Shown here: positions 1-64,000 of the stretch, piece after piece
Layout: every line of letters begins with the position of its first letter
Position numbering within the stretch: position 1 is the stretch's first letter
Source of the DNA: Cryptosporangium phraense
GTDB lineage: Bacteria > Actinomycetota > Actinomycetes > Mycobacteriales > Cryptosporangiaceae
NCBI RefSeq assembly: GCF_006912135.1
Contig: NZ_VIRS01000013.1
Span: 1 to 64,000, forward strand
Direction of reading: 5' to 3'
Length of the DNA stretch: 64,000 nt
The notes under the pieces: generated by a model
What the model saw: the letters and a program-made list of their open reading frames with translations, nothing else
Databases searched by the model: none
Told to the model about the DNA's origin: nothing
Position numbers and translations under genes: made by a program

Positions 1-6
1 AGGCGA

Positions 7-39
7 CCCGGTTGTGAAGGGTGAGGCTTCACAACCGGG
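7..39 (-). terminator. Stem-loop terminator of the hydrolase pair
   Basis: A perfect inverted repeat with 13-bp arms (7-19 and 27-39) and a 7-nt loop lies just past the stop codon of the first minus-strand hydrolase. A GC-rich stem directly after a stop fits an intrinsic terminator, although no long U tract follows. Confidence 0.7.
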
Positions 40-44
40 AAGCA

Positions 45-869
45 CTACTTCTGCGGGCTCGGCGCTTCCCTGACCCGCCGCTCGAGCCAGCCCTCGATCC
101 GCCCGGCGACGTCCGCCCATCCGTGGTCGAACACGCACGAGTGCGCCTTCCCGGACAGCTCGAGCAGCTCGGTGACCGCGGGCGAGTCCCGGTACAGCCG
201 GTAGGCCGCACGGGTCACCACGGCCGGCACCGTGTGGTCGTGCTCCGCCGCGACGAACAGCAGCGGAGCTCGGCTCGCGGTCCTGGTGTCGACCGACGCC
301 GGTGACCGGCGGCGCAAGTTGGAGGTGGCCACCTCGAAGATCGGCCGGCCCGGCCCGGGAATGGCGTAGGCCTCGTACAACTCGTCGGACTCGGACCTCG
401 ACAACGCGTTCCCGAAGCCGTAGCGGAACTGCTCGACGGTCAGCGCGACCGTCCGCTTCGTGTTGCCCGGGTTCCTCAGGACCGGAAACGACGAGCGGAG
501 CTGCGCCAACGGCAGCGCCCGGACGCCTCTCACCGGCGCGGGGCTGATGACGACGGCCGCACGCAGCGAGGCCAGGCCGTTGAGCTTCTGCACCACCGCC
601 CCACCGACCGAGTGGCCGATCACGATCGGTGGCTCGTCCAGCCCGGCGATGATCCCGGCGTAGTGCGCGGTGATCTCGTCGAGGCCGACGCCCGCCAGCC
701 GGCCCGGGTGGGCGCGGGTCTCCGTGGCCGTCTCGCCGTCCCCCGGCCACCCCGGGGCGATCGGCCGGTAGCCGGCGTTCCGGTAGAGCTCGATCCACGG
801 CGCCCACGAGGAGGCCTGGATCCACAGGCCGTGGACGAAGACGACGGGTATTCCGGCTTCGCTCGTCAT
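45..869 (-). CDS. Alpha/beta hydrolase
   Basis: A 274-residue cytoplasmic serine hydrolase of the alpha/beta fold. Visible are the oxyanion motif FVHGLW (about residue 11), the nucleophile elbow GHSVGG (Ser87), the acid EHDHTVP (Asp211) and KAHS (His243), a complete catalytic triad at usual length. The ATG is chosen because it shares one base with the stop of the upstream hydrolase (TGATG), which implies translational coupling; longer starts would run through that gene. The two form a small operon that ends in a perfect stem-loop. The substrate is unknown; lipase, esterase and lactonase are all possible. Confidence 0.85.
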   Translation of the reverse strand: MTSEAGIPVVFVHGLWIQASSWAPWIELYRNAGYRPIAPGWPGDGETATETRAHPGRLAGVGLDEITAHYAGIIAGLDEPPIVIGHSVGGAVVQKLNGLASLRAAVVISPAPVRGVRALPLAQLRSSFPVLRNPGNTKRTVALTVEQFRYGFGNALSRSESDELYEAYAIPGPGRPIFEVATSNLRRRSPASVDTRTASRAPLLFVAAEHDHTVPAVVTRAAYRLYRDSPAVTELLELSGKAHSCVFDHGWADVAGRIEGWLERRVREAPSPQK

Positions 870-1693
870 CAGGAGCGGAAAAACGACAGCAGATCGGCGT
901 TGATCGTGTCCGCGTGCGTCGTCGGCATGCCGTGCGGATACCCGGGATAGGACTTCAGCGTGCCGTTCTGGAGCAGTTCCACGGCCCGCGGCGCGGTGTT
1001 CTCGAACACGACGATCTGGTCGTCCTCCCCGTTCATCACGAGGACGGGGACGCTGATCTTCTGGAGGTCGGCGGTGAAGTCGGCGTGGGCGAACGCGTAC
1101 ACGCCGTCGTAGTGGGCCTGGGCCGAACCGGTCATGCCCTGCCGCCACCAGTTGCGGATGATCGGCTCGGACGGTTCGACGCCCGGCCGGTTGAAGCCGT
1201 AGAACGGGCCGGCCGCGACGTCCTGGTAGAACTCCGGGCGGTTGGCGGCCAGCGCGGTCCGGAAGCCCTCGAACACCGAGGCCGGCAGCCCGATCGGGTG
1301 GTCCTCGTCCTGCATCACGTACGGGGTCACCGACGAGATCAGGGCCGCTTTCGCGACCCGGGCCTCGCCGTGCCGGCCGAGGTAGCGCGCGACTTCACCG
1401 CCGCCGGTGGAGTGGCCGACGTGGATGGCGTCGTGCAGGTCGAGGTGCTCGGTCAGCGCGGCCAGATCGTCGGCGTAGTGGTCCATGTCGTGGCCCTCGC
1501 TGCCCTGCGACGAGCGGCCGTGGCCTCGTCGGTCGTGGGCGATCACCCGGTAGCCGTGGTCCAGGAAGAACAGCATCTGGGCGTCCCAGTCGTCGGACGT
1601 GAGCGGCCATCCGTGGCTGAAGACGATCGGCTGACCGGTTCCCCAGTCCTTGTAGAAGATCTCGGTGCCGTCGCTCGTGGTTATCGTGGGCAT
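869..1693 (-). CDS. Alpha/beta hydrolase, cofactor-free haloperoxidase type
   Basis: A 274-residue member of the non-haem chloroperoxidase/esterase group. These cofactor-free enzymes are serine esterases that can also form peracids and halogenate. Family hallmarks are SHGWPL near residue 26, GHSTGGGE with nucleophile Ser95, the acid in NGEDDQIV (Asp224/225) and the catalytic His254 in YPHG followed by TTHAD. Length matches the family (about 275). It is first in a two-gene minus-strand unit, with its stop overlapping the next start by one base. The divergent gap of 126 bp to the next plus-strand hydrolase should carry both promoters. Confidence 0.88.
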   Translation of the reverse strand: MPTITTSDGTEIFYKDWGTGQPIVFSHGWPLTSDDWDAQMLFFLDHGYRVIAHDRRGHGRSSQGSEGHDMDHYADDLAALTEHLDLHDAIHVGHSTGGGEVARYLGRHGEARVAKAALISSVTPYVMQDEDHPIGLPASVFEGFRTALAANRPEFYQDVAAGPFYGFNRPGVEPSEPIIRNWWRQGMTGSAQAHYDGVYAFAHADFTADLQKISVPVLVMNGEDDQIVVFENTAPRAVELLQNGTLKSYPGYPHGMPTTHADTINADLLSFFRS

Positions 1694-1819
1694 GGGTCCC
1701 CTCGCTTCGTTCCGGCTGCTCGGACCCGTGGAGTAGACCCGGCGCGAGGTGACAGGCGCTGGACGCGGCCTTCACTGCTCGTTCAGTAGCCGTCCACTGC
1801 GCCGGTCCAGGTTGTTGTC

Positions 1820-2683
1820 ATGGCTGAGATCCACTACCGGTACGCCACCGTCGAGGGCAGGCGGCTGTTCTACCGCGAGGCCGGGCCGCCCGACGGCCCG
1901 GTGGTGGTACTGCTCCACGGGTTTCCCTCGAGCTCGTTCATGTTCCGCAACCTGATCCCGCGGCTGGCCGACCGGTGGCGTCTGATCGCCCCCGACCACC
2001 TCGGTTTCGGCCATTCCGACGCTCCGCCGGTGAGCGAGTTCGACTACACCTTCGACGCGCTGGCCGACCTCACCCGGGGACTGCTCGGACAGTTGGGTGT
2101 CGACCGGTACGGGATGTACGTCCAGGACTTCGGGGCGCCGATCGGATTCCGGCTCGCGCTCCGTGACCCGGCCGCGGTCACGGCGATCATCAGCCAGAAC
2201 GGCAACGCGTACGAGAAGGGCATGCAGCCCGGCTTCTTCGAGGGCATGCGGGCGTACTGGACGGACCAGAACGCCGAGACCGAGGCCGGTGTGCGCCGGG
2301 CGTTGAGCCTCGATGTGACGCGCTGGCAGTACCTGACCGGGGTGGCCGACGAGTCCCTGGTGGACCCGGACACCTGGGAGCACGACTTCGCGTTGCTGTC
2401 CCGTCCCGGGATGGACCTGGTGCAGCTGAAGATGGCGTTGGATTACCGAACGAACGTGCCGCTCTATCCGGTCGTGCAGGCGTACTTCCGCGAGTACCAG
2501 GTGCCGCTGCTGGCGGTCTGGGGTGCAGGTGACCCGGTCTTCGCTCCGGACGGCGCTCGCGCGTTCGCCGACGACCTCCCGAAGGCCGAGATCCACCTGC
2601 TGGCGGGAGGCCACTTCCTGCTGGAGAGCGCCTTGGACGACGTCGTCCCGCTGATTCGTACGTTCCTCACGAACCACCGGTGA
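1820..2683 (+). CDS. Alpha/beta hydrolase, epoxide hydrolase/haloalkane dehalogenase-like
   Basis: A 287-residue alpha/beta hydrolase. The nucleophile elbow reads VQDFGAP, placing Asp103 where serine hydrolases have Ser; an Asp nucleophile is typical of epoxide hydrolases and haloalkane dehalogenases. HGFPSSS (from residue 33) forms the oxyanion region, WGAGDPV supplies the acid (Asp238) and GGHF the base (His265). The dehalogenase Trp that normally follows the Asp is Phe here, so I favour an epoxide hydrolase-like role. Its 3' end overlaps the convergent SARP gene by 17 bp. Confidence 0.83.
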   Translation: MAEIHYRYATVEGRRLFYREAGPPDGPVVVLLHGFPSSSFMFRNLIPRLADRWRLIAPDHLGFGHSDAPPVSEFDYTFDALADLTRGLLGQLGVDRYGMYVQDFGAPIGFRLALRDPAAVTAIISQNGNAYEKGMQPGFFEGMRAYWTDQNAETEAGVRRALSLDVTRWQYLTGVADESLVDPDTWEHDFALLSRPGMDLVQLKMALDYRTNVPLYPVVQAYFREYQVPLLAVWGAGDPVFAPDGARAFADDLPKAEIHLLAGGHFLLESALDDVVPLIRTFLTNHR

Positions 2684-5600
2684 GCGCGATGCCTTCTGCG
2701 CGTCGTGCGAACACGTGCGTGCCGCGTCGGGCGGTGACTTCTCGGGCCCGTTCCACGGCGGCCCGCACGACCTCCACCGGCTCGCCGCGGGCCTGCAGCA
2801 ACCGAGCACGCTGCACGAGGACCAAGCCTTCCGGATAGCGCTGGCGGTAGGCCTCGAGGAACTGGTCGGCGCGGTCGAGAGCGTCTGCGGCATCGTCCGG
2901 ATCACCGGCCGCCAGCCGCATCTCCGCCAGCAGACCGAACCACGTGGCGACGCACGACAGCGGCGGGTCCAGCAGGTAGTCGGAGATGAGGCGTCGCACC
3001 TCGGCTGCGGATCCCTCCGGGTCCTGGCCGGTGAGCGCCCTGGCCCAGTGGTAGGCCAGGCGCTGGTAGGCGCCGAGGAAGACGAACGAGAACTCGGGAT
3101 CCACCGCCATGCCCCGCTCGGCTGCGCGTAGCGCCCAGCCCGGGTCTCCGGCCGTCGCCGCGATCCTGGCCGAGTGCGTCGCCCAGATCGTCGTCCGGTA
3201 CCGGTCACCGCCCGGGCCGGGGTCCAGCTGGTCCAGGAGCGTCCGAGCCAGGTCGAGGTCGCCGTGGAGTGCCGCGGTCTCGGCGAACTTCCCCAGGCCG
3301 AGCCGCAGCAGATCGCGACGGAGCGGATTGTCCTCGCGCCGGACGGCCCCGTTCGCCCGTCGCCGGTCGAACGCGACCAGGAACGGCAGCGCGTCCTCGA
3401 CGTGGCCGAGCTGCCACTGCTGGTCGCCCCAGGCGAGCAGGCCGTAGGCCTGGATCAGTGGATCGTCGGACGCTTCGCCCTGATCGCGCAGCTCCCGCGC
3501 CAGCACGTCGCCCCGGTCGAGATCGAGGGCCTGCACGTGGACGACCCAGCGGGTGAAGAGGAAGTCCGCCGCCTCGGAGTTCCGGTCGAGCTTGCGTGCG
3601 AGCTGCTCGGCCCGCTCCAGCCGGTCGAGCGCCGTGACGCCGTACATCGACTTCATCCCGGCCACGGCGATCAGCTGGGAGAGCGCGGCCAGCTCCAGCT
3701 CGTCCAGGCCGGCGGCCCGGGCGACCTGCGCGGCGGCCGCCAGTTGCTCCTGCGCGGCGTCCAGCGCGGACTTCGCCGACGCGTTGCGCGCCGTGTTCAT
3801 CAGTGCGCCCGCCGTCCGGGCCGGGTCGGCGAGGGGACCGGCGGCCCACCGGTGGTGAGCCAGCTGTTCGGCGACGGACTCCTGATCGGGCCGGGAGGAC
3901 TCGATCGCCTCGGCGATCCGGAGGTGGAGCAGGTGGGCCCGGAGCGGAGGCGTGCTCTCGCTGATCGTCTCGCGGATCAGGTCGTGAGCGAAGCGGTAGG
4001 AGTAGGGGTCGTCCGGAACCGGTTCTACGAGCCCGAGCGCCTGCACGGGGTCGAGATGGTGGAGGCAGTCCCTGACCTCGAGGCCGGCCGCGCGGGCGAG
4101 CACCAGCAGGTCGATCGTCCGGCCGAGGAGCGCGGCGAGCTGAATGACGTCGCGGGAGCGCTCCGGCAGGCCGGTCAGGCGGTCGCGGACGACATCGCGA
4201 ACGGTGGCGGGAACGCCGGCGCGCATCACCGCGTCCGGGGTGATCACCCCGCCATCGCCGGAGAGCAGCCGAGCGAGTTCCCGGACGAAGAACGGGTTGC
4301 CCGCGGTACGGGCACGGAGCAGACGAACGGCATCGGACGCGGGCAGCCGGCCGGTTCCCCGACGCACGAGCTCGGTGACCTCGTCGTGGTCGAGGGGGCC
4401 CAGAACGATGCGACGGTGGCCGATCACCCGGCTGGCCGCGGCCAGCATCCGGGTCAATTCCGATCCGGGAACCGGCGCGTGGGTACGGAGCGCGCCGGCG
4501 ACGACGGCCCCGGCCGGCAACCGGGACACCAGGTGGCCGAACAGACGCAGCGAATCGGCGTCGGCCCATTGGAGGTCGTCCACGATCAGCAGCACCGGCC
4601 GGGTCGCCGCGCTTTCACCGACCAGGGCGACGACGGTCTCGAAGAGCCGGAACTGACCGGTGTCCGGTAGGAGCAGCGACGCGGCGACGGCGTCACGGGG
4701 CTCGAGCAGCCGGCCGATCTCACCGGCCAGCCAGTTGTGCCTGGCCCGGTCAGGCAGGTCGGCCAGGAGCGCGCGGACGATCTCCACCCAGGGCCACATC
4801 GAGGGTGTTCCGCTGCCCTCGTGACAGCGCCCCCAGACGACGAGGCCGCCGGCGCGATCGGTCTCGATCCCGGCCTGCTCGAGCAGACAGGTCTTGCCCG
4901 CTCCCGGCTCTCCCTCGACGAGAACCAGTCCGGTCTGTCCTTCGATCGCCGCGCCGATGCTCCGCCTCAGCGTCGTCAGCTCGGCGGCCCGCCCGATCAT
5001 ATCGGTCGGCGGCGCCTGATCCAGCGCGGAGCGACGAGCCGCATGCAGAGCCCGGCCGGGAGCGATCCCGAGCTCGTCGGAGAGCCGGGCGCGCGCCCGC
5101 TCGAACTGTGCGAGCGCTTCGGTCCGGCGTCCGACCCGGGCCAGCGCGACGATCAGCGCCGCCTGCACCGGTTCGTGCAGGGGTGCCATCGACGTGGCCA
5201 GCGTGAGGGCCGCCAGGACGTCGGCGCTGCGTCCGGCCGGCGTGGCCAGCTCGGCCGCGGTGACACAGGCCTCGAAGAACTCGCGGTCCAGCGAGGCGAA
5301 CTCTGCCTTCGCGGCCGGACTGCGGTCGAGGCCCTCGCCGGCCGGGCCGCGCCAGTAGCTCAGGGCGGCCAGGTAGCGGTCGAGCGCGGCGTCGGAGCGT
5401 CCCTCGGTCAGCGCCGTCCCGGCCTCGGCCACCAGCTCCCGGAAGGCCGCGAGGTCGAGCACGTCCGGGCCACCGTCGAACTGGTAGCCGTCGTCGACGT
5501 GCCGCAGGTACGAGCCGGGCTCGCGGGCCGCGCGGCCCGGCTCGAGCAGCCGGCGGAGTGCGCCGACGGACTGCTGGATCCCGTTCACCGCGGTGGGCGG

Positions 5601-5795
5601 GGGATCCGCGTCCCAGAGCAGGCCGACGAGCTCGTCGACGCTGACCGACCGGCCCACCCGGGCCAGCAGGATCCCCAGGAGCAGCTCGTGCTGGGGCGGG
5701 CCGGGCTTCACCTCGACGCCGTCGCGCTGGATCCGCAACGCGCCCAGGATGCCCAACCGCAGTCCGGTGCCCGTCCGGTCGGACGTCTCAGTCAT
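2667..5795 (-). CDS. SARP/BTAD-domain transcriptional regulator with AAA ATPase
   Basis: A 1042-residue regulator. Residues 11-100 form the OmpR-like winged helix typical of SARPs (LGILGALRI, then SVDELVGLLW), followed by a BTAD bacterial transcriptional activation domain to about 260. A STAND-type ATPase follows with Walker A GEPGAGKT (295-302) and Walker B VLLIVDDLQWAD, then a long helical TPR-like C-terminus. No LuxR helix-turn-helix is visible at the end. It should bind DNA and activate transcription in an ATP-dependent way. The start is uncertain: GTG 30 nt upstream is in frame and has a GGAGG further up. It is last in a unit with a paralogous ATPase. Confidence 0.88.
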   Translation of the reverse strand: MTETSDRTGTGLRLGILGALRIQRDGVEVKPGPPQHELLLGILLARVGRSVSVDELVGLLWDADPPPTAVNGIQQSVGALRRLLEPGRAAREPGSYLRHVDDGYQFDGGPDVLDLAAFRELVAEAGTALTEGRSDAALDRYLAALSYWRGPAGEGLDRSPAAKAEFASLDREFFEACVTAAELATPAGRSADVLAALTLATSMAPLHEPVQAALIVALARVGRRTEALAQFERARARLSDELGIAPGRALHAARRSALDQAPPTDMIGRAAELTTLRRSIGAAIEGQTGLVLVEGEPGAGKTCLLEQAGIETDRAGGLVVWGRCHEGSGTPSMWPWVEIVRALLADLPDRARHNWLAGEIGRLLEPRDAVAASLLLPDTGQFRLFETVVALVGESAATRPVLLIVDDLQWADADSLRLFGHLVSRLPAGAVVAGALRTHAPVPGSELTRMLAAASRVIGHRRIVLGPLDHDEVTELVRRGTGRLPASDAVRLLRARTAGNPFFVRELARLLSGDGGVITPDAVMRAGVPATVRDVVRDRLTGLPERSRDVIQLAALLGRTIDLLVLARAAGLEVRDCLHHLDPVQALGLVEPVPDDPYSYRFAHDLIRETISESTPPLRAHLLHLRIAEAIESSRPDQESVAEQLAHHRWAAGPLADPARTAGALMNTARNASAKSALDAAQEQLAAAAQVARAAGLDELELAALSQLIAVAGMKSMYGVTALDRLERAEQLARKLDRNSEAADFLFTRWVVHVQALDLDRGDVLARELRDQGEASDDPLIQAYGLLAWGDQQWQLGHVEDALPFLVAFDRRRANGAVRREDNPLRRDLLRLGLGKFAETAALHGDLDLARTLLDQLDPGPGGDRYRTTIWATHSARIAATAGDPGWALRAAERGMAVDPEFSFVFLGAYQRLAYHWARALTGQDPEGSAAEVRRLISDYLLDPPLSCVATWFGLLAEMRLAAGDPDDAADALDRADQFLEAYRQRYPEGLVLVQRARLLQARGEPVEVVRAAVERAREVTARRGTHVFARRAEGIALTGGS

Positions 5796-5933
5796 CAGAC
5801 GTGGCGGCCCTCGGGCCGACGTCACCGCGCCGGGCGCGCATCGGACTCACCTCCGGCTCCCGGAAGGACTGCCCCGATCGTAATGGGCCGGGGTCGGTTC
5901 CGCCGCTCGGGCACGGTGACCCGCGGCTCCCGG

Positions 5934-8297
5934 TCACCAGGGAGCGCCGTCGATCTCGTCCAGCAGGTCGTCCGCGCGTTGCGCGTAGAGGTACGCCTCC
6001 CGCTCGACGGAGAGCGCTCGGGCGCGCTCAGCGGCGACCCGGACGACCGCGGACGCCTGGCCCGACGCCCGGAGCAGCCTCGCGCGCAGCAGCAGGTTCA
6101 GCCCCTCGGCATAGCGCTGGCCGAACCGCTCCAGGAAATGATCGGACCGGTCGAGTGCCTCGGTGGCCTCGTCCAGCGCCCCGACGGCCAGCCGCATCTC
6201 GGCCAGCAGAGCGTGGGCGCTGCTGATCGACGTGATCGGCGGATCGACGAGGTTCGTGGCGATGATCTGCCGGGCCTCGACGGCGGCGCCGTCCGGGTCC
6301 AGCCCGACGACCGCCCGGGCCCAGCAGCCGGCGAGCCGCTGATGGATGCGGTGCCACGCGAACGAGGAAGCCGATTCCACCGCGATGCCCCGCGCCGAGG
6401 CGTACAACGCCCACTCCGGCTCGCCCACCAGCGCGGCGGTGCGGGCGGAGAGAGTCGCCCAGGCGGTGATCGCGTGCGGATCGTCGCCCGCCTCGGCCTC
6501 CAACTGGTCGAACAGCGTCCGCGCCGCGCCGACCTCGCCGTTCAGCGCGGTCGATTCCGCGATCATCCCGCCCAGAAGAATTCTGAGGTCGTGGCGGATC
6601 GGATCGTCCTCCCGTCCCGGGAGGCCCCCGAGGAGGTTCGTCCGCAGCCGGTTCAGATAGCGGCAGGACTCCCCGATGCGGCCGACGGACTGCTGGTGGA
6701 GACCCCAGGCGTACCAGCCGTACGCTCGCTCGACGGGGTCGGAGGACTCCTCGGCGCGGCGGCGCAGGCGGAGTGCGACCTCTCCGGCCCGGCCGAGCTC
6801 GAGAACGTTGGTGAGCGAGCTCCAGTAGGTGAAGAGGTTGGCGGCGGCCTCGCGCCCCCGGCCGAGGCCGGCCGCCAGGTCGGCCGCCCGCTCCGGGAAC
6901 TTCAGCTGCTCGACGCTCGCGGCCCACGACGGTTGGACGCCGATCAGTGCTTGGAGATACGTCAGAGCCGACAGCTCGGCCTCGGCCACGTTCGCCGCGC
7001 GGGCGAGCCGCACGGCCGACAGCAGCTGCCGTTCGGCGGCCTCGAACGCGGATTTCGCGGCGGCGTTGCGGCCCGCCCGGATCAGTGCGCGGGCGGTGCG
7101 GGCCGGATCGGCGAGCGGCCCCGCGGCCCACAGGTGGTGGGCCAGGCGTTCGGCCGGCGGGTCGCCGTCCGGAGCGAGCCGCTCCAGCGCGTCGGCCACC
7201 CGGAGGTGCAGGTAGGGCACCCGGTTCGGCGACGCCTCCGCCGCGATCGACTCGCGCACCAGGTCGTGGGTGTACCGGTACGAGTACGGATCACCGGGTA
7301 CGGGCTCGAGCAGGTCGAGCGCCTCGACCGGCTGCAACCGGTCGAGACACCCGGCGACGTCGAGATCGGCCGCATCGGCCAGCACCCGGACGTCGATCTG
7401 CCTACCGATCAACGCGCCGAGCCGGAGCAGGTACCGGGTGTCGTCCGGCAACCCCGCCGTGCGGTCGCGGACGACGTCGCGCACGCTCGACGGCACCCCG
7501 ACCCGCGCGTCGCGGTCGACGAGGAGCCGGGCGAGCTCCCGCACGAAGAAGGGGTTCCCGGCCGTGCGGGCGTAGACGATCCGGATCAGGTCGGGCGAGG
7601 GGGTGCGTCCGATCTCTCGGCGGACGAGTTCGCAGACCTCGTCCGGGTCGAGGGCCTCGAGCCGCAGGCGCCGATGACCGGGCACCCCGCTGGCCGCGGC
7701 GAGCGCCCGGGTCAGGTCCGGGACGGGGGCCGGCGCCTGAGTGCGGAGGGCGCCGATCAGCATGGTTCCGGGCGGCAGGCGCTTGACCAGATGCTCCAGC
7801 AGGTGGAGCGAAGCCGCGTCGGCCCAGTGCAGATCGTCGATGATCAGCATCAGCGGACGCCGGGCCGCAGCGGCCGCGACGAGCCCGACGATGCGCTCGA
7901 AGAGCCGGAACCGGGCGACGCTGTGCGGCAGCGTCGCCGCGTCGAGAGCAGCCCCGTCCGGTGCGAGCAGGCCGCGTAGTTCGGCGGAGTGCTGTTCGTT
8001 CCGCACGTGGTCGGGCAGGCCGGCGAGGATCGCGGTGACCGCGTGCACCCAGGGCCACATGGTCGGCGTGCCGTCGCCCTCCAGGCACCGCCCCCAGACG
8101 ACGAACCGCCCGCCCGCGAGATCGGCGAAGTGGTCGAGCAGGTGGGTCTTGCCGACCCCGGGCGCGCCCTCGACCACGACGAGACCGGTGCCGCCCGACC
8201 GCGCGCGGTCCCACTCCGAGCGCAGGACGGTGAGCTCCTCCTCCCGGCCGACGATCTCCGGTGGCTCGCCGGGCATCGCCACGTATCTCGTCGTCAC
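5934..8297 (-). CDS. STAND-type AAA ATPase, paralogue of the SARP gene without its DNA-binding part
   Basis: A 787-residue ATPase that starts almost directly at the nucleotide-binding domain: VGREEEL at 16, Walker A GAPGVGKT at 44-51, Walker B LMLIIDDLHWAD. It aligns by eye along its whole length with the ATPase and C-terminal part of the neighbouring SARP (for example TPTMWPW here against TPSMWPW there, and VRELARLL in both) but has neither the winged helix nor BTAD. No C-terminal HTH is seen. It lies 9 bp after the sigma factor gene, so the two are probably cotranscribed. Whether it assists or antagonises the SARP paralogue is open. Confidence 0.85.
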   Translation of the reverse strand: MTTRYVAMPGEPPEIVGREEELTVLRSEWDRARSGGTGLVVVEGAPGVGKTHLLDHFADLAGGRFVVWGRCLEGDGTPTMWPWVHAVTAILAGLPDHVRNEQHSAELRGLLAPDGAALDAATLPHSVARFRLFERIVGLVAAAAARRPLMLIIDDLHWADAASLHLLEHLVKRLPPGTMLIGALRTQAPAPVPDLTRALAAASGVPGHRRLRLEALDPDEVCELVRREIGRTPSPDLIRIVYARTAGNPFFVRELARLLVDRDARVGVPSSVRDVVRDRTAGLPDDTRYLLRLGALIGRQIDVRVLADAADLDVAGCLDRLQPVEALDLLEPVPGDPYSYRYTHDLVRESIAAEASPNRVPYLHLRVADALERLAPDGDPPAERLAHHLWAAGPLADPARTARALIRAGRNAAAKSAFEAAERQLLSAVRLARAANVAEAELSALTYLQALIGVQPSWAASVEQLKFPERAADLAAGLGRGREAAANLFTYWSSLTNVLELGRAGEVALRLRRRAEESSDPVERAYGWYAWGLHQQSVGRIGESCRYLNRLRTNLLGGLPGREDDPIRHDLRILLGGMIAESTALNGEVGAARTLFDQLEAEAGDDPHAITAWATLSARTAALVGEPEWALYASARGIAVESASSFAWHRIHQRLAGCWARAVVGLDPDGAAVEARQIIATNLVDPPITSISSAHALLAEMRLAVGALDEATEALDRSDHFLERFGQRYAEGLNLLLRARLLRASGQASAVVRVAAERARALSVEREAYLYAQRADDLLDEIDGAPW

Positions 8298-8306
8298 CGG
8301 TCCGGC

Positions 8307-9095
8307 TCAATCGTCGAAGAGGAGACGGTGGCGGAGCCGAGCGAGGATCTTGGCGAGGAGGCGCGAGATCTGCATCTGCGAGACTCCCACGTCGGCGGCG
8401 ATCTGGGACTGGGTGAGCTCGTGGACGTATCGCAGCCCGAGAATCCGGCGGTCCCGTTCGGGTAGGTCCGCGAGCGCGGCCTCGAGTGACAGCATCTGTT
8501 CGACCAGTTGATGCCCCCGGTCGGCCTCCCCGAGCGTCTCGCCGAGCGGCCGACGTCCTCCCTCTCCGCGGGGCGGCGCGTCCAGCGAGGCCGGGGCCCG
8601 GGCCGAGGTGATCAGAAGCCCTTCGGCGACGGTGCCGACGGGGACGCCGAGATGGCGTGCCAACGTCCGCGTGGTCGGGCTCTGGCGGCCGCTGCGGTAG
8701 AGGTCGGTCATCGCGACGGTGATGTCCTGATGAAGTCGGCGAAGGCGCCGGGGCGGGCGGACCGACCAGGTGACGTCCCGGAAATGGTGCTGGATCGCGC
8801 CGGTCATCGAAGGGACGGCGAAACTCAGGAAGGCAGTTCCGCGGTCCGGGTCGAACCGGTCGATCAACCTCACGAGTTCGAGGGACGCCACCTGGACCAG
8901 ATCGTCGAGCGGCTCGCCGCGCCGGGCGAAGCGGCGCCCCACGTGCTCGGCCAGCGGGAGGTGCAGCAGGATCAGCCGCTCGCGCAGCTCACTCCTCTCC
9001 GGACCCGATCCCAGTTCCGCGTAGCGGCGGAACAGCGGTTCGACCTGCGCGTACTCGGAGTAGTCCGGACCCTCCCCGGCGGTCGCGCGGAGCAT
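8307..9095 (-). CDS. RNA polymerase sigma factor, SigB/SigF/SigG subfamily
   Basis: A 262-residue alternative sigma factor. Region 2 is recognisable from LILLHLPLAEHVGRRF through DDLVQVASLELVRLIDRFDP to GAIQHHFRD. Region 3 follows (LARHLGVPVGTV), and region 4 with its helix-turn-helix is LTQSQIAADVGVSQMQISRLL. Domain order and length match stress/sporulation sigma factors of actinobacteria. The ATG was chosen because the open frame upstream runs antisense-like into the dehydrogenase gene. It starts 11 bp after the alcohol dehydrogenase stop and is followed after 9 bp by the ATPase. No anti-sigma or anti-anti-sigma gene is adjacent, which is unusual for this subfamily. Confidence 0.9.
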   Translation of the reverse strand: MLRATAGEGPDYSEYAQVEPLFRRYAELGSGPERSELRERLILLHLPLAEHVGRRFARRGEPLDDLVQVASLELVRLIDRFDPDRGTAFLSFAVPSMTGAIQHHFRDVTWSVRPPRRLRRLHQDITVAMTDLYRSGRQSPTTRTLARHLGVPVGTVAEGLLITSARAPASLDAPPRGEGGRRPLGETLGEADRGHQLVEQMLSLEAALADLPERDRRILGLRYVHELTQSQIAADVGVSQMQISRLLAKILARLRHRLLFDD

Positions 9096-9106
9096 CGGTG
9101 GACCGC

Positions 9107-10126
9107 TCAGTACTGGATGACCGCCCGGAACCGGAGTTGACCCTGGCGGAGCTTCTGGTAGGCGTCGCCGATCTTCTCCTTCGGGAAAACCTCGATCATC
9201 GGCTTCACGGCCCCGCTCGCGACGATCTCCAGCGCCTCGTTCAGGTACTCCGGTGAGTTGTGCGCCGATCCGACGATCTGCAGGCTGTGGGCCGTCATGG
9301 CCAGCGCCGGGATCGGGAACTCGTCGTCGGCCGAGATGCCCATGAGGACGAGCTTTCCCCACGGATTCATGCCCTTGATCGCGTCGACGGCCGGGCCGTG
9401 CGACGGCGCGGTGTGCAGCACGACGTCCGCACCGCCCACCTTCTTCAGCTCCTCCCCGTTGGCCACGACCTCGTCGGCCCCGAGCTCGCGGGCCAGGTCG
9501 TGCTTGGCGGGGGAGTGCGTGATCGCGACGACGCGGTAGCCGGCCGCCTTCGCGAACTGGATGCCCAGGTGTCCCACGCCGCCGATGCCCACCACCGCGA
9601 CCGTGCCACCGGGCTTGCCGGCCGCCCGGCGGAGCGCGGCCCACACGGTGTAGCCGGCGCACACCGTCGGAGCGGCGTTCTCGTAGGAGAGGTTGTCGGG
9701 CAGCAGGATCGTGCCGAGCTCGTCTACGGCGACGTATTCGGCCTGCCCACCGTCGACGTTGACGCCGGTGAGAATCGGCGCCACGCAGTTGTTGGCGGTC
9801 ACGAAGCTGTAGGGGTGGTTCCCGTGGCAGAACTCGCACCGCCCACAGGGCAGCTGGGTGATCGGCATCCCGACGCGGTCGCCGACCTTCCGGGTGACGA
9901 CCCCCTCGCCGACGGCCACGATCTCGCCGACCCCCTCGTGGCCGGGGATCAACGGGAAGGGCCGGAAGTTCAGCACGTTCTCGGCGAGCAGGGAGTCGGT
10001 GTAGCAGACGCCGCAGGCGTGGACCTTGACCAGGACCTGATGCGGTCCGGCTTCGGGCTTGGGGACGTCCCGGAGCTCCCAGGCAGCGTGCGGTTCGGAA
10101 ACGACGCCGGCTTTCATCAGGCTCAT
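9107..10126 (-). CDS. Zinc-dependent alcohol dehydrogenase (MDR superfamily)
   Basis: A 339-residue medium-chain dehydrogenase that should interconvert alcohols and aldehydes with NAD(P). Catalytic zinc ligands are in HACGVCYTD (Cys38/Cys41 region), GHEGVG (His63, Glu64) and PTVCAGYTVW. The Rossmann motif is VVGIGGVGHLG. The structural-zinc lobe is odd: CGRCEFC (Cys94, 97, 100) is followed by the next Cys only at 114, not 108. The ATG follows a strong AAGGAGGA ribosome-binding site. It heads a unit with the sigma factor and ATPase genes. Confidence 0.9.
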   Translation of the reverse strand: MSLMKAGVVSEPHAAWELRDVPKPEAGPHQVLVKVHACGVCYTDSLLAENVLNFRPFPLIPGHEGVGEIVAVGEGVVTRKVGDRVGMPITQLPCGRCEFCHGNHPYSFVTANNCVAPILTGVNVDGGQAEYVAVDELGTILLPDNLSYENAAPTVCAGYTVWAALRRAAGKPGGTVAVVGIGGVGHLGIQFAKAAGYRVVAITHSPAKHDLARELGADEVVANGEELKKVGGADVVLHTAPSHGPAVDAIKGMNPWGKLVLMGISADDEFPIPALAMTAHSLQIVGSAHNSPEYLNEALEIVASGAVKPMIEVFPKEKIGDAYQKLRQGQLRFRAVIQY

Positions 10127-10241
10127 GCGGTCCTCCTTCGAAGTGTCTCCGGGGGCCGAAGCTAGGGAGCGACTCTGAAGGAGGAGTGGACAGACAGTGG
10201 ATGTCCGAGCCGCATCGCCGAGGACCTCCACCACGGTCGGG

Positions 10242-11226
10242 CTACCGCGTGTCGAATCGGTCCGCGACCCAGTCGGCGATGAACGTGCTGACGTGCGGGA
10301 GGTGATCCAGCCCAATGTGCTTGGTCGCGCCCTCTTCGAGCGTGAACACCCGCAGCTCCCGCAGCGGCGCGTTGACCGCCTGGTCGTACGACCGGTGCGC
10401 GTACTCCAACGGTATCTGCCGGTCCTCGGCCCCACCGCCTCCGTTGCACCGCTCCCCAGTTGTGGTTCGCACCCCAGGCGACGCAGAGCGCGTACCGCTT
10501 CTCGAACGCGGCCACCCGAGGTGCGTAATAGCCACCGAGCGACCAGCCGACGATGCCGATGCGGCTGGGGTCCACGTCGGACCTGGTCGACAGGTGGTCC
10601 AGCGCAGCGGAGCCCCAGGCCTCGGCGTCGATCCGGGCGGTGAGGCCCTGCAGGCGCAGCGCCTCACCGCTCCCGGGCTGGTCGAGCATCAGGCACGAGA
10701 TCCCACGGGCGGCCAGCTCCTCCCAGTGCCCGGAGGAGTACTGATGCTCCTTCGTCGAGTCGAGCCCGTTGACCAGCACGATCACCGGGTGCGGCCCGTC
10801 GCCGGGAGCGGCGCTGAAGTACGCCGGCAGCGTGGTGCCGAGATAGGGAACGGCCACGCGTTCCACCGAAGCGGGGAACGCCCGCTCCTGCAGCTCCAGC
10901 ACCCGCCGGTACGTCGGGATCCGGCTCTCGTCGGAGTTGGCGAGCATCCGCTCGGCCTGGCACAGGTAGTTCGTGGCCCGGCGGTAGAGCTGCCGGGCGG
11001 TCCGCTCGTGGCCGGCCTTCGACGCGTCCTCGGTCTGGGCGACGAGTTGATCGGTGAGCGCCGTCCACGCCCGCAGGAAGTCGGGCGTCCCGGCGTCCTC
11101 GCCCTTGGAGGCGGCCTCGCGAATCGGGCGGCAGGCCCGGTCGACCTCGTCGATCAGGCCGCCGGAGTTCAGCGTCGCGACGACGCCCAGGTTCCAGACT
11201 TAGTTGCCGGGAAAGTACTCGAACAT
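10242..11226 (-). pseudogene. Alpha/beta hydrolase pseudogene (nonsense codon plus internal deletion/frameshift)
   Basis: The ATG at 11226 opens MFEYFPGN, then codon 9 is TAA (11202-11200), after which the same frame continues VWNLGVVATLNSGG through KHEX-less N-terminal helices, VIVLVNGLDSTKEH and the nucleophile elbow GWSLGGYYAPR. The frame breaks near 10440 after NHNWGAVQRRR, and homologous sequence resumes in another frame at AEDRQIPLEYAHRSYD, ending VADRFDTR. The part expected between them (lid and the strand before the catalytic acid) is missing, so I infer a deletion of some tens of codons that also shifted the frame. It is the last gene of the ring-cleavage operon and probably once encoded a C-C bond or ester hydrolase of a pathway intermediate. 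Confidence 0.85.
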
Positions 11227-11227
11227 C

Positions 11228-12172
11228 TCAGACGTCCCTTCTGCGGATCCGTGGCCGCGGGCGGGCCGCCTGCACCGGCGGCAGGTCGACGCCGGACACG
11301 ACCCGGTTGCGGATCGTCCCGATGCCTTCGACGGTCATCTCGACGACGTCCCCGGGCACCAGCGGTGGCACGTCGTGACCGCGGCCCCAGAGCTCGGCCA
11401 GGCAGCCTCCGTTGCCGCACGTCCCGGACCCGAGCACGTCACCCGCTCGTACCCAGGTACCACGGGAGGCGTACGCGACCAGCTCCTCGAACGGCCAGCC
11501 CATGTTGGACAGCAGGTCCTGTCCGACGAGCGTGTCGTTCACCGACACCCGGAGGTCGAGCGCGAGGAACCCGTCGGCGTCCCGGTAGGGCTCCAGCTCG
11601 TCGGCCGTGACGAGCCACGGTCCGAGCGTGGTGGCGGAGTCCTTGCCCTTGGCTGGTCCGAGTCCGACCTTCATCTCCCGGGCCTGGAGGTCGCGCGCCG
11701 ACCAGTCGTTCATGATCGTGTACCCGAAGATGTCGACGTCCCCGGGCGCCAGCGACGTCCCGTCCCGGCCGACCACGAGCGCCACCTCCAGCTCGAAGTC
11801 GAAGCGCTCCGACCCCGGCGGGACCGGGACGTCGTCGAAAGGACCGACCACCGCGTACGGGTTGGTGAAGTAGAAGGTCGGCGCCCGGTACCACTCCGGT
11901 GGTACGCCACCGACCCCGTCGATCGACTTCCGGACGCCCTCGACGTGTTCTTCGAACGCGACGTAGTCCCGGACGGTCGGCGGCGTCAGCGGTGCGAGCA
12001 GCCGGACGGAGGCCAGCGGGACGGGCGGCCCGGCCAGCGCGGACGAGCCGGCCTCCAGCGCCGCGGGCAGCCCGGAACACACCAGATCGAGGACGGAGAC
12101 ACCGGACGGCAGCGGGTGGAGCCCGGCATCGGACACGACACCCGCCCCGCCGGCCCAGGTGGCGAACCTCAT
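11228..12172 (-). CDS. Fumarylacetoacetate hydrolase (FAH) family protein
   Basis: A 314-residue FAH-family enzyme. These metal-dependent enzymes hydrolyse, hydrate or decarboxylate ring-cleavage products such as acylpyruvates or 2-oxo-dienoates. The core begins near residue 70 (PTVRDYVAFEEH); metal-binding acids are in FDFELEVALVV, and YTIMNDWSARDLQ is the diagnostic motif. GSGTCGNGG and VPGDVVEM mark the C-terminal barrel. The ATG shares one base with the dioxygenase stop, and the stop lies one base from the start of the hydrolase pseudogene. The context makes it the step after ring cleavage. Confidence 0.88.
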   Translation of the reverse strand: MRFATWAGGAGVVSDAGLHPLPSGVSVLDLVCSGLPAALEAGSSALAGPPVPLASVRLLAPLTPPTVRDYVAFEEHVEGVRKSIDGVGGVPPEWYRAPTFYFTNPYAVVGPFDDVPVPPGSERFDFELEVALVVGRDGTSLAPGDVDIFGYTIMNDWSARDLQAREMKVGLGPAKGKDSATTLGPWLVTADELEPYRDADGFLALDLRVSVNDTLVGQDLLSNMGWPFEELVAYASRGTWVRAGDVLGSGTCGNGGCLAELWGRGHDVPPLVPGDVVEMTVEGIGTIRNRVVSGVDLPPVQAARPRPRIRRRDV

Positions 12173-13110
12173 CAGACCGGGGGAGCGAGGTAGAGACCCT
12201 TGTCGGGGTCGTTGAACGAACGTTGTGCGACGAACTCGTTCATCTGGTTCGCGATGCCCCACTGGTCGGCGATCTCGGGCTGGGTGAAGTCGTAGAGGTG
12301 CGGGTGCCAGGTGTCCTCGTCGATCAGCTCCAGCTCGGTCGTGTACTCCATCGTGTTGCCGGAGGGATCGAGGAAGTAGCTGAACGTGTTGTTGCCCGCG
12401 GTGTGGCGGCCGGGGCCCCAGATCTTCTCGACGCCCGCGCGGAGCACCCGGCCGGTGCCGCGCAGGTACTCGTCGATCCCGCGCATCTCGAACGACGCGT
12501 GGTGCAGCGACGGGTGCGGGCCGCGGGCGATCGCGACGCTGTGGTGCCAGGCGTTGACCCGCATGAACCACATCATCTTGCCCAGGTGCGGGTGCAGGAG
12601 GGTGTCCGACAGCGCGAACCCGAGGTGCTTCTCGTAGAACGCGCGGGTGGCCTCCGGGTCGGCCGAGTTGATCACGACGTGCGACAGCCGCACCGGGATC
12701 GACTCGCCTTCCTCGATCGTCCGGTGCTTCCGCACGGCGACGTCGGCGGAGACCTCGACGGTGCGGCCCTCGTTGTCGAAGAACCGGAAGCCGTACCCGC
12801 CGCCGGGCGTGTGGAGCGGGCCTGGTTCGGTGATCAGGCGGACGCCGTCGGCGCCCAGCCGCTCGGCGATGACGTCCACGTCGGCGCGGGTCGCGACGCC
12901 GAACGCGAGCAGGTCGATGCGCTTGTCCGCGGCGCGGCGCAGCCGCACGGCGTACTGCTCCGGCGAGCCCTCCGCGGCCAGGAACGCCAAGCCGGAGTCG
13001 GTGTGCTCGGTGCGGAGTCCCCAGGTGTCGGTGTAGAAGGCCAGCTGGGCGTCGAAGTCCGGTACGGCCAGGTCGACGTGCCGCAGGTGGGTGATCAGAC
13101 GGTCGGTCAT
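12172..13110 (-). CDS. Extradiol ring-cleavage dioxygenase (VOC superfamily)
   Basis: A 312-residue two-domain vicinal-oxygen-chelate protein. The first module starts HLRHVDLAVPD and the second RLSHVVINSADP. Fe(II) ligands of the catalytic C-terminal module are His144, the second His of SLHHASFE (about 204) and Glu255 in NTMEYTTE, the 2-His-1-Glu set of type I extradiol enzymes. It should open a catechol-type ring meta to the hydroxyls with O2. A GGAG precedes the ATG. It lies 17 bp after the monooxygenase remnant and overlaps the FAH gene. Confidence 0.9.
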   Translation of the reverse strand: MTDRLITHLRHVDLAVPDFDAQLAFYTDTWGLRTEHTDSGLAFLAAEGSPEQYAVRLRRAADKRIDLLAFGVATRADVDVIAERLGADGVRLITEPGPLHTPGGGYGFRFFDNEGRTVEVSADVAVRKHRTIEEGESIPVRLSHVVINSADPEATRAFYEKHLGFALSDTLLHPHLGKMMWFMRVNAWHHSVAIARGPHPSLHHASFEMRGIDEYLRGTGRVLRAGVEKIWGPGRHTAGNNTFSYFLDPSGNTMEYTTELELIDEDTWHPHLYDFTQPEIADQWGIANQMNEFVAQRSFNDPDKGLYLAPPV

Positions 13111-13127
13111 GGAATCGGCTCCGGGGG

Positions 13128-13421
13128 TCAGGCGGGTGTGCTGACGAGCGCGTGGAACTCGTCCCACAGCGGCTGGTCGACGGCCGGCCGCTCGGTGAGC
13201 AGCTCGGCCAGCGAGATCATCGTCGTGAGCTGCTCGTCGGGCGTCAGCGTGGAACGGTCCCGAGCGGCCTCCACGATGTACGCGTAGAGCGAGTCCTCAC
13301 CGGTGGGGCAGTAGCCGGCGATGAACGACGGCCCGCCGTAGTACAGGTCGGTGCGACGTCGTAGCGCGATCCCGGAGCCCAGCCCGCCGCCGACCACCAG
13401 AACCGAGTTCACAGCGGACAC
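13128..13421 (-). pseudogene. Multiply deleted FAD-dependent monooxygenase remnant, still open reading frame
   Basis: A 97-codon frame starting GTG after GAAGGAG. It begins with the FAD beta-alpha-beta fingerprint VLVVGGGLGSG but jumps directly to DLYYGGPSFIAGYCP, a segment that lies about 180 residues later in aromatic flavin hydroxylases. A second jump leads from LTTMISL to AELL/DQPLWDEF and a third to the typical C-terminal LVSTPA. Intact relatives are near 380 residues. All joins keep frame, so a short protein could still be made, but most of the FAD and substrate site is gone. It sits between the cyclase-family gene and the dioxygenase, where a ring hydroxylase would be expected. Confidence 0.78.
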
Positions 13422-13435
13422 GAGAGACTCCTTCG

Positions 13436-14401
13436 TCACTTGACGGCGAGAGGGTTGACCGGGGCGCCGACGGCCCCGGTCACCGGCAGCGGCGCGGCGG
13501 CCAGGAAGAACTCGTGGACGCCGTCGGCCGCGCAGTCGGCCGCCAGCGCGTCGAAATCCCACATCTCACCGATGAACAGGCCCATGTTCGGGATGCACAC
13601 CTGGTGCAGCGGCTGGAACGCGTCGTCGAACTCGTTCGGACGCACCTCGAATCCCCAGGTGTCGGTCGCGATCCCGGCGATCTCGGTGTCGTGGAGCCAC
13701 TCGGCGGTGGTGAACGACAGGCCGGGGGACGCTCCGCCCGCGTAGTCGTTCCAGCCTTCCCGGCGGGCCCTGGCCAGCCGTCCGGTGCGGACACACACCA
13801 GGTCGCCGCGGCCGACGGTGACGCCGTGGGCCGCGATGGTCGCCTCCAGGTGCTCGGTGGTGATCGCGAACCCGTCGGGCAGCTCGCCGTCCGGACCGAC
13901 GACCCGCGCGACGTCGAGCAGGACGCCGCGCCCGGCGATGCGGGCGGCGGCGGTCTCGATGCCGGTGACCAGGTCACCGTCGCTGGTCACGACGTCGCCC
14001 GCGCGACGGCCGTTCCAGGCGTGACCGTGATCGAAGATGTGGCCGAGGCCGTCCCACTGCGTGGAGGCCTGCAACGGCATGAAGACGACGTCGTCCGCGC
14101 CGCCGAGACCGTGCGGGAAGCCCTGGGAGCCGCGCTCGGCGTCGGTGCCGGTGTCGAGCATCGTGTGCACCGGGTTGGTGCGCCGCCGCCAGCCCTTCTG
14201 CGGGCCGTTCATGTCGAACGACTGGGCCAGCGAGAACACGGCGCCGCGCCGGATGCAGGCGGCCCCGGCCAGGCGCGCCGACTCGTCGAGGAAGTTGAGC
14301 GTGCCGAGCACGTCGTCGGCGCCCCAGCGCCCCCAGTTCGAGCACCGCTTCGCGGCGGCGGCGATCGCGCCTTCCGGATCGGTGCGGTCGAGCGCAGTCA
14401 T
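13436..14401 (-). CDS. Cyclase-family (kynurenine formamidase-like) metal-dependent hydrolase
   Basis: A 321-residue protein of the cyclase family, in which Mn/Zn amidases and lactone hydrolases act on aromatic catabolites. The metal-binding signature is seen as TQWDGLGHIFDHGHAWNG, with further conserved parts GRGVLLDVARV and DTWGFEVRP. A clear AAAGGAG precedes the ATG. It is the first gene of the minus-strand ring-cleavage operon and is transcribed divergently from the LysR gene. The exact reaction is unknown; hydrolysis of a lactone or amide intermediate is most likely. Confidence 0.85.
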   Translation of the reverse strand: MTALDRTDPEGAIAAAAKRCSNWGRWGADDVLGTLNFLDESARLAGAACIRRGAVFSLAQSFDMNGPQKGWRRRTNPVHTMLDTGTDAERGSQGFPHGLGGADDVVFMPLQASTQWDGLGHIFDHGHAWNGRRAGDVVTSDGDLVTGIETAAARIAGRGVLLDVARVVGPDGELPDGFAITTEHLEATIAAHGVTVGRGDLVCVRTGRLARARREGWNDYAGGASPGLSFTTAEWLHDTEIAGIATDTWGFEVRPNEFDDAFQPLHQVCIPNMGLFIGEMWDFDALAADCAADGVHEFFLAAAPLPVTGAVGAPVNPLAVK

Positions 14402-14507
14402 CCGATGGCTCCTTTGCCCTGGCCTGCGCACCACTCTCAGGCATCCAGGAGCCATCGGGAACCCAAATCTAGTGATGCTTGCTATTGGCCATTCCTATGG
14501 TGAACGG
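14402..14507. promoter_or_regulatory. Divergent promoter region between ring-cleavage operon and lysR
   Basis: This 106-bp gap separates the divergent operon and its LysR-type gene, the usual place for a LysR binding site. It is AT-richer than its surroundings and contains a short palindrome (ATTGGCCAT) near 14484. I cannot identify a convincing T-N11-A box beyond chance, so no operator is called. Confidence 0.5.
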
Positions 14508-15452
14508 ATGACGGTCGATCGAATGCTGCTGGATCTTGATCTGAATCTGCTGGTCACGCTGGACGCTCTCCTGCGTGAGCGGAACGTCACCCGGGCCGCC
14601 GAACTGCTCGGGTGCAGTCAGCCGACGATGAGCACCGGGCTCGGCCGGCTGCGCCGGTACTTTGACGACGAGCTGCTCCACCGCGTCGGCAACCGCTACG
14701 AGCTGACGCCGCTGGCCGTGACGCTGGCGGTGCGCACGCCGCCCGCCATCGAGGGTGTGCGGCGGGTGTTCGATCTCCGCAGTGAGTTCGACCCGGCGAA
14801 GATCGAGCGCGAGTTCACGATCGTCACGTCCGACTACGCGGCGGCCGTCTTCGGCCCGCTGATGACGAGGCGGGTGGCGGAGCGGGCGCCCGGCGTCCGG
14901 CTGCGCTTCCAGCAGACGTCGCCGGCCGCCGTCGACAACGCCCAGGACATGCTGCGCTCGGTCGACGGCATCCTCCTGCCGCACGGGTTCCTCGCCGACG
15001 TCCCGCACACCGATCTGTTCGAGGACCGCTGGGTGTGCATCGTCGATCGGGACAACCCCACGATCGGTGACACGATCACGCTCGATCAGCTGCAACAGGC
15101 GCCGTGGGTCGTGGTGTTCAACCGGCCGACCGCGTTCGCGCCCGCGACCCAGCAGCTGCGCATGATCGGTGTGGAGCCGCGCGTGGAGGTCGTGGTCGAC
15201 GGCTTTCTGCAGATGCCGTTCATGGTGGCCGGCACCGCGCGGGTCGCGATGCTGCAGGCGCATCTGGCCTCTCGGCTGGCCGAGGCGGCCGGCGTCCGCG
15301 TCGTCGAGTGCGGCTTCGACGTGGTGCCGCTGGCCGAGGCGTTCTGGTGGCATCCGATGTACCGCACCGACGCGGCACACACCTGGCTCCGCGAGCTGCT
15401 GGTCGAGACCGCGGGTGAACTGCGCACCGACGTCCCGGACACGTTCCGCTGA
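14508..15452 (+). CDS. LysR-family transcriptional regulator
   Basis: A 314-residue LysR-type regulator. The N-terminal winged helix-turn-helix spans about residues 10-65 (LDLNLLVTLDALLRERNVTRAAELL, then SQPTMSTGLGRLR), followed by a substrate-binding domain (REFTIVTSDYAA, CIVDRDNP) of the NodD-like group. Such proteins normally activate a divergent operon when an aromatic effector is bound, here the cyclase/dioxygenase/FAH operon. An in-frame ATG 33 nt upstream is an alternative start. A stem-loop terminator follows immediately. Confidence 0.9.
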   Translation: MTVDRMLLDLDLNLLVTLDALLRERNVTRAAELLGCSQPTMSTGLGRLRRYFDDELLHRVGNRYELTPLAVTLAVRTPPAIEGVRRVFDLRSEFDPAKIEREFTIVTSDYAAAVFGPLMTRRVAERAPGVRLRFQQTSPAAVDNAQDMLRSVDGILLPHGFLADVPHTDLFEDRWVCIVDRDNPTIGDTITLDQLQQAPWVVVFNRPTAFAPATQQLRMIGVEPRVEVVVDGFLQMPFMVAGTARVAMLQAHLASRLAEAAGVRVVECGFDVVPLAEAFWWHPMYRTDAAHTWLRELLVETAGELRTDVPDTFR

Positions 15453-15458
15453 TTCTTC

Positions 15459-15489
15459 GATGGGGTGCCCCGTGATGGGCACCCCCATC
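15459..15489 (+). terminator. Stem-loop terminator after lysR
   Basis: Arms GATGGGGTGCCC and GGGCACCCCCATC pair over 12 bp with one bulged base and a 6-nt loop, 6 nt past the lysR stop. It insulates lysR from the following acyl-CoA dehydrogenase operon. Confidence 0.75.
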
Positions 15490-15591
15490 GCTCCCCGGTG
15501 CCGCCTCCCACCGGCTGTGGTCTTCCGACGACGCGGCCTCACGTGGCTGTCGGCGATGTCCGGCGACCGGCTACTCAAAAGCTAGCAATAC

Positions 15592-15606
15592 TTATAAGGA
15601 TTGATT
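15592..15606. promoter_or_regulatory. Regulon operator site A (TTATAAGGATTGATT)
   Basis: The most divergent of five related sites in the window (consensus TTACAA-N3-TTGTRA), also embedded in AATaCTTatAAGGATT. It ends 11 nt before the ATG of the first acyl-CoA dehydrogenase gene. No Shine-Dalgarno lies between, only a C-rich run, so the mRNA is probably leaderless and the site would cover the -10 region. Confidence 0.6.
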
Positions 15607-15617
15607 ATCCTCCCCCC

Positions 15618-16763
15618 ATGGATTTCGGGATGGGTAGGGCGGCCGAGGCGCTCCGGTCGGAGTTGCGGCAGTTGGTAACCGATCATCTGCCCGCCGGTTT
15701 TCTCGGAGCGTTCACCGACGATCCGGACGATCTGGCCACCGCCCAGCGGTTCTGTGGCGTCCTGGCCGACCGCGGGCTGCTCTGCCCGGCTTGGCCGTCG
15801 GAGTTGGGCGGCCGCGGGGCGTCGGTCTGGGAGCAGACCGTGGTGCGCGAGGAGATGTGGGCTCATCACGAACCGCGGGGCGCGCAGTACATGGGCGTCA
15901 ACTGGGTCGGTCCCACGATCATGCGGCACGGCACCCCGGCCCAGCAGGGCGAACACCTCCCGCCGATCGCCAGCGGCGAGGTCATCTGGTGCCAGGGCTT
16001 CAGCGAGCCGGACGCCGGTTCCGACCTGGCGTCGCTCCGGATGGAGGCCAGAGCCGACGGCGACGGCTGGCGTCTGCGGGGCCAGAAGATCTGGACGTCC
16101 TACGCGACGATGGCCCAGTGGTGCTTCCTGCTGGCCCGCACGTCCCGCGGTGAGAAGCGCCAGCAGGGCCTGACCGTCTTCCTGACCCCGATGACGACCA
16201 CCGGCATCGAGGTGCGACCGATCCGCAGCCTGATGGGCCCGCACCACCTCAACGAGGTCTTCTTCGACGACGTCCGGGTCGGGCCGGAGAACGTGCTCGG
16301 CGAGGTCGGCGACGGCTGGCGGATAGTCCAGGAGGTGCTGGCGTTCGAGCGGGTCGGCATCGCCCGGTATGCGCGGTGCGAGCGGCTGCTGCAGGAGGCG
16401 CCGCTGGTGCTGGGTCCGGCCTGGGACGCGTTGCCGGCCGACCTCCAGGCCCGGTGGGCCCGGATGCTCGTGCACTGCCGCCGGGCGCGGCTGCTCGCGT
16501 ACCAGGTCGTCTCGGGCCAGGACTCGGGGCGGGTGAAGCCGGTCGACTCCGCGGCCTACCGGATCGCGGTGACCCGGCTCGATCAGGAGAGCGCGGAGGT
16601 GCTCCGGGAGATCAGCGCGTCCGCGCCGGCGACCGACGAGGGGCGCTGGTTCGCCGTCGAGGTCGAGGACCACTGGCGCTACTCGCAGGCGTCCACGGTC
16701 GCCTCCGGGAGCGTCGAGATCCAGCGCGTGCTGCTGGCCCGGGCCCTGCTGGCGGCCTCGTGA
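15618..16763 (+). CDS. Acyl-CoA dehydrogenase, large subunit of pair 1
   Basis: A 381-residue FAD-dependent acyl-CoA dehydrogenase with full domain order: N-terminal helices, the FAD-binding beta domain WCQGFSEPDAGSDLASL (about residues 131-147) and KIWTSYA, then the C-terminal helical domain ending ASGSVEIQRVLLARALL. It should introduce a 2,3-double bond in an acyl-CoA. The stop overlaps a second, shorter dehydrogenase gene (GTGA), and the same large/small arrangement recurs downstream. That is the pattern of heteromeric actinobacterial dehydrogenases for steroid side chains. Operator site A lies just upstream. Confidence 0.9.
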   Translation: MDFGMGRAAEALRSELRQLVTDHLPAGFLGAFTDDPDDLATAQRFCGVLADRGLLCPAWPSELGGRGASVWEQTVVREEMWAHHEPRGAQYMGVNWVGPTIMRHGTPAQQGEHLPPIASGEVIWCQGFSEPDAGSDLASLRMEARADGDGWRLRGQKIWTSYATMAQWCFLLARTSRGEKRQQGLTVFLTPMTTTGIEVRPIRSLMGPHHLNEVFFDDVRVGPENVLGEVGDGWRIVQEVLAFERVGIARYARCERLLQEAPLVLGPAWDALPADLQARWARMLVHCRRARLLAYQVVSGQDSGRVKPVDSAAYRIAVTRLDQESAEVLREISASAPATDEGRWFAVEVEDHWRYSQASTVASGSVEIQRVLLARALLAAS

Positions 16764-17689
16764 ACCTCGAGCTGACCGCGGAGGCGGTCGCGTTCGGCCG
16801 CGATGCCCGACAGGCCTTCGGAGCCGCCGGCGGCGATGCGCTGATCCAGGCGGCCGAGGCGGACCCGGCGGGCCGCGAGGCGCTGGTCGAGCCGGTGCTC
16901 AAGGAGCTCGGCGCCTGGGAGCTCGCGCCCCGCGCCGACGCCGACGAGCTGGAAGCCGCGGCCGTGCTCTGCCGGAGCGCGGGCTACTGGGGGCTGCCCT
17001 ACCCGGTGGCCGAACGTCTGGCCCGGCCGACCGACCTCGACGTCGACGGTCTCCTGGTGGTGGCCGACGCGTCACCGAGGGGCGCGGTCTCGGACCTGGA
17101 GCTCCGGTGGGCCGCGGTCACGCTGGACGGTGACCGCAGCCTGGCCTGGGCCCGTCCGGCCGCAGCGTCGCCGCGCACCTCGGCGTTCGTCTGCGGGCTC
17201 GACCTGCGTCCGGTCGACGACGGACGAGTGGCCGACGTCGCCCTCGCGCTGATCTTGCCCTGCTGGACGCTGCTCGGAATGCTCGATCGGGCCCTCGATC
17301 TGGCCCGCGAACACGTCCTGGTCCGGACCCAGTTCGGGCGCCCGCTGGCCGACTTCCAAGGCGTCCAGTTCCCGCTGACCGACGCCGAGGTCGAGCGCAG
17401 CGGGCTGGACGTCCTGGCGCGATACGCGCTCTGGAGTGCGCAGAACGGTGGGTCCGAGGCGCTGGTGGACGCGGTCGCGCTGCGGGTCGCCGCGATCGAG
17501 GCGGCCGAGCTCGTGTTCCGGGTCGCGCACCAGGTGCACGGCGCGATCGGCTTCTGCGACGAGGTGCCGCTGTCCTGGCTCTCGCGCTACAGCCGCCCGC
17601 TGCGCGAGCTGCCGTACGGGGCGTGCGGGTCGCGCGACCGGCTGGCGCGCCTGGCCGCGCGGGACGGCTTCGCCGGGCTGTTCGGATGA
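16760..17689 (+). CDS. Acyl-CoA dehydrogenase, short subunit of pair 1
   Basis: A 309-residue acyl-CoA dehydrogenase-like protein beginning GTG inside the previous stop. The N-terminal and beta domains are reduced; no FSEP-type FAD loop is visible. The C-terminal helical domain is well kept: RTQFGRPLADFQGVQF and HQVHGAIGFCDEVPLSW. The RxQFGxP and Q-x-HGxxG motifs are typical of the partner subunit that completes the FAD site in heteromeric complexes. It most likely works only together with the preceding large subunit. Confidence 0.85.
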   Translation: MNLELTAEAVAFGRDARQAFGAAGGDALIQAAEADPAGREALVEPVLKELGAWELAPRADADELEAAAVLCRSAGYWGLPYPVAERLARPTDLDVDGLLVVADASPRGAVSDLELRWAAVTLDGDRSLAWARPAAASPRTSAFVCGLDLRPVDDGRVADVALALILPCWTLLGMLDRALDLAREHVLVRTQFGRPLADFQGVQFPLTDAEVERSGLDVLARYALWSAQNGGSEALVDAVALRVAAIEAAELVFRVAHQVHGAIGFCDEVPLSWLSRYSRPLRELPYGACGSRDRLARLAARDGFAGLFG

Positions 17690-18471
17690 AGCCGTACGAC
17701 TTACCCCGGGGGCTCACCGTCGAGATCGACGGTCCGGTGCGGACCGTGGTGCTCGACCGGCCGGACGCGCTCAACGCGGTGGACGCCGACCTGCACCGAG
17801 CCCTGGCCGTGGTGTGGGCGCAGCTGGCCGCCGACCCGGACGCCCGGGTCGTCGTGCTCACCGGGGCCGGGACCGCGTTCTCGGCCGGGGGAGACCTGGA
17901 CTGGATCACGTCGTTCCTCGACGACCCGGTCGCCCGCGACGACAGCCTGCGCGAAGGCGCCCAGATCATCGACGAGCTGCTGCGGTTCCCGCTGCCGGTC
18001 GTCGCCGCGGTCAACGGGCCCGCGGTCGGCCTCGGGTGCAGCCTGGCCGTGCTCTGCGACATCCTGCTGATCTCCGAGACCGCGTTCCTGGCCGACCCGC
18101 ACGTCAGCGTCGGGCTGGTCGCCGGAGACGGCGGCGCCGCGTTCTGGCCCCTGCTGACGCCGATCCTGCGATCGAGGGAGTACCTGTTCACCGGGCGCCG
18201 GATCCCGGCCGCGGTGGCCGTCGAACTGGGGCTGGCGACGCGGACCGTGCCGCCCGCCAACCTGGCCTCGGAGGCGCGTCGCTGCGCCGAGCAGCTTGCC
18301 GACCTGCCCCTGGAGGCGCTGCGCGGGACGAAGCGCGTCGTGAACATGTACCTGGCGCAGGCACTGAGTGGCGCCGTGCAGGCCGGGTTCGCGGCCGAGG
18401 CGGAGACCATGCGCTCGGCCGGCCACCGCGAACGGCTGCTCGCCCTGCGCACGAAGGCGGGCGGCGCATGA
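17686..18471 (+). CDS. Enoyl-CoA hydratase/isomerase family protein
   Basis: A 261-residue crotonase-fold protein. The oxyanion-hole segments are GTAFSAGGDLDW (about residues 63-74) and VNGPAVGLGCSLAVLCD (from 109), and the catalytic region follows as LADPHVSVGLVAGDGG, with the two usual Glu positions replaced by non-acidic residues. Hydration is therefore less certain than isomerase, hydrolase or lyase chemistry. It lies between two acyl-CoA dehydrogenase pairs with 4-bp overlaps on both sides, so the five genes form one operon. Confidence 0.87.
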   Translation: MKPYDLPRGLTVEIDGPVRTVVLDRPDALNAVDADLHRALAVVWAQLAADPDARVVVLTGAGTAFSAGGDLDWITSFLDDPVARDDSLREGAQIIDELLRFPLPVVAAVNGPAVGLGCSLAVLCDILLISETAFLADPHVSVGLVAGDGGAAFWPLLTPILRSREYLFTGRRIPAAVAVELGLATRTVPPANLASEARRCAEQLADLPLEALRGTKRVVNMYLAQALSGAVQAGFAAEAETMRSAGHRERLLALRTKAGGA

Positions 18472-19619
18472 ACTGGCCGTCCGAACAGGCGGAGTTCCGA
18501 GACGCGGTGCGCGGCTGGTGTTCGGCGCACGTGCCCGCGGACTGGCGGTCCGCGCAGACCGGCGTGCCCGACGAGGAGTTCGTGCGGTTCCAGCAGGACT
18601 GGTTCGGGGAGCTGCGGCGGGCCGGGCTCGCGGTGCCGCACTGGCCGGCCGAGTGGGGTGGCGGGCTGTCGGTTGCCCAGCAGGTCGTGCTCTACCAGGA
18701 GCTCGCGGCCGCGGACGCACCCCGGCTGGTGCTGGCGTTCGTCGCGATCCACCACGCGGCCGCGACGCTGCTGGCCGCGGGCACGTCCGAGCAGCGGGAA
18801 CGGCACCTGCCGGCGATCCTCGACGGCGAGATCTGGGTGCAGGGCTTCTCCGAGCCGGGCGCGGGCTCCGATCTGGCGTCGCTGCGCACGTCGGCCCGTC
18901 GCGACGGAGATCACTACGTCATCGACGGTCAGAAGCTCTGGGCCAGCGGCGCCGCCCACGCCGACTGGTGCCTGCTGCTGGCCCGCACCGATCCGGCCGC
19001 CCCGAAGCGTCGCGGGATCTCGTACTTCCTGCTCGACATGCGCAGCCCCGGCATCGACGTCCGCCCGATCCGGCAGGCCACCGGGGAGTCCCACTTCTGC
19101 GAGCTGTTCCTGGACGACGTCGCCGTGCCGGCCGCGAATCTGATCGGGGCCGAGAACGACGGCTGGCGGGTGGCCGGTGCGACGCTCGGGGCCGAGCGCG
19201 GTACGACGATGCTGGAGCTGGCCGAGCGGCTGGGCAACGCCGGGTTCCGGTGGCTGGTCGAGGCCTGCCGTCCGCTCGACGATCCGGTGGTGGCCGACCG
19301 GCTGGCCCAGTTCGAGACCGAGATCGAGGGGCTGCGGGGGCTCTGCCGATCCGTCGTCGAGGGCTCGCCGGGGCCGGCCGACGCGTCGGTGGTGAAGCTG
19401 GTCTACAGCGAGTTGCTACAGCGGCTGATGGACTTCGGCACCGAGGTCGGCGGTCTCGCGACCCACACCGTGCTGCGGAAACCGGCGTCCAGCGGGTGGG
19501 AGTCCGGGGCCTGGGCGCTGGACTTCCTGGGCTCGTGGGAGTGGACGATTCCCGGCGGGACCAGCGAGATCCAGCGCACGATCGTCGCCGAGCGCGGGCT
19601 GGGGTTGCCCCGTGGGTGA
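18468..19619 (+). CDS. Acyl-CoA dehydrogenase, large subunit of pair 2
   Basis: A 383-residue acyl-CoA dehydrogenase with the same architecture as the large subunit of pair 1: WVQGFSEPGAGSDLASL for FAD, GQKLWASGA, then a C-terminal domain ending PGGTSEIQRTIVAERGLGLPRG. The conserved TSEIQ segment contacts the FAD. It overlaps the hydratase by 4 bp and the next, short dehydrogenase by 8 bp. It resembles pair 1 enough to suggest an ancient duplication of a two-gene cassette for consecutive oxidation rounds. Confidence 0.9.
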   Translation: MNWPSEQAEFRDAVRGWCSAHVPADWRSAQTGVPDEEFVRFQQDWFGELRRAGLAVPHWPAEWGGGLSVAQQVVLYQELAAADAPRLVLAFVAIHHAAATLLAAGTSEQRERHLPAILDGEIWVQGFSEPGAGSDLASLRTSARRDGDHYVIDGQKLWASGAAHADWCLLLARTDPAAPKRRGISYFLLDMRSPGIDVRPIRQATGESHFCELFLDDVAVPAANLIGAENDGWRVAGATLGAERGTTMLELAERLGNAGFRWLVEACRPLDDPVVADRLAQFETEIEGLRGLCRSVVEGSPGPADASVVKLVYSELLQRLMDFGTEVGGLATHTVLRKPASSGWESGAWALDFLGSWEWTIPGGTSEIQRTIVAERGLGLPRG

Positions 19620-20574
19620 GCTGGCGGAGTTCCACGACGAGTTGCGAGCGGTGGCGCGGGAGCTGCTCGGTAAGCCGGTCGAGTGGCCGGCACTGGCCGC
19701 GGCCGGGTGGTGCGGGCTGGAGGTGCCGTCGCGACTGGACGGTGCCGAGGCCACGTTCGCCGAGGTGGCGGTGGTGCTGGCCGAGCTGGGCCGGGCCGCG
19801 GCCGGGACGTCGTACTTCGGGACCGCGGTCCTGGGCGTCGGCGCGCTGCTGGAGCTGGAGCCGTCCGCGGAGCGGGACGAGTTGCTCCGCGGGGTGGCCC
19901 AGGGCACCCGCCTCGCGGTGGGGGACGGGTTCCGGCTGGAGGGCTCGCGGGTGTCCGGGCGGGCCGAGTTCGTGGCCGACGCCACCGAGGCCGACCACCT
20001 GCTGCTGGTAGTCGGCGATCAGGTGGTCGTACCGGCTCCGGGTGCCAGGGTCGAGCCGCAACCGACTCTGGACGCGACCCGACGGTTCGGCGTCGTCGAC
20101 GTGGACGGCGTTCCCGCTGTTTGGGTGGGGCGCTTCGCGGCCGACGGGGCTGTGCAGCGGCTGCGCGACCGGGCCGCCACCGCGCTGGCCTGTGACAGTC
20201 TCGGACTCGCCGAGGCGATGCTGGACGCGACCGTCGCCTACGTCGGTACCCGCGAGCAGTTCGGCGTCCCGGTCGGCTCGTTCCAGGCGGTCAAGCACGC
20301 CTGCGCCGACATGCTGGTCCGCGTCGTGATCTCACGCACGCTGGTCGCCGCCGCGACCCGCGACGATGCCGGCTGGGTGGCCGCGGCCCGCGCGAAGTCC
20401 TACGTCACCGCGGCCGCCGTCGACGTCGTCGGCAAGGCAATGCAACTGCACGGCGGCATCGGCTACACCTGGGAGAGCGGCCTCCACACGTACCTGAAAC
20501 GGGCGACGCTGAACCGCGCGCTGTTCGGCTCACCGGCGGCCCATCGTCGCCGCCTGGCCCAGCGGTACCGGTGA
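19612..20574 (+). CDS. Acyl-CoA dehydrogenase, short subunit of pair 2
   Basis: A 320-residue acyl-CoA dehydrogenase-like protein starting at a GTG inside the end of the large-subunit gene. The N-terminal helices are short and the middle domain lacks the FSEP FAD loop. The C-terminal domain keeps GTREQFGVPVGSFQAVKH and KAMQLHGGIGYTWESGLH, both typical of acyl-CoA dehydrogenases. As in pair 1, I infer a heteromeric partner subunit. Confidence 0.86.
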   Translation: MGELAEFHDELRAVARELLGKPVEWPALAAAGWCGLEVPSRLDGAEATFAEVAVVLAELGRAAAGTSYFGTAVLGVGALLELEPSAERDELLRGVAQGTRLAVGDGFRLEGSRVSGRAEFVADATEADHLLLVVGDQVVVPAPGARVEPQPTLDATRRFGVVDVDGVPAVWVGRFAADGAVQRLRDRAATALACDSLGLAEAMLDATVAYVGTREQFGVPVGSFQAVKHACADMLVRVVISRTLVAAATRDDAGWVAAARAKSYVTAAAVDVVGKAMQLHGGIGYTWESGLHTYLKRATLNRALFGSPAAHRRRLAQRYR

Positions 20575-20790
20575 CCACAGTATGGGCGTACTACGTCTAC
20601 GCCGCGTACCCGTCCGCGCTGCTGGCGCTGACGCTGGATCTGGGCCGCCTCGCGCGCCGGCCCGAGGTCATGCGTCGTGCGGTGCGCAACTACGTCCGCC
20701 CGGTGGCCGCGCTCCGACTTCCACGCCGACATGGTCTCGGTCGTCCTGAACGGACTGGGCGCCGGCGCGGACCCGTCAATGTACCGTTAG
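20571..20790 (+). pseudogene. Short disrupted gene, unrecognised
   Basis: A GTG overlapping the dehydrogenase stop (GTGA) opens MTTVWAYYVYAAYPSALL and runs about 48 codons to YVRPVAAL. From about 20719 the protein-like sequence continues in a different frame as RSDFHADMVSVVLNGLG and stops at TAG 20788-20790. The coupled start and the natural-looking C-terminal segment suggest one small gene broken by a frameshift and perhaps a deletion. I do not recognise the family. Confidence 0.4.
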
Positions 20791-20813
20791 ACAGTTCTCA
20801 ATTCATCTATGCT
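20787..20813 (+). promoter_or_regulatory. Possible promoter of the molybdenum hydroxylase operon
   Basis: TTAGAC and TATGCT, 15 bp apart, precede the ATG at 20821 with no Shine-Dalgarno. If real, transcription would start at about the start codon, giving a leaderless mRNA. The spacer is short for a standard promoter, so this is tentative. The region lacks the TTACAA-N3-TTGTRA operator. Confidence 0.35.
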
Positions 20814-20820
20814 GAGCGGC

Positions 20821-23148
20821 ATGGCCTTGCCCGTCTCGGCTGCCCGCTACGCGGGCGCCCGGGTTCCCCGCGTCGAAGACCTGCGTCTGCTCACCGGCCG
20901 CGGCACGTTCGTGGACGACGTCGTGCGGCCGGGCATGCTCCACGTCCACTTCGTCCGCAGCCCGATGGCCCGGGCCCGGATCCTCTCGATCGACGCCTCC
21001 GAGGCGCTCGCGCTCGACGGCGTCCACGCGGTGTTCACGGCCGAGGACCTCAACCCCGGCGTGCACGAGCACTGGTACTCGCTGATCGGCCAGGACGTTC
21101 CGGACACCCCGCGCCCGCCCCTGGCCCAGGACGAGGTCCGGTTCGTGGGCGATCCGGTGGCGCTCGTCGTCGCCGAGGACCGGTATGTCGCCGAGGACGC
21201 GGCCGAGCTCGTCGTCGTCGACCTCGAGCCGCTGGCGCCGGTCGTCGACTACGCGACCGCCACCGCGACGGACGAACGGGTGCACGAGGCGTACCCGGAC
21301 AACGTCGTCGGCGAGCTCGGCGGCCGGCCGGTCGAGCAGATCGACGAGATCTTCGCGGCCGCCCCGCACGTCGTGCGGGAGACGATCTACCAGCAGGCCT
21401 ACTCGGCGGTTCCGCTGGAGACCCGCGGGCTGGTCGCCGAGTACTCCGGCCCCACCCGCGAGATGACGATCTGGGCCTCGACCCAGGTGCCGCACGAGAT
21501 GCGGTTGTTCACGTCCCGGCTGCTCGGGCTGCCCGAGCACCACGTCCGCGTCGTCATGAAGGACACCGGCGGCGGCTTCGGGCAGAAGGCGATGCCGCAG
21601 CGCGAGGACATGTGCGTGATGCTGGCCGCGACCAAGGTGCCGGCCGCGCTGAAGTGGATCGAGGACCGGCAGGAGAACCTGATGTCGGCCGGCCAGGGCC
21701 GGCACGAGCACGGGACGGCGCGGCTCGCGTTCGACGACGACGGCCGGATCCTGGCCGCCGCGATCGACCACGTCCAGGACGCCGGCGCGTACCCGGTGCC
21801 CTGGCCGGTGCAGACGGCGATGGTCGTCGGCCTGCTCTTCCCCGGGCCGTACCGGGTCCCGGACGCGACGTTCAGCTGCCGGTCGGTGTTCTCCAACACG
21901 ACCGCGCGGACGGCCTACCGCGGCCCCTGGCAGTTCGAGTCGCTGGCCCGGGAGGTGCTGCTCGACATCGCGGCCCGGCAACTGGACGTCGATCCGATCG
22001 AGTTACGCCGGAAGAACCTGCTCCGGGCCGACGAGATGCCGGTAGCCAACCCCTGCGGCATGCCGTACAGCGACGTCACGCCGCTGGAGACGTTCGAGCA
22101 CGCGATCGCGCTACTGGACTACGAGGCGTTCCGCACGGAGCAGGAGCAGGCCCGCAAGTCCGGCCGCTACCTCGGCGTCGGCACCAGCTCCTACATCGAG
22201 CCGACGACGAGCGGCATGGGCTTCCTCGGCACCGAGGGCGCAACGATCCGGGTCGAGCCGACCGGCAAGGTCAACGTCTACGTCGCCGGCGGATCGACCG
22301 GTAACAGCCTGGAGACGACCGTCGTGCAGCTCACCGCCGACGCGCTGGGCGTCGACATCAGGGACGTCGGCACGATCCAGGGCGACACCGCGGTGACGCC
22401 GTTCGGCGGAGGCACCGGCGGCAGCCGGTCGGGGTCGATGATCGCCGGCGCGGTCGCGCGGACGGCCGAGGGCCTGCGGGAGCGGATCGCGACGATCGCC
22501 GCGCACCAGCTCGAGGCGAACGTCGACGACATCGAGCTGGCCGGAGGCCGGGCCGGGGTGCGGGGCGCGCCGGACACGGCCGTGACGCTGGCGGAGATCG
22601 CCACGATCGCGTACTTCGACACGAACAAGCTGCCGCCCGGCGTGCCGCCCGGGCTGGAGGCCAGCGGCCGGTACCGCGGCCAGGCCCCGATGATCTGGGC
22701 CAACGCCACCCACGTCTGCACCTGCGAGGTCGACGTGGTGACCGGTGCGGTGACGCTGCTGCGGTACATCGTGAGCGAGGACTGCGGGCCGATGATCAAC
22801 CCGAACGTCGTCGAGGGACAGATCGCGGGTGGAACCGTGCAGGGCATCGGGGGCGCGCTCTACGAGCACTCGGCCTACGACGACGCGGGCAACCCGATCG
22901 CGACGACGTTCCTGGACTACCTGCTGCCGACCAGCACCGAGGTGCCGACGATCGAGTACGGGCACGTCGAGACGCCGGGCCCGGGGGAGGGCGGCTACAA
23001 GGGCGTCGGCGAGGGCGGCGCGATCGGGGCACCACCGGCCGTCGTGAACGCGGTGGCCGACGCACTCGCGCCGCTCGGCGTCCGCATCGCCCGGACGCCG
23101 CTGAGCCCGGCGTCGATCGTCGCCCTGATCGAGGAGGCCGGAACGTGA
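20821..23148 (+). CDS. Molybdenum hydroxylase large (molybdopterin-binding) subunit
   Basis: A 775-residue large subunit of the xanthine dehydrogenase/aerobic CO dehydrogenase family, hydroxylating a C-H bond with water-derived oxygen. Visible are RVEDLRLLTGRGTFVDD at the N-terminus, the cofactor loops TGGGFGQKA and TAYRGPWQFES, and the catalytic GEGG loop in YKGVGEGGAIGAPP. The AYRGPW loop lacks the AYRCSF signature of true CO dehydrogenases, so an organic substrate is likely. It is followed, each overlapping by 4-8 bp, by FAD and 2Fe-2S subunits in L-M-S order. ATG 12 nt upstream is an alternative start. Confidence 0.9.
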   Translation: MALPVSAARYAGARVPRVEDLRLLTGRGTFVDDVVRPGMLHVHFVRSPMARARILSIDASEALALDGVHAVFTAEDLNPGVHEHWYSLIGQDVPDTPRPPLAQDEVRFVGDPVALVVAEDRYVAEDAAELVVVDLEPLAPVVDYATATATDERVHEAYPDNVVGELGGRPVEQIDEIFAAAPHVVRETIYQQAYSAVPLETRGLVAEYSGPTREMTIWASTQVPHEMRLFTSRLLGLPEHHVRVVMKDTGGGFGQKAMPQREDMCVMLAATKVPAALKWIEDRQENLMSAGQGRHEHGTARLAFDDDGRILAAAIDHVQDAGAYPVPWPVQTAMVVGLLFPGPYRVPDATFSCRSVFSNTTARTAYRGPWQFESLAREVLLDIAARQLDVDPIELRRKNLLRADEMPVANPCGMPYSDVTPLETFEHAIALLDYEAFRTEQEQARKSGRYLGVGTSSYIEPTTSGMGFLGTEGATIRVEPTGKVNVYVAGGSTGNSLETTVVQLTADALGVDIRDVGTIQGDTAVTPFGGGTGGSRSGSMIAGAVARTAEGLRERIATIAAHQLEANVDDIELAGGRAGVRGAPDTAVTLAEIATIAYFDTNKLPPGVPPGLEASGRYRGQAPMIWANATHVCTCEVDVVTGAVTLLRYIVSEDCGPMINPNVVEGQIAGGTVQGIGGALYEHSAYDDAGNPIATTFLDYLLPTSTEVPTIEYGHVETPGPGEGGYKGVGEGGAIGAPPAVVNAVADALAPLGVRIARTPLSPASIVALIEEAGT

Positions 23149-23999
23149 AGGCCGCCGCGTTCGAGTACCACGCGCCGGACACCGTGGACGAAGTCGTCCG
23201 GCTTCTCTCCGACCTGGGCGACGACGCGAAGGTCATCGCCGGCGGTCAGAGCCTGGTGCCGATGCTGGCGTTCCGGCTGGCCGTCGTCGAGCACCTCGTC
23301 GACCTGCGGAAGCTCACCGCGCTGCGCGGGGTGCGGGAGGTCGGAGACTCCGTGTGGGTCGGCGCCGGGACCACGCAGGCGACGATCCTGCGGTCGTCCG
23401 GACTGGCGTCCGCGGTGCCGCTGCTGACCCGGGCCACCCCGCTGATCGGCCATCACGCGATCCGCAACCGCGGGACGCTGGGTGGCTCGCTGGCGCACGC
23501 CGACGCAGCCGCCGAGTACCCGGCGGTGGCGGTCGCACTGGGCGCCTTCATCGAGACGACGCGGCGGGTCGTGCCCGCGACCGACTTCTTCACCGGCCTG
23601 TGGACCACGGCCCTGGAGCCGGACGAGCTGATCACCGGGGTGACGTTTCCCCGGCGGGGGCCGCGCTCAGGGTTCGCGATCGAGGAGTTCGCCCGGCGCG
23701 CGGGCGACTTCGCGCTGGCCGGCGCCGCCGTCGCGATCGAGCTGGACGAGGACGGCCGGATCGCCGGCGGGGGTATCGGGTTGTTCGGGCTCGCGCCCGT
23801 GCCACAGCGGGTGCCGTTGGCGATCGGGGACGACCCGGCCGGGCTCGACGCTTCCGCGATCGGGCGCGCCGCGGTCGACCAGCTGCCCTCGATCCGTGCC
23901 GACCAGCACGGATCGTCGGGGTACCGCCGCCGGGTCGGCGTCGAGATGGTCGTTCGGGCCTGGACCCGCGCGCTCCGGGAGGCGACGGCGCATGACTGA
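23145..23999 (+). CDS. Molybdenum hydroxylase medium (FAD-binding) subunit
   Basis: A 284-residue FAD-binding subunit of the CoxM/xanthine dehydrogenase type. FAD motifs are AGGQSLVPML (about residue 32) and RNRGTLGGSLAHADAAAE (from 107). It passes electrons from the Mo centre through the 2Fe-2S subunit to its FAD. The GTG start overlaps the stop of the large subunit, and the stop overlaps the next ATG, giving a strictly coupled three-gene unit. Confidence 0.9.
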   Translation: MKAAAFEYHAPDTVDEVVRLLSDLGDDAKVIAGGQSLVPMLAFRLAVVEHLVDLRKLTALRGVREVGDSVWVGAGTTQATILRSSGLASAVPLLTRATPLIGHHAIRNRGTLGGSLAHADAAAEYPAVAVALGAFIETTRRVVPATDFFTGLWTTALEPDELITGVTFPRRGPRSGFAIEEFARRAGDFALAGAAVAIELDEDGRIAGGGIGLFGLAPVPQRVPLAIGDDPAGLDASAIGRAAVDQLPSIRADQHGSSGYRRRVGVEMVVRAWTRALREATAHD

Positions 24000-24462
24000 C
24001 GTCAGCATTCGGGTTTCGGTGAACGGCATCGCGCGGCGGGCCACCGTGCCGGCGCGGCTCACGCTCGCCGACTTCCTCCGGGTGAACTGTGGCCTGACCG
24101 GCACGCACCTGGGGTGCGAGCACGGCGTCTGCGGCGCCTGCACGATCCTGGTCGACGGTGACGCGGTCCGCGCCTGCCTGATGTTCGCGGTGCAGGCCGA
24201 CGGCGCCGAGGTGACGACGATCGAGGGGATCGGCGAGCCGGACGGCACGCTGTCGCCGGTGCAGGCCGCGTTCCGGGATCACCACGGCCTGCAATGCGGC
24301 TTCTGTACGCCCGGCTTCGTCATCTCGGCCACCGCGCTGCTCCGGGAGAACCCCTCGCCGAGCGAGCACGAGATCCGGGACGCGCTGTCGGGGAATCTGT
24401 GCCGCTGCACCGGCTACCAGGGAATCCTCGCCGCCGTGCGGGCCGCCGCGTCGGAGTCGTGA
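23992..24462 (+). CDS. Molybdenum hydroxylase small (2x 2Fe-2S) subunit
   Basis: A 156-residue iron-sulfur subunit. The plant-type 2Fe-2S cluster uses Cys42, Cys47, Cys50 and Cys62 ([16 protein letters not shown]), and the C-terminal helical cluster uses Cys102, Cys105, Cys137 and Cys139 ([18 protein letters not shown]). Length and motif order match the CoxS family. It closes the L-M-S operon and converges with the ferredoxin gene of the P450 operon 16 bp away, with no obvious terminator between them. Confidence 0.92.
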
Positions 24463-24478
24463 CCCGCGTCGCCGAGAA

Positions 24479-24664
24479 CTACGTGCTGATCGCGTGCTCC
24501 GGGCAGCTGCCTACCGCCGACTTCACCGCGGCCTCGAGCTCCGGCGGGACGCCGCCGGGGGCGGCGACCGCGTAGCCGTCGTCGGTGAGCGTGAACACCT
24601 CCGGGCAGATCGTCCAGCAGATCCCGTGGCCCCGGCAGGCCTCGTCGTCGACGTGCGCTTTCAC
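24479..24664 (-). CDS. 3Fe-4S-type ferredoxin, P450 partner
   Basis: A 61-residue ferredoxin. Cluster ligands are Cys10 and Cys16 in CRGHGIC and Cys54 in SCP, the spacing of single 3Fe-4S ferredoxins that serve bacterial P450s. An extra Cys20 (WTICPEVF), where most relatives have Ala, could alter cluster type. The GTG start overlaps the P450 stop (GTGA), so this is its dedicated electron donor. No ferredoxin reductase is encoded nearby. Confidence 0.88.
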   Translation of the reverse strand: MKAHVDDEACRGHGICWTICPEVFTLTDDGYAVAAPGGVPPELEAAVKSAVGSCPEHAIST

Positions 24665-25917
24665 GAATCGAACTCCAGGTTCAGGTGGGTGAGGCCGCGC
24701 AGGATGAACGTCGGCAGGTAGGAGTACCGGCGGGCGCCGGCCGGGCCGTGGACCGCCTCGGAGATGCGGATGTCCGACGTGCGGTCCAACAGCCGCTCCA
24801 GGCAGGCCCGCGCCTCGGCCCGGGCCAGCGGGGCTCCCGGGCAGGTGTGGATCCCGCGCCCGAACGCCATGTGGTGGCGGGCGTTCGTCCGGTCGAGGTC
24901 GAACGTCTCCGGGTCGTCGAAGTGCCGCGGGTCGCGGTTCGCGGCCGCGTTCACGACCATCACGGTCGTGCCGGCCGGGATGTCGACGCCACCGACCGTG
25001 GTCGCGGTCCGGGAGACCCGGAAGTCGCCTTTCACCGGGCTCTCGAACCGCAGGGTCTCCTCGATGAACTGCGGGATCCGATCGCGCTCCCGCCGCAGCA
25101 GAGCCTGCAGCGGGGCGTCCTCGGCCAGCCGCTGCACGGCCGCACCCAGCAGCCGCACGGTCGTCTCCTGTCCGGCCGCGAAGACGTTCGCGGCGACCCG
25201 GACGACCTCGATCACCTCGGGCTGCGACCCGTCCGGGAACGTCGCCGACGCCATGCCGGTGAGCACGTCGTTCCGGGGGTTCTCCCTACGGCCCGCGATG
25301 TACGTGCTGAACTGCGAGTACAGGAACTCCAGCGGCGAGTGCTGCATCGAGTCGCCGCCGGTGCCGCCGATGTTGCCGGCCTGGCCCATGCCCCGGCTGA
25401 ACTCGGTCTGGTCCTCGGCCGGCACGCCGAGCAGGTCGGAGATGACCAGGAAGCTGAACGGCTGGGCGAACCCGCTGATGAACTCCGCTTTGCCGGCGGC
25501 CAGCAACGGCTCGAGCAGCCCGTCGGCGAGACGCCAGATCGCCTCCTCGTTCTCTTTGAGCCGCCGGGGCGTGATCAGCCGCATCAGCAGTGCCCGGTGC
25601 TTCGCGTGCGTCGGAAGGTCCATCGTGATGATCTGGTCGCTCATCGGGAGCCCGGACCGGTGCTCCTCGATCAGGTCGCTGACGTCGTCGCCCTCCAGCG
25701 GAACCGGGAAGCCCGGGAACGGGCCGGTCACCGACGACGCCGAGGAGAACGTGGTGGTGTCCGAGTAGACCGCCATCGCCTCGTCGTACCCGGTCACCAT
25801 CATGACGTCGTGGTGGGGCTCGCGGAGCACCGGGCAACGGTCCCGCAGTGATCGGTAGTACGGGTACGGGTCTTCGACCAGTTCGTTCCCGAGGAAGAAG
25901 TCGTACTCAGTGGTCAC
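24661..25917 (-). CDS. Cytochrome P450 (first)
   Basis: A 418-residue soluble bacterial P450. Hallmarks are the I-helix oxygen-activation motif AAGQETT, the K-helix EETLR (ExxR), and the haem loop FGRGIHTCPGAPLAR with the thiolate Cys. It should hydroxylate a substrate or pathway intermediate using the downstream ferredoxin. The GTG start lies inside the end of the upstream CoA-ligase gene (11-bp overlap), so it belongs to the same five-gene minus-strand operon. Its substrate is unknown. Confidence 0.9.
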   Translation of the reverse strand: MTTEYDFFLGNELVEDPYPYYRSLRDRCPVLREPHHDVMMVTGYDEAMAVYSDTTTFSSASSVTGPFPGFPVPLEGDDVSDLIEEHRSGLPMSDQIITMDLPTHAKHRALLMRLITPRRLKENEEAIWRLADGLLEPLLAAGKAEFISGFAQPFSFLVISDLLGVPAEDQTEFSRGMGQAGNIGGTGGDSMQHSPLEFLYSQFSTYIAGRRENPRNDVLTGMASATFPDGSQPEVIEVVRVAANVFAAGQETTVRLLGAAVQRLAEDAPLQALLRRERDRIPQFIEETLRFESPVKGDFRVSRTATTVGGVDIPAGTTVMVVNAAANRDPRHFDDPETFDLDRTNARHHMAFGRGIHTCPGAPLARAEARACLERLLDRTSDIRISEAVHGPAGARRYSYLPTFILRGLTHLNLEFDS

Positions 25918-27505
25918 GAGAGGTGTCCAATCGCTGAGCGGCCAGGGCCCGCAGGTCGGCGGATTTGATCTTCGCGCTGCCGGTCAGCGCGATCTCGTCC
26001 GAACGGAACAACAGCAGGTGCCGGGGAACCTTGTACGCGGCCAGGTGCTCGCGCAGGTACGCCAGCACCTTCTCGGAGTCCAACGAGGATCCGTCGTGCG
26101 GCACGACGCACGCGACGACCACCTCGCCGAGCGTGTCGTGCGGCACGCCGACGGTCTGCGCCACCTTCACGCCGGGGTACGAGACGAGCGCCTCGTCGAC
26201 CTCGAGCGGGGAGACGTTCGCGCCGCCGGTCTTGATGATGTCGGTGAGGCGCCCGGTCCAGAACACCCGGCCCCCGTCGTCGAGGTGGCCGCCGTCGCCG
26301 GTGTGGAAGTAGCCGTCCGGGTCGAGCGTCTCGTCGAGCGGGGTGCCGAGGTAGCCGAGCATCAGCGTCGGCCCCTTGACGCAGATCTCGCCGGGCGCAC
26401 CCCGGGGCAGCACCTCGCCGGAGAGCGCGTCGACGATCTTGAACGTGTTGCCGGGCAGCGGCTCGCCGCTCGAACCCCCCGCCACCTCGGCAGGAGTGTT
26501 CGCCGGGTAGCAGGCGCTCAACGTGAACGTCTCGGTGTTGCCGTAGGCGTGCGACGGTTCGTACCAGGTGCCGGAAACCGTGGGGTGCGCCGCCAGCGCG
26601 GTGCGGGCGTCCACGAAACGCAGCGCCGACAGGTCGACCGAATCCCAGTTCGGCGCACCGGCCAGCTGGGCCCACTGGTGCGGCCAGGCCAGCGGGAAGT
26701 TCACCTTCTCGGCCTGCATCAGCTCGAGCGCTTCGGCCGCGGCGAACGTCCGCTGGAGGACGATCGCCCCGCCGGCCGCGAACGTCGCCCCGATCGCCAT
26801 CCCGAAGTTGCCCGACCAGAACAGGCCGTTCGCGGGCCAGCAGCGCGGGAGGTCGTCGGGCGTGAACCCGTACATCCGGGAGAAGCGCCACGACTGGATC
26901 GACACCGCCCGGTGCGCGCTGAGCACGCCCTTGGGCTTGCTGGTCGACCCGGACGAGAAGAACACGACCGCGGGATCGCTCGGCTCCACCGCGTCGGCCA
27001 TCGCCTGCACGGCCGACGGGTCCTCTCGGGACCCCAGCCCGACGAAGTCGTCGTCGACCGAGAACCGGTGCCGCAGATACGGCAGCGAGATCCCGCTCAG
27101 GATCTCGGCGAAGTCCCGCTTCGGCGCGAACCGCTCGTACAGCAGCACCGACACGCCGGACTTGGCCAGCAGGTACTCCAGCTCCGACGGCGTCGAGAAC
27201 GTGCTCAGCGTGACCGCGACCCCACCGGCCATCGTGATGCCGAACACCGACGACACCCACTCCGGCCGGTTCGTCATCAGCACGCCCACGCGGGTGCTCT
27301 TGCCGACTCCCAGCGCCCGGCACGCCGCCGCCACCTCGACCGACCGCTCCCACAGGTCGGAGTAGGTCCACCGGGCGGACCCCTGCACGAGCGCCTCGCG
27401 CGGCCCGAACCGCGTGCAGACCTCGCGCAGGAGCCCCGGCAGCGTCAATGCTCCGAGGCCGGGTTCCGAGGCCAGCGCGGCCCCCGACGCGATAGCGGCA
27501 CCCAT
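25907..27505 (-). CDS. AMP-dependent acyl-CoA synthetase
   Basis: A 532-residue adenylate-forming ligase converting a carboxylic acid to its CoA thioester. The AMP-binding P-loop is FFSSGSTSKPKG (about residue 183 on), followed by YGNTET, FHTGDGGHLDD, and the hinge and C-terminal domain GRLTDIIKTGGANVSP, with a catalytic Lys candidate in TGSAKIKS. It lies between a hotdog hydratase and the P450 gene and overlaps both. It probably activates the acid substrate of this operon. Confidence 0.88.
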   Translation of the reverse strand: MGAAIASGAALASEPGLGALTLPGLLREVCTRFGPREALVQGSARWTYSDLWERSVEVAAACRALGVGKSTRVGVLMTNRPEWVSSVFGITMAGGVAVTLSTFSTPSELEYLLAKSGVSVLLYERFAPKRDFAEILSGISLPYLRHRFSVDDDFVGLGSREDPSAVQAMADAVEPSDPAVVFFSSGSTSKPKGVLSAHRAVSIQSWRFSRMYGFTPDDLPRCWPANGLFWSGNFGMAIGATFAAGGAIVLQRTFAAAEALELMQAEKVNFPLAWPHQWAQLAGAPNWDSVDLSALRFVDARTALAAHPTVSGTWYEPSHAYGNTETFTLSACYPANTPAEVAGGSSGEPLPGNTFKIVDALSGEVLPRGAPGEICVKGPTLMLGYLGTPLDETLDPDGYFHTGDGGHLDDGGRVFWTGRLTDIIKTGGANVSPLEVDEALVSYPGVKVAQTVGVPHDTLGEVVVACVVPHDGSSLDSEKVLAYLREHLAAYKVPRHLLLFRSDEIALTGSAKIKSADLRALAAQRLDTSRDH

Positions 27506-28665
27506 CAGAACGGCAACTCGACTTCAGCGGTGCACGTCACCAGCGTGCCGCCGTCCTGATTGGTGAGCCGGAGCTTCACCTGGACGATCGGCACGCCCCA
27601 GCTCGACGTCGCCTCCTTGCCGACGACCTCGGCGTCGAAGTACGTCACGTCGCCCTCGAACGCCGGCCCGCGGAAGTCGGCCTTCGTGTGCCGCACGAGC
27701 CCGTCAGCACCGGCCCAGTAGGCCAGGTAGTCCGTGCACCAGGCGCCCATCGTCGCGCCGTAGCCGTACGCCCGGGCCATCCCGACCGCCCCGGCCTTCT
27801 CCTCGTCGATGTGCCCGCGCGACGGACCGACGTACAGCCCGTCCCGCTTGCGCGGGTCGATGCGGGCGCCTTCCTCGTCGAACTCGAAGCCCGCGGTCCA
27901 GCCCGGGTCCTGGTTGATCCACGGGTCCTCGACGCCCGGGGGAGCCGTCCACCCGAACGTCCCCCAGATGTTGAACAGGAACGCCCGGTACTCGGTCGTG
28001 AACGTCGCGATGCTGTGCGGCCCCAGCACCCGCCGAGGCAGCGTGTCGCCGACGGACACGGCGTCGAAGTGCGGCGACACACCGTCCCGCCCCGACAGCA
28101 GCCACTCGTGCCGGAGCTTCTCCACCTCGTCGAGCTCGGTGGAACTCCACTTCTTCACCGGCGCGAGCTGGTCGGCGTACATGCCCCGCTTCTCGGCCTC
28201 GGCGGCCAGGTACCGGATCGCGGTCGAACGTTCCCGCGCCACCAGCGCCCCGTGCTGGTTCCGATGAACGGTGTCACCGCGGGAGAACATCGTCGGACCG
28301 GCGAACTTCGTCTCGGTCACCTTGTAGTCGTGGAAGCGGCGCTCCTGCAGCAGCGTGTCGCCGGGCCGGATCGGCACCCCGTAGAACCACCACTCCTCGC
28401 CACCGAAGATCAGGTGGCTGCCCGGGATGTGGCCGACGCAGGCCGGCTGTGCACCGTGCCCGTAGTCCAGCGCCACCGCCATCGACTGCGGGGCCACCAG
28501 GCCCCCGAACTGGTCGGCGTACTCCTGGTCCCAGTGCCGCGGGTTCGGGTAGTCCATCGCCATCACCCAGCGGCGGATGTCCGACGTGCTGCACGGGTCC
28601 CACAGTTGCCCGCCGCCGACCGGCTTCCCGACGCGGTGGTCGACGTCCGACAAGTCAAGGTTCAT
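27505..28665 (-). CDS. Double-hotdog dehydratase/hydratase (MaoC-like)
   Basis: A 386-residue protein with two hotdog modules. The N-terminal FAS1-type dehydratase module carries the hydratase-2-like motif AMDYPNPRHWDQEYA (about residues 36-50). The C-terminal module carries MARAYGYGATMGAWCTDYLAYWAG and the closing strand VQVKLRLTNQDG. Such proteins hydrate 2-enoyl-CoA esters with branched or bulky chains. ATGA overlap with the upstream reductase and one-base sharing with the ligase show coexpression. A second protein of this type is encoded at 39.2-40.3 kb. Confidence 0.82.
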   Translation of the reverse strand: MNLDLSDVDHRVGKPVGGGQLWDPCSTSDIRRWVMAMDYPNPRHWDQEYADQFGGLVAPQSMAVALDYGHGAQPACVGHIPGSHLIFGGEEWWFYGVPIRPGDTLLQERRFHDYKVTETKFAGPTMFSRGDTVHRNQHGALVARERSTAIRYLAAEAEKRGMYADQLAPVKKWSSTELDEVEKLRHEWLLSGRDGVSPHFDAVSVGDTLPRRVLGPHSIATFTTEYRAFLFNIWGTFGWTAPPGVEDPWINQDPGWTAGFEFDEEGARIDPRKRDGLYVGPSRGHIDEEKAGAVGMARAYGYGATMGAWCTDYLAYWAGADGLVRHTKADFRGPAFEGDVTYFDAEVVGKEATSSWGVPIVQVKLRLTNQDGGTLVTCTAEVELPF

Positions 28666-29642
28666 GACGTCCTCACAAGCACTCGACCGCGGATCTTTCC
28701 GTCCATGAGCTGCTGCGCGGCGGACACCACGTCCGCCAGCGCGACCTCGTCGGCGATCGCGTCGATCACCGACGCGTCCAGATCGCGGGCCAGTCGCTCC
28801 CAAGCGGCCACCCGGCGCGCGCGGGACGCCCGGACGCTGTCGATGCCCAGCAGCGACACCCCGCGCAGGATGAACGGCGCGACCGTGCCGGCGAAGTCCA
28901 TGCCCTGGGCCAGGCCGCAGGCCGCCACCGCGCCGCCGTAGCGCGTCTGCGCGCAGGCGTTCACCAGCGTCGTGCTGCCGACCGAGTCGACGACGCCGGC
29001 CCACCGTTCCTTCTGCAACGGCTTCCCGGGCTCGGACAGCTCCGCGCGGTCGATGACCGCCGTTGCTCCCAGCCCCGTCAAGAATGCTTCTTCGGACGTC
29101 GACCCGGTGGACGCCGTGACCGAGAAGCCGGCCCGGGCCAGCAGCGCGATCACCACCGTGCCGACGCCCCCGGTCGCGCCGGTCACCAGCACGTCACCCG
29201 AGTCACTGGAGACACCGTGGGCGACCAGCGCGTCCACGCAGAGGGCGGCGGTGTACCCGGCCGTGCCGAGCGCCATGGTCTGGCGGGTCGTCAGGCCGGC
29301 GGGCAGCGGGATCAGCCAGTCGCCGTTCACCCGGGCCCGCTGCGCGAGCCCGCCCCAGTGCGTCTCACCGACGCCCCAGCCGTTCAGCACGACGACGTCA
29401 CCGGGCTGCCAGGACGCGTGCGTGCTCGCCGACACCACCCCGGCGAAGTCGATGCCCGGAACCATCGGGTACGTCCGCACGACCGGCGACGTCCCCAGGA
29501 TGGCCAGGCCGTCCTTGTAGTTCAGCGTCGAGTACTCGACGTCGACCGTCACGTCGCCGTCCGGCAGGTCGCTGTCGTCGAGCGCCGACACGCCGACGGA
29601 GCGCCCGTCGTCGTCCTTCTGGATCACCACGGCGGAGAACAC
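28662..29642 (-). CDS. MDR-family quinone/acryloyl-CoA reductase-like oxidoreductase
   Basis: A 326-residue zinc-free medium-chain reductase of the YhdH/AcuI type, which reduces activated double bonds with NADPH. Seen are STLNYKDGLAI (about residue 38), PGIDFAGVV and the nucleotide loop VTGATGGVGTVV; there are no zinc ligands. The GTG start was chosen to match the family N-terminus FSAVVIQKDDDG and follows a GAGAGG. It heads the minus-strand operon with hydratase, ligase, P450 and ferredoxin and is divergent from the beta-propeller gene across operator site B. Confidence 0.85.
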   Translation of the reverse strand: MFSAVVIQKDDDGRSVGVSALDDSDLPDGDVTVDVEYSTLNYKDGLAILGTSPVVRTYPMVPGIDFAGVVSASTHASWQPGDVVVLNGWGVGETHWGGLAQRARVNGDWLIPLPAGLTTRQTMALGTAGYTAALCVDALVAHGVSSDSGDVLVTGATGGVGTVVIALLARAGFSVTASTGSTSEEAFLTGLGATAVIDRAELSEPGKPLQKERWAGVVDSVGSTTLVNACAQTRYGGAVAACGLAQGMDFAGTVAPFILRGVSLLGIDSVRASRARRVAAWERLARDLDASVIDAIADEVALADVVSAAQQLMDGKIRGRVLVRTS

Positions 29643-29736
29643 GAGGTCGGCATTCCTCTCTAGGAAACTGAGACAGAAAGTATGGAACCGTAGTCCAAAC
29701 TGCAAGGCTTTCCGTAGGCTTCTATCCAGTGAATCC

Positions 29737-29751
29737 TTACAAGGATTGTGA
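29737..29751. promoter_or_regulatory. Regulon operator site B (TTACAAGGATTGTGA)
   Basis: Near-perfect pseudopalindrome TTACAA-GGA-TTGTGA, within the larger symmetrical AATCCTTACAAGGATT. The preceding 22 bases (29721-29742) are identical to those of site C 10.6 kb away. It ends 12 nt before the GTG of the beta-propeller gene and is followed by GATATC, a possible -10. It could also control the divergent reductase operon about 95 bp away. Confidence 0.72.
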
Positions 29752-29763
29752 TATCAAGTCCCT

Positions 29764-31407
29764 GTGTCAGCACGGACGCTGGACAACGACGAGGTTGCCG
29801 GGAGTCGTCAGATGTCGCTGCAGGCCCGCCACACCCCCACCGCCCCGATCGGCCTGGCCGGGGGCTGGAGTCTCGACCGGCTCACCCCGCCCAGCCGGCT
29901 GTTCGGCGCCAACGGATTACGCACCGGCCCCGACGGCCGGATCTACATCGCCCAGGTCTCCGGCAGCACGATCAGCGCGCTGGACGTCGAGACCGGCGAA
30001 CTCGAGACGGTCAGCGCCAAGGGCAGCGCGATCGTCGGCCCGGACGACATCGCGTTCGACGCCGACGGCAACCTCTACGCCACCGAGTACTACCAGGGCC
30101 GGGTCACGGTCCTCGATACCCGGGGAAACACCCGCGTCCTGCGTGACGACCTCCCGGGCGCCAACGGGATCACGTTCCACCAGGGACGCCTGTTCGTGAA
30201 CGAGTGCCGCATCGGCGGTCGCCTGCTCGAGCTGAACACCGCGGGCGAGATCGTCGGCGTCCTCCTCGACGGCCTGATGATGCCCAACGCGATGGAGGTG
30301 GGCCCGGACGGCCTGCTCTACTACCCGCTGCTCGGCACCAACGAGATCTGGCGCATCCACCCCGACGGTGGCGAGCCCGAGCGCGTCGCCGCCGACCTGG
30401 GCGGCCCGGACGCGGTGAAGTTCGACCCGCAGGGAAACGTCGTCTCCACCCAGTGCGGCACCGGTGACGTGCTCCGGATCGACCCGCGCACCGGTGAGAA
30501 GACCGTGCTGGCCACCGTCGGCCCCGGCCTCGACAACCTGACGTTCGTCGGCGACCGGCTGTTCGTCTCCCGCTTCACCGGCGCGATCGTCGAGATCCTC
30601 CCCGACGGCACCACCCGGGACGCACTCCCGGCCGGTCTGAACGGCCCGCTCGACGTGGCCGCGAGCTCCGACGGCCGGCTCTACGTCGCCGACGGCGCGT
30701 TCTTCTACGGGCTCACGCCGGGTCGCGCACCCGAGGTCGTCGCGATGCTGTTCACCCCCGGCTACCCCGGTTACGTCCGCGGGGTCACCTCACCGGCCGC
30801 GGGTGAGTTCCGGGTGACGACCTCGACCGGCCAGGTCTCCCGCTACCGCCCGGCCGACCAGTTCAGCGAGGTGCTGGCCGAGGGCTTCGATCAGCTCTAC
30901 GGCATCGACGTCGCCCCCGACGGGTCGGTCGCGGTCGCCGACCTGGGCGCCGGCCGTGTGCTCGCGGTGCGCACCACCGGCGTCGAGGAACTGGCTTCCG
31001 GGCTCGACCGGCCGCTCGGCGTCGCGTTCGGGCCGGACGGCACGCTCTACGTCTCCGAGTCCGGGGCCGGCCGGATCGTGACGGTGGGACCGGCCGGCGT
31101 CGACACGGTCGCCGACGGGTTCGAGCAGCCGCACGGCGTCCTCGTGCGCGACGGTCAGCTGCTCGTCGTCGACGCCGGAGCGAAGGAGCTCGTCGGCGTC
31201 GACCTGGGTAGTAAGGCGCGGCAGACGATCGTGGCGAACCTGCCGGTCGGCGTGCCGCCCGGCGTGACGCCGAAGCCGCTCGTCGGGATCGCGCCGTTCT
31301 CCGGGCCGGAAGGCCCGTTCGCCGGGATCACCGCCGGTCCCGACGGCGCGCTGTACCTGTCCGCGGACGCCGACGGCAGCGTCCTCGTCCTCCGTCCCGG
31401 GAGCTGA
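29764..31407 (+). CDS. SMP-30/NHL-type beta-propeller protein, possible lactonase
   Basis: A 547-residue protein built of repeated beta-propeller blades with the pattern PDG-x-hydrophobic-Y (GPDGRIYIAQVSG, DADGNLYATEYYQG, GPDGTLYVSESGAG and others), the SMP-30/gluconolactonase/NHL type. It is about twice the size of a normal SMP-30 lactonase, suggesting two propellers. No signal peptide is seen, so it is probably cytoplasmic. The GTG 12 nt after operator B fits a leaderless mRNA; an ATG 48 nt further in (MSLQARHT) is the alternative. First gene of an eight-gene operon; lactone hydrolysis is inferred. Confidence 0.72.
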   Translation: MSARTLDNDEVAGSRQMSLQARHTPTAPIGLAGGWSLDRLTPPSRLFGANGLRTGPDGRIYIAQVSGSTISALDVETGELETVSAKGSAIVGPDDIAFDADGNLYATEYYQGRVTVLDTRGNTRVLRDDLPGANGITFHQGRLFVNECRIGGRLLELNTAGEIVGVLLDGLMMPNAMEVGPDGLLYYPLLGTNEIWRIHPDGGEPERVAADLGGPDAVKFDPQGNVVSTQCGTGDVLRIDPRTGEKTVLATVGPGLDNLTFVGDRLFVSRFTGAIVEILPDGTTRDALPAGLNGPLDVAASSDGRLYVADGAFFYGLTPGRAPEVVAMLFTPGYPGYVRGVTSPAAGEFRVTTSTGQVSRYRPADQFSEVLAEGFDQLYGIDVAPDGSVAVADLGAGRVLAVRTTGVEELASGLDRPLGVAFGPDGTLYVSESGAGRIVTVGPAGVDTVADGFEQPHGVLVRDGQLLVVDAGAKELVGVDLGSKARQTIVANLPVGVPPGVTPKPLVGIAPFSGPEGPFAGITAGPDGALYLSADADGSVLVLRPGS

Positions 31408-31410
31408 GCC

Positions 31411-32256
31411 GTGGGGTACGACCTGGAGTTGAACGGCCGGATCGTCGTCGTGTCGGGCGCCGCAGGCGGCGGCATCGGCACCACGGTGACCCGGATGGTC
31501 GCCGAGGCCGGAGCCACGGTCGTGGCCGTGAGCCGGTCGGCCGACAACCTCGGCAAGCACATCGAGCCGCTGGCCGCCGAGGGTCTCGACGTGGTGCCGG
31601 TGGCCGCCGACGCGTCCACCGACGAGGGCATCGCGGCGACGATGGACGCGGTCGCGAGGGCCGACGGACACCTGCACGGCCTGGTCAACGTGGCCGGTGG
31701 CATGGAACCGGCCGAGTGGATGCCGGCCACCCGGGTGAACCGGGACGACTGGCGACGGCTGTTCGCCCAGAACCTGGAGACGATGTTCTTCATGAGCCAG
31801 GCGGTCGCCGCCCGGCTCCGGCAGGAGGAGCGGCCGGGATCGATCGTGTCGATCTCGTCGATCAGCGGGATGAACACCGCGCCGTTCCACGTCGCCTACG
31901 GCACCGCGAAGGCCGGGATGGTGGCGGCGACCCGGACGATGGCCGTCGAGCTGGCCGCCCACGGCATCCGGGTGAACGCGGTCGCGCCCGGCGTCACCGC
32001 GACCCCGGCGTCGCTGACCTACGTCGAGGACGACCCGGAGCGCGATCTGCGGGCGATCGCGATGGGGCGGCGGGGCCGTCCCGAGGAGCAGGCCGGAGCG
32101 ATCCTCTTCCTGCTCTCGGACCTGTCGACCTACATCACCGGTCAGACGATCCTGGTCGACGGCGGTCTGAACCTGAAGTGGACGCACCTGCGCGCCGACA
32201 ACACGACCCAATTCCTCAAGGACGAGGGATTCCGCGCAGCGATCTCGGCGGAGTGA
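31411..32256 (+). CDS. SDR-family oxidoreductase
   Basis: A 281-residue short-chain dehydrogenase. Cofactor loop SGAAGGGIG (15-23), NVAGG (93-97), catalytic Ser150, Tyr163 and Lys167 (YGTAK), and the C-terminal signature YITGQTILVDGG. It should interconvert a hydroxyl and a keto group with NAD(P). The GTG start lies 3 nt after the beta-propeller stop. One of three SDRs in the operon. The ring size or chain of its substrate cannot be read from the sequence. Confidence 0.88.
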   Translation: MGYDLELNGRIVVVSGAAGGGIGTTVTRMVAEAGATVVAVSRSADNLGKHIEPLAAEGLDVVPVAADASTDEGIAATMDAVARADGHLHGLVNVAGGMEPAEWMPATRVNRDDWRRLFAQNLETMFFMSQAVAARLRQEERPGSIVSISSISGMNTAPFHVAYGTAKAGMVAATRTMAVELAAHGIRVNAVAPGVTATPASLTYVEDDPERDLRAIAMGRRGRPEEQAGAILFLLSDLSTYITGQTILVDGGLNLKWTHLRADNTTQFLKDEGFRAAISAE

Positions 32257-32258
32257 CG

Positions 32259-33161
32259 ATGATGAGGTTCGACGATCGGGTCGCGGTGATCACCGGCGGC
32301 GGCCGCGGGCTGGGGCGGTCGTACGCGCTGCTCCTCGCGTCGAAGGGCGCGAAGGTCGTCGTCGACGACACCGGCGCCTCGATCGCCGGGGACGGCGCCG
32401 ACGCGAGCCCGGCCGAGGACGTGGTCCGCGAGATCGAGAAGGCCGGCGGCGAGGCGGTCGCCTGCACCGAGTCCGTGGCCACGCCGGACGGCGGCCGGGC
32501 GATCGTGGAGGCCGCGCTCGACCACTTCGGCCGGATCGACGTCCTGATCCACAACGCCGGCAACAACCGCCGGGCACCGCTGGCCGAGATGACGTCCGAG
32601 GACTTCGACGCCGTGCTCGACGTCCACCTGCGGGGCGCGTTCCACGTCGTCCGGCCGGCGTTCGCGCGGATGGTCACGGCCGGCTACGGCCGGATCGTGC
32701 TCACGTCCTCGATCGGCGGCCTCTACGGCAACCACCTGGTCGCGAACTACAGCGCGGCGAAGGCCGGCGTGATCGGCCTGTCCCACGTGGCGGCGCTGGA
32801 GGGGGCCGACCACGGCGTGCAGTCGAACGTCATCGCGCCCGGGGCCCTCACCCGGCTGGCCGAAGGGCTCGACACCTCGGCGTACCCGCCGATGGACCCC
32901 GAACTGACGGCCCCGGTCGTCGGCTGGCTGGCCCACGAGGACTGCTCGATCAGCGGCGAGGTGCTGGTCACGATGGCCGGCCGGGTCGCGCGGGCCTGGG
33001 TCGCCGAGAGCCCCGGCGCGTACCGCGCGGAGTGGTCGATCGAGCAGGTCGCCGACGACATCGACACGATCCGCGACACCAGTGATCCGTGGGTGCTGCC
33101 GCCCGTCCCGGCGGGCTTCGCCACCCACATCGGCAACAGCTTCTCGATGGCGAGGTCCTAG
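32259..33161 (+). CDS. SDR-family oxidoreductase, hydroxyacyl-CoA dehydrogenase-like
   Basis: A 300-residue SDR resembling the dehydrogenase domain of peroxisomal multifunctional enzyme type 2: ITGGGRGLGRSYAL (11-24), VVVDDTGAS, NAGNNR (99-104), Ser150/151, Tyr164 and Lys168. That group oxidises 3-hydroxyacyl-CoA esters of bulky acids. The C-terminal extension beyond 240 residues fits too. Two consecutive ATGs are possible starts. The TAG stop abuts the ATG of the next gene directly. Confidence 0.86.
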   Translation: MMRFDDRVAVITGGGRGLGRSYALLLASKGAKVVVDDTGASIAGDGADASPAEDVVREIEKAGGEAVACTESVATPDGGRAIVEAALDHFGRIDVLIHNAGNNRRAPLAEMTSEDFDAVLDVHLRGAFHVVRPAFARMVTAGYGRIVLTSSIGGLYGNHLVANYSAAKAGVIGLSHVAALEGADHGVQSNVIAPGALTRLAEGLDTSAYPPMDPELTAPVVGWLAHEDCSISGEVLVTMAGRVARAWVAESPGAYRAEWSIEQVADDIDTIRDTSDPWVLPPVPAGFATHIGNSFSMARS

Positions 33162-34859
33162 ATGGTGAAGGTCTACGAGCGGATTCTCGACCTCTTCGAG
33201 GCCGAGGGCATCACCACGATCTTCGGGATCCCCGACCCGAATTTCGTCCACCTGTTCCACCTGGCCGACGAGCGCGGCTGGAACGTCGTCGCCCCGCACC
33301 ACGAGGCGTCGGCCGGGTTCATGGCCGAGGCGGTCTCGCGGATGACCGGTAAGCCCGCGGTCTGCATCGGGACGCTCGGCCCGGGCATGGCGAACATGGC
33401 GCCGGCGATCCAGTGCGCGCTGGTCGAGAACTCGCCGGTCATCTTCCTCGGCGGCCAGCGGGCCCGGATCACCGAGCAGCGCGTGCGGCGCGGCCGGATC
33501 CAGTTCGTGCAGCAGGCGCCGCTGGTCGAGGCCTCGGTGAAGTACTCGGCCAGCATCGAGTACGCCGACCAGACCGACGAGGTCATCCGTCAGGCGCTGC
33601 GCGTGACGATGTCCGGCACGCCCGGCCCGGCGTACATCGAGTACCCGTCGCACGTCATCCAGGAGGACCTGGACCGGAAGCCGCCGCTCCCGCCGGAGCG
33701 GTACCGGCTGGTGAATCAAACCGCCGGGGCCGACGCGATCGCCCGGGCCGTCGGGCTGATCGCGGCCGCCGAGCACCCGATCCTGCTGGTCGGGCACGGC
33801 GTCCACACGGCCCGGGTGGGGGAGTCGGTGCGGGCGCTGGCCGAGAAGCTGGCCTGCCCGGTCATCCAGACCTCGGGCGGCACGTCGTACGTCCAGGGCC
33901 TGGAGGACCGCACGTTCCCGTACGGCTTCTCGCCGTCGGCGATCGAGGCCGTCGTGCGGTCCGACCTCTGTCTGGCGCTGGGTACCGAGCTCGGCGAGCC
34001 CGTCCACTACGGGCGCGGGCGGCACTGGGTCGCGAACGAGGACAACCGGAAGTGGATCCTCGTCGAGCAGGACCCGGCGGCCATCGGCGTGAACCGTCCG
34101 ATCGACGTTCCGCTGGTCGGCGACCTGCGGGCCGTCGTCCCCCAGTTGGTCTCCGCCGTGGCGCAGCGGAAGGCCTCCGCGGACCTGCCGGATTGGGTGA
34201 CGAAAGACGCGGAGCGTCTGGCCGAGCTCGCGGAGACCGCCCCCTCCGGGGGCTCCCCGGTGCACCCGGCGCGGTTGATCGTCGAGGCGACGAAGGTGTT
34301 CCCGGCCGACGGGATCATGATCCGCGACGGTGGGGCGACGACGATCTTCAGCTGGACGTATTCGCAGGCCAAACCGCACGACGTGATCTGGAACCAGAAT
34401 TTCGGCCACCTCGGGACGGGGCTGCCGTACGCGGTCGGCGCGGGCGTCGCCGACGGGGGACAGCGGCCGCTGATGCTGATCACCGGCGACTCGTCGTTCC
34501 TGTTCCACGTCGCCGAGCTGGAGACCGCGGCCCGGCTCGGGCTGCCGCTGGTCTGCGTGGTCGGCGTCGACTACTCGTGGGGCCTCGAAGTCGGCGTCTA
34601 CAAGCGGACGTTCGGCCCGGGCTCGCGGGAGACCGGCACGCACTGGAGCACCACGACGCGGCTCGACAAGGTCGCCGAGGGCTTCGGGTGCTACGGCGAG
34701 TACGTCGAGCGCGACGAGGACATCGCGCCGGCGATCAAGCGGGCGTACGCCAGCGGCAAGACCGCGGTGATCCACGTCGTGGTCGACCCGAAGGCGAACT
34801 CCGAGGAGATGCCCAGCTACGACGAGTTCCGGACCTGGTACGCCGAAGGGACGCAATGA
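33162..34859 (+). CDS. Thiamine pyrophosphate-dependent lyase/decarboxylase, 2-hydroxyacyl-CoA lyase-like
   Basis: A 565-residue enzyme of the acetolactate synthase/oxalyl-CoA decarboxylase superfamily. The Pyr domain has the activating Glu48 (PHHEASAGFMAEA) and IGTLGPGMAN; a central domain follows from about 190; the PP domain has the metal motif start ITGDSSFLFHVAELET. The usual Asn-Asn end of that motif is replaced by GVDYSWG. Cleavage of a 2-hydroxyacyl-CoA to an aldehyde would fit the aldehyde dehydrogenase gene that overlaps it by 4 bp. Acyloin-type ligation is an alternative. Confidence 0.83.
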   Translation: MVKVYERILDLFEAEGITTIFGIPDPNFVHLFHLADERGWNVVAPHHEASAGFMAEAVSRMTGKPAVCIGTLGPGMANMAPAIQCALVENSPVIFLGGQRARITEQRVRRGRIQFVQQAPLVEASVKYSASIEYADQTDEVIRQALRVTMSGTPGPAYIEYPSHVIQEDLDRKPPLPPERYRLVNQTAGADAIARAVGLIAAAEHPILLVGHGVHTARVGESVRALAEKLACPVIQTSGGTSYVQGLEDRTFPYGFSPSAIEAVVRSDLCLALGTELGEPVHYGRGRHWVANEDNRKWILVEQDPAAIGVNRPIDVPLVGDLRAVVPQLVSAVAQRKASADLPDWVTKDAERLAELAETAPSGGSPVHPARLIVEATKVFPADGIMIRDGGATTIFSWTYSQAKPHDVIWNQNFGHLGTGLPYAVGAGVADGGQRPLMLITGDSSFLFHVAELETAARLGLPLVCVVGVDYSWGLEVGVYKRTFGPGSRETGTHWSTTTRLDKVAEGFGCYGEYVERDEDIAPAIKRAYASGKTAVIHVVVDPKANSEEMPSYDEFRTWYAEGTQ

Positions 34860-36274
34860 TGCGCGAGGCCCTCAAGTTCTACATCGGCGGCGAGTGGGTG
34901 TCGCCGGCCGGCCCCGAGACGCTCGACGTGATCAACCCGGCCACCGAACAGGTCGCGGGCCGGGTCGCGCTGGGGACGGCCGTGGACGTCGACCGGGCCG
35001 TCGCCGCCGCCCGGAAGGCATTCAGGGCCTGGTCGGCGACGACCAGAGAGGAGCGGCTGGACGTCCTGCGCGCGATCCTCGACGTCTACCAGAAGCGCAC
35101 CGGCGACCTCGCGGCCGCGCTGACCGAGGAGATGGGCGCACCGGCCGCCCTGGCCGGCGGTTTCCAGCTGAACCTCGGCCTCGGGCACCTGACCACCACG
35201 ATCGAACTGCTGGAGAACTACGTCTTCGAGGAGCAGCGCGGGGTCACCCGGGTCGTGAAGGAGCCGATCGGGGTCTGCGGGCTGATCACGCCGTGGAACT
35301 GGCCGCTGAACCAGATCGCGGTCAAGGTCTTCCCGGCGCTGGCCACCGGCTGCACGATGGTCCTCAAACCGTCTGAGCAGGCGCCGTTCACCGCGCAGAT
35401 CTTCGCCGAGGTCCTGGAGACGGCCGGGGTGCCGGTCGGCGTGTTCAACCTCGTCCAGGGCGACGGCCCGGGCGTCGGGGTCCCGCTCTCGGCGCACCCG
35501 GACGTGGACCTGATCTCGTTCACCGGGTCCACGCGGGCCGGGATCGAGGTCGCGAAGAACGCGGCGGCGACCGTCAAGCGCGTCACCCAGGAGCTCGGCG
35601 GCAAGGGTCCGCACGTCGTCCTGGACGACGAGGCGCTGGCCGAGAACGTCGCCGCGGGTATCGGCGGCGTGATGATGAACTCGGGTCAGACCTGCAGCGC
35701 CGCCACCCGCCTGCTGGTGCCGCGGGCCCGGCTGGCCGAGGCCGTGGCCGCCGCTCGCGGGGCCGCCGACGCTACGACGGTGGGCGATCCGACCGGGGAC
35801 GTCGCGATCGGCCCGGTCGTGAACGCGGCGCAGTTCGCGAAGGTGCAGGGCCTGATCGAGAAGGGCATCGAGGAAGGGGCCACGGTGGTCGCGGGCGGCC
35901 CCGGCCGGCCCGAAGGCCTGGAATCCGGCTACTTCGTGAAGCCGACCGTCTTCTCCGACGTCACGAACGACATGACGATCGCCCGCGAGGAGATCTTCGG
36001 CCCGGTCGTGGTGATCATCTCCTACGACGACCTCGACGACGCGGTCGCGATCGCCAACGACACCGAGTACGGCCTGGCCGCCAACGTCTCCGGCACCGAC
36101 CAGGAGCAGGCGCGGGCCGTCGCCCGGCGGATCCGGGCCGGCGCGGTGTACATCAACAACGGGTTCGACTTCGGCGCGCCGTTCGGGGGGTACAAGAAGA
36201 GCGGCAACGGCCGCGAGTGGGGCGAGTACGGCTTCGACGACTATCTCGAGATCAAGGGCCTCCTCGGCTACTGA
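34856..36274 (+). CDS. NAD(P)-dependent aldehyde dehydrogenase
   Basis: A 472-residue aldehyde dehydrogenase. Asn148 (TPWNWP), Glu246 (QELGGKGP) and nucleophile Cys280 (NSGQTCSA) are all present; FTGSTRAG binds the cofactor and EEIFGPV is near the C-terminus. It oxidises an aldehyde to the acid. Two adjacent ATGs are possible; the first overlaps the lyase stop (ATGA). The pairing suggests it removes the aldehyde released by the TPP enzyme. Confidence 0.92.
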   Translation: MMREALKFYIGGEWVSPAGPETLDVINPATEQVAGRVALGTAVDVDRAVAAARKAFRAWSATTREERLDVLRAILDVYQKRTGDLAAALTEEMGAPAALAGGFQLNLGLGHLTTTIELLENYVFEEQRGVTRVVKEPIGVCGLITPWNWPLNQIAVKVFPALATGCTMVLKPSEQAPFTAQIFAEVLETAGVPVGVFNLVQGDGPGVGVPLSAHPDVDLISFTGSTRAGIEVAKNAAATVKRVTQELGGKGPHVVLDDEALAENVAAGIGGVMMNSGQTCSAATRLLVPRARLAEAVAAARGAADATTVGDPTGDVAIGPVVNAAQFAKVQGLIEKGIEEGATVVAGGPGRPEGLESGYFVKPTVFSDVTNDMTIAREEIFGPVVVIISYDDLDDAVAIANDTEYGLAANVSGTDQEQARAVARRIRAGAVYINNGFDFGAPFGGYKKSGNGREWGEYGFDDYLEIKGLLGY

Positions 36275-36310
36275 GGGACCTGTCCGTTCGACCGTGAGGA
36301 GCCGCGCCGT

Positions 36311-36352
36311 ATGCACCGCACCACCCTGCTCGGGGACGAGGAGATCCGATGA
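36311..36352 (+). other. Possible 13-codon coupling or leader ORF
   Basis: In the 74-bp gap before the next SDR an ATG opens a 13-codon frame (MHRTTLLGDEEIR) whose TGA overlaps the SDR ATG. It has no clear ribosome-binding site. It may be chance, a remnant of a lost gene or a small ORF that couples translation across the gap. Confidence 0.25.
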
Positions 36353-37080
36353 GCACCCGGACCGCGATCGTCACCGGGGGAGCGTCCGGGATCGGCGAGG
36401 CGATCAGCCGGCGGCTGGCCGCCGACGGCGCCCAGGTGGCGATCCTCGACCTCAACGCCGACGCGGCCGCCGAGACCGCCGCCTCGATCGGGAAGGCCAT
36501 CGGTCTCGGCGCGGACGTCTCCGACCGGGACGCGTTGGACGCCGCCGTGGCCGAGGTCCGCGGACGCCTCGGCGCACCGGCGATCCTGGTCAACAACGCC
36601 GGCCTGAGCGCCACCGGCCCATTCCTGGACCTGACGCTCGACACCTGGAACCGGGTGCTGAACGTCAACCTCACCGGCACGTTCCACTGCTGCCAGGCCG
36701 TACTGCCGGACATGATCGACGCCGGATGGGGCCGCATCGTCAACATCTCGTCGTCGAGCATCCACAGTGGCTCGGCCGGGATGGCGTCCTACGTCGCGGC
36801 GAAGTCCGGCGTCGTCGGGCTGACCAAGACGCTGGCGCTGGAGTTCTCGAAGAAGGGCATCACGGTGAACACGATCCCGCCCGGGTTCATCGACACCCCG
36901 ATGCTCCGGGACACCGTCGACCGCGGATTCGTCGATCTGGACGCCCAGGTGGCCCGGACGCCGGTCGGCCGGGTCGGTCGGCCGGAGGACATCGCGGCCG
37001 CGTGCGCGTTCCTGGTCAGCGAGGAGGCCGGGTACGTCACCGGCCAGATCATCGGCGTGAACGGAGGACGGAACACGTGA
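36349..37080 (+). CDS. SDR-family oxidoreductase (3-oxoacyl reductase-like)
   Basis: A 243-residue classical SDR: TGGASGIGEA (9-18), NNAG (82-85), NISSSS with the catalytic Ser near 135, Tyr148 and Lys152 (YVAAK), and YVTGQIIGVNGG at the end. Close in form to FabG-type reductases and alcohol dehydrogenases of catabolic clusters. The ATG follows GAGGAG at good spacing. The stop overlaps the next GTG. Confidence 0.88.
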   Translation: MSTRTAIVTGGASGIGEAISRRLAADGAQVAILDLNADAAAETAASIGKAIGLGADVSDRDALDAAVAEVRGRLGAPAILVNNAGLSATGPFLDLTLDTWNRVLNVNLTGTFHCCQAVLPDMIDAGWGRIVNISSSSIHSGSAGMASYVAAKSGVVGLTKTLALEFSKKGITVNTIPPGFIDTPMLRDTVDRGFVDLDAQVARTPVGRVGRPEDIAAACAFLVSEEAGYVTGQIIGVNGGRNT

Positions 37081-37646
37081 GCACGCTGACCCCGGTACCA
37101 CGGGAGGACTGGTCGCCGGACCTGACCGAGTTCATCGCGTCGTTCCGGGCCAACGTCGGCGCCGGGCGCAGCGAGGCCGGCCGGGCCAGCGGCGCCAACC
37201 TGCTCGGGACGCTGGCCCACCACCCGGCGCTGACCCAGGCCTTCCTCACGTTCAACGGCCACGTGCTCTACGGCACGACGCTGACGCCCCGCCAGCGCGA
37301 GCTGCTCGTGCTGCGGGTGGCGCACCGGCGGCGGAGCGACTACGAGTGGGCGCAGCACGTCCTGCTCGGCCGGGCGGCCGGACTGACCGACGACGAGATC
37401 GCGGCGGTGGCGTCCGACCCGGTGTCGCTGGGCGCGCTCGATCGTGTCCTGCTGGTCGCCGCGGACGAACTGCTCGTCGAGGGCGCGCTGAGCGGCGAGA
37501 CGTGGAAGGCGCTGTCGGCCGACCTCGACGACCGGCAGATCATGGACGTCGTCTTCACGGTCGGCACGTACGCGCTGGTGGCGATGGCGCTGCGGTCGTT
37601 CGGCGTCGAACCCGAGCCGGAGCTCGTGCCCCATCTGCCCAGCTGA
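37077..37646 (+). CDS. AhpD-like/carboxymuconolactone decarboxylase-family protein
   Basis: A 189-residue all-helical protein of the AhpD/CMD superfamily. TPRQRELLVLRVAHRR and YEWAQHVLLGRAAGLTDDEI form the conserved helix pair. The Cys-x-x-Cys of peroxidase-type AhpD is absent; Glu and His (EWAQH) are kept, as in carboxymuconolactone decarboxylases. It could decarboxylate or isomerise a pathway lactone or act on peroxides. The GTG overlaps the SDR stop. Confidence 0.8.
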   Translation: MSTLTPVPREDWSPDLTEFIASFRANVGAGRSEAGRASGANLLGTLAHHPALTQAFLTFNGHVLYGTTLTPRQRELLVLRVAHRRRSDYEWAQHVLLGRAAGLTDDEIAAVASDPVSLGALDRVLLVAADELLVEGALSGETWKALSADLDDRQIMDVVFTVGTYALVAMALRSFGVEPEPELVPHLPS

Positions 37647-37678
37647 GCGGATCAGCACTCGGGTCTACGAACGGAGCG

Positions 37679-39217
37679 ATGATGCCTCGGTGGGGCAGCG
37701 ACGTCGTCCGGGCCGTGGTGGCCGGTCGTCCCGGCCTCGTCTACGCCGACCGTCCACGGCGGATCTCCGAGGTCGTGGAGGCGTCCGGGCGCTGGGACGG
37801 CCGGACGTTCCTCGTCCGGGGGAACCGGCGGATGACGTTCGCCGAGCACCGCCGGGCAGTCCGCACGGTGGCGCTCCAGCTGCGGGAACACGGCGTACGC
37901 CCGGGGGATCGGGTGGGTCTCTACGCGGCCAACTCGGTCGAGTGGGTCGTGACGTTCTTCGCGGTGCTGGAGCTGGGTGCGGTCGTGGTGCCGTGCAACG
38001 GCTGGTGGTCGCCGGACGAGATGCGCCACGCCTGCGCGGTCGTCGACCCGACCGTGGTCGTCTGCGACGAGAAGCGCGCCGAGCGGGTGCCGCCCGGCGT
38101 CCGCCGGATCGCGCTGACCGACCTGGTGGCTCCCGGCCCGGAACTCGAGACTCCCCACGACGGCGACGAGAACGACCCGGCGATGGTGTTGTTCACGGCC
38201 GGCACCACCGGGTTCCCCAAGGGGGCCGTGCTCTCGCACCGGGCCCTGATCGCCAACCTGCAGACGCTGCTCGTCGTCTCGCGCAAGCTCCCGCACGAGA
38301 TCGCCGACGACAACCCGGCCGGTGTCACGCTCGTCGGGCTGCCGCTCTTCCACATCGGCGCGATCCAGCTGATCCTCACCCCGCTGATGACCGGCGGCCG
38401 GGTCGTGTTCCTCCCCGGCCGTTTCGACCCGGACGTCGTCCTGGGTCTGATCGACGCCGAGGGCGTCACGATGCTCTCGGCCGTGCCGACGATGATGGAG
38501 CGGCTGCTGCGGCATCCCGGCCGCGCCGACCACGGCTGTCCCACGCTCCGGACGGTCGTGCTCGGCGGTTCCCCGGTCAGCGACGAACTGCTCGAGCGCG
38601 TCTCGACCGCGTTCCCGAACAGCCGGCGCCGGGTCGGCCGCACGTACGGGCTGACCGAGGCCGGTGGCGTCGTGAGCACCGGCGTCGGCGCGCAGATCGC
38701 CGCCCACCCGGGCAGCTCCGGACGGCTCGCCCCGGTGGTCGAGGTGCGGGTCGACGACGGCGAGATCCTCGTCCGCTCCCCGGCCGTCATGGACGGCTAC
38801 TGGGGCCTCCCGGACGATCCGGCGCTGGACGCCGAGGGCTGGCTCCGCACCGGCGACGTCGGCCGGGTCGACGAGGACCGGTTCCTGTACATCACCGGCC
38901 GGCGGAAGGACGTCATCATCCGCGGTGGTGAGAACGTCTCGGCGGCCCGCGTCGAGACCGTGCTGCACGAGAACCCCGACGTCGCCGAGGTCGCCGTCCT
39001 CGGCCTGCCCGACGCCGACCTGGGCGAGGTGGTGGCCGCCGTGGTGGTGCCCGTGGCGGGCGCCGAACCCACGGAGGCCGGCCTCACCCGGTGGGCGGCC
39101 GGGGCGCTGGCGTCGTTCGCGGTCCCGGCCCGGTGGTGGATCCGGGTCGAGCCGCTGCCGACGAACGACGCGGGCAAGGTGGTGAAGCCACGACTCGCGG
39201 CCGACTGGCCCGCTTAG
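37679..39217 (+). CDS. AMP-dependent acyl-CoA synthetase
   Basis: A 512-residue ligase. P-loop LFTAGTTGFPKG, then YGLTEAGG, RTGDVGRVDED, GRRKDVIIRGGENVS, and the C-terminal catalytic Lys in NDAGKVVKP. It forms CoA thioesters from a carboxylic acid and ATP. Start is one of two adjacent ATGs after CGGAG. It ends the eight-gene operon and its TAG overlaps the TAA of the convergent MaoC-like gene within four bases (TTAG). Distinct in sequence from the ligase at 25.9-27.5 kb. Confidence 0.88.
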   Translation: MMPRWGSDVVRAVVAGRPGLVYADRPRRISEVVEASGRWDGRTFLVRGNRRMTFAEHRRAVRTVALQLREHGVRPGDRVGLYAANSVEWVVTFFAVLELGAVVVPCNGWWSPDEMRHACAVVDPTVVVCDEKRAERVPPGVRRIALTDLVAPGPELETPHDGDENDPAMVLFTAGTTGFPKGAVLSHRALIANLQTLLVVSRKLPHEIADDNPAGVTLVGLPLFHIGAIQLILTPLMTGGRVVFLPGRFDPDVVLGLIDAEGVTMLSAVPTMMERLLRHPGRADHGCPTLRTVVLGGSPVSDELLERVSTAFPNSRRRVGRTYGLTEAGGVVSTGVGAQIAAHPGSSGRLAPVVEVRVDDGEILVRSPAVMDGYWGLPDDPALDAEGWLRTGDVGRVDEDRFLYITGRRKDVIIRGGENVSAARVETVLHENPDVAEVAVLGLPDADLGEVVAAVVVPVAGAEPTEAGLTRWAAGALASFAVPARWWIRVEPLPTNDAGKVVKPRLAADWPA

Positions 39218-40296
39218 CGGGTGGGCAGCACCACCCGCGCGTTGCCCCGGGCGGACTCCAGGCCGTCCTGGTTCACCGCGTAGAGCGAGAGCGTGACCGT
39301 GTCGCCCTCGACGCCGGTCACCTCGCCCCCGCACGTGACGAGTTCGCCGAGCACGTTGTGCCGCCGGACCTGGACGTCGAGGTACTGCAGGAACCCGTCG
39401 TCGCCCATCCAGTCGGTGACCACGTGACCCATCCACGAGACGCGCTCCGGCCCGTAGTCGTAGGCGCCCGGGACGCCGACGCGCCGGGCCAGGTCGGGAT
39501 CCCAGTGCACCCGCTCCGGCGGCTCGGGGACGCCCCACTCGTTCGGGATCGCCAGCGCCGGGTGCCGGGTGTAGAGGTCGAACGCGTCCGCGTGCCCCCG
39601 GACGTAGAGCCCGCCCCAGCCCAGCAGGTAGGCGATCGCGGTCGTGGCCGTGTAGGGGCCCTTGGTCAGCTCGGGCAGTTGGTCTCCGACGTTGACGTCC
39701 CGCGCGTACCGCGGTTCCGCACCCCGGCGGCGTTCCTCTTCGTCGCGGTAGCGCCGGGCGATCTCGTCGATCTGCTCCGGCGTCCAGTCGACCCGGATCT
39801 CCTCGTACTTCTTCGCCTCGCGGGCGCTGTCCCGCTCGACGCGGAAGCAGTACGAGTGCCCGGTGCAGACGAGCTCGCCCTCCGGCGTCCGGAACGGCAC
39901 CCGGTAGATCTGCTGCCAGGACCGCCCGGCGAACCGGCTCGGACGTTCGATGAGCTCGGCCAGCGTGGCGTCGCCGGTGAGGCGGTCACCGACCACGGGC
40001 GCCCGCTCGAACTCGAACGTGGCCCCGGCGTACATCGCGTGGATGCCGGGGAGGCCGGTGACGTAGCCGCTGAACACCTTGTCCATCGCGAGCAGCGCGG
40101 TGGGCACGGCCAGCGTCCCGGCCGTCCACAGTGGGTTCCGATCGCCGATGCCGTGGGCGTAGTGCCGGACGGCGTCCTCGGTCAGCTGGGTGACGTGGGG
40201 ACGGTCGCTGCGGATCGGCTGGCCGATCATGTCGCGGAGTTGTTCGACCTGCTGCTCGTCGACCGTCGCGAACTCACGGGTGGCTTCCGTCGTCAT
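39214..40296 (-). CDS. Double-hotdog hydratase (MaoC-like)
   Basis: A 360-residue two-module hotdog protein. The N-terminal module has the hydratase motif YAHGIGDRNPLW (about residues 46-57); the C-terminal module has ARRVGVPGAYDYGPERVSW and a last strand VTLSLYAVNQDG. It parallels the hydratase at 27.5 kb and likely hydrates an enoyl-CoA with a bulky chain. The ATG follows CGGGAG. It is transcribed alone, divergently from the Rieske oxygenase gene, so operator site C lies in their shared promoter region. Confidence 0.82.
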   Translation of the reverse strand: MTTEATREFATVDEQQVEQLRDMIGQPIRSDRPHVTQLTEDAVRHYAHGIGDRNPLWTAGTLAVPTALLAMDKVFSGYVTGLPGIHAMYAGATFEFERAPVVGDRLTGDATLAELIERPSRFAGRSWQQIYRVPFRTPEGELVCTGHSYCFRVERDSAREAKKYEEIRVDWTPEQIDEIARRYRDEEERRRGAEPRYARDVNVGDQLPELTKGPYTATTAIAYLLGWGGLYVRGHADAFDLYTRHPALAIPNEWGVPEPPERVHWDPDLARRVGVPGAYDYGPERVSWMGHVVTDWMGDDGFLQYLDVQVRRHNVLGELVTCGGEVTGVEGDTVTLSLYAVNQDGLESARGNARVVLPTR

Positions 40297-40360
40297 CGTG
40301 CTCCCGTTCGTCTGGTTCCGCTGACGGGTGCCAGCAGGGTTCACTCTATCCAGTGAATCC

Positions 40361-40375
40361 TTACAATGATTGTGT
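40361..40375. promoter_or_regulatory. Regulon operator site C (TTACAATGATTGTGT)
   Basis: TTACAA-TGA-TTGTGT, preceded by the same 22 bases (40345-40366) as site B. It is 64 bp from the start of the minus-strand hydratase and 40 bp from the ATG of the Rieske oxygenase, which has a normal Shine-Dalgarno. Here the mRNA would have a short leader. TTATTA downstream is a possible -10. Confidence 0.7.
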
Positions 40376-40415
40376 TATTAAGAGGATCGAGACCCCAACG
40401 GAGTGGGAGGGCGTC

Positions 40416-41786
40416 ATGACCGAAATCCTGGAGAACCCGCTCGAGGCGCTGTCGAAGCCGTACGTGATTCCCGTGGAGGCCTATTACTCGCGTGAGTACG
40501 CGCAGCGGGAGAAGGAGAAGCTCTGGTCCAAGGTGTGGCTGAACGTCGCCCGGGTGTCGGAGCTGCCGAAGTTCGGCGACTTCCTCACGTACGCGATCGG
40601 TGACGACGAGTTCATCGTCATCCGCACCGGCGACGACACGTTCAAGGCGTACTCCAACGTGTGCTCGCACCGCGGCCGGCCGCTGATCGACACCGAGCCC
40701 GGTGAGCACGACGCCCGCGGCCGCCGCAGGCAGTTCGTCTGCGGGTTCCACGGCTGGCGTTACGACACCGAGGGTGCCTGCACGTACGTCGCCGAGGCCG
40801 AGGACTGGGGCCCGCAGGGCCCCGACCTGGACCAGTACCACCTACCGCAGGTCACCGTCGACACCTGGGGCGGCTGGATCTGGCTGACGATGAACCCGGA
40901 CGCCGAGCCGTTACTGGACTACCTGTCGCCCATTCCCGAGCTGCTGGAGCCGTTCCAGCTGGAGAACATGCGCTGCCGGTGGCGCCGCTACCTCGAGTTC
41001 GACTGCAACTGGAAAGTCGCGCTGGAAGCGTTCATGGAGACCTACCACGTCCCCCAGACGCACCCCGAGTTCCGCGTGTTCGGCAGCTTCCTCGGCTGGT
41101 CGCGGGCCCAGGGCACGCACAGCCACATCGGCTACGACGCGCCCAAGGGCATGGAGGAGAACCAGGCCAAGGTCCGCATCGCCCAGGGCACCGAGGACGC
41201 GCGGCTCTCGACCGCGAAGATGCAGAACTTCACCTGGGAAGCGGTCAACACCAACACCACCCAGACACTGGTCGACGCGGCCAACCGGCTGGTCGACGAA
41301 CTGCCCGAGGACACCCCGGCGCCCGAGGTGCTCAAGCACTGGCTGAGCTCGGCCCGCCGTGACGACGAGGCCCGCGGCGTGATCTGGCCGACCCCGACGC
41401 CGGAGCAGTCCGCGGCCAGCGGCACGGCCTGGCAGGTGTTCCCGAACTTCCAGATCGGGCACGGGCTGAACAACGCGCTCTGCTACGGCGCCCGCCCGCT
41501 GGGCGACGACCCGAACAAGTGCATCTTCGAGGCCGCGGTGTACGAGATCTACCCGCCCGGCGAGGACCCGCGGGCCCCCTGGATCAACACCCCGGTCGAC
41601 GACCCGTACTGGGACACGCACATCGTGCTGCCCCAGGACTTCAACAACATGGGCGCGATCCAGAAGGGCATGAAGCGGCACGGCTTCCAGGGCAACAAGC
41701 CGAACCCGTACCGCGAGCGCGGCATCGTCAACTTCCACCGCAACCTGGCCCGGTACCTGGGTACGGGGGCGCCCCGTGAGCTCTGA
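40416..41786 (+). CDS. Rieske non-haem iron oxygenase, alpha subunit
   Basis: A 456-residue terminal oxygenase. The Rieske 2Fe-2S ligands are Cys83, His85 (CSHRGRPL), Cys109 and His112 (CGFHGW); the spacing between pairs is 23 residues, longer than the common 15-17. Mononuclear iron ligands are in EAFMETYHVPQTHPE (His211, His216; the bridging acid is Glu204/208). It mono- or dihydroxylates a ring or demethylates. No beta subunit or reductase is adjacent. The ATG after GGGAGG was chosen over an in-frame GTG inside operator C. Overlaps the flavin monooxygenase gene by 11 bp. Confidence 0.9.
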   Translation: MTEILENPLEALSKPYVIPVEAYYSREYAQREKEKLWSKVWLNVARVSELPKFGDFLTYAIGDDEFIVIRTGDDTFKAYSNVCSHRGRPLIDTEPGEHDARGRRRQFVCGFHGWRYDTEGACTYVAEAEDWGPQGPDLDQYHLPQVTVDTWGGWIWLTMNPDAEPLLDYLSPIPELLEPFQLENMRCRWRRYLEFDCNWKVALEAFMETYHVPQTHPEFRVFGSFLGWSRAQGTHSHIGYDAPKGMEENQAKVRIAQGTEDARLSTAKMQNFTWEAVNTNTTQTLVDAANRLVDELPEDTPAPEVLKHWLSSARRDDEARGVIWPTPTPEQSAASGTAWQVFPNFQIGHGLNNALCYGARPLGDDPNKCIFEAAVYEIYPPGEDPRAPWINTPVDDPYWDTHIVLPQDFNNMGAIQKGMKRHGFQGNKPNPYRERGIVNFHRNLARYLGTGAPREL

Positions 41787-43614
41787 GGCTTTGCAGCAGT
41801 GCGCACCGACGCGCACCCCCGACGTCGATCATGACGCTCTGAGAGAGAAGTACCGCGCCGAGCGGGACAAGCGCCTGCGTCCGGAAGGCGGGGAGCAGTA
41901 CCTGGTGACCGAGGGGGAGTTCGCCGAGTTCTACGAGGCCGACCCCTACACCCCGGTCGTGCCGCGGCTGCCGATCCGGGAGGACGTCGAGGTCGTCGTC
42001 CTCGGCGGAGGGTTCTCCGGCCTGCTGGCGGCCGGCCGGATCAAGCAGGCCGGCGTGGACGACGTCCGGATCGTCGAACTCGGCGGCGACTTCGGTGGCG
42101 CCTGGTACTGGAACCGGTACCCGGGCATCCAGATCGACACCGACGCCACCGCGTACCTCCCGCTGCTGGAGGAGACCGGCTACCTGCCGACCCAGAAGTA
42201 CTCGCTGGGTGACGAGGTCTACGAGCACTGCCAGCGGATCGGCAAGCACTTCGGGCTCTACGACGACGCGATCTTCCACACGCTGGTGCGGTCGCTGACC
42301 TGGGACGCGTCGATCAGCCGGTGGCGGGTCGCGACGAACCGGGACGACGACATCCGGGCCCGGTTCGTCGTGATGGCGCAGGGGCCGTTCCACCGGCCGA
42401 AGCTGCCCGGCATCCCCGGGATCACCGATTTCCAGGGCCACACGTTCCACACCGCACGCTGGGACTACGAGTACACCGGGGGTGGCATCCGGGGTGGGCT
42501 GTCCCGGCTCGCCGACAAGCGCGTGGCGATCATCGGCACCGGGTCGAGCGGCGTCCAGACGATCCCGCACCTGGCCGCGGCCGCGGCCCATCTGACGGTC
42601 TTCCAGCGCACGCCCTCGTACATCAACGAGCGGGGCAACGTCGAGATCACGTCCGAGTGGGCGGCGACGCTGGAGCCGGGCTGGCAGGAGGAGCGGCGGC
42701 GCAACTTCCACACCGCGGCGTTCGAGGCCTTCGCGCCCGGCCAGCCCGACCTGATCTGCGACGGTTGGACCGAGATCTCCCGCAACCTGCAGGCCCACCT
42801 GGATGCCACGAACGGCTGGGCCGCGCTCACCGACCCGGTGAAGTTCATGGCACTCCGCGAGGAGATCGACCACCGGTACACCGAGCGGCTGCGGGAGCGG
42901 ATCGCGTCGATCGTCACCGACCCGGCGACGGCCGAGACGCTGAAGCCGTACTACAACTACATGTGCAAGCGGCCGTGCTTCAACGACGAGTACCTGCCGG
43001 CGTTCAACCGTGCGAACGTGACGCTCGTCGACGTCTCCTCGTCGCGCGGGGTGGAGCGGATCACCGCGACCGGGGTCGTCGCCAACGGGGTCGAGCACGA
43101 GGTCGACTGCATCATCTTCGCCAGCGGGTTCGAGGCCACGACCGACCTCGACCGCAAGATGGGCGTCAAGCCGTTCGTCGGCCGGGACGGGCTGTCGCTC
43201 TACGACCACTGGGCCGACGGCTACCGCACGCTGCACGGTATGACCAGCCACGGGTTCCCGAACCAGTTCTTCGTCGGGTTCATCCAGGGTGGCGTCACCG
43301 CGTCGGTCACCGCGGTGTTCGAGCAGCAGGCCGAGCACATCGCGTACGTGATCGCGGAGGCGGTCGAGCGGGGCGCGACCACCGTGGAGCCGTCGGAAGA
43401 GGCCCAGGACGAGTGGGTGACCACGCTCCGGGCCTCCGCGTTCGACAACACCGCGTTCGCCCGCGCCTGCACGCCCGGCTACTTCAACGGCGAGGGCGAG
43501 CCGCGCCTGCGGTCCCAGTTCGGCGAACCCTACGGCCCGGGCTTCTACGCGATGGGCGACCTGCTGAAGGCCTGGCGCGACGACGGCCGCCTGGAGGGCC
43601 TGATTCTCGGGTAG
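41776..43614 (+). CDS. Flavin-containing Baeyer-Villiger-type monooxygenase
   Basis: A 612-residue two-dinucleotide-fold monooxygenase. FAD site VVLGGGFSG (75-82), NADPH site IIGTGSSGVQ (252-261), and the type I BVMO fingerprint region FQGHTFHTARWD (219-230), with WD where WP is common. It likely converts a ketone to an ester or lactone with NADPH and O2. An N-terminal extension of about 70 residues precedes the first fold, as in larger BVMOs. The GTG overlaps the Rieske gene end. A strong bidirectional stem-loop follows. Confidence 0.88.
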   Translation: MSSEALQQCAPTRTPDVDHDALREKYRAERDKRLRPEGGEQYLVTEGEFAEFYEADPYTPVVPRLPIREDVEVVVLGGGFSGLLAAGRIKQAGVDDVRIVELGGDFGGAWYWNRYPGIQIDTDATAYLPLLEETGYLPTQKYSLGDEVYEHCQRIGKHFGLYDDAIFHTLVRSLTWDASISRWRVATNRDDDIRARFVVMAQGPFHRPKLPGIPGITDFQGHTFHTARWDYEYTGGGIRGGLSRLADKRVAIIGTGSSGVQTIPHLAAAAAHLTVFQRTPSYINERGNVEITSEWAATLEPGWQEERRRNFHTAAFEAFAPGQPDLICDGWTEISRNLQAHLDATNGWAALTDPVKFMALREEIDHRYTERLRERIASIVTDPATAETLKPYYNYMCKRPCFNDEYLPAFNRANVTLVDVSSSRGVERITATGVVANGVEHEVDCIIFASGFEATTDLDRKMGVKPFVGRDGLSLYDHWADGYRTLHGMTSHGFPNQFFVGFIQGGVTASVTAVFEQQAEHIAYVIAEAVERGATTVEPSEEAQDEWVTTLRASAFDNTAFARACTPGYFNGEGEPRLRSQFGEPYGPGFYAMGDLLKAWRDDGRLEGLILG

Positions 43615-43623
43615 GCCGGTTCC

Positions 43624-43678
43624 GTTCAGCACCAGATTGCTGTTTCGGCCCTCGCCGAACAGCAATCTGATGCTGAAC
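43624..43678. terminator. Bidirectional terminator, 22-bp-arm inverted repeat
   Basis: Arms at 43624-43645 and 43657-43678 match at 20 of 22 positions around an 11-nt loop. It fills the gap between the convergent monooxygenase and hydratase genes exactly, abutting the stop of the latter. The arm length is exceptional for a terminator; it could also be a recombination or protein-binding site. Confidence 0.8.
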
Positions 43679-44443
43679 CTAGCGTCCGGTCCACTCCGGG
43701 CGCCGCTTCGCGGCGAAGGCCCGCGGTCCCTCCTGCGCGTCGTCGCTGCGGTAGGCCGATTCGGACGCGTGCCGCGCGGCGGTGAGCGCGGCGGACCGGC
43801 CCATCTCGGTGGCGAGCATGACCGTGTCCCGCGCCGCGCGCACCGAGAGCGGGGCGCCCTCCAGGATCTCGGCGGCGAGTTCGAGCGCGGTGCCCAGCAC
43901 GTCCTCCGGCGCGACGAGCCGATTCACCAGGCCGATCTCGTAGGCCCGGGCCGCGCTGATCGGCTTGCCGGTCAGCAACAACTCCATCATGATCCGCTGC
44001 GGGATCATGTGGATCAGCGGCGCCGCCCAGGGTGAGCTGCGGCCCACGCGTACCTCGGTCACCGCGAAGCGCGCGCTCGTGCTGGCGACGCACAGGTCGC
44101 AGGCCTGCGCGATCATCCAGCCGCCGGCGAATGCGTCGCCGTTGACCGCGGCGATCGTCGGCTTGGAGAGCTCGACCGTGTCGTAGGGGAGCGGGAACAT
44201 GTCCCGCGGCGGCACCTGCAGCCCGCTCGCGACCATCTCCTTGAGATCGCCGCCGGCGCAGAACGCCCGGTCGCCGGCGCCGGTCAGGATCGCCACGCGC
44301 AGAGCGGGATCCCGCTCGAACCGCTCCCAGGCCGACGCCAGGCCCTGCCGGACGTCCACCGACAGGCAGTTGCGGGTCTCGGGCCGGTTCAGCGTGATGA
44401 CGGCGATGCCGTCCTCCCGGGCGTCGAACAGGACGGCGTTCAA
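43679..44443 (-). CDS. Enoyl-CoA hydratase/isomerase family protein
   Basis: A 254-residue crotonase-fold protein. RAFCAGGDLKEM and VNGDAFAGGWMIAQACDL form the oxyanion hole; the catalytic-loop Glu in FAVTEVRVGRSS is kept at one position. The start is an unusual TTG overlapping the upstream stop (TTGA), matching the family N-terminus. Last gene of a six-gene minus-strand operon with two CoA-transferases, a lyase and a dehydrogenase. Confidence 0.85.
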   Translation of the reverse strand: MNAVLFDAREDGIAVITLNRPETRNCLSVDVRQGLASAWERFERDPALRVAILTGAGDRAFCAGGDLKEMVASGLQVPPRDMFPLPYDTVELSKPTIAAVNGDAFAGGWMIAQACDLCVASTSARFAVTEVRVGRSSPWAAPLIHMIPQRIMMELLLTGKPISAARAYEIGLVNRLVAPEDVLGTALELAAEILEGAPLSVRAARDTVMLATEMGRSAALTAARHASESAYRSDDAQEGPRAFAAKRRPEWTGR

Positions 44444-45690
44444 TATCCCCTCCGGGCCAGTACGGACGCTTCGCGTCCCAGCTCCTCACGGAAGTCGGGA
44501 TGGGCGATCTCGACGAGACGCCGGGCGCGGTCGGCGATCGAGCGGCCGGCCAGTTCGGCCGCGCCGAACTCGGTCACGACGACGTCGACGTCACTCCGCG
44601 CGGTCGTGACCGGCCCCTGTAGACGGGCCGTGATCCGGCTGACCGTGCCCCGCCGCGCGGTGGACGGCAGCGCGATCACCGACCGGCCGCCGGGGGACCG
44701 CAGCCCGGCCCGGACGAAGTCGACCTGGCCTCCGGTGCCGCCCAGGTAGGCCGTTCCGGTCTGCTCGGCGTTGACCTGCCCGGTCAGGTCGACCTCGACC
44801 GCGGAGTTGATCGTCACCAGCCGTTCCAGGCGGGCCAGCACGGTGGCGTCGTGCGTGTAGGTGGCCGGGCACATGCGCAGACCCGGGTTCCGGTCGGCGA
44901 AGTCGTAGAGCCGCCGGGTGCCGATCAGCGCGCCGCAGATCGTCACGCCGGTGTCGATCGGCTTCCGGGCATTCGTGACCACACCGGCCTCGACCAGGTC
45001 GACCAGCGAGTCACCGACCATCCCGGAGTGGACGCCGAGGTCCCGGCGGCCGCGCAGCAGGCGCAGCACGGCGTCGGGCACCGCACCGACGCCCATCTGC
45101 AGCACCGCGCCGTCCTCGACGAACGCGGCGACGTGCTCGCCGATCGCCGCATCGGTCGGGCCGATCCGGCTCGGTTCGACCTCGACCGGAGGCCGGGACA
45201 CGGGCACCGCATGGTCGATCGCGCTCGCCGGCATCACGGCTCCGTAGGTGAACGGCACCTGGTCGTTCACCTCGGCCACCACGACCCGGGCCGCCGCGAC
45301 CGCCGCGTGCACGTGGTCGCTGATCAGCCCGAGGCTGTGCTCACCGCGCTCGTTCGCCGGGCTGACCTGGACGAACGCCACGTCGCAGGGCAGCGTCCCG
45401 GCGACGATCAGCAGGCCGACCCGGCTGACGTGGGTCGGGATGACGTCGAGCCGGTGCTCGGCCGCGAGCGCCCGTAGCGCCCCGATCGCGCCCATGCTCG
45501 ACACCGCGAACGACTTCGTCGCGGCCGGGGTGATCAGCCCGGAGAAGCTCGTCGCGATGAACACCGACAGGTCGCCGATCGCAGCGCCCTGCTCGATCAG
45601 CGCTTCGATCAGCGTCGTCGGCTCGCCGCAGGCCTGGCCGACGACGATCCGGTCGCCGCGCCGGAGGATGCGGCTCAGATCGACGCTCAC
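44440..45690 (-). CDS. Acetyl-CoA hydrolase/4-hydroxybutyrate CoA-transferase family protein
   Basis: A 416-residue class I CoA-transferase. The two-lobed fold shows VGQACGEPTTLIEAL at the N-terminus, FVQVSPANERGEHSLG, LQMGVGAVPDAV, and the region with the catalytic Glu in INSAVEVDLTGQVN. It moves CoA between acyl groups and would allow acid activation without ATP or recycling of CoA after lyase cleavage. GTG start overlapping the upstream lyase gene end; its own stop overlaps the hydratase TTG. Confidence 0.86.
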   Translation of the reverse strand: MSVDLSRILRRGDRIVVGQACGEPTTLIEALIEQGAAIGDLSVFIATSFSGLITPAATKSFAVSSMGAIGALRALAAEHRLDVIPTHVSRVGLLIVAGTLPCDVAFVQVSPANERGEHSLGLISDHVHAAVAAARVVVAEVNDQVPFTYGAVMPASAIDHAVPVSRPPVEVEPSRIGPTDAAIGEHVAAFVEDGAVLQMGVGAVPDAVLRLLRGRRDLGVHSGMVGDSLVDLVEAGVVTNARKPIDTGVTICGALIGTRRLYDFADRNPGLRMCPATYTHDATVLARLERLVTINSAVEVDLTGQVNAEQTGTAYLGGTGGQVDFVRAGLRSPGGRSVIALPSTARRGTVSRITARLQGPVTTARSDVDVVVTEFGAAELAGRSIADRARRLVEIAHPDFREELGREASVLARRGY

Positions 45691-46553
45691 CGCTGCGCGT
45701 TCGCCAGCAGCGCGCGGGCCCGGTCCAGGTGCGGACGATCGAGCATCGCGCCGTGGTGGGCCAGCGCGCCGACGCCCGGGTGGGCCGCGAACAGGTCGAC
45801 GACCTCCTGCGCGGCCTTCAGCTCGTGCGGGCTGGGCGTGAACGCGGCGTTGATGACGTCGACCTGGTCGGGGTGGATCGCGAGCATGCCGCGGTAGCCG
45901 TCCCGGCGGACCTGCCCGGCCCGCCGGCGCAGGCCGTCGGGGTCGCGGAAGTCGCCGTGGATCGTCTCGATCGGGGCGACCCCGGCGGCCGCCGCACCGA
46001 GCAGGCAGAGGCTCCGGGCCAGCTCGTAGGTGAACCCGTAGCCGCCGTCGGGCCCGCGGTTGTCGGTGGCCCCGACCGCGTCGGCCAGGTCCTCGGCTCC
46101 CCAGGTCAGTGCGGCGAGCCGGGGCGCGCCGGCGTAGGTGCCGGTGGTGAACATCCCCTCGGCGGTCTCGGTGACCAGCGCGATCACCCGGGTTTTCCGC
46201 GTGGTGCCGGAGGCCGCCTCGAACGCCGAGAGGTAGTGGTCGAGCACTTCGACGTCGGCGACGCCCCGGGCCTTCGGGAGCATGATCCCGCCCGGCCGGC
46301 CGGGCATCACCGCGGCCAGGTCGGCCAGCGCGTGCGGGCCCTGGAGCGGGTTGATCCGCACCCAGAGCCGCTCGCGGGCCGCCGGGGCGGCGTCCTGCAG
46401 GAACTCCGCGACCTGGTGCCGGGCCTTCGGTTTGACGTCCTCGGCGACCGCGTCCTCCAGGTCGAAGAGCACGACGTCGGCCGGTGACGCGTCGGCCTTG
46501 ACCATCTTTCGCGGGCTGTCGCCGGGGGCGAACAGCCAGGAGCGCATCCGCAT
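45687..46553 (-). CDS. HpcH/HpaI (citrate lyase beta-like) CoA-ester lyase
   Basis: A 288-residue TIM-barrel enzyme of the CitE/malyl-CoA lyase type. Conserved parts are SWLFAPGDSPRKM, VLFDLEDAVAEDVK (Mg-binding acids), WVRINPL, ALVTETAEGMF and AIHPDQVDVINAAF. It should cleave or form a beta-hydroxyacyl-CoA bond, releasing a small CoA ester or keto acid. The second ATG two codons on is an alternative start. It sits between the acyl-CoA dehydrogenase and the CoA-transferase. Confidence 0.87.
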   Translation of the reverse strand: MRMRSWLFAPGDSPRKMVKADASPADVVLFDLEDAVAEDVKPKARHQVAEFLQDAAPAARERLWVRINPLQGPHALADLAAVMPGRPGGIMLPKARGVADVEVLDHYLSAFEAASGTTRKTRVIALVTETAEGMFTTGTYAGAPRLAALTWGAEDLADAVGATDNRGPDGGYGFTYELARSLCLLGAAAAGVAPIETIHGDFRDPDGLRRRAGQVRRDGYRGMLAIHPDQVDVINAAFTPSPHELKAAQEVVDLFAAHPGVGALAHHGAMLDRPHLDRARALLANAQR

Positions 46554-46564
46554 GCGGTAACCCC

Positions 46565-47731
46565 TCAGTACGACTTCGGGAGGCCGAGGACCTTCTCGGC
46601 GAGGAAGTTCAAGATCAGGTGCGGGCTGACCGGCGCCGTGCGGGGGATGAGGATCTCCCGCAGGTACCGCTCGACGTGGTACTCCTGCGCGTAGCCCATG
46701 CCGCCGAGCGTCAGCATCGCGGTGTGGCAGGCCTCGAACCCGGCCTCGGCGGCGAGGTACTTCCCGGCGTTCGCCTGCACTCCGCAGTCCAGCCCCTGGT
46801 CGAAGCGGGTGGCCGCGTTCAGCACCATCAGGTTGGCCGCTTCCAGCTGGGCCCAGCACTTCGCGAGGGGGTGCTGGATGCCTTGGTTCATGCCGATCGG
46901 CCGGTCGAACACGACCCGCTCCCGGGCGTAGGCGGCGGCCCGGTCGATCGCCGCCCGGCCCAGGCCGACGGCCTCGGCACCGAGGAGGATCCGCTCCGGG
47001 TTGAGCCCGTGCAGGATGATCCGGAATCCGTCGCCTTCGGCGCCGATCCGGTCGGACTCGGGGATCTCCAGGCCGGACAGGTACAGCGTGTTCGAGTCGA
47101 CGGCGTGGCGGCCCATCTTCTCGATCTTGTGGACGTCGACCCGCGACCGGTCGAGGTCGGTGAAGAACAGCGACAAGCCGTCGGTCCTGCGCCGGACGTC
47201 TTCCAGCGGCGTGGTGCGGGCGAGCAGCATCATCTTGTCGGCGACCTGGGCGACCGAGATCCACACCTTCTCGCCGTCGACGACGTAGCCGGTGCCGGTG
47301 CGCCGGGCCCGGGTGCGGATCTTCGTGGTGTCGAGGCCGGCGTCGGGCTCGGTGACCGCGAAGCACATCAGCTGCTCGCCGCGCAGGATCGGCGGGATCA
47401 TCCGCTCGCGTTGCTCGGGGGTGCCGAACTCGACGACCGGCTGCAGGCTGAACACCGGCCCGTGGATGCTGGACGCGGCGCTCATGCCGCCCCCGGACTC
47501 GGCGACCGCCTGCATCATCACCGCGGCCTCGGTGATGCCCAGCCCGGCGCCGCCGACCGACTCCGGCATCGCGACGCCGAGCCAGCCGCCCTTGGCCATC
47601 GCGGAGTGGAACTCGCGCGGGAACGTGCCCTCGCGGTCGCGGGCCAGCCAGTAGTCGTCGTCGAACTGGGCGCAGTACTCCAGGACGCCGTCGCGGATGC
47701 CCTGCTGGTCTTCGTTCAGTCGGAAGTCCAC
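46565..47731 (-). CDS. Acyl-CoA dehydrogenase
   Basis: A 388-residue complete acyl-CoA dehydrogenase, here without a short partner. FAD loop CFAVTEPDAGLDTTKI, GEKVWISVAQVADK, and C-terminal RVVFDRPIGMNQGIQHPLAK and GGMGYAQEYHVERYLRE. This form resembles homotetrameric enzymes for short or branched acyl-CoA. The GTG has GGAGGCGGC upstream and lies inside the end of the CoA-transferase gene (16-bp overlap). Confidence 0.9.
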   Translation of the reverse strand: MDFRLNEDQQGIRDGVLEYCAQFDDDYWLARDREGTFPREFHSAMAKGGWLGVAMPESVGGAGLGITEAAVMMQAVAESGGGMSAASSIHGPVFSLQPVVEFGTPEQRERMIPPILRGEQLMCFAVTEPDAGLDTTKIRTRARRTGTGYVVDGEKVWISVAQVADKMMLLARTTPLEDVRRRTDGLSLFFTDLDRSRVDVHKIEKMGRHAVDSNTLYLSGLEIPESDRIGAEGDGFRIILHGLNPERILLGAEAVGLGRAAIDRAAAYARERVVFDRPIGMNQGIQHPLAKCWAQLEAANLMVLNAATRFDQGLDCGVQANAGKYLAAEAGFEACHTAMLTLGGMGYAQEYHVERYLREILIPRTAPVSPHLILNFLAEKVLGLPKSY

Positions 47732-48849
47732 GCCGCCTCCTGGTGCGCGCCGAGCCGGGGAGCGGGGCCGCCGATCTTCCCCGGCGTCCGGGAGAACAGG
47801 GCCGGCGGACCCGGGAAACGCACCGGGCCGTACGGGGAGTCGACGGTCTCGAAGAACCCGACGTCGTTGAGGTGCTCGTTGGTGAACAGGTCGTCGAGCG
47901 TGCGGACCGGTGCGGCCGGGATCCCCAGCGAGCGCAGCAGGTCGAGCCAGTCCCGCGTGGTTCGTTCCAGGAACGTGCCACCGAGCAGGTCGTAGACCGT
48001 CTCGATCTGCTGGGCCCGCTGGGCGAGCGTCGCGAACCGGTCGTCGGCCCACGGGGGCTCGACGGCCTCGACGAACGCGCTCCACTGCTTGTCGTTGTAG
48101 ACCAGCGCGGACACGTACCCGTCCCTGGTGCGGTACGGACGCCGGTTCGGCGTGAGGGCCCGGGGATAGCCGGCCGGGCCCAGCGGCGGGTCGAACAGCG
48201 CCCCGTTCGCGTGCTCGACCAGCATGAACGCGGCCATCGTCTCGAACATCCCGACCTCGACCTCCTGTCCCTCGCCGGTGCGCTCGCGGTGGAAGAGCGC
48301 CATCACGGTGGCGTACAGGGCGGTCGTCCCGGCGATCTTGTCGGCCATGATCGTGCCGACGTACCCGGCCGTGCCGGTCAGCTGCTCCTGGACGAACGGC
48401 AGCCCGCACTCGGCCTGGATCGTGTCGTCGTACGCGGCCAGATCGGCGTCCGGGCCGCCCCGGCGGTAGCCGTAGCAGTTCGTGTAGACGATCGACGGGT
48501 TCAGCGCGGCGACCGCGTCGTAGCCGAAGCCGAGCCGGTCGATCGCGCTGGCCCGCATCGAGTGGACGAACACGTCCCCGCCGGCGACCAGATCCCGTAA
48601 CCGCCTCCGGCCCTCGTCGGTGCGGAGGTCGAGCACGACGCTGCGCTTGCCCCGGTTGACGTTGACGAACACTCCGCTCATCGCCGGTTCGGGCCCGACC
48701 GAGATGTACCGGGTGCTGTCACCGCCCGGCGGCTCGATCTTGATCACGTCGGCGCCGAGGTCGGCCATCATCTGGGTGCAGTACGGGCCCATCACCATCG
48801 TGGTCAGGTCGACGACGCGGACGCCCGACAACGGACCGGAACGTGTCAT
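47716..48849 (-). CDS. Family III CoA-transferase (CaiB/BaiF)
   Basis: A 377-residue CaiB/BaiF-type CoA-transferase. GVRVVDLTTMVMGPYCTQ at the start, DLGADVIKIEPPGGD, NRGKRSVVLDLR, and the catalytic Asp region AYDDTIQAECGL are diagnostic. It transfers CoA between a donor acyl-CoA and an acid. It heads the six-gene minus-strand operon next to operator site D. The ATG is preferred; a GTG three codons upstream is also in frame and would place the start closer to the operator. Confidence 0.9.
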   Translation of the reverse strand: MTRSGPLSGVRVVDLTTMVMGPYCTQMMADLGADVIKIEPPGGDSTRYISVGPEPAMSGVFVNVNRGKRSVVLDLRTDEGRRRLRDLVAGGDVFVHSMRASAIDRLGFGYDAVAALNPSIVYTNCYGYRRGGPDADLAAYDDTIQAECGLPFVQEQLTGTAGYVGTIMADKIAGTTALYATVMALFHRERTGEGQEVEVGMFETMAAFMLVEHANGALFDPPLGPAGYPRALTPNRRPYRTRDGYVSALVYNDKQWSAFVEAVEPPWADDRFATLAQRAQQIETVYDLLGGTFLERTTRDWLDLLRSLGIPAAPVRTLDDLFTNEHLNDVGFFETVDSPYGPVRFPGPPALFSRTPGKIGGPAPRLGAHQEAAWTSD

Positions 48850-48865
48850 GCAAACCACTCAATCA

Positions 48866-48880
48866 TTACAAGTATTGTGA
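48866..48880. promoter_or_regulatory. Regulon operator site D (TTACAAGTATTGTGA)
   Basis: TTACAA-GTA-TTGTGA, 12 nt before the GTG of the plus-strand CoA ligase and 16 nt upstream of the ATG of the divergent CoA-transferase. The whole divergent gap is only 43 bp, so one site must serve both transcripts. GATATC follows as in site B, and no Shine-Dalgarno separates it from the GTG. Confidence 0.72.
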
Positions 48881-48892
48881 TATCAAGGGGGC

Positions 48893-50362
48893 GTGCGATC
48901 GATCGCCGAAGTGCTCGACGAGGCTCTCGCCCGCAATGCCCACGCCCCCGCCGTGCGGGCCGCGTCGGGCGTCTGGTCCTACGCCGACCTGGACGAGCAG
49001 GCGCACCGGGCGGCCGGGGCGCTCTGGTCGCTGGGCGTGCGGCCCGGTGACCGCGTCGCCGCCTGCCTCCCGAACGACCTCGACATCGTCGCCGCGTTCC
49101 ACGGCACCCAGCGGATCGGCGCGATCTGGGCCGGCGTCGGCGAGGCCCTGGCCGCGGCCGAACAGGCCGAGCTGGCCGGCCTGATCGCGCCGGCGCTGGT
49201 GCTGGCCGGTCCGCGCTGCCACCTCGCCGGGGTGGACGTCGCCCGCTGGCGGACGCTGCTCGCCGACGCCGCCCCGGCCCCCCGTCTCGAGCCGGACGTC
49301 GACGCGCCGGCCGGGATCGCGTTCACCAGCGGCACGTCCGGCCGTCCGAAGGCGGTCGTGCACAGCCAGCGCAACCTGCTGCTGCCCGGGGCCGCGCTCG
49401 TCGCGAGCCGGGGCTGGGGCCCCGACCTGCGCAAGGGCGACAGCTTCCCGTTCACGATCCTCAACCTGATGGTGCTGTCCACGCTGCTCGTACCGCAGGC
49501 CGGAGGGTGCGCGGTGGTGATGGACCGCCGGGACGTCGACGGGGTCGCCGAGTGGATCGGCGCCGCCGGGGTCACGGTGTGGAACGGCGCCCCGGCCCAG
49601 CTGCACGACCTCGTCCGGCGCCCGGACGCGCCCCTGGGCTCGCTGACCGAGGTCTGGAGCGGTGGCAGCGACACCCCGGACGTCCTGCGGACCGAGTTCG
49701 CGCGGGTGCACGGCCTGGTCCCGCGGGCGACCTACGGGCTCACCGAGGCTCCCACCGTCGTCTCGATCGACCCGCCGGGCGACGACTGGCGGCCCGGCAC
49801 CAGCGGGCGGGTCCTGCCCCACTTCGACGTGGCCGCCTACGACGACGCGGGGCGGCGGTTACCACGCGGCGAGCAGGGCGAACTGCGGTTGTCCGGCCGG
49901 GCCGGTGGCCCGTGGACGCCGATGCTCGGTCACTGGGAAGGCCACGGGATCCGCGCCGCCGAACCGGGGCCGGTGCCCACCGGCGACATCGGCGTCGTCG
50001 ACGGGGACGGCTGGCTGAGCGTCGTCGACCGGAAGAAGCTCGTCATCATCCGCGGCGGCGCCAACGTCTACCCGCTCGAGGTGGAGCGGGTGCTCGCGAC
50101 GCACCCCGGCGTCGGCCGGGTCGCGGTCTGCGGTGTGCCGGACGAGCGCCTCGGCCAGCGGGTGGTCGCGTTGATCGAAGGAACCGGCGTCGACCGGGAG
50201 GCGCTGGCCGCGCTCTGCCGGCGCAACCTCTCGCCGTACAAGGTCCCGGAGGAGTGGATCCAGGTGGACTCGCTACCCGTCAACCCGATGGGGAAAGTGC
50301 AGCGTACGGCGCTACCGGACCTGGTCAGCGCCCGCCTCGACGGGGGGCCCGGCCATCGCTGA
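48893..50362 (+). CDS. AMP-dependent acyl-CoA synthetase
   Basis: A 489-residue adenylate-forming ligase: AFTSGTSGRPKAVVHSQR (P-loop), YGLTEAPT, TGDIGVVDGDG, DRKKLVIIRGGANVYP, and catalytic Lys in NPMGKVQRT. Shorter than most relatives. The start is a GTG with no Shine-Dalgarno, 12 nt after operator D. It is followed after 13 bp by the GntR regulator gene, so both may share a transcript. Confidence 0.87.
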   Translation: MRSIAEVLDEALARNAHAPAVRAASGVWSYADLDEQAHRAAGALWSLGVRPGDRVAACLPNDLDIVAAFHGTQRIGAIWAGVGEALAAAEQAELAGLIAPALVLAGPRCHLAGVDVARWRTLLADAAPAPRLEPDVDAPAGIAFTSGTSGRPKAVVHSQRNLLLPGAALVASRGWGPDLRKGDSFPFTILNLMVLSTLLVPQAGGCAVVMDRRDVDGVAEWIGAAGVTVWNGAPAQLHDLVRRPDAPLGSLTEVWSGGSDTPDVLRTEFARVHGLVPRATYGLTEAPTVVSIDPPGDDWRPGTSGRVLPHFDVAAYDDAGRRLPRGEQGELRLSGRAGGPWTPMLGHWEGHGIRAAEPGPVPTGDIGVVDGDGWLSVVDRKKLVIIRGGANVYPLEVERVLATHPGVGRVAVCGVPDERLGQRVVALIEGTGVDREALAALCRRNLSPYKVPEEWIQVDSLPVNPMGKVQRTALPDLVSARLDGGPGHR

Positions 50363-50368
50363 TAACGT

Positions 50369-50387
50369 TGCAATCATGGAAATTGCA
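50369..50387. promoter_or_regulatory. Inverted repeat over the GntR start codon
   Basis: TGCAAT (50369-50374) and ATTGCA (50382-50387) are perfectly inverted around 7 nt that include the ATG. A palindrome over the start of a GntR-family gene suggests autoregulation. It does not resemble the TTACAA-N3-TTGTRA sites. Confidence 0.5.
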
Positions 50388-51179
50388 GGAGCTGAACCGA
50401 CTCGAATCGGGCAGCTGCGTATGGCGGAGCAGGTGGCGTCCGCACTACGCGAACGGATCCTCGCCGGTGGCATCCGCGACGGTTCGACCCTGCCGAAGCA
50501 GGACCAGCTGGTGGCCGAGTTCGGCGTCAGCTACCCCTCGGTGCGCGAAGCGCTGCGCATCCTGGAGACCGAAGGCTTCATCACGGTCCGCCGCGGCAAC
50601 CGGGGCGGGGCCGTCGTGCACGCGCCCGACATCGGCACGGCCGGGTACGCGCTCGGGCTGACGCTGCAGGCGATGCAGGTCAAGGTGCCCGACCTGGGCG
50701 GGGCGCTGAGCACGCTCGAGCCGCTGTGCGCGGCGCACTGCGCGCAGCGGGCCGACCGGAAGAAGACGGTCGTTCCGCGCCTGCGTGAGCTGCTCACCCG
50801 TAGCGAGGCGGGCATGGACGACGGGGCGGTGTTCACCCGCATCTCCCGCGAGTTCCACGACGCCGTCGTCGAGTTCGACCCCAACGCCACGCTGCGGGTC
50901 GTCGTCAAGAGCCTGACGTCGCTGTGGTCGGTGCAGGAGGAGGCCTGGGCCGACACGCAGCTGTCCCGCGGGTCCTACCCGTCGCGCAAGGACCGGGAGG
51001 CGGCCCACAACGCGCACGAGCGGCTGCTCGAGGCGATCGAGGCCGGCGACGCGGAGGAGGCCGGCCGCATCACGGCCGAGCACCTCGTCGCGGCCCAGCG
51101 GGTCGTCGGCCGGACGTTGAAGAACACGGTGATCGACGCGGCGTCCGACCGCAGCCGCAAGCGCTTCCGTCGCGGATGA
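50376..51179 (+). CDS. GntR-family (FadR/FCD-type) transcriptional regulator
   Basis: A 267-residue regulator. N-terminal winged helix spans about residues 15-85 (VASALRERILAGGIRDG, FGVSYPSVREALRILETEGFI, RRGNRGGAVV) and a helical FCD effector domain follows (SREFHDAVVEF, and a C-terminal AHERLLEAIEAGDAEEAGRITAEHL typical of FCD proteins). Members usually repress catabolic operons until an acid or acyl-CoA binds. It lies between operator sites D and E, making it a candidate for their regulator. Its stop overlaps the next SDR (ATGA). Confidence 0.9.
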   Translation: MEIAGAEPTRIGQLRMAEQVASALRERILAGGIRDGSTLPKQDQLVAEFGVSYPSVREALRILETEGFITVRRGNRGGAVVHAPDIGTAGYALGLTLQAMQVKVPDLGGALSTLEPLCAAHCAQRADRKKTVVPRLRELLTRSEAGMDDGAVFTRISREFHDAVVEFDPNATLRVVVKSLTSLWSVQEEAWADTQLSRGSYPSRKDREAAHNAHERLLEAIEAGDAEEAGRITAEHLVAAQRVVGRTLKNTVIDAASDRSRKRFRRG

Positions 51180-51940
51180 CCGTCGCCGAGCGGATGCTCG
51201 ACTTCAGCGGGCGGATCGCGATCGTGACCGGAGCGTCGTCCGGGCTGGGCGCTGCCGCGGCCCGGGAGCTGGCCGGGTCAGGGGCCCGGGTGGCGGTCGT
51301 CGGACGCCGGAAAGAGCGGCTGGACGACCTCGTCGCGGAGATCGGCGGGCTGGCCGTGCCGTGCGATCTGTCCGACCCCGGCCGGGTCGGGGCGGTCGTG
51401 CCCGCGGTCTCCGAAGGGCTCGGTCCGCCGGAGATCCTGGTCAACGCGGCCGGGGGCATGTTCACCGAGGCCCGCGCGGAAGACGAGCCGACGGCCGCCA
51501 TCTCGGACACCCTGGCCCTGAACCTGATGGCCCCGTTCCTGCTCGCCCAGGGCGTGTTCCCGCACATGCGGTCCGTCGGCCGCGGCGCGATCGTGAACGT
51601 GTCGTCGATCAGCGGCCGGGTGGGGATCCCCGGCATCCCGCAGGCGTCGTACGCGGCCAGCAAGGCCGGGCTGTCCGGGCTGACGGCCGAGCTCGCGGTG
51701 CAGTGGGCCCGGCACTCGATCCGGGTGAACACGGTGGCGCCCGGGTTCTTCCGGAGCGAGATCACCGGCCCGCTCTACGAGGGCGAGCGCGGGTCGTCGT
51801 ATCTGCAGCGCAATACCCCGTTGCCGATCGAAGGCACGCCCGAGGACGTCGTCGGGGCGATCCTCTGGCTCTGCGGAGACGCCGGTCGCTACGTCACCGG
51901 CCAGACGATCGTCGTCGACGGCGGCTGGACGGCCCGCTGA
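51176..51940 (+). CDS. SDR-family oxidoreductase
   Basis: A 254-residue classical SDR: VTGASSGLGAAAA (17-29), NAAGG (90-94), Ser144, Tyr159 and Lys163 (YAASK), C-terminal YVTGQTIVVDGG. Coupled to the GntR gene by a 4-bp overlap. Role: interconversion of a hydroxy and an oxo group in the island's pathway. Fourth of five SDRs within 24 kb. Confidence 0.88.
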   Translation: MTVAERMLDFSGRIAIVTGASSGLGAAAARELAGSGARVAVVGRRKERLDDLVAEIGGLAVPCDLSDPGRVGAVVPAVSEGLGPPEILVNAAGGMFTEARAEDEPTAAISDTLALNLMAPFLLAQGVFPHMRSVGRGAIVNVSSISGRVGIPGIPQASYAASKAGLSGLTAELAVQWARHSIRVNTVAPGFFRSEITGPLYEGERGSSYLQRNTPLPIEGTPEDVVGAILWLCGDAGRYVTGQTIVVDGGWTAR

Positions 51941-51950
51941 CCCGTAATCC

Positions 51951-51965
51951 TTACAATAATAGTAA
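51951..51965. promoter_or_regulatory. Regulon operator site E (TTACAATAATAGTAA)
   Basis: TTACAA-TAA-TAGTAA, five of six arm positions paired; it also contains CCTTAC-N7-GTAAGG, a perfect 6-bp inverted repeat. It sits in the 34-bp gap after the SDR stop and ends 9 nt before the next ATG, again without a Shine-Dalgarno. Confidence 0.65.
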
Positions 51966-51974
51966 GGTTTGGGC

Positions 51975-53006
51975 ATGACGCTGCGAGTCGTTCAGTGGAG
52001 CTCGGGGAACATCGGGGCGCGGACCTTGCGCGGAGTGATCGAGCACCCCCGGCTCGAGCTGGTCGGGGTGTACGCGCACTCCGCCGCGAAAGCAGGCCGG
52101 GACGCGGGTGCGATCGCCGGTCTGGAGGGCGGCCCGGTCGGTGTCCGGGCCACCGCCGACCGGGACGAGATCCTGGCGCTGGGTGCGGACTGCGTGCTCT
52201 ACACCCCGCTCTGGTGCGACTTCGACGACGTGTGCGCGCTGCTGGAGTCCGGGGCCAACGTCGTCACCACCCGCGCCGAGTTCCTGCGCCCGGCGAGCCT
52301 CGATCCGGCGATCCGCGGGCGGGTCGAGGCCGCCTGTGCCCGGGGCAACACGTCGATCCACAGCACGGGCAGCAGCCCCGGCTTCATCACCGAGGCGCTG
52401 CCGCTGGTCGTGACGTCGCTCCAGCGCCGGCTCGACGGCCTGCGCATCGACGAATACGCCGACCTCTCCCGGCGCGATTCCCCGGCCCTCCTGTTCGACG
52501 TCATGGGGTTCGGCCAGGAGCCGTCGGACTTCGGTGAGCGCCGGCTGAACGCGCTCACCGACAGCTTCGGCCCGTCGCTGCGACTGCTGGCCGACGCGCT
52601 CGGAACACCGCTCGAGCAGGTCGACGCCGCGGGCGAGTTCGCGCTGACGAAAGAGCCGCTGACGATCGCCGCCGGCACGTTACCGGCGGGGTCGGTAGCG
52701 GGCCAGCGGATCACGATCACGGGCCGGCGGGGTGGGCGTCCGTTCCTGACGTTCCGGGCCAACTGGTTCTGTGGCCGCGAACTGGAGCCGCGCTGGGACC
52801 TGCGGGAGACGGGTTGGCGGGTCACGGTCGAGGGTGACGCCCCGCTGAACATCGACCTGGTGTTCCCGGTGCCGTTGGAGCGGATGGCCGCGATGAGTCC
52901 CGCGTACACGGCGAACCGGGCGGTGAATGCGATCCCGTACGTGGTCGAGGCGGCGCCGGGCATCCGCACGACGCTCGACCTGCCGCAGATCGTCGCCGCC
53001 CTCTGA
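51975..53006 (+). CDS. Dihydrodipicolinate reductase-like NAD(P)-binding oxidoreductase
   Basis: A 343-residue protein with an N-terminal Rossmann fold (VVQWSSGNIGARTLRGV at residues 5-21) of the DapB-like group common in actinobacterial catabolic clusters. Further conserved parts are DCVLYTPLWCDFDDV and STGSSPGFITEALPL. The DapB lysine-pathway motif is not evident, so a role in lysine synthesis is unlikely. The substrate is unknown. Transcribed alone from operator E; a TTG two codons earlier is a possible start. Confidence 0.8.
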   Translation: MTLRVVQWSSGNIGARTLRGVIEHPRLELVGVYAHSAAKAGRDAGAIAGLEGGPVGVRATADRDEILALGADCVLYTPLWCDFDDVCALLESGANVVTTRAEFLRPASLDPAIRGRVEAACARGNTSIHSTGSSPGFITEALPLVVTSLQRRLDGLRIDEYADLSRRDSPALLFDVMGFGQEPSDFGERRLNALTDSFGPSLRLLADALGTPLEQVDAAGEFALTKEPLTIAAGTLPAGSVAGQRITITGRRGGRPFLTFRANWFCGRELEPRWDLRETGWRVTVEGDAPLNIDLVFPVPLERMAAMSPAYTANRAVNAIPYVVEAAPGIRTTLDLPQIVAAL

Positions 53007-53020
53007 CGCGACGCGCTCGC

Positions 53021-53215
53021 TCACCCGTCGGCCAGGCGTAGCGCGAGCGTCGGGCAGGCCGCGACCGCTGCCCGCACCGCGTCTGCGTGTCCGGCGTCCA
53101 CGTCGTCGGCCAGCAGCACGACCAGCCCGTCGTCGTCCACCGCGAAGTAGCCGGGCGCCTCGGCCTCGCAGAGGCCGAGGCCGATGCACTTGTCGCGGTC
53201 CGCGGTGATCCTCAT
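53021..53215 (-). CDS. 3Fe-4S-type ferredoxin, P450 partner
   Basis: A 64-residue ferredoxin with Cys10 and Cys16 in CIGLGLC and a third Cys in AACP near residue 54, the single-cluster 3Fe-4S pattern. Unlike the other ferredoxin in this window it has Ala at the fourth position. It starts one base into the P450 stop (TGATG) and is its electron donor. Confidence 0.9.
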   Translation of the reverse strand: MRITADRDKCIGLGLCEAEAPGYFAVDDDGLVVLLADDVDAGHADAVRAAVAACPTLALRLADG

Positions 53216-54411
53216 CAGCGGACCCGCACCGGGAGCGTTTCCCACCCACGCACGGTCGAGGTGGACGCCAGACGGGCGCGGTCGATGTCGACGGTCCACG
53301 TCGGGAACCGGTCGAGCATCTCCTCCAGCACCACCCGGCCCTCCAGGCGGGCCAGGGCGTTGCCCAGGCAGAAGTGGATGCCGCCGCCGAACGTCAGGTG
53401 TTGGACGTCCGGGCGCCGGACGTCGAACCGGTCGGGGTCGGCGTAGCGGCGGGGATCCCGGTTGGCCGCGGCCATGATCGCCATCATGATGCTGCCCTGC
53501 GGGATCGTCGTGCCGTGCACCTCGACGTCGCGGGTCACCGACCGGCACATGAACGGGCCCGGGGGCTCCAGCCGGAGCACCTCCTCGAGTGCGTTCGGGA
53601 TCAGCGACCGGTCCGCGGCGAGCGCGGCCCGCTGCTCGGGATGGTCGGCCAGCAGCTTGGTGAACCAGCCGATCAGACGGCCGGTGGTCTCGTTCCCGGC
53701 TCCGCCGAGAACGGTGACGTACAGGACGATCTCGTCGCGGGTGAGGTGGCGGACGGTGCCGGTCTCGTCCTCGAACTCGGCTTGGAGCAACTGGGTGATG
53801 ACGTCGTCGCCCGGGTTGGCCGCGCGCCAGTCGACGTAGGCGCCGAACGCTTCGCCGTCGAGCAGCGTCTGGTCCATCGTCATCGGTTGGTTGCCCTCGG
53901 TGCGCAGCGAGTTGTCGACCGCGTCGCGGACCGCCTCCTGCTCGGCCTCGGGTATGCCGAGCAGCAGGCCGATCGCGCGCATCGGGACCTGCGCGCCCAC
54001 CTCGGCGATGACGTCGAACCCGTCGGACCCCACCAGCGGGTCGAGCGACCGGACGCAGAACTCGCGGATCTGAGGCTCCAGCGACGCGATGCGCTTCGGC
54101 GTGAAGACGCGGGAGAGCAGGCGGCGGTGCAGCGGGTGGAGCGGCGGGTCCTCGAAGATCAGCACACCGGACGGGACCTCGATGTCGGCCTGGATGATCT
54201 CGAGGATGTCGCCCTTGGCGCTGCTGTAGGTCTCGTGGTCCTGCAGCACCGCGGCGACGTCCGCGTGCCTGCTCACGGCATAGAACCCGAGCTCGCGGTT
54301 GTGGTAGAGCGGCGCTTCCTCGCGCAGCCGCGCGAACACCGGGTAGGGGTCGGCGATGATCGCGCTGTCGTACGGACTGAAGCTCACTTCGTCGGTCGTC
54401 GTGGCGGTCAT
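53215..54411 (-). CDS. Cytochrome P450 (second)
   Basis: A 398-residue soluble P450. I-helix LGGAGNETT, K-helix EEVLR, haem loop FGGGIHFCLGNALAR with the thiolate Cys. AGGAGG precedes the ATG at good spacing. It is divergent from a mycofactocin-type SDR; the 163-bp gap holds two similar palindromes. P450 hydroxylation followed by SDR oxidation of the new alcohol is a natural pairing. Different subfamily from the P450 at 24.7 kb. Confidence 0.92.
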   Translation of the reverse strand: MTATTTDEVSFSPYDSAIIADPYPVFARLREEAPLYHNRELGFYAVSRHADVAAVLQDHETYSSAKGDILEIIQADIEVPSGVLIFEDPPLHPLHRRLLSRVFTPKRIASLEPQIREFCVRSLDPLVGSDGFDVIAEVGAQVPMRAIGLLLGIPEAEQEAVRDAVDNSLRTEGNQPMTMDQTLLDGEAFGAYVDWRAANPGDDVITQLLQAEFEDETGTVRHLTRDEIVLYVTVLGGAGNETTGRLIGWFTKLLADHPEQRAALAADRSLIPNALEEVLRLEPPGPFMCRSVTRDVEVHGTTIPQGSIMMAIMAAANRDPRRYADPDRFDVRRPDVQHLTFGGGIHFCLGNALARLEGRVVLEEMLDRFPTWTVDIDRARLASTSTVRGWETLPVRVR

Positions 54412-54426
54412 GGGAGCCTCCTGATT

Positions 54427-54446
54427 TCTCCGACAACTGTCGGAGA
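54427..54446. promoter_or_regulatory. Palindromic operator 1 of the P450/SDR promoter
   Basis: TCTCCGACA-AC-TGTCGGAGA, perfect 9-bp arms, 16 nt upstream of the P450 ATG and overlapping its Shine-Dalgarno region. The same core TCCGACA-N2-TGTCGGA recurs in operator 2, 50 bp away. Size and symmetry fit a TetR-type repressor. Confidence 0.75.
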
Positions 54447-54495
54447 GGCTCCCATGTGACCCCGGCGGGTGCAACAGGTTCTAGTGGCATTCCCC

Positions 54496-54523
54496 GCTTT
54501 CCCCGACAGATGTCGGAGAAAGC
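54496..54523. promoter_or_regulatory. Palindromic operator 2 of the P450/SDR promoter
   Basis: 13-bp arms (54496-54508 and 54511-54523) pair at 12 of 13 positions around GA; the core is CCGACA-GA-TGTCGG. It lies 51 bp before the SDR ATG, in the position of its core promoter. Confidence 0.75.
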
Positions 54524-54574
54524 GCTAGCGTTCGGCGCGTGCCTCCGTCGGACCGCTGTGGGTTAGGAGCAGAC

Positions 54575-55393
54575 ATGGGAAAGCTAGAGGGCAAAGTCGC
54601 CTTCATCACCGGCGCCGCGCAGGGCCAGGGCCGCAGTCACGCGATCACGCTGGCGCGGGAAGGCGCCGACATCATCGCCGTCGACATCTGCGCCCAACTG
54701 GAGTCGGTGGCCTACACGATGGGCACAGCCGAGGGACTCGAGGAGACCGTGCGCGAGGTCGAGAAACTCGACCGGCGGATCTTCGCCGCTCGAGCCGACA
54801 CCCGAGACGCCGCCCAGTTGCGCACGGCCTTCGAGGAAGGCGTGGCCGCGGTCGGTCCGGTCGACATCGTGCTGGCCAATGCCGGGATCGGCGCCGGCGG
54901 CGCGCCGGTCGGCGAGGACCAGGAGTGGGACGAGGTCGTCGGCGTGAATCTGAAGGGTGTCTGGAACACCGGCCGGGTCGCGATCCCCTCGATGATCGAA
55001 CGCGGCAAAGGCGGCGCGATCGTGCTCACCAGCTCCACCGGTGGCCTGATCGGAGCGGGCATCGCCACCGCCGGGTATCTCGGGTACACCGCGGCCAAGC
55101 ACGGCGTCGTCGGCCTGATGCGCTCCTGGGCCAACTACCTGGCGCCGCACTACATCCGCGTCAACAGCGTCGCGCCCACCACCGTCCGGACACCGATGTC
55201 CGGCGACGGCGCCATCATGGACATCGTCAAAGACATCCCCGAACTGGCCGGCGCGCTGACCAACGCGATCCCGGTGCCGTTCGTCGAACCCGAAGACGTC
55301 TCCAACGCCATCCTCTACCTCGTCTCCGACGACGCCCGCTACATCACCGGTACCGTCCTGCCCGTCGACGCCGGCTCCTACAACCGCCGCTGA
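54575..55393 (+). CDS. Mycofactocin-dependent SDR-family oxidoreductase
   Basis: A 272-residue SDR with the N-terminal signature of the mycofactocin-coupled subgroup: GKVAFITGAAQGQGRSHA and IIAVDIC, an insert between strands 2 and 3 (residues 41-70), NAG (102-104), Ser153, Tyr171 and Lys175, and YITGTVLPVDAG at the end. Family knowledge: these hold NAD tightly and pass electrons to the peptide cofactor mycofactocin. No mycofactocin biosynthesis genes are in this window. TAGGAG precedes the ATG. Confidence 0.88.
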   Translation: MGKLEGKVAFITGAAQGQGRSHAITLAREGADIIAVDICAQLESVAYTMGTAEGLEETVREVEKLDRRIFAARADTRDAAQLRTAFEEGVAAVGPVDIVLANAGIGAGGAPVGEDQEWDEVVGVNLKGVWNTGRVAIPSMIERGKGGAIVLTSSTGGLIGAGIATAGYLGYTAAKHGVVGLMRSWANYLAPHYIRVNSVAPTTVRTPMSGDGAIMDIVKDIPELAGALTNAIPVPFVEPEDVSNAILYLVSDDARYITGTVLPVDAGSYNRR

Positions 55394-55399
55394 GTTCCC

Positions 55400-56095
55400 T
55401 CAGGCCGAGAGGTCCAGGTCCAGGCCCACGTTCCTCGCGCGGGCCCGGGCGATCAGCAGGTCCGCGGTGACGAGGTCCTGGAGACCGATCCCGACGGAGT
55501 TGAACAACGTCACCTCGCGGACGGACGTCCGGCCGGGCGCCAGCCCGGCGATCACCGCGCCGAGCTCGGTTCCGACGTCATCGGGGACGATCGCGTTCTC
55601 GGCCAGCGCCAGCACGACTTCGCCGGACTTCGCCAGCGCCGTCTGGACCGAGTCCACGACTACCCGGGCCCGTCGGAGGCCCCCGCCGTCGAGGGTCCCG
55701 GCGCCGACCAACCCCAGCACCGACGAGTCGGGCCGGGCGAGGTGGGCGGTGGCGACCGCGCTGGCCGCGGCGGTCCGGACCGCAGTGACCCGCCGACCGT
55801 CCAGGACGGCCTGGCACTCGCCGGTGCGGGCCGACGCGACGAGGATCGTCGAGCGCTGGACCGGCAGACCGCAGGCGGCGTTGGCCGGGATGTCGGAGAG
55901 CACCTTGACGCCGGCCCGGCCGGTAGCGGTGTCGAGTGCGGCCATCGGGATCACCGCGGTGCCGTCGGCGGCCAGCGCCGGCGGCCCGGCACGATCGCCC
56001 GGCCCAGCGCGAGGTCGGCGTGCGCCCGTTCGAGCGCGTTCCGGATCGACACGTGATGCGGATCGTCGGCCAGCAGCCGGGACACGTCGGAATGG
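55400..56095 (-). pseudogene. Ornithine cyclodeaminase/mu-crystallin family pseudogene
   Basis: Homology starts near 56095 as HSDVSRLLADDPHHVSIRN, runs through ALGRAIVPG, then shifts frame near 55990 to PPALAADGTAVIPMAAL and continues CGLPVQRSTILVASARTGE, LDGRRVTAVRTAAASAVATAHLARPD. At GLVGAGT the NAD-binding domain should begin; instead it jumps to LDGGGLRRARVVVDS and the normal C-terminus (NSVGIGLQDLVTADLL). Roughly 80-110 codons are missing, inferred from family length near 320. Frame shift, deletion and lost start all point to a dead gene. Confidence 0.82.
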
Positions 56096-56099
56096 CGCC

Positions 56100-56338
56100 C
56101 GCACCTCGGAGAGCGCGAGTTGCGCTCCGGCGAGCCCGGCCAGGACCGAGGTGAGCAGGACGCACAGCGTCCGCAGGCGACGGACCGGAAGACCGGTGCG
56201 GTCGGCGGCGACGGCGTCCTCGCCGGTCGCGTCGATCCGCAGCCCCGGACCGGTCCGCAGGGAGAGCAGCAGTGCGGTGACGACGACGACCCCGACGCAG
56301 AGGTAGCCGAGCGCGGTCTGCGCGAACAGCGCCGGGCG
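56100..56338 (-). pseudogene. Fragment of ABC transporter permease (sugar/nucleoside type)
   Basis: One minus-strand frame reads ALFAQTALGYLCVGVV, LLLSLRTGPGLRIDATGEDAVAADRTG and VRRLRTLCVLLTSVLAGLAGAQLALSEV. GE-x2-x-AAD-x-x-G followed by a membrane helix with LAGLAGA is the characteristic loop of BmpA-linked and simple-sugar ABC permeases. About 78 of some 300 codons remain, with neither start nor stop; the upstream edge abuts the GntR fragment and the downstream edge the cyclodeaminase remnant. Confidence 0.75.
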
Positions 56339-56340
56339 CC

Positions 56341-56519
56341 GGCAGTGCGACGAGCACCAGGAGCTCTACGACGCGGTCGCCGCCGGGGACGTCGACCGCG
56401 CGGCCCGGTACGCGTTCGACCACGTGACGTCGGGACGGGAAGACAGCATCGCCCAGGCGGCCGGGTGGTCCGGCGGCGACATCTACCCGATCGCCCTCAC
56501 CCGGACCCGCCGCCGCTGA
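56341..56519 (+). pseudogene. C-terminal fragment of a GntR/FCD regulator
   Basis: The plus-strand frame ending TGA at 56517-56519 reads CDEHQELYDAVAAGDVDRAARYAFDHV, the last helices of FCD-domain GntR regulators (EH-x2-L-x2-A-x2-x-GD-x2-A-x3-x2-H). No start or DNA-binding domain precedes it; upstream sequence belongs to the permease fragment on the other strand. Confidence 0.65.
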
Positions 56520-56522
56520 CCG

Positions 56523-56930
56523 TCAGAATCGCGCGTAGTACGCGCGGCTCTGCCGCGAGGCCACCAACAGCAACAGGGCGACGAACGGCAGCACGGCCGG
56601 AAGGAGCGCGGGCCAGTTGTCGGCGAGTTGGCCGGCCGCGTCCTTCGATGAACCGGGGTCGGACGAGGCGTCGTCGTACACCGCGCAGATCTGGAGGATC
56701 GTGACGACGACCGCGATGACGTAGGCGCCGTGTCTGCCCTGCCAGACCCCGCGCAGGACGAGGAACCAGAGGGACAGGAAGACCGCGGAGACGACCGCCG
56801 CGATCCAGTCGCCGTCGAGAGCACCTTCCCCGGCGGACCACGCCAACCGGATCGGAGCCAGGACGAGCAGCCCGAACGCAATGATGACGGCCGTCGGAGG
56901 GCGCCGTGCGGCCAGCTCTGGGGGCGTCAC
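56523..56930 (-). CDS. Small integral membrane protein, unknown function
   Basis: A 135-residue protein with four predicted membrane helices: AVIIAFGLLVLAPIRLAW, IAAVVSAVFLSLWFLVL, AYVIAVVVTILQICAVY and a last one around LLPAVLPFVALLLLVA. The first two flank a short acidic loop (EGALDGD). I do not recognise the family. GTG at 56930 starts the conserved-looking part; longer in-frame starts exist up to 57011. It lies between two groups of gene fragments and may itself be in decline. Confidence 0.6.
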   Translation of the reverse strand: MTPPELAARRPPTAVIIAFGLLVLAPIRLAWSAGEGALDGDWIAAVVSAVFLSLWFLVLRGVWQGRHGAYVIAVVVTILQICAVYDDASSDPGSSKDAAGQLADNWPALLPAVLPFVALLLLVASRQSRAYYARF

Positions 56931-57118
56931 CGGAGACCTGCGTCCGCGACGGTGTGGAGCGGTGTGGCGTTCAAGGAAACCCCTGTGGATGGTCGGGACG
57001 GTGATGTCCACAAGGGTCGCGGTCAGCGCCGGGGCGGTTGGTTCCCGCGCTTACACCGCCTCTGTGCCGTCCGCGTCACTCGGCGCCGGCCGGGTCGGTG
57101 CACGCCCTACGTGCGGCG

Positions 57119-57557
57119 TCACTGACCCGCCGCCGCGAACTGGTGGCGAACCAGGGCCACGATCTCGGACGCCGGCAGCGGCGGTACCGAAATCGTCGAC
57201 CGCCAGCTCGATACCGAGATCACGCAGAGCCTGCAAACGGCCGACGGTCAACGTGTCGGGCCGTAGGATGACGCTCTCGGTGATTTCGAGGGTCAGCCGG
57301 TCCGGCGGATACCCGGTCTCGACCAGAATGCTCTCGACGGTTCGAACCAGATCGGCCTGAGCCACCTGTTTCGGTGACAGGTTGACCGACAGCCGCAACT
57401 CGTCGGCTCCCGGAATGCCGGCGCGCCAGCCGGCCGCCTCCCGGCAGGCTGCCCGCAGCACCCACGTGCCCAGCGGCACGACCGCGCCGGTCTCCTCAGC
57501 CAGGTCGATGAACGCTCCCGGGCCGAGCAGGCCACGGTCCGGATGGTTCCAGCGGAC
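57119..57557 (-). pseudogene. EAL-domain fragment
   Basis: Frame starting near 57557 reads VRWNHPDRGLLGPGAFIDLAEETG, WVLRAACREAAGW, RLSVNLSPKQ, LTLEITESVIL and ends at AVDDFGT. This is the first two thirds of a cyclic-di-GMP phosphodiesterase EAL domain: the EAL residues before RW are lost and everything after DDFGT (with the catalytic Lys, Glu and Gln) is missing. A short different-frame tail (ASEIVALVRHQFAAAGQ, stop at 57119) looks like the C-terminus of another lost protein. Confidence 0.8.
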
Positions 57558-57564
57558 CGGGCCG

Positions 57565-57784
57565 TGGTGTCCAGGACGTCCGAGTAGAGCTCGAAACGGC
57601 CGCGGCCGGCGCGTTTCGCGGCGTACAGAGCGGTGTCGGCCCGCTGCAGGAGAGTGTCGCCGGAGGCCTCCGGATCGTCCCGGACCACCACGCCGATGCT
57701 CGCCTCGACCATGAGCACGTGTTCGTCGAAGATCACCGGCGTGCGCAGCGCCTCCACCAGGCGAGCGGCGACGGTTCCGGCGCC
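57565..57784 (-). pseudogene. GGDEF-domain C-terminal fragment
   Basis: A separate frame reads VAARLVEALRTPVIFDEHVLMVEASIGVVV and LLQRADTALYAAKRAGRGRFELY, the C-terminal half of a diguanylate cyclase domain (ASIGV and ADxALYxAK-x-GR). The GGDEF loop itself is absent. It is out of frame with the EAL fragment that follows; together they are a GGDEF-EAL gene with both internal and terminal deletions. Confidence 0.8.
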
Positions 57785-57819
57785 CGTGAGCGGGCAGGGC
57801 CTGGCCGACCGGGATCGGG

Positions 57820-58086
57820 TGCGGCGCCGGGCGAGCGTCCACACCGTCGGCGACCCAGAGCGGGTGCACGGACACGTCGGTGAGGAACGCGATCGCCGAT
57901 GCACGCAGCGCGCTGCGAATCCGCACCTGCCCTGGCAGCGAGGCCGCCCGGGAGCACGTCGAGGAAGTCGTGTCGGTCGACGGTGTACCCGGCCTGGGCG
58001 AGTTGCCGGGCGATTTCCCGCGCCGCACCGTCGTGTCCGGCGCCGAAGCTCGCCGAGACCACCGCAATCTTGCCCGGCAGGCTCAC
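57820..58086 (-). pseudogene. MGDG synthase/MurG-like glycosyltransferase remnant
   Basis: GTG at 58086, overlapping the DedA stop, opens MSLPGKIAVVSASFGAGHDGAA and VDRHDFLDVLPG, the N-terminus of monogalactosyldiacylglycerol synthase-type glycosyltransferases (S-x-GAGHDGAA). Near 57930 it shifts frame to RASAIAFLTDVSVHPLWVADGVDA, which is found about 100 residues in, then all similarity ends at the GGDEF fragment. So an internal deletion with frameshift and a large 3' truncation. The intact gene was probably the third gene of the PAP2-DedA operon. Confidence 0.75.
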
Positions 58087-58718
58087 GGCGCGTCGTGTTT
58101 CGTGGCGGCGCGGCGGCTGCGGGCCCGGCCGCGGAGGAGTTCGACGCCGATGGGTATTACCGAGATGACGACGATCCCGATGAGGATCAGTTCGATGTGG
58201 TCGCGGACGACTGCGATCTGGCCGAGGAAGTAGCCGAGGACGGTGACGCCGATCGACCAGAGCGCCCCGCCGATGACGTTGTAGACGACGAACGTGCGGT
58301 AGTGCATTCGGGTGGCGCCGGCCACGATCGGGGTGAACGTGCGGACGACCGGGACGAACCGGGCCAGGACGATGGACCGGGCGCCGTATTTGTCGAAGAA
58401 CTCGCGGGCGCGGTCGAGGTTGTGTCGTTTGAACAGCCGGGAGTCTTCGCGCCGGAACAGTGCGGGCCCGATCCGTCGGCCGAACAGGTAGCCGACCTGG
58501 TCTCCGGCGACGGCCGCGGCCGACACGAGTAGGCAGATCAGCCAGAGCGGCTGGCGGAGGTATGTGCCGTCGGCCACGAGCAGCCCGGTGGTGAACAGCA
58601 GCGAATCGCCGGGGAGAAAGAACCCGATCAGCAGGCCCGACTCGGCGAACACCACGGTGAGGATGCCGATCAGGCCGAACGTCGAGATCAGGAACTCGGG
58701 GTCCAGGTAGTGGGTCAC
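58083..58718 (-). CDS. DedA-family membrane protein
   Basis: A 211-residue DedA/SNARE-associated protein with several membrane helices. Family motifs are ESGLLIGFFLPGDSLLF (from about residue 26), GDQVGYLFGRRIG and RFVPVVRTFTPIVAG with the conserved Arg pair. DedA proteins are thought to move or flip lipids and affect membrane potential. GTG start 4 bp after the PAP2 stop. Its stop overlaps the start of the glycosyltransferase remnant. Confidence 0.92.
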   Translation of the reverse strand: MTHYLDPEFLISTFGLIGILTVVFAESGLLIGFFLPGDSLLFTTGLLVADGTYLRQPLWLICLLVSAAAVAGDQVGYLFGRRIGPALFRREDSRLFKRHNLDRAREFFDKYGARSIVLARFVPVVRTFTPIVAGATRMHYRTFVVYNVIGGALWSIGVTVLGYFLGQIAVVRDHIELILIGIVVISVIPIGVELLRGRARSRRAATKHDAP

Positions 58719-58722
58719 GCGG

Positions 58723-59406
58723 TCACCGGGTTCTCGTCCGGCTGAAGACCACGAGGAGGGCGGCGAGCCAGGCCGCCCCGAGCAGGTACCCGCCGAGGAC
58801 GTCGGACGGGTAGTGAACGCCCAGCGCGACCCGGGAGAACCCGATCGCCAGCACCATTCCGACCGCGCCGGCGATCAGCAGGCGCCGCCACCACCCGGCG
58901 AGCACCGGGGCGAGCACGAGAACCAGCACTCCGTAGCCGACGATCGCTTCCTGCGCGTGCCCGCTGGGAAAGCTCAAGCCGCCGACGCGCGCGACCGGAT
59001 CCGGCCACACCGGCCGGACGCGGTCGACGAGTGCTTTCACGCCGACGTTGAGCAGGCCGCTACCGCCGTCCGCGATCACCACGAACAGCGCCGGATAGAT
59101 CCCCAGCCGACGTACCAGCAGCCAGACCACCAGCCCGGTGCCCATCGCCCAGTAGAACGGGGCCGAGCCGACGAAGCTGAGACCCTTGTTGATCGTCACG
59201 AACAGCGGATGGGCGATCGCGACCGCGTGCAGCTCGTCGACGGCCCGGACGTCAAGCGCGAGGAGCGGGCTCCAACGCGCGCGGACGAGCAGGAGGAGCA
59301 GTCCGAACGGCACCGCTACCGCGGTGAGGACCGTCGCCGCGACAGCGGCGCGCAATCCCAGCAGGGCGACGGTGTCGGTGCGGGTAGGTGGGTCGGTCAG
59401 CAGCAC
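58723..59406 (-). CDS. PAP2-family phosphatase, membrane-bound
   Basis: A 227-residue lipid phosphatase-like protein. The three catalytic motifs are KALVDRVRP, FPSGHAQE and SRVALGVHYPSD, set between hydrophobic helices, so the active site should face outside. Likely dephosphorylates a lipid phosphate. GTG at 59406 is preferred because it follows GGAAG and lies about 50 bp downstream of a CTGAC tandem repeat, as for two other minus-strand genes here; a longer frame reaches 59574. Confidence 0.88.
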   Translation of the reverse strand: MLLTDPPTRTDTVALLGLRAAVAATVLTAVAVPFGLLLLLVRARWSPLLALDVRAVDELHAVAIAHPLFVTINKGLSFVGSAPFYWAMGTGLVVWLLVRRLGIYPALFVVIADGGSGLLNVGVKALVDRVRPVWPDPVARVGGLSFPSGHAQEAIVGYGVLVLVLAPVLAGWWRRLLIAGAVGMVLAIGFSRVALGVHYPSDVLGGYLLGAAWLAALLVVFSRTRTR

Positions 59407-59456
59407 GGACTCGCTTCCGGGCGGTGCGGATGTGGATTCCCAGTCTGGGCCGCCCG

Positions 59457-59477
59457 ACCTGACGACAACCTGACGAG
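59457..59477 (-). promoter_or_regulatory. CTGAC tandem box upstream of PAP2 operon
   Basis: ACCTGACGA occurs at 59457-59465 and again at 59468-59476, an exact 11-bp period. It is 51 bp before the preferred PAP2 start. One-turn direct repeats are the usual target of OmpR/PhoB-type response regulators. Confidence 0.6.
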
Positions 59478-59574
59478 CGCATCGCTCAGACTCGGGTTCC
59501 TCAGGCTCGACGCCGCATCGGACCGACGGCTGCTCGATCGGCAGGCCACGCCAGTTCGCGGACATCGCGCGCAC

Positions 59575-59596
59575 GTCAGGTTGCTGTCAGGTTGAG
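59575..59596 (+). promoter_or_regulatory. GTCAG tandem box, opposite orientation
   Basis: GTCAGGTTGCT followed by GTCAGGTTGAG, period 11 bp. Orientation is opposite to the other boxes and points toward the plus-strand GTG at 59606, the stump of a possible lost regulator. Confidence 0.5.
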
Positions 59597-59836
59597 CCCG
59601 GGACAGTGGAGGACGTGACCGGTCTTCTCTCTCCGGAATCTCCCATCGTGACGTTCGGACTGCTCGGAACGCGGGTGACCAGGTCGGGCAGGCATTCGGG
59701 CGCGGCTCGAACGCGTCCGGCGTGTGTTCGATCGTTAGTGCTCTGGGGACCAGTCTTCCGGTGCCGGCTATCTCCTCGGCCGAGTGAGCTTCCCGCCGGC
59801 CCACGCGGAGCGAGGCTGAGCCGGTGGCCACTGTCC

Positions 59837-59885
59837 GGCGGTAGCCCGGCGGCGCCCCTCCCTGCCAAGCCGCTGGGCTACCGCC
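59837..59885. terminator. Strong stem-loop
   Basis: 17-bp arms (59837-59853, 59869-59885) pair at 16 positions around a 15-nt loop. No intact gene ends beside it. It may be the terminator of a lost plus-strand gene or a structured RNA. Confidence 0.5.
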
Positions 59886-60041
59886 CTCTCCAGGGCGCGC
59901 GAGATGACGGTGACGATGTCGCGTGGCCGACCCGAGATCCGCGCCGTCGGTGTTCCGGGTTCGAGCGGCGTCTACGCGCCGGACGCGCTCGAACGGCGCT
60001 CGACCGAATGCTCGACGCGTTCTGTGGGCGGCCGGTCGGGG

Positions 60042-60063
60042 CGGCCGGGGGTGCTCCCGGCCG
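60042..60063 (-). terminator. GC stem-loop downstream of the PepSY-like gene
   Basis: Perfect 8-bp arms CGGCCGGG/CCCGGCCG with a 6-nt loop, about 90 bp past the stop of the PepSY-like gene. Plausible terminator, but such GC palindromes are common in this genome. Confidence 0.4.
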
Positions 60064-60152
60064 GCCCGAGTCAGCGGCGGCCGCAGGCCTCCGGCGGTTC
60101 AGCGGCTCGGTTTCGAGCCGGTCGCCGGACGCCGCCGCTCACCGGGAAAAGG

Positions 60153-60521
60153 TCAGCCGTCGTTGGTCTCGCCGTCGGACTTGTCGTCCGCGCTGCCGTG
60201 ATCGTCGTTCGTCTCGGTCTCGGTCTTGGAACCGACGACCGAGAACGACTTGTCCAGCTGGACGTCGACCTGGCTGCCGTCGGGTTTCGTCACCTCGACT
60301 TCGTAGGCGTTCCTGCCCTCGTCGCTGGCGTCCGATCCGGTGACCTTGCCGGTTCCGACGAACGTCAGCGCGGCCGCTTCGGCCTTGGCGCGGGCCGGGC
60401 CGGTGATCGGCGTGTCCGCCGAGTCGCCGCTGCCGTTGGCCAGCGCGACCCCGCCCGCCGAGAACGCGGCGAGGACGCCACCGGTGGCGACCACGAGGAT
60501 CCATCGAGTCCGTCGCTTCAC
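60153..60521 (-). CDS. Small exported PepSY-like protein
   Basis: A 122-residue protein with an N-terminal signal or anchor (KRRTRW then VVATGGVLAAFSAGGVALA), followed by a PepSY-like stretch: ARAKAEAAALTFVGTGKVTG and AYEVEVTKPDGSQVDVQLDKSFSVVG. The C-terminal tail is rich in Asp, Glu and Ser. PepSY domains often bind or inhibit peptidases or sense at the cell surface. It lies next to the sensor kinase and has a CTGAC tandem box 55 bp upstream, so the local two-component system may control it. Confidence 0.8.
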   Translation of the reverse strand: MKRRTRWILVVATGGVLAAFSAGGVALANGSGDSADTPITGPARAKAEAAALTFVGTGKVTGSDASDEGRNAYEVEVTKPDGSQVDVQLDKSFSVVGSKTETETNDDHGSADDKSDGETNDG

Positions 60522-60575
60522 TGTGTACTCCTGTTTCGTCGTCTTGCTCTGACGAATCCACAGTGCGGCGGCGAG

Positions 60576-60591
60576 CCTGACTCCGACCTGA
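60576..60591 (-). promoter_or_regulatory. CTGA tandem box upstream of the PepSY-like gene
   Basis: CCTGAC (60576) and CCTGAA (60587) are exactly 11 bp apart, 55 bp before the PepSY-like start. It overlaps the end of the histidine kinase gene by a few bases of flank only. Confidence 0.5.
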
Positions 60592-60592
60592 A

Positions 60593-61966
60593 TCAGCCGG
60601 GCGGTAGAAGGACCACGAACGCGGCGCCGCCGGGATCGAGTACCACGTCGCCGTTCGCGCCGCGCGCCAGGCGCCGGGCCAGCGGCAGGCCGAGCCCGGC
60701 GCCACCGTGACCGCCCTCGCTGAAGCCGGGTTCGAAGACGCGGTCGGCCAGCTCCGGCGGTACACCCGGACCGTCGTCGGAGACCGTGACCGTCACGCTC
60801 GTGGCGGTGCGCTCGGCGGTGAGCGTCACGGTGGAGCGGGCGAAGCGCCGGGCGTTGTCGATCAGCGGTGAGAGGATCCGGTCGAGGACGTCGGCGTCGA
60901 CGCCGGCGGTCAGCGCCGGATCGGGCTCCGGCCGGACGACCAGGCGGACGTCGTGGCCGCGCGCCGTGTCGGCGAGGCCGTGCAGGACCGGCCCGAGCGT
61001 GCTGCGGCCCGGGACCGACCGCGCGCGGCCGCGGGCCTCGGTCAGCAGCGTCTCGATCAGCCCGCCCAGCCGACTGATCCCGGCCGCCAGCGACGCGTGG
61101 CCGGCCTCCAGTTCGGTGGGGCTGCGGGGGCGGCTGCGCAGGAGGTCGAGTTCGGCGGACATCGCGGCGAGCGGGGTGCGTAGTTCGTGGGAGAGTTCGG
61201 CGGTCAGCTGCTGGTCGCTGCGCACCACGGCGGCCTGGCGGGCGAGTAGTTCGTCGAGGATGGTCGCGAGCCGGTCGAGCTCGGCAGGTCGTCGCTGGTC
61301 ACCGAAGCGGTGCTCGAGGTCGGTCGCGCTCCATTCGGCGGCTTGGCGGGCCATCTGTTCGACCGGCTGCAGGGTGCGGGCGACCATCGCGCGGGAGGTG
61401 AGGTAGACCAGCAGGAGGAGGATCCCCGCGACGATCGCCGAGCCGATCAGCGTGACCCGGCGGGCGTCGAGAGAAGCGTCCAGGTCGATCGCGGCGACCA
61501 CGGTGGCGACCTGAGTACCGTCGATCCGCACGGGTTGGGCGTAGAGACGGGTGAGCGGGTCGTCGTCGGGTGAGGCGAAGCCACCGGTCCGGGCCAGGGA
61601 CGCGGCCGCATCGTCGAGTTCGTCCTCGTCGGCGGGGCGGTGCAGCACGCGGTCGCCGGCGAAGACCCAGACCCCGCGGTCGATGCCGGAGCCGTCGGCC
61701 GGCGCGCGCAGCGACACCTGACCGGTCGCGTCCACCTGCACCAGCGCGGCGACCGCGCCGGTGCGGGTGCGCAGCGTGTCGTCGGCCTGGCTGCCCAGCC
61801 GGTTGGCCAGGATCAGGTTGAACGCCGCGGTCAGCAGGATCACCCAGACGGCCGTGACCGCGAGGGCGGCCAGCGAGAGGCCACTACGCAGGCTCTTCGG
61901 CGTCAGCCGGCGACGGAGCCAGGCGATGGTCACCATCGTGCGGTGGTCTGCGGCACGCGTCATCAT
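60593..61966 (-). CDS. Sensor histidine kinase
   Basis: A 457-residue membrane kinase: first helix about residues 30-53, an extracytoplasmic sensor of about 120 residues, second helix 171-190, HAMP, dimerisation domain with phosphorylated His260 (ELSHELRTPL), and an ATPase domain with DNARRF (N box), DDGPGVPPE and GGAGLGLPLA. It should phosphorylate the regulator whose stop overlaps its ATG. The N-box has Asp-Asn-Ala rather than the commoner Asn-Ala-Val, but is functional in form. Confidence 0.92.
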   Translation of the reverse strand: MMTRAADHRTMVTIAWLRRRLTPKSLRSGLSLAALAVTAVWVILLTAAFNLILANRLGSQADDTLRTRTGAVAALVQVDATGQVSLRAPADGSGIDRGVWVFAGDRVLHRPADEDELDDAAASLARTGGFASPDDDPLTRLYAQPVRIDGTQVATVVAAIDLDASLDARRVTLIGSAIVAGILLLLVYLTSRAMVARTLQPVEQMARQAAEWSATDLEHRFGDQRRPAELDRLATILDELLARQAAVVRSDQQLTAELSHELRTPLAAMSAELDLLRSRPRSPTELEAGHASLAAGISRLGGLIETLLTEARGRARSVPGRSTLGPVLHGLADTARGHDVRLVVRPEPDPALTAGVDADVLDRILSPLIDNARRFARSTVTLTAERTATSVTVTVSDDGPGVPPELADRVFEPGFSEGGHGGAGLGLPLARRLARGANGDVVLDPGGAAFVVLLPPG

Positions 61967-62655
61967 GAAAAGCGGTAGCCGACGCCGCGGACGGTCTCGA
62001 TCGTGCCCGCGGAACTGATCGCGGCGAGTTTCCGGCGTAGCCGGGTGACGGCCTGATCGATGGAGTTGTCGCTGACGTAGTCGTCGTCGGGCCAGCCGGC
62101 CTGGCGGAACTCGCGGCGACGGACCACCGTTCCGGGGGCGGCGAGCAGGCAGCCGAGCAGGCGGTACTCGGTCGGCGTGAGGTCGCTGCGCCCGGTGGGG
62201 GAGATCAGCGCGTGCTCGGCCGGGTCGAGGCGCACGTCGTGGGCCGGAGCAGCTCCCGGTTCCGGACGGCGTTTGGCCAGGGCGCGCAGGCGGGCGAGCA
62301 GTTCGGCGACGTGGAACGGTTTGGTCAGGTAGTCGTCGCCGCCGGCCGCGAACCCGGTCAGCCGGTCGGAGAGCTCCCCGCGCGCGGTGAGGAACAGCAC
62401 CGGCGCGGTGAACCCGCGGCCACGGAGGGCCTGGCAGAGGTCCCGCCCGTCGGAGTCGGGCAGGCCGATGTCGAGGACGGCCAGCTCGAACGGATCCAGC
62501 CGGGCGACCGTGGCCAGCGCGGACGAGCCGTCGGCGGCGGTGACGACCGTGTAGCCCTCCTCCCGCAGCGCGCGGGCGACGACGTCACGCAACGCGTGGT
62601 CGTCCTCCACCACCAAGACCCGCAAATCGGTCATCGGGTCAGTATCGCTGGTCAT
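61963..62655 (-). CDS. OmpR/PhoB-family response regulator
   Basis: A 230-residue regulator. Receiver domain with acidic pair Glu17/Asp18-19 (VVEDDH), phosphoacceptor Asp62 (VLDIGLPD), and Lys112 (LTKPF). C-terminal winged helix: LTPTEYRLLGCLLAAPGTVVRR, SIDQAVTRLRRKL, IETVRGVGYRF. Overlaps by 4 bp with the membrane protein gene upstream and the kinase downstream. Candidate binder of the 11-bp-period CTGAC boxes. Confidence 0.93.
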   Translation of the reverse strand: MTSDTDPMTDLRVLVVEDDHALRDVVARALREEGYTVVTAADGSSALATVARLDPFELAVLDIGLPDSDGRDLCQALRGRGFTAPVLFLTARGELSDRLTGFAAGGDDYLTKPFHVAELLARLRALAKRRPEPGAAPAHDVRLDPAEHALISPTGRSDLTPTEYRLLGCLLAAPGTVVRRREFRQAGWPDDDYVSDNSIDQAVTRLRRKLAAISSAGTIETVRGVGYRFS

Positions 62656-63431
62656 CGTCGGACGGCCACTCGTTCGGTCCGGTCGACGCGAGTCACCGAC
62701 AGATAGACGACGGTCGCGACGATCGCGGCCAGGAACAGCAGGCTGGTGAGCAGCGTGCCCAGGCCGGCGCCGCCCTCGGAGCGGTCGCCGGACAGGAAGT
62801 CGCCGAGCGAGCCGCCGAGCGGACGGGTGAGCACGTAGGCGATCCAGAACGAGAGCGTCGCGCCGAGCCCGAACCGGTAGGCGACGAACACGACGGCGAT
62901 CGCGGCCGCGTAGATGAGGACCGCGGCGAGCAGGCCGGTCTGCAGCTGGTCGATCAGCAGGTCGCCGGCGGCGGTGCCGAGCGCGAACGTCACGACGACG
63001 ACCAGCCAGTAGAACGCCTCCCGCCGGGTGGTGACGATCGAGTGGATCGAGAGCGTGCGCTCGGTGCGGTACCAGACGCCGAAGGTCAGCAGGAGCAGGA
63101 CGAGGAAGACCCCGGTGCTGATCCAGAGGCTGACGCCGAGGTTGTCGGTCAGGTTGTCGGTGATCAGCGTGCCGACGACGCTGACCAGCGCGACGACGGT
63201 CCAGTAGACCGACGGCACATACCGGTCGAGCCGGAACTGGACGACGAGGGCAACTACCAGGAGCACGGCCGTGATCAGGGTGGTCGCGATCAGGCCGACG
63301 CCGAGCGTGACGTTGACGTAGTCGGCGGCGCTCTCCCCGATCGTGGTGCACAGGATCTTGATCACCCAGAAGAACGCGGTGATCTCCGGGACCTTGTTGA
63401 GCATCTGGCGCGTGGCGGTCGGGCTCGTCAT
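62652..63431 (-). CDS. DUF347/COG4705-type multipass membrane protein
   Basis: A 259-residue protein with about eight membrane helices and internal repeats typical of the DUF347 family: KVPEITAFFWVIKILCTTIGESAADY near the start and a second half with AFYWLVVVVTFALGTAAGDLL and TLSFWIAYVLTRPLGGSLGD. Function unknown; relatives are often found beside two-component systems. The ATG starts the repeat region properly. It leads the three-gene operon with the response regulator and kinase. Confidence 0.85.
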   Translation of the reverse strand: MTSPTATRQMLNKVPEITAFFWVIKILCTTIGESAADYVNVTLGVGLIATTLITAVLLVVALVVQFRLDRYVPSVYWTVVALVSVVGTLITDNLTDNLGVSLWISTGVFLVLLLLTFGVWYRTERTLSIHSIVTTRREAFYWLVVVVTFALGTAAGDLLIDQLQTGLLAAVLIYAAAIAVVFVAYRFGLGATLSFWIAYVLTRPLGGSLGDFLSGDRSEGGAGLGTLLTSLLFLAAIVATVVYLSVTRVDRTERVAVRR

Positions 63432-63488
63432 CGGGTCGTCTCTCCAGGTCGGCAGCGTCACTGACGAGAGGAGACTGGCCCGCCCTGT

Positions 63489-63504
63489 CTGACATTGACC
63501 TGAC
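63489..63504 (-). promoter_or_regulatory. CTGAC tandem box upstream of the DUF347-two-component operon
   Basis: CTGAC at 63489 and again at 63500, an 11-bp period, 58 bp upstream of the operon's first ATG. Same distance and orientation as the boxes before the PAP2 and PepSY-like genes, which suggests autoregulation. Confidence 0.6.
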
Positions 63505-63518
63505 GACGTTCGGGCTGG

Positions 63519-63557
63519 CGCTATATCGTCTCGCGTAGTACGTTTAACGATATAGCG
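63519..63557. promoter_or_regulatory. PadR operator, CGCTATATCGT inverted repeat
   Basis: Perfect 11-bp arms CGCTATATCGT (63519-63529) and ACGATATAGCG (63547-63557) around 17 bp, ending 15 nt before the padR ATG. TATATCG...CGATATA palindromes are typical of actinobacterial PadR autoregulation. Confidence 0.75.
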
Positions 63558-63572
63558 ACGAACGGAGTAGCG

Positions 63573-63893
63573 ATGGTCGACGATCTCGGACGGTGGGCTG
63601 AACCGGGCCTGCTGGTCCTGGCCAGCCTGGCCGAGGGGGAGAAGCACGGTTACGCGATCACCGCCGATGTCACCGAGCACGTCGGGGTGACGCTCGGCCC
63701 GGGGACGCTCTACGCGGTCCTCGGCCGACTGGAGGAGCGCGGGCTGATCGAAGGGCTACCGGCCGACGGCCGGCGCCGGCCCTACCGGCTGACCGCGGCC
63801 GGGGCGGCCGAGCTGTCGGCCCAGGCGACGCGGATGCAGCAGCTGGCGGCGTTGAGCCTGGGCCGCCTCGCGCTCGGGACGGCCACCGCGTGA
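63573..63893 (+). CDS. PadR-family transcriptional regulator
   Basis: A 106-residue short PadR protein: LLVLASLAEGEKHGYAI, LGPGTLYAVLGRLEERGLI and RRRPYRLTAAGAAEL form the winged helix, followed by a short dimerisation helix. It represses its own promoter in most known cases. ACGGAG precedes the ATG. The stop overlaps the start of the next gene. Confidence 0.92.
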   Translation: MVDDLGRWAEPGLLVLASLAEGEKHGYAITADVTEHVGVTLGPGTLYAVLGRLEERGLIEGLPADGRRRPYRLTAAGAAELSAQATRMQQLAALSLGRLALGTATA

Positions 63894-64000
63894 GCGACCG
63901 GGACACGACGCTCGTCCGACTCCTGGTCGCCTGCTACCCGGCCGGCTGGCGTCGTCGCTACGGCGACGAGTACGCCCAACTGCTGACCGACCTGCGCATC
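63890..64000 (+). CDS. PadR-partner membrane protein, N-terminus only (runs off the window)
   Basis: GTG overlapping the padR stop (GTGA) opens SDRDTTLVRLLVACYPAGWRRRYGDEY. The L-x3-YP-x2-WR-x-RYGDE opening is characteristic of the membrane or sensor partner commonly encoded after padR in actinobacteria. The frame is open at the window edge, so membrane helices are not yet visible. Confidence 0.7.
   Translation, partial: MSDRDTTLVRLLVACYPAGWRRRYGDEYAQLLTDLRI

Follow-up and report, generated by a model that had tools for sequence, protein, structure and literature searches.

A putative TetR-type operator between P450 and mycofactocin-SDR genes in Cryptosporangium phraense, and a candidate regulator at an unlinked locus

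Two palindromes between divergent oxidation genes

Which protein regulates two divergent oxidation genes when palindromic sites stand between them and no regulator gene adjoins? TetR genes surveyed in mycobacteria mostly adjoin their likely targets (PMC4482099). We investigated a locus where this is not so, using a stretch of 64,000 nucleotides of Cryptosporangium phraense (contig NZ_VIRS01000013.1, positions 1-64,000; hereafter the window), the 8.46-Mb genome that contains it (G000) and three other genomes of the same genus (G001, G002 and G003; the sister genomes). The relevant features of the window are as follows.

53021-53215, minus strand: ferredoxin of the 4Fe-4S single-cluster type (PF13459), second gene under O1
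53215-54411, minus strand: cytochrome P450 (PF00067), first gene under O1; orthologs in G001-G003 are 75-79% identical
54409-54420 and 54445-54456: perfect 12-bp outer inverted repeat around O1
54427-54446: putative operator O1, a perfect palindrome TCTCCGACA-AC-TGTCGGAGA with 9-bp arms, ending 15 bp before the P450 start codon
54470-54483: KstR-like box TAGAACCTGTTGCA between O1 and O2, matching TNNAACNNGTTNNA; its role is doubtful
54496-54523: putative operator O2, a 28-bp palindrome GCTTTCCCCGACAGATGTCGGAGAAAGC with one mismatched pair and a 20-bp core at 54500-54519
54575-55393, plus strand: mycofactocin-coupled SDR (TIGR03971), gene behind O2

The first-pass annotation had reported twin palindromes between a P450 and a mycofactocin-type SDR, with no TetR gene beside them. 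We confirmed this observation: no TetR gene adjoins the palindromes, and the nearest regulator is a GntR/FCD gene (50376-51179). The two cores are separated by 53 bp (73 bp from centre to centre), and the O2 core ends 55 bp before the SDR start codon. We recognized no sigma-70-like promoter in the intergenic region that holds O1 and O2, and the statement of the first-pass annotation that the palindromes cover both divergent promoters found no support.

The scans of G000 used patterns with allowed mismatches. The pattern TCTCCGACANNTGTCGGAGA, with at most 3 mismatches, has exactly two matches in the window, while none of 100 dinucleotide shuffles of the window contained two (mean 0.05). Across the whole of G000, only O1 and O2 are found at 0-2 mismatches; three more sites appear at 3 mismatches, all of them within ORFs. 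We rejected the idea of a terminator or repeat element, as no site is terminator-like and G000 has just two copies.

The SDR scores 351 bits against the NCBIfam mycofactocin-SDR profile TIGR03971, above its cut-off of 300, and G000 also encodes MftC (663 bits, cut-off 265). Among P450s of solved structure, even those closest to the window's P450 (6gmf first, followed by CYP125-type and CYP130 chains) are no more than distantly related to it. These genes lie in a catabolic cluster that includes a CoA ligase, a CaiB-type CoA transferase, a Rieske oxygenase, an FMO-like monooxygenase and a thiamine-pyrophosphate enzyme. The same cluster contains the GntR/FCD gene, approximately 3.2 kb from the palindromes, and a second P450 with its own ferredoxin (24479-25917), which adjoins a molybdopterin hydroxylase. 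The SDR protein is 96% identical between the window and G003 (L066, L107; C71), whereas identity is only about 77% for the P450 orthologs next to it; this difference suggests a recent transfer of the SDR.

Conservation of the palindrome

The 22-bp site TTCTCCGACANNTGTCGGAGAA occurs directly upstream of the P450 ortholog in G001, G002 and G003, so that a palindrome precedes this gene in all four genomes of the genus. The arms TTCTCCGACA and TGTCGGAGAA and the 2-bp spacer are intact in the sister genomes, and the flanks have otherwise diverged. A second P450 copy in G003 (C6), 76% identical, is preceded merely by a palindrome with 4 mismatches. When the 22-bp pattern was searched in 397 genomes of the order, 0-1 mismatch yielded the four genus genomes only, and 2 mismatches added single matches in four other genomes; we discarded one of these (G369), which lies within coding sequence.

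The first-pass annotation had named one finding that would speak against an operator, namely a palindrome that is widespread at terminators or in unrelated coding sequence. Our results did not refute an operator: we found no terminator-like site, and only seven scattered stretches with the exact 20-mer in a search of one genome per species in 84,980 species. Among these stretches, that of Herbidospora sakaeratensis is a longer version of the palindrome, located 17 bp ahead of a TetR gene with a similar recognition helix. The remaining exact matches (in Dehalococcoidia, Anaerolineales, Firmicutes, Algoriphagus and Harrisonbacteria) were taken as unrelated or as chance.

The comparison with the sister genomes also bears on other elements of the intergenic region. 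It is conceivable that O1 functions as RNA, in that it would, with the 12-bp repeat CATGGGAGCCTC/GAGGCTCCCATG, fold the P450 leader and hide the ribosome-binding site and start codon. The leader has a predicted fold of -41.1 kcal/mol (z -4.2), and the outer repeat of the hairpin is perfect over its 12 bp. However, this repeat is missing from all three sister genomes, in which the palindrome alone remains, and O2 precedes another gene without such a hairpin. With an outer stem that is specific to G000 within the genus, we rejected the RNA hairpin and consider this explanation very unlikely.

A second possibility is that the locus belongs to the KstR (cholesterol) regulon, where the box between the palindromes would be the main operator and the palindromes would be secondary. 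The box is an exact match to TNNAACNNGTTNNA, the sole one in the window, and G000, which has a KstR system, contains 49 TNNAACNNGTTNNA sites, one of them ahead of a KstR-like gene, compared with 19 for a control pattern. However, such a box also arises in 6 of 100 shuffles of the window, and it is not conserved: the aligned stretches TCGAACCTATTGCG (G001) and TCGGACCCATTGCG (G003) differ at 2 and 3 positions, respectively, whereas the palindrome there is intact. Given a box that is broken in orthologs, the locus does not qualify as a member of the KstR regulon; we rejected KstR as the main regulator, a role that we regard as improbable.

A candidate regulator and its probable relocation

We used the Herbidospora TetR protein as a query, which led to TetR genes in the P450 operons of the sister genomes. 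In G001, G002 and G003, the palindrome-bearing operon has a TetR gene after the P450 gene, with a ferredoxin gene between them in G001. All four genomes of the genus have a single ortholog of this TetR, and the next matches among 101 relatives are at 33-34% identity. The sole ortholog in G000 is at C1:324901-325545, i.e., on another contig and unlinked to the palindromes, and is 65% identical to that of G001 in an alignment (67% in the search). The candidate regulator gene is therefore adjacent to the putative operator in the three sister genomes, an arrangement that is usual but not obligatory for TetR repressors, and unlinked in G000. This result supports the proposal of the first-pass annotation that the regulator acts from elsewhere. 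A further expectation, that a TetR gene would carry the site upstream, proved correct in the sister genomes, where the TetR gene is under the site within the P450 operon, and incorrect in G000, where the candidate TetR gene does not have the site before it.

In G000, the TetR gene is flanked by a lipoprotein gene and an XRE-type region. The same lipoprotein and XRE neighbours are together in G001, G002 and G003 with no TetR gene between them. Because the G000 flanks adjoin each other in the sister genomes, the simplest reading of these gene orders is that the TetR gene was relocated in the lineage of the window's genome. The relocated gene is about 8 kb downstream of a binuclear-iron monooxygenase gene set with a GroEL gene (L103, G000:C1:315500-335000); this set (PF02332) is propane-monooxygenase-like by layout.

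At its new location, the TetR gene lacks a recognizable operator: in the 600 bp around its start, even the best match differs at 8 of 20 positions, and a reduced motif (see below) reaches at most 8 of 12 letters in the surrounding 2.5 kb. Autoregulation therefore appears to have been lost in G000. It is important to consider that, because the TetR gene has no operator of its own, its tie to O1 and O2 rests on orthology. In addition, the recognition region of the G000 protein differs slightly from that of the sister proteins (AEVNRSTFYEHY versus AGLSRSTFYEHY or ARVSRSTFYEHY). With the Pfam TetR_N model (gathering score 24), the G000 protein scores 19.3 bits and its G002 ortholog 23.4 bits. A profile built from the four orthologs matches solved chains of the TetR family, e.g., 3kkc (E 8e-9) and EthR (E 5e-5).

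The palindromes could instead be bound by another regulator, for which there are two candidates: the GntR/FCD protein (50376-51179) and the MftR of the mycofactocin cluster. MftR is a regulator of mycofactocin biosynthesis, and mycofactocin genes are under its control in mycobacteria (PMC8728441); the GntR gene lies within the same catabolic cluster, about 3.2 kb away. However, the window has no further site, whether close to the GntR gene or anywhere else, nor is there a site in the mft region, and the published MftR palindrome, T-N2-GGCA-N5-TGCC-N2-A, is different (PMC8728441). Moreover, in the sister genomes the operator goes together with the P450-linked TetR. With no sites nearby, a different MftR operator and a locus that does not qualify for the MftR regulon, we rejected both candidates and view their involvement as most improbable.

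The operator motif upstream of distant TetR homologs

As an independent test, we looked for the motif before more distant homologs of the candidate TetR. A search for TetR homologs over 394 genomes of the class found matches in 41 genomes. We then scanned the 150 bp before each TetR start with the reduced pattern TTN4GACAN2TGTCN4AA, which is the genus operator reduced to its ends and its core. At least 10 of the 12 letters were matched at 14 of the 29 homologous TetR loci, where shuffles gave an expectation of 0.045; control windows reached this level in 1.6% of 570 cases. GACA ranked first among the 256 possible four-letter cores. Perfect cores were found only with the 2-bp spacer, at 7 loci, and at none with spacers of 0, 1, 3, 4 or 5.

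These counts overstate the independence of the observations, because several loci are near-duplicates and because we had already looked at the loci once when the pattern was shortened. Despite this caveat, the direction of the enrichment before homologous TetR genes is clear. The loci without a motif are mostly from one genus (g102), where related palindromes are present farther from the TetR start. Near the TetR homologs there are, among others, SDR genes, a monooxygenase gene that is FMO-type by its sequence, a gene for a mycofactocin-type SDR and a P450 gene, and these neighbourhoods fit a control of oxidative catabolism.

Extent of the regulon

The first-pass annotation also suggested that the regulator may control more P450 or mycofactocin genes. 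For G000, this was not borne out. Since there is no third site at 0-2 mismatches in the genome, the regulon of G000 would, by this evidence, be limited to the P450-ferredoxin operon and the SDR. The window also contains a molybdopterin hydroxylase gene set (20809-24462; 79% DNA identity), orthologous to one with an operator in G003 and a weaker one in G001, but here no site is present.

For G003, the suggestion holds, in the form of a second P450-SDR operon and a molybdopterin hydroxylase. Another P450 (59% identical) is located in an operon with an SDR that is 96% identical to that of the window, and a palindrome with 2 mismatches is upstream. The orthologous molybdopterin hydroxylase genes are preceded by a perfect site in G003 and by a site with 3 mismatches in G001. 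G003 also contains a tandem array (C41:9392-9846) in which six copies of TCACCGACACACGTCGGGGA are spaced exactly 87 bp apart; its palindrome bears a loose resemblance to the operator.

Predicted mode of regulation

A palindromic operator at the promoter of a target gene is what is expected for a TetR repressor, and the palindromes and their conservation in the genus provide it. We consider it highly probable that O1 and O2 are operators of one dimeric TetR-family repressor that is encoded elsewhere, at G000:C1:324901-325545. Under this model, the repressor would bind O1, which heads the P450-ferredoxin operon, as well as O2, before the SDR, and the bound repressor would shut off both divergent transcripts. 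The substrate or an intermediate of the pathway, oxidized by the P450 and then by the mycofactocin SDR, would release the repressor. In the sister genomes, where the repressor gene is the last in the P450 operon, the protein would repress itself. In G000, the repressor gene would have moved and its feedback would have been lost, while the operator would have stayed and a second one would serve the SDR.

TetR proteins can activate as well as repress; we favour repression as the mode given that the sites are close to the start codons. The centre spacing of 73 bp is about 7 helical turns; the two dimers would then sit on the same side of the helix, and cooperation between the dimers bound at O1 and O2 is possible.

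The apparent loss of autoregulation also allows a more elaborate explanation, in which the unlinked TetR would use O1 as a DNA operator while O1, within the 12-bp outer repeat specific to G000, would also form the centre of an RNA hairpin over the P450 start codon. KstR would act as a third input at the box between the operators, and these layers would have replaced the lost feedback. We judge such a combination to have very little probability, and we retain the unlinked TetR repressor as our prediction.

Relation to known systems and implications

By its mode of action, the system is of a known kind, i.e., a TetR-type operator with its regulon. We found no description of a GACA-N2-TGTC operator in the literature searched, in whose figures motif logos were unreadable. 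The locus resembles surveyed TetR repressors with short palindromic operators in that a palindrome is located between divergent genes, the targets are enzymes and the regulon is small, and the TetR of the sister genomes, like others in the survey, is co-transcribed with its target (PMC4482099). It departs from these systems in G000, where the regulator gene lies at an unlinked locus and lacks its own operator.

Two specific regulators also invite comparison. KstR is likewise a TetR-family protein that controls P450 and steroid genes at a distance, and a KstR-like box is present between the palindromes; however, its operator TNNAACNNGTTNNA is unrelated to the palindromes, and the box is not conserved in orthologs. 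MftR shares the TetR family and the link to mycofactocin, but its published operator differs (PMC8728441), and the candidate TetR scores 13 bits with an MftR cut-off of 224.9.

The comparative evidence connects an orphan operator with one particular candidate regulator at an unlinked locus, and describes across a class an operator family with a GACA-N2-TGTC core together with its TetR clade. The locus would also be a clean example from nature of a repressor gene that has left the operon to which it belonged. For the genus, our analysis predicts a co-regulated module of P450, mycofactocin-dehydrogenase and molybdopterin-hydroxylase genes, the substrate of which could be found via the compound that releases the repressor.
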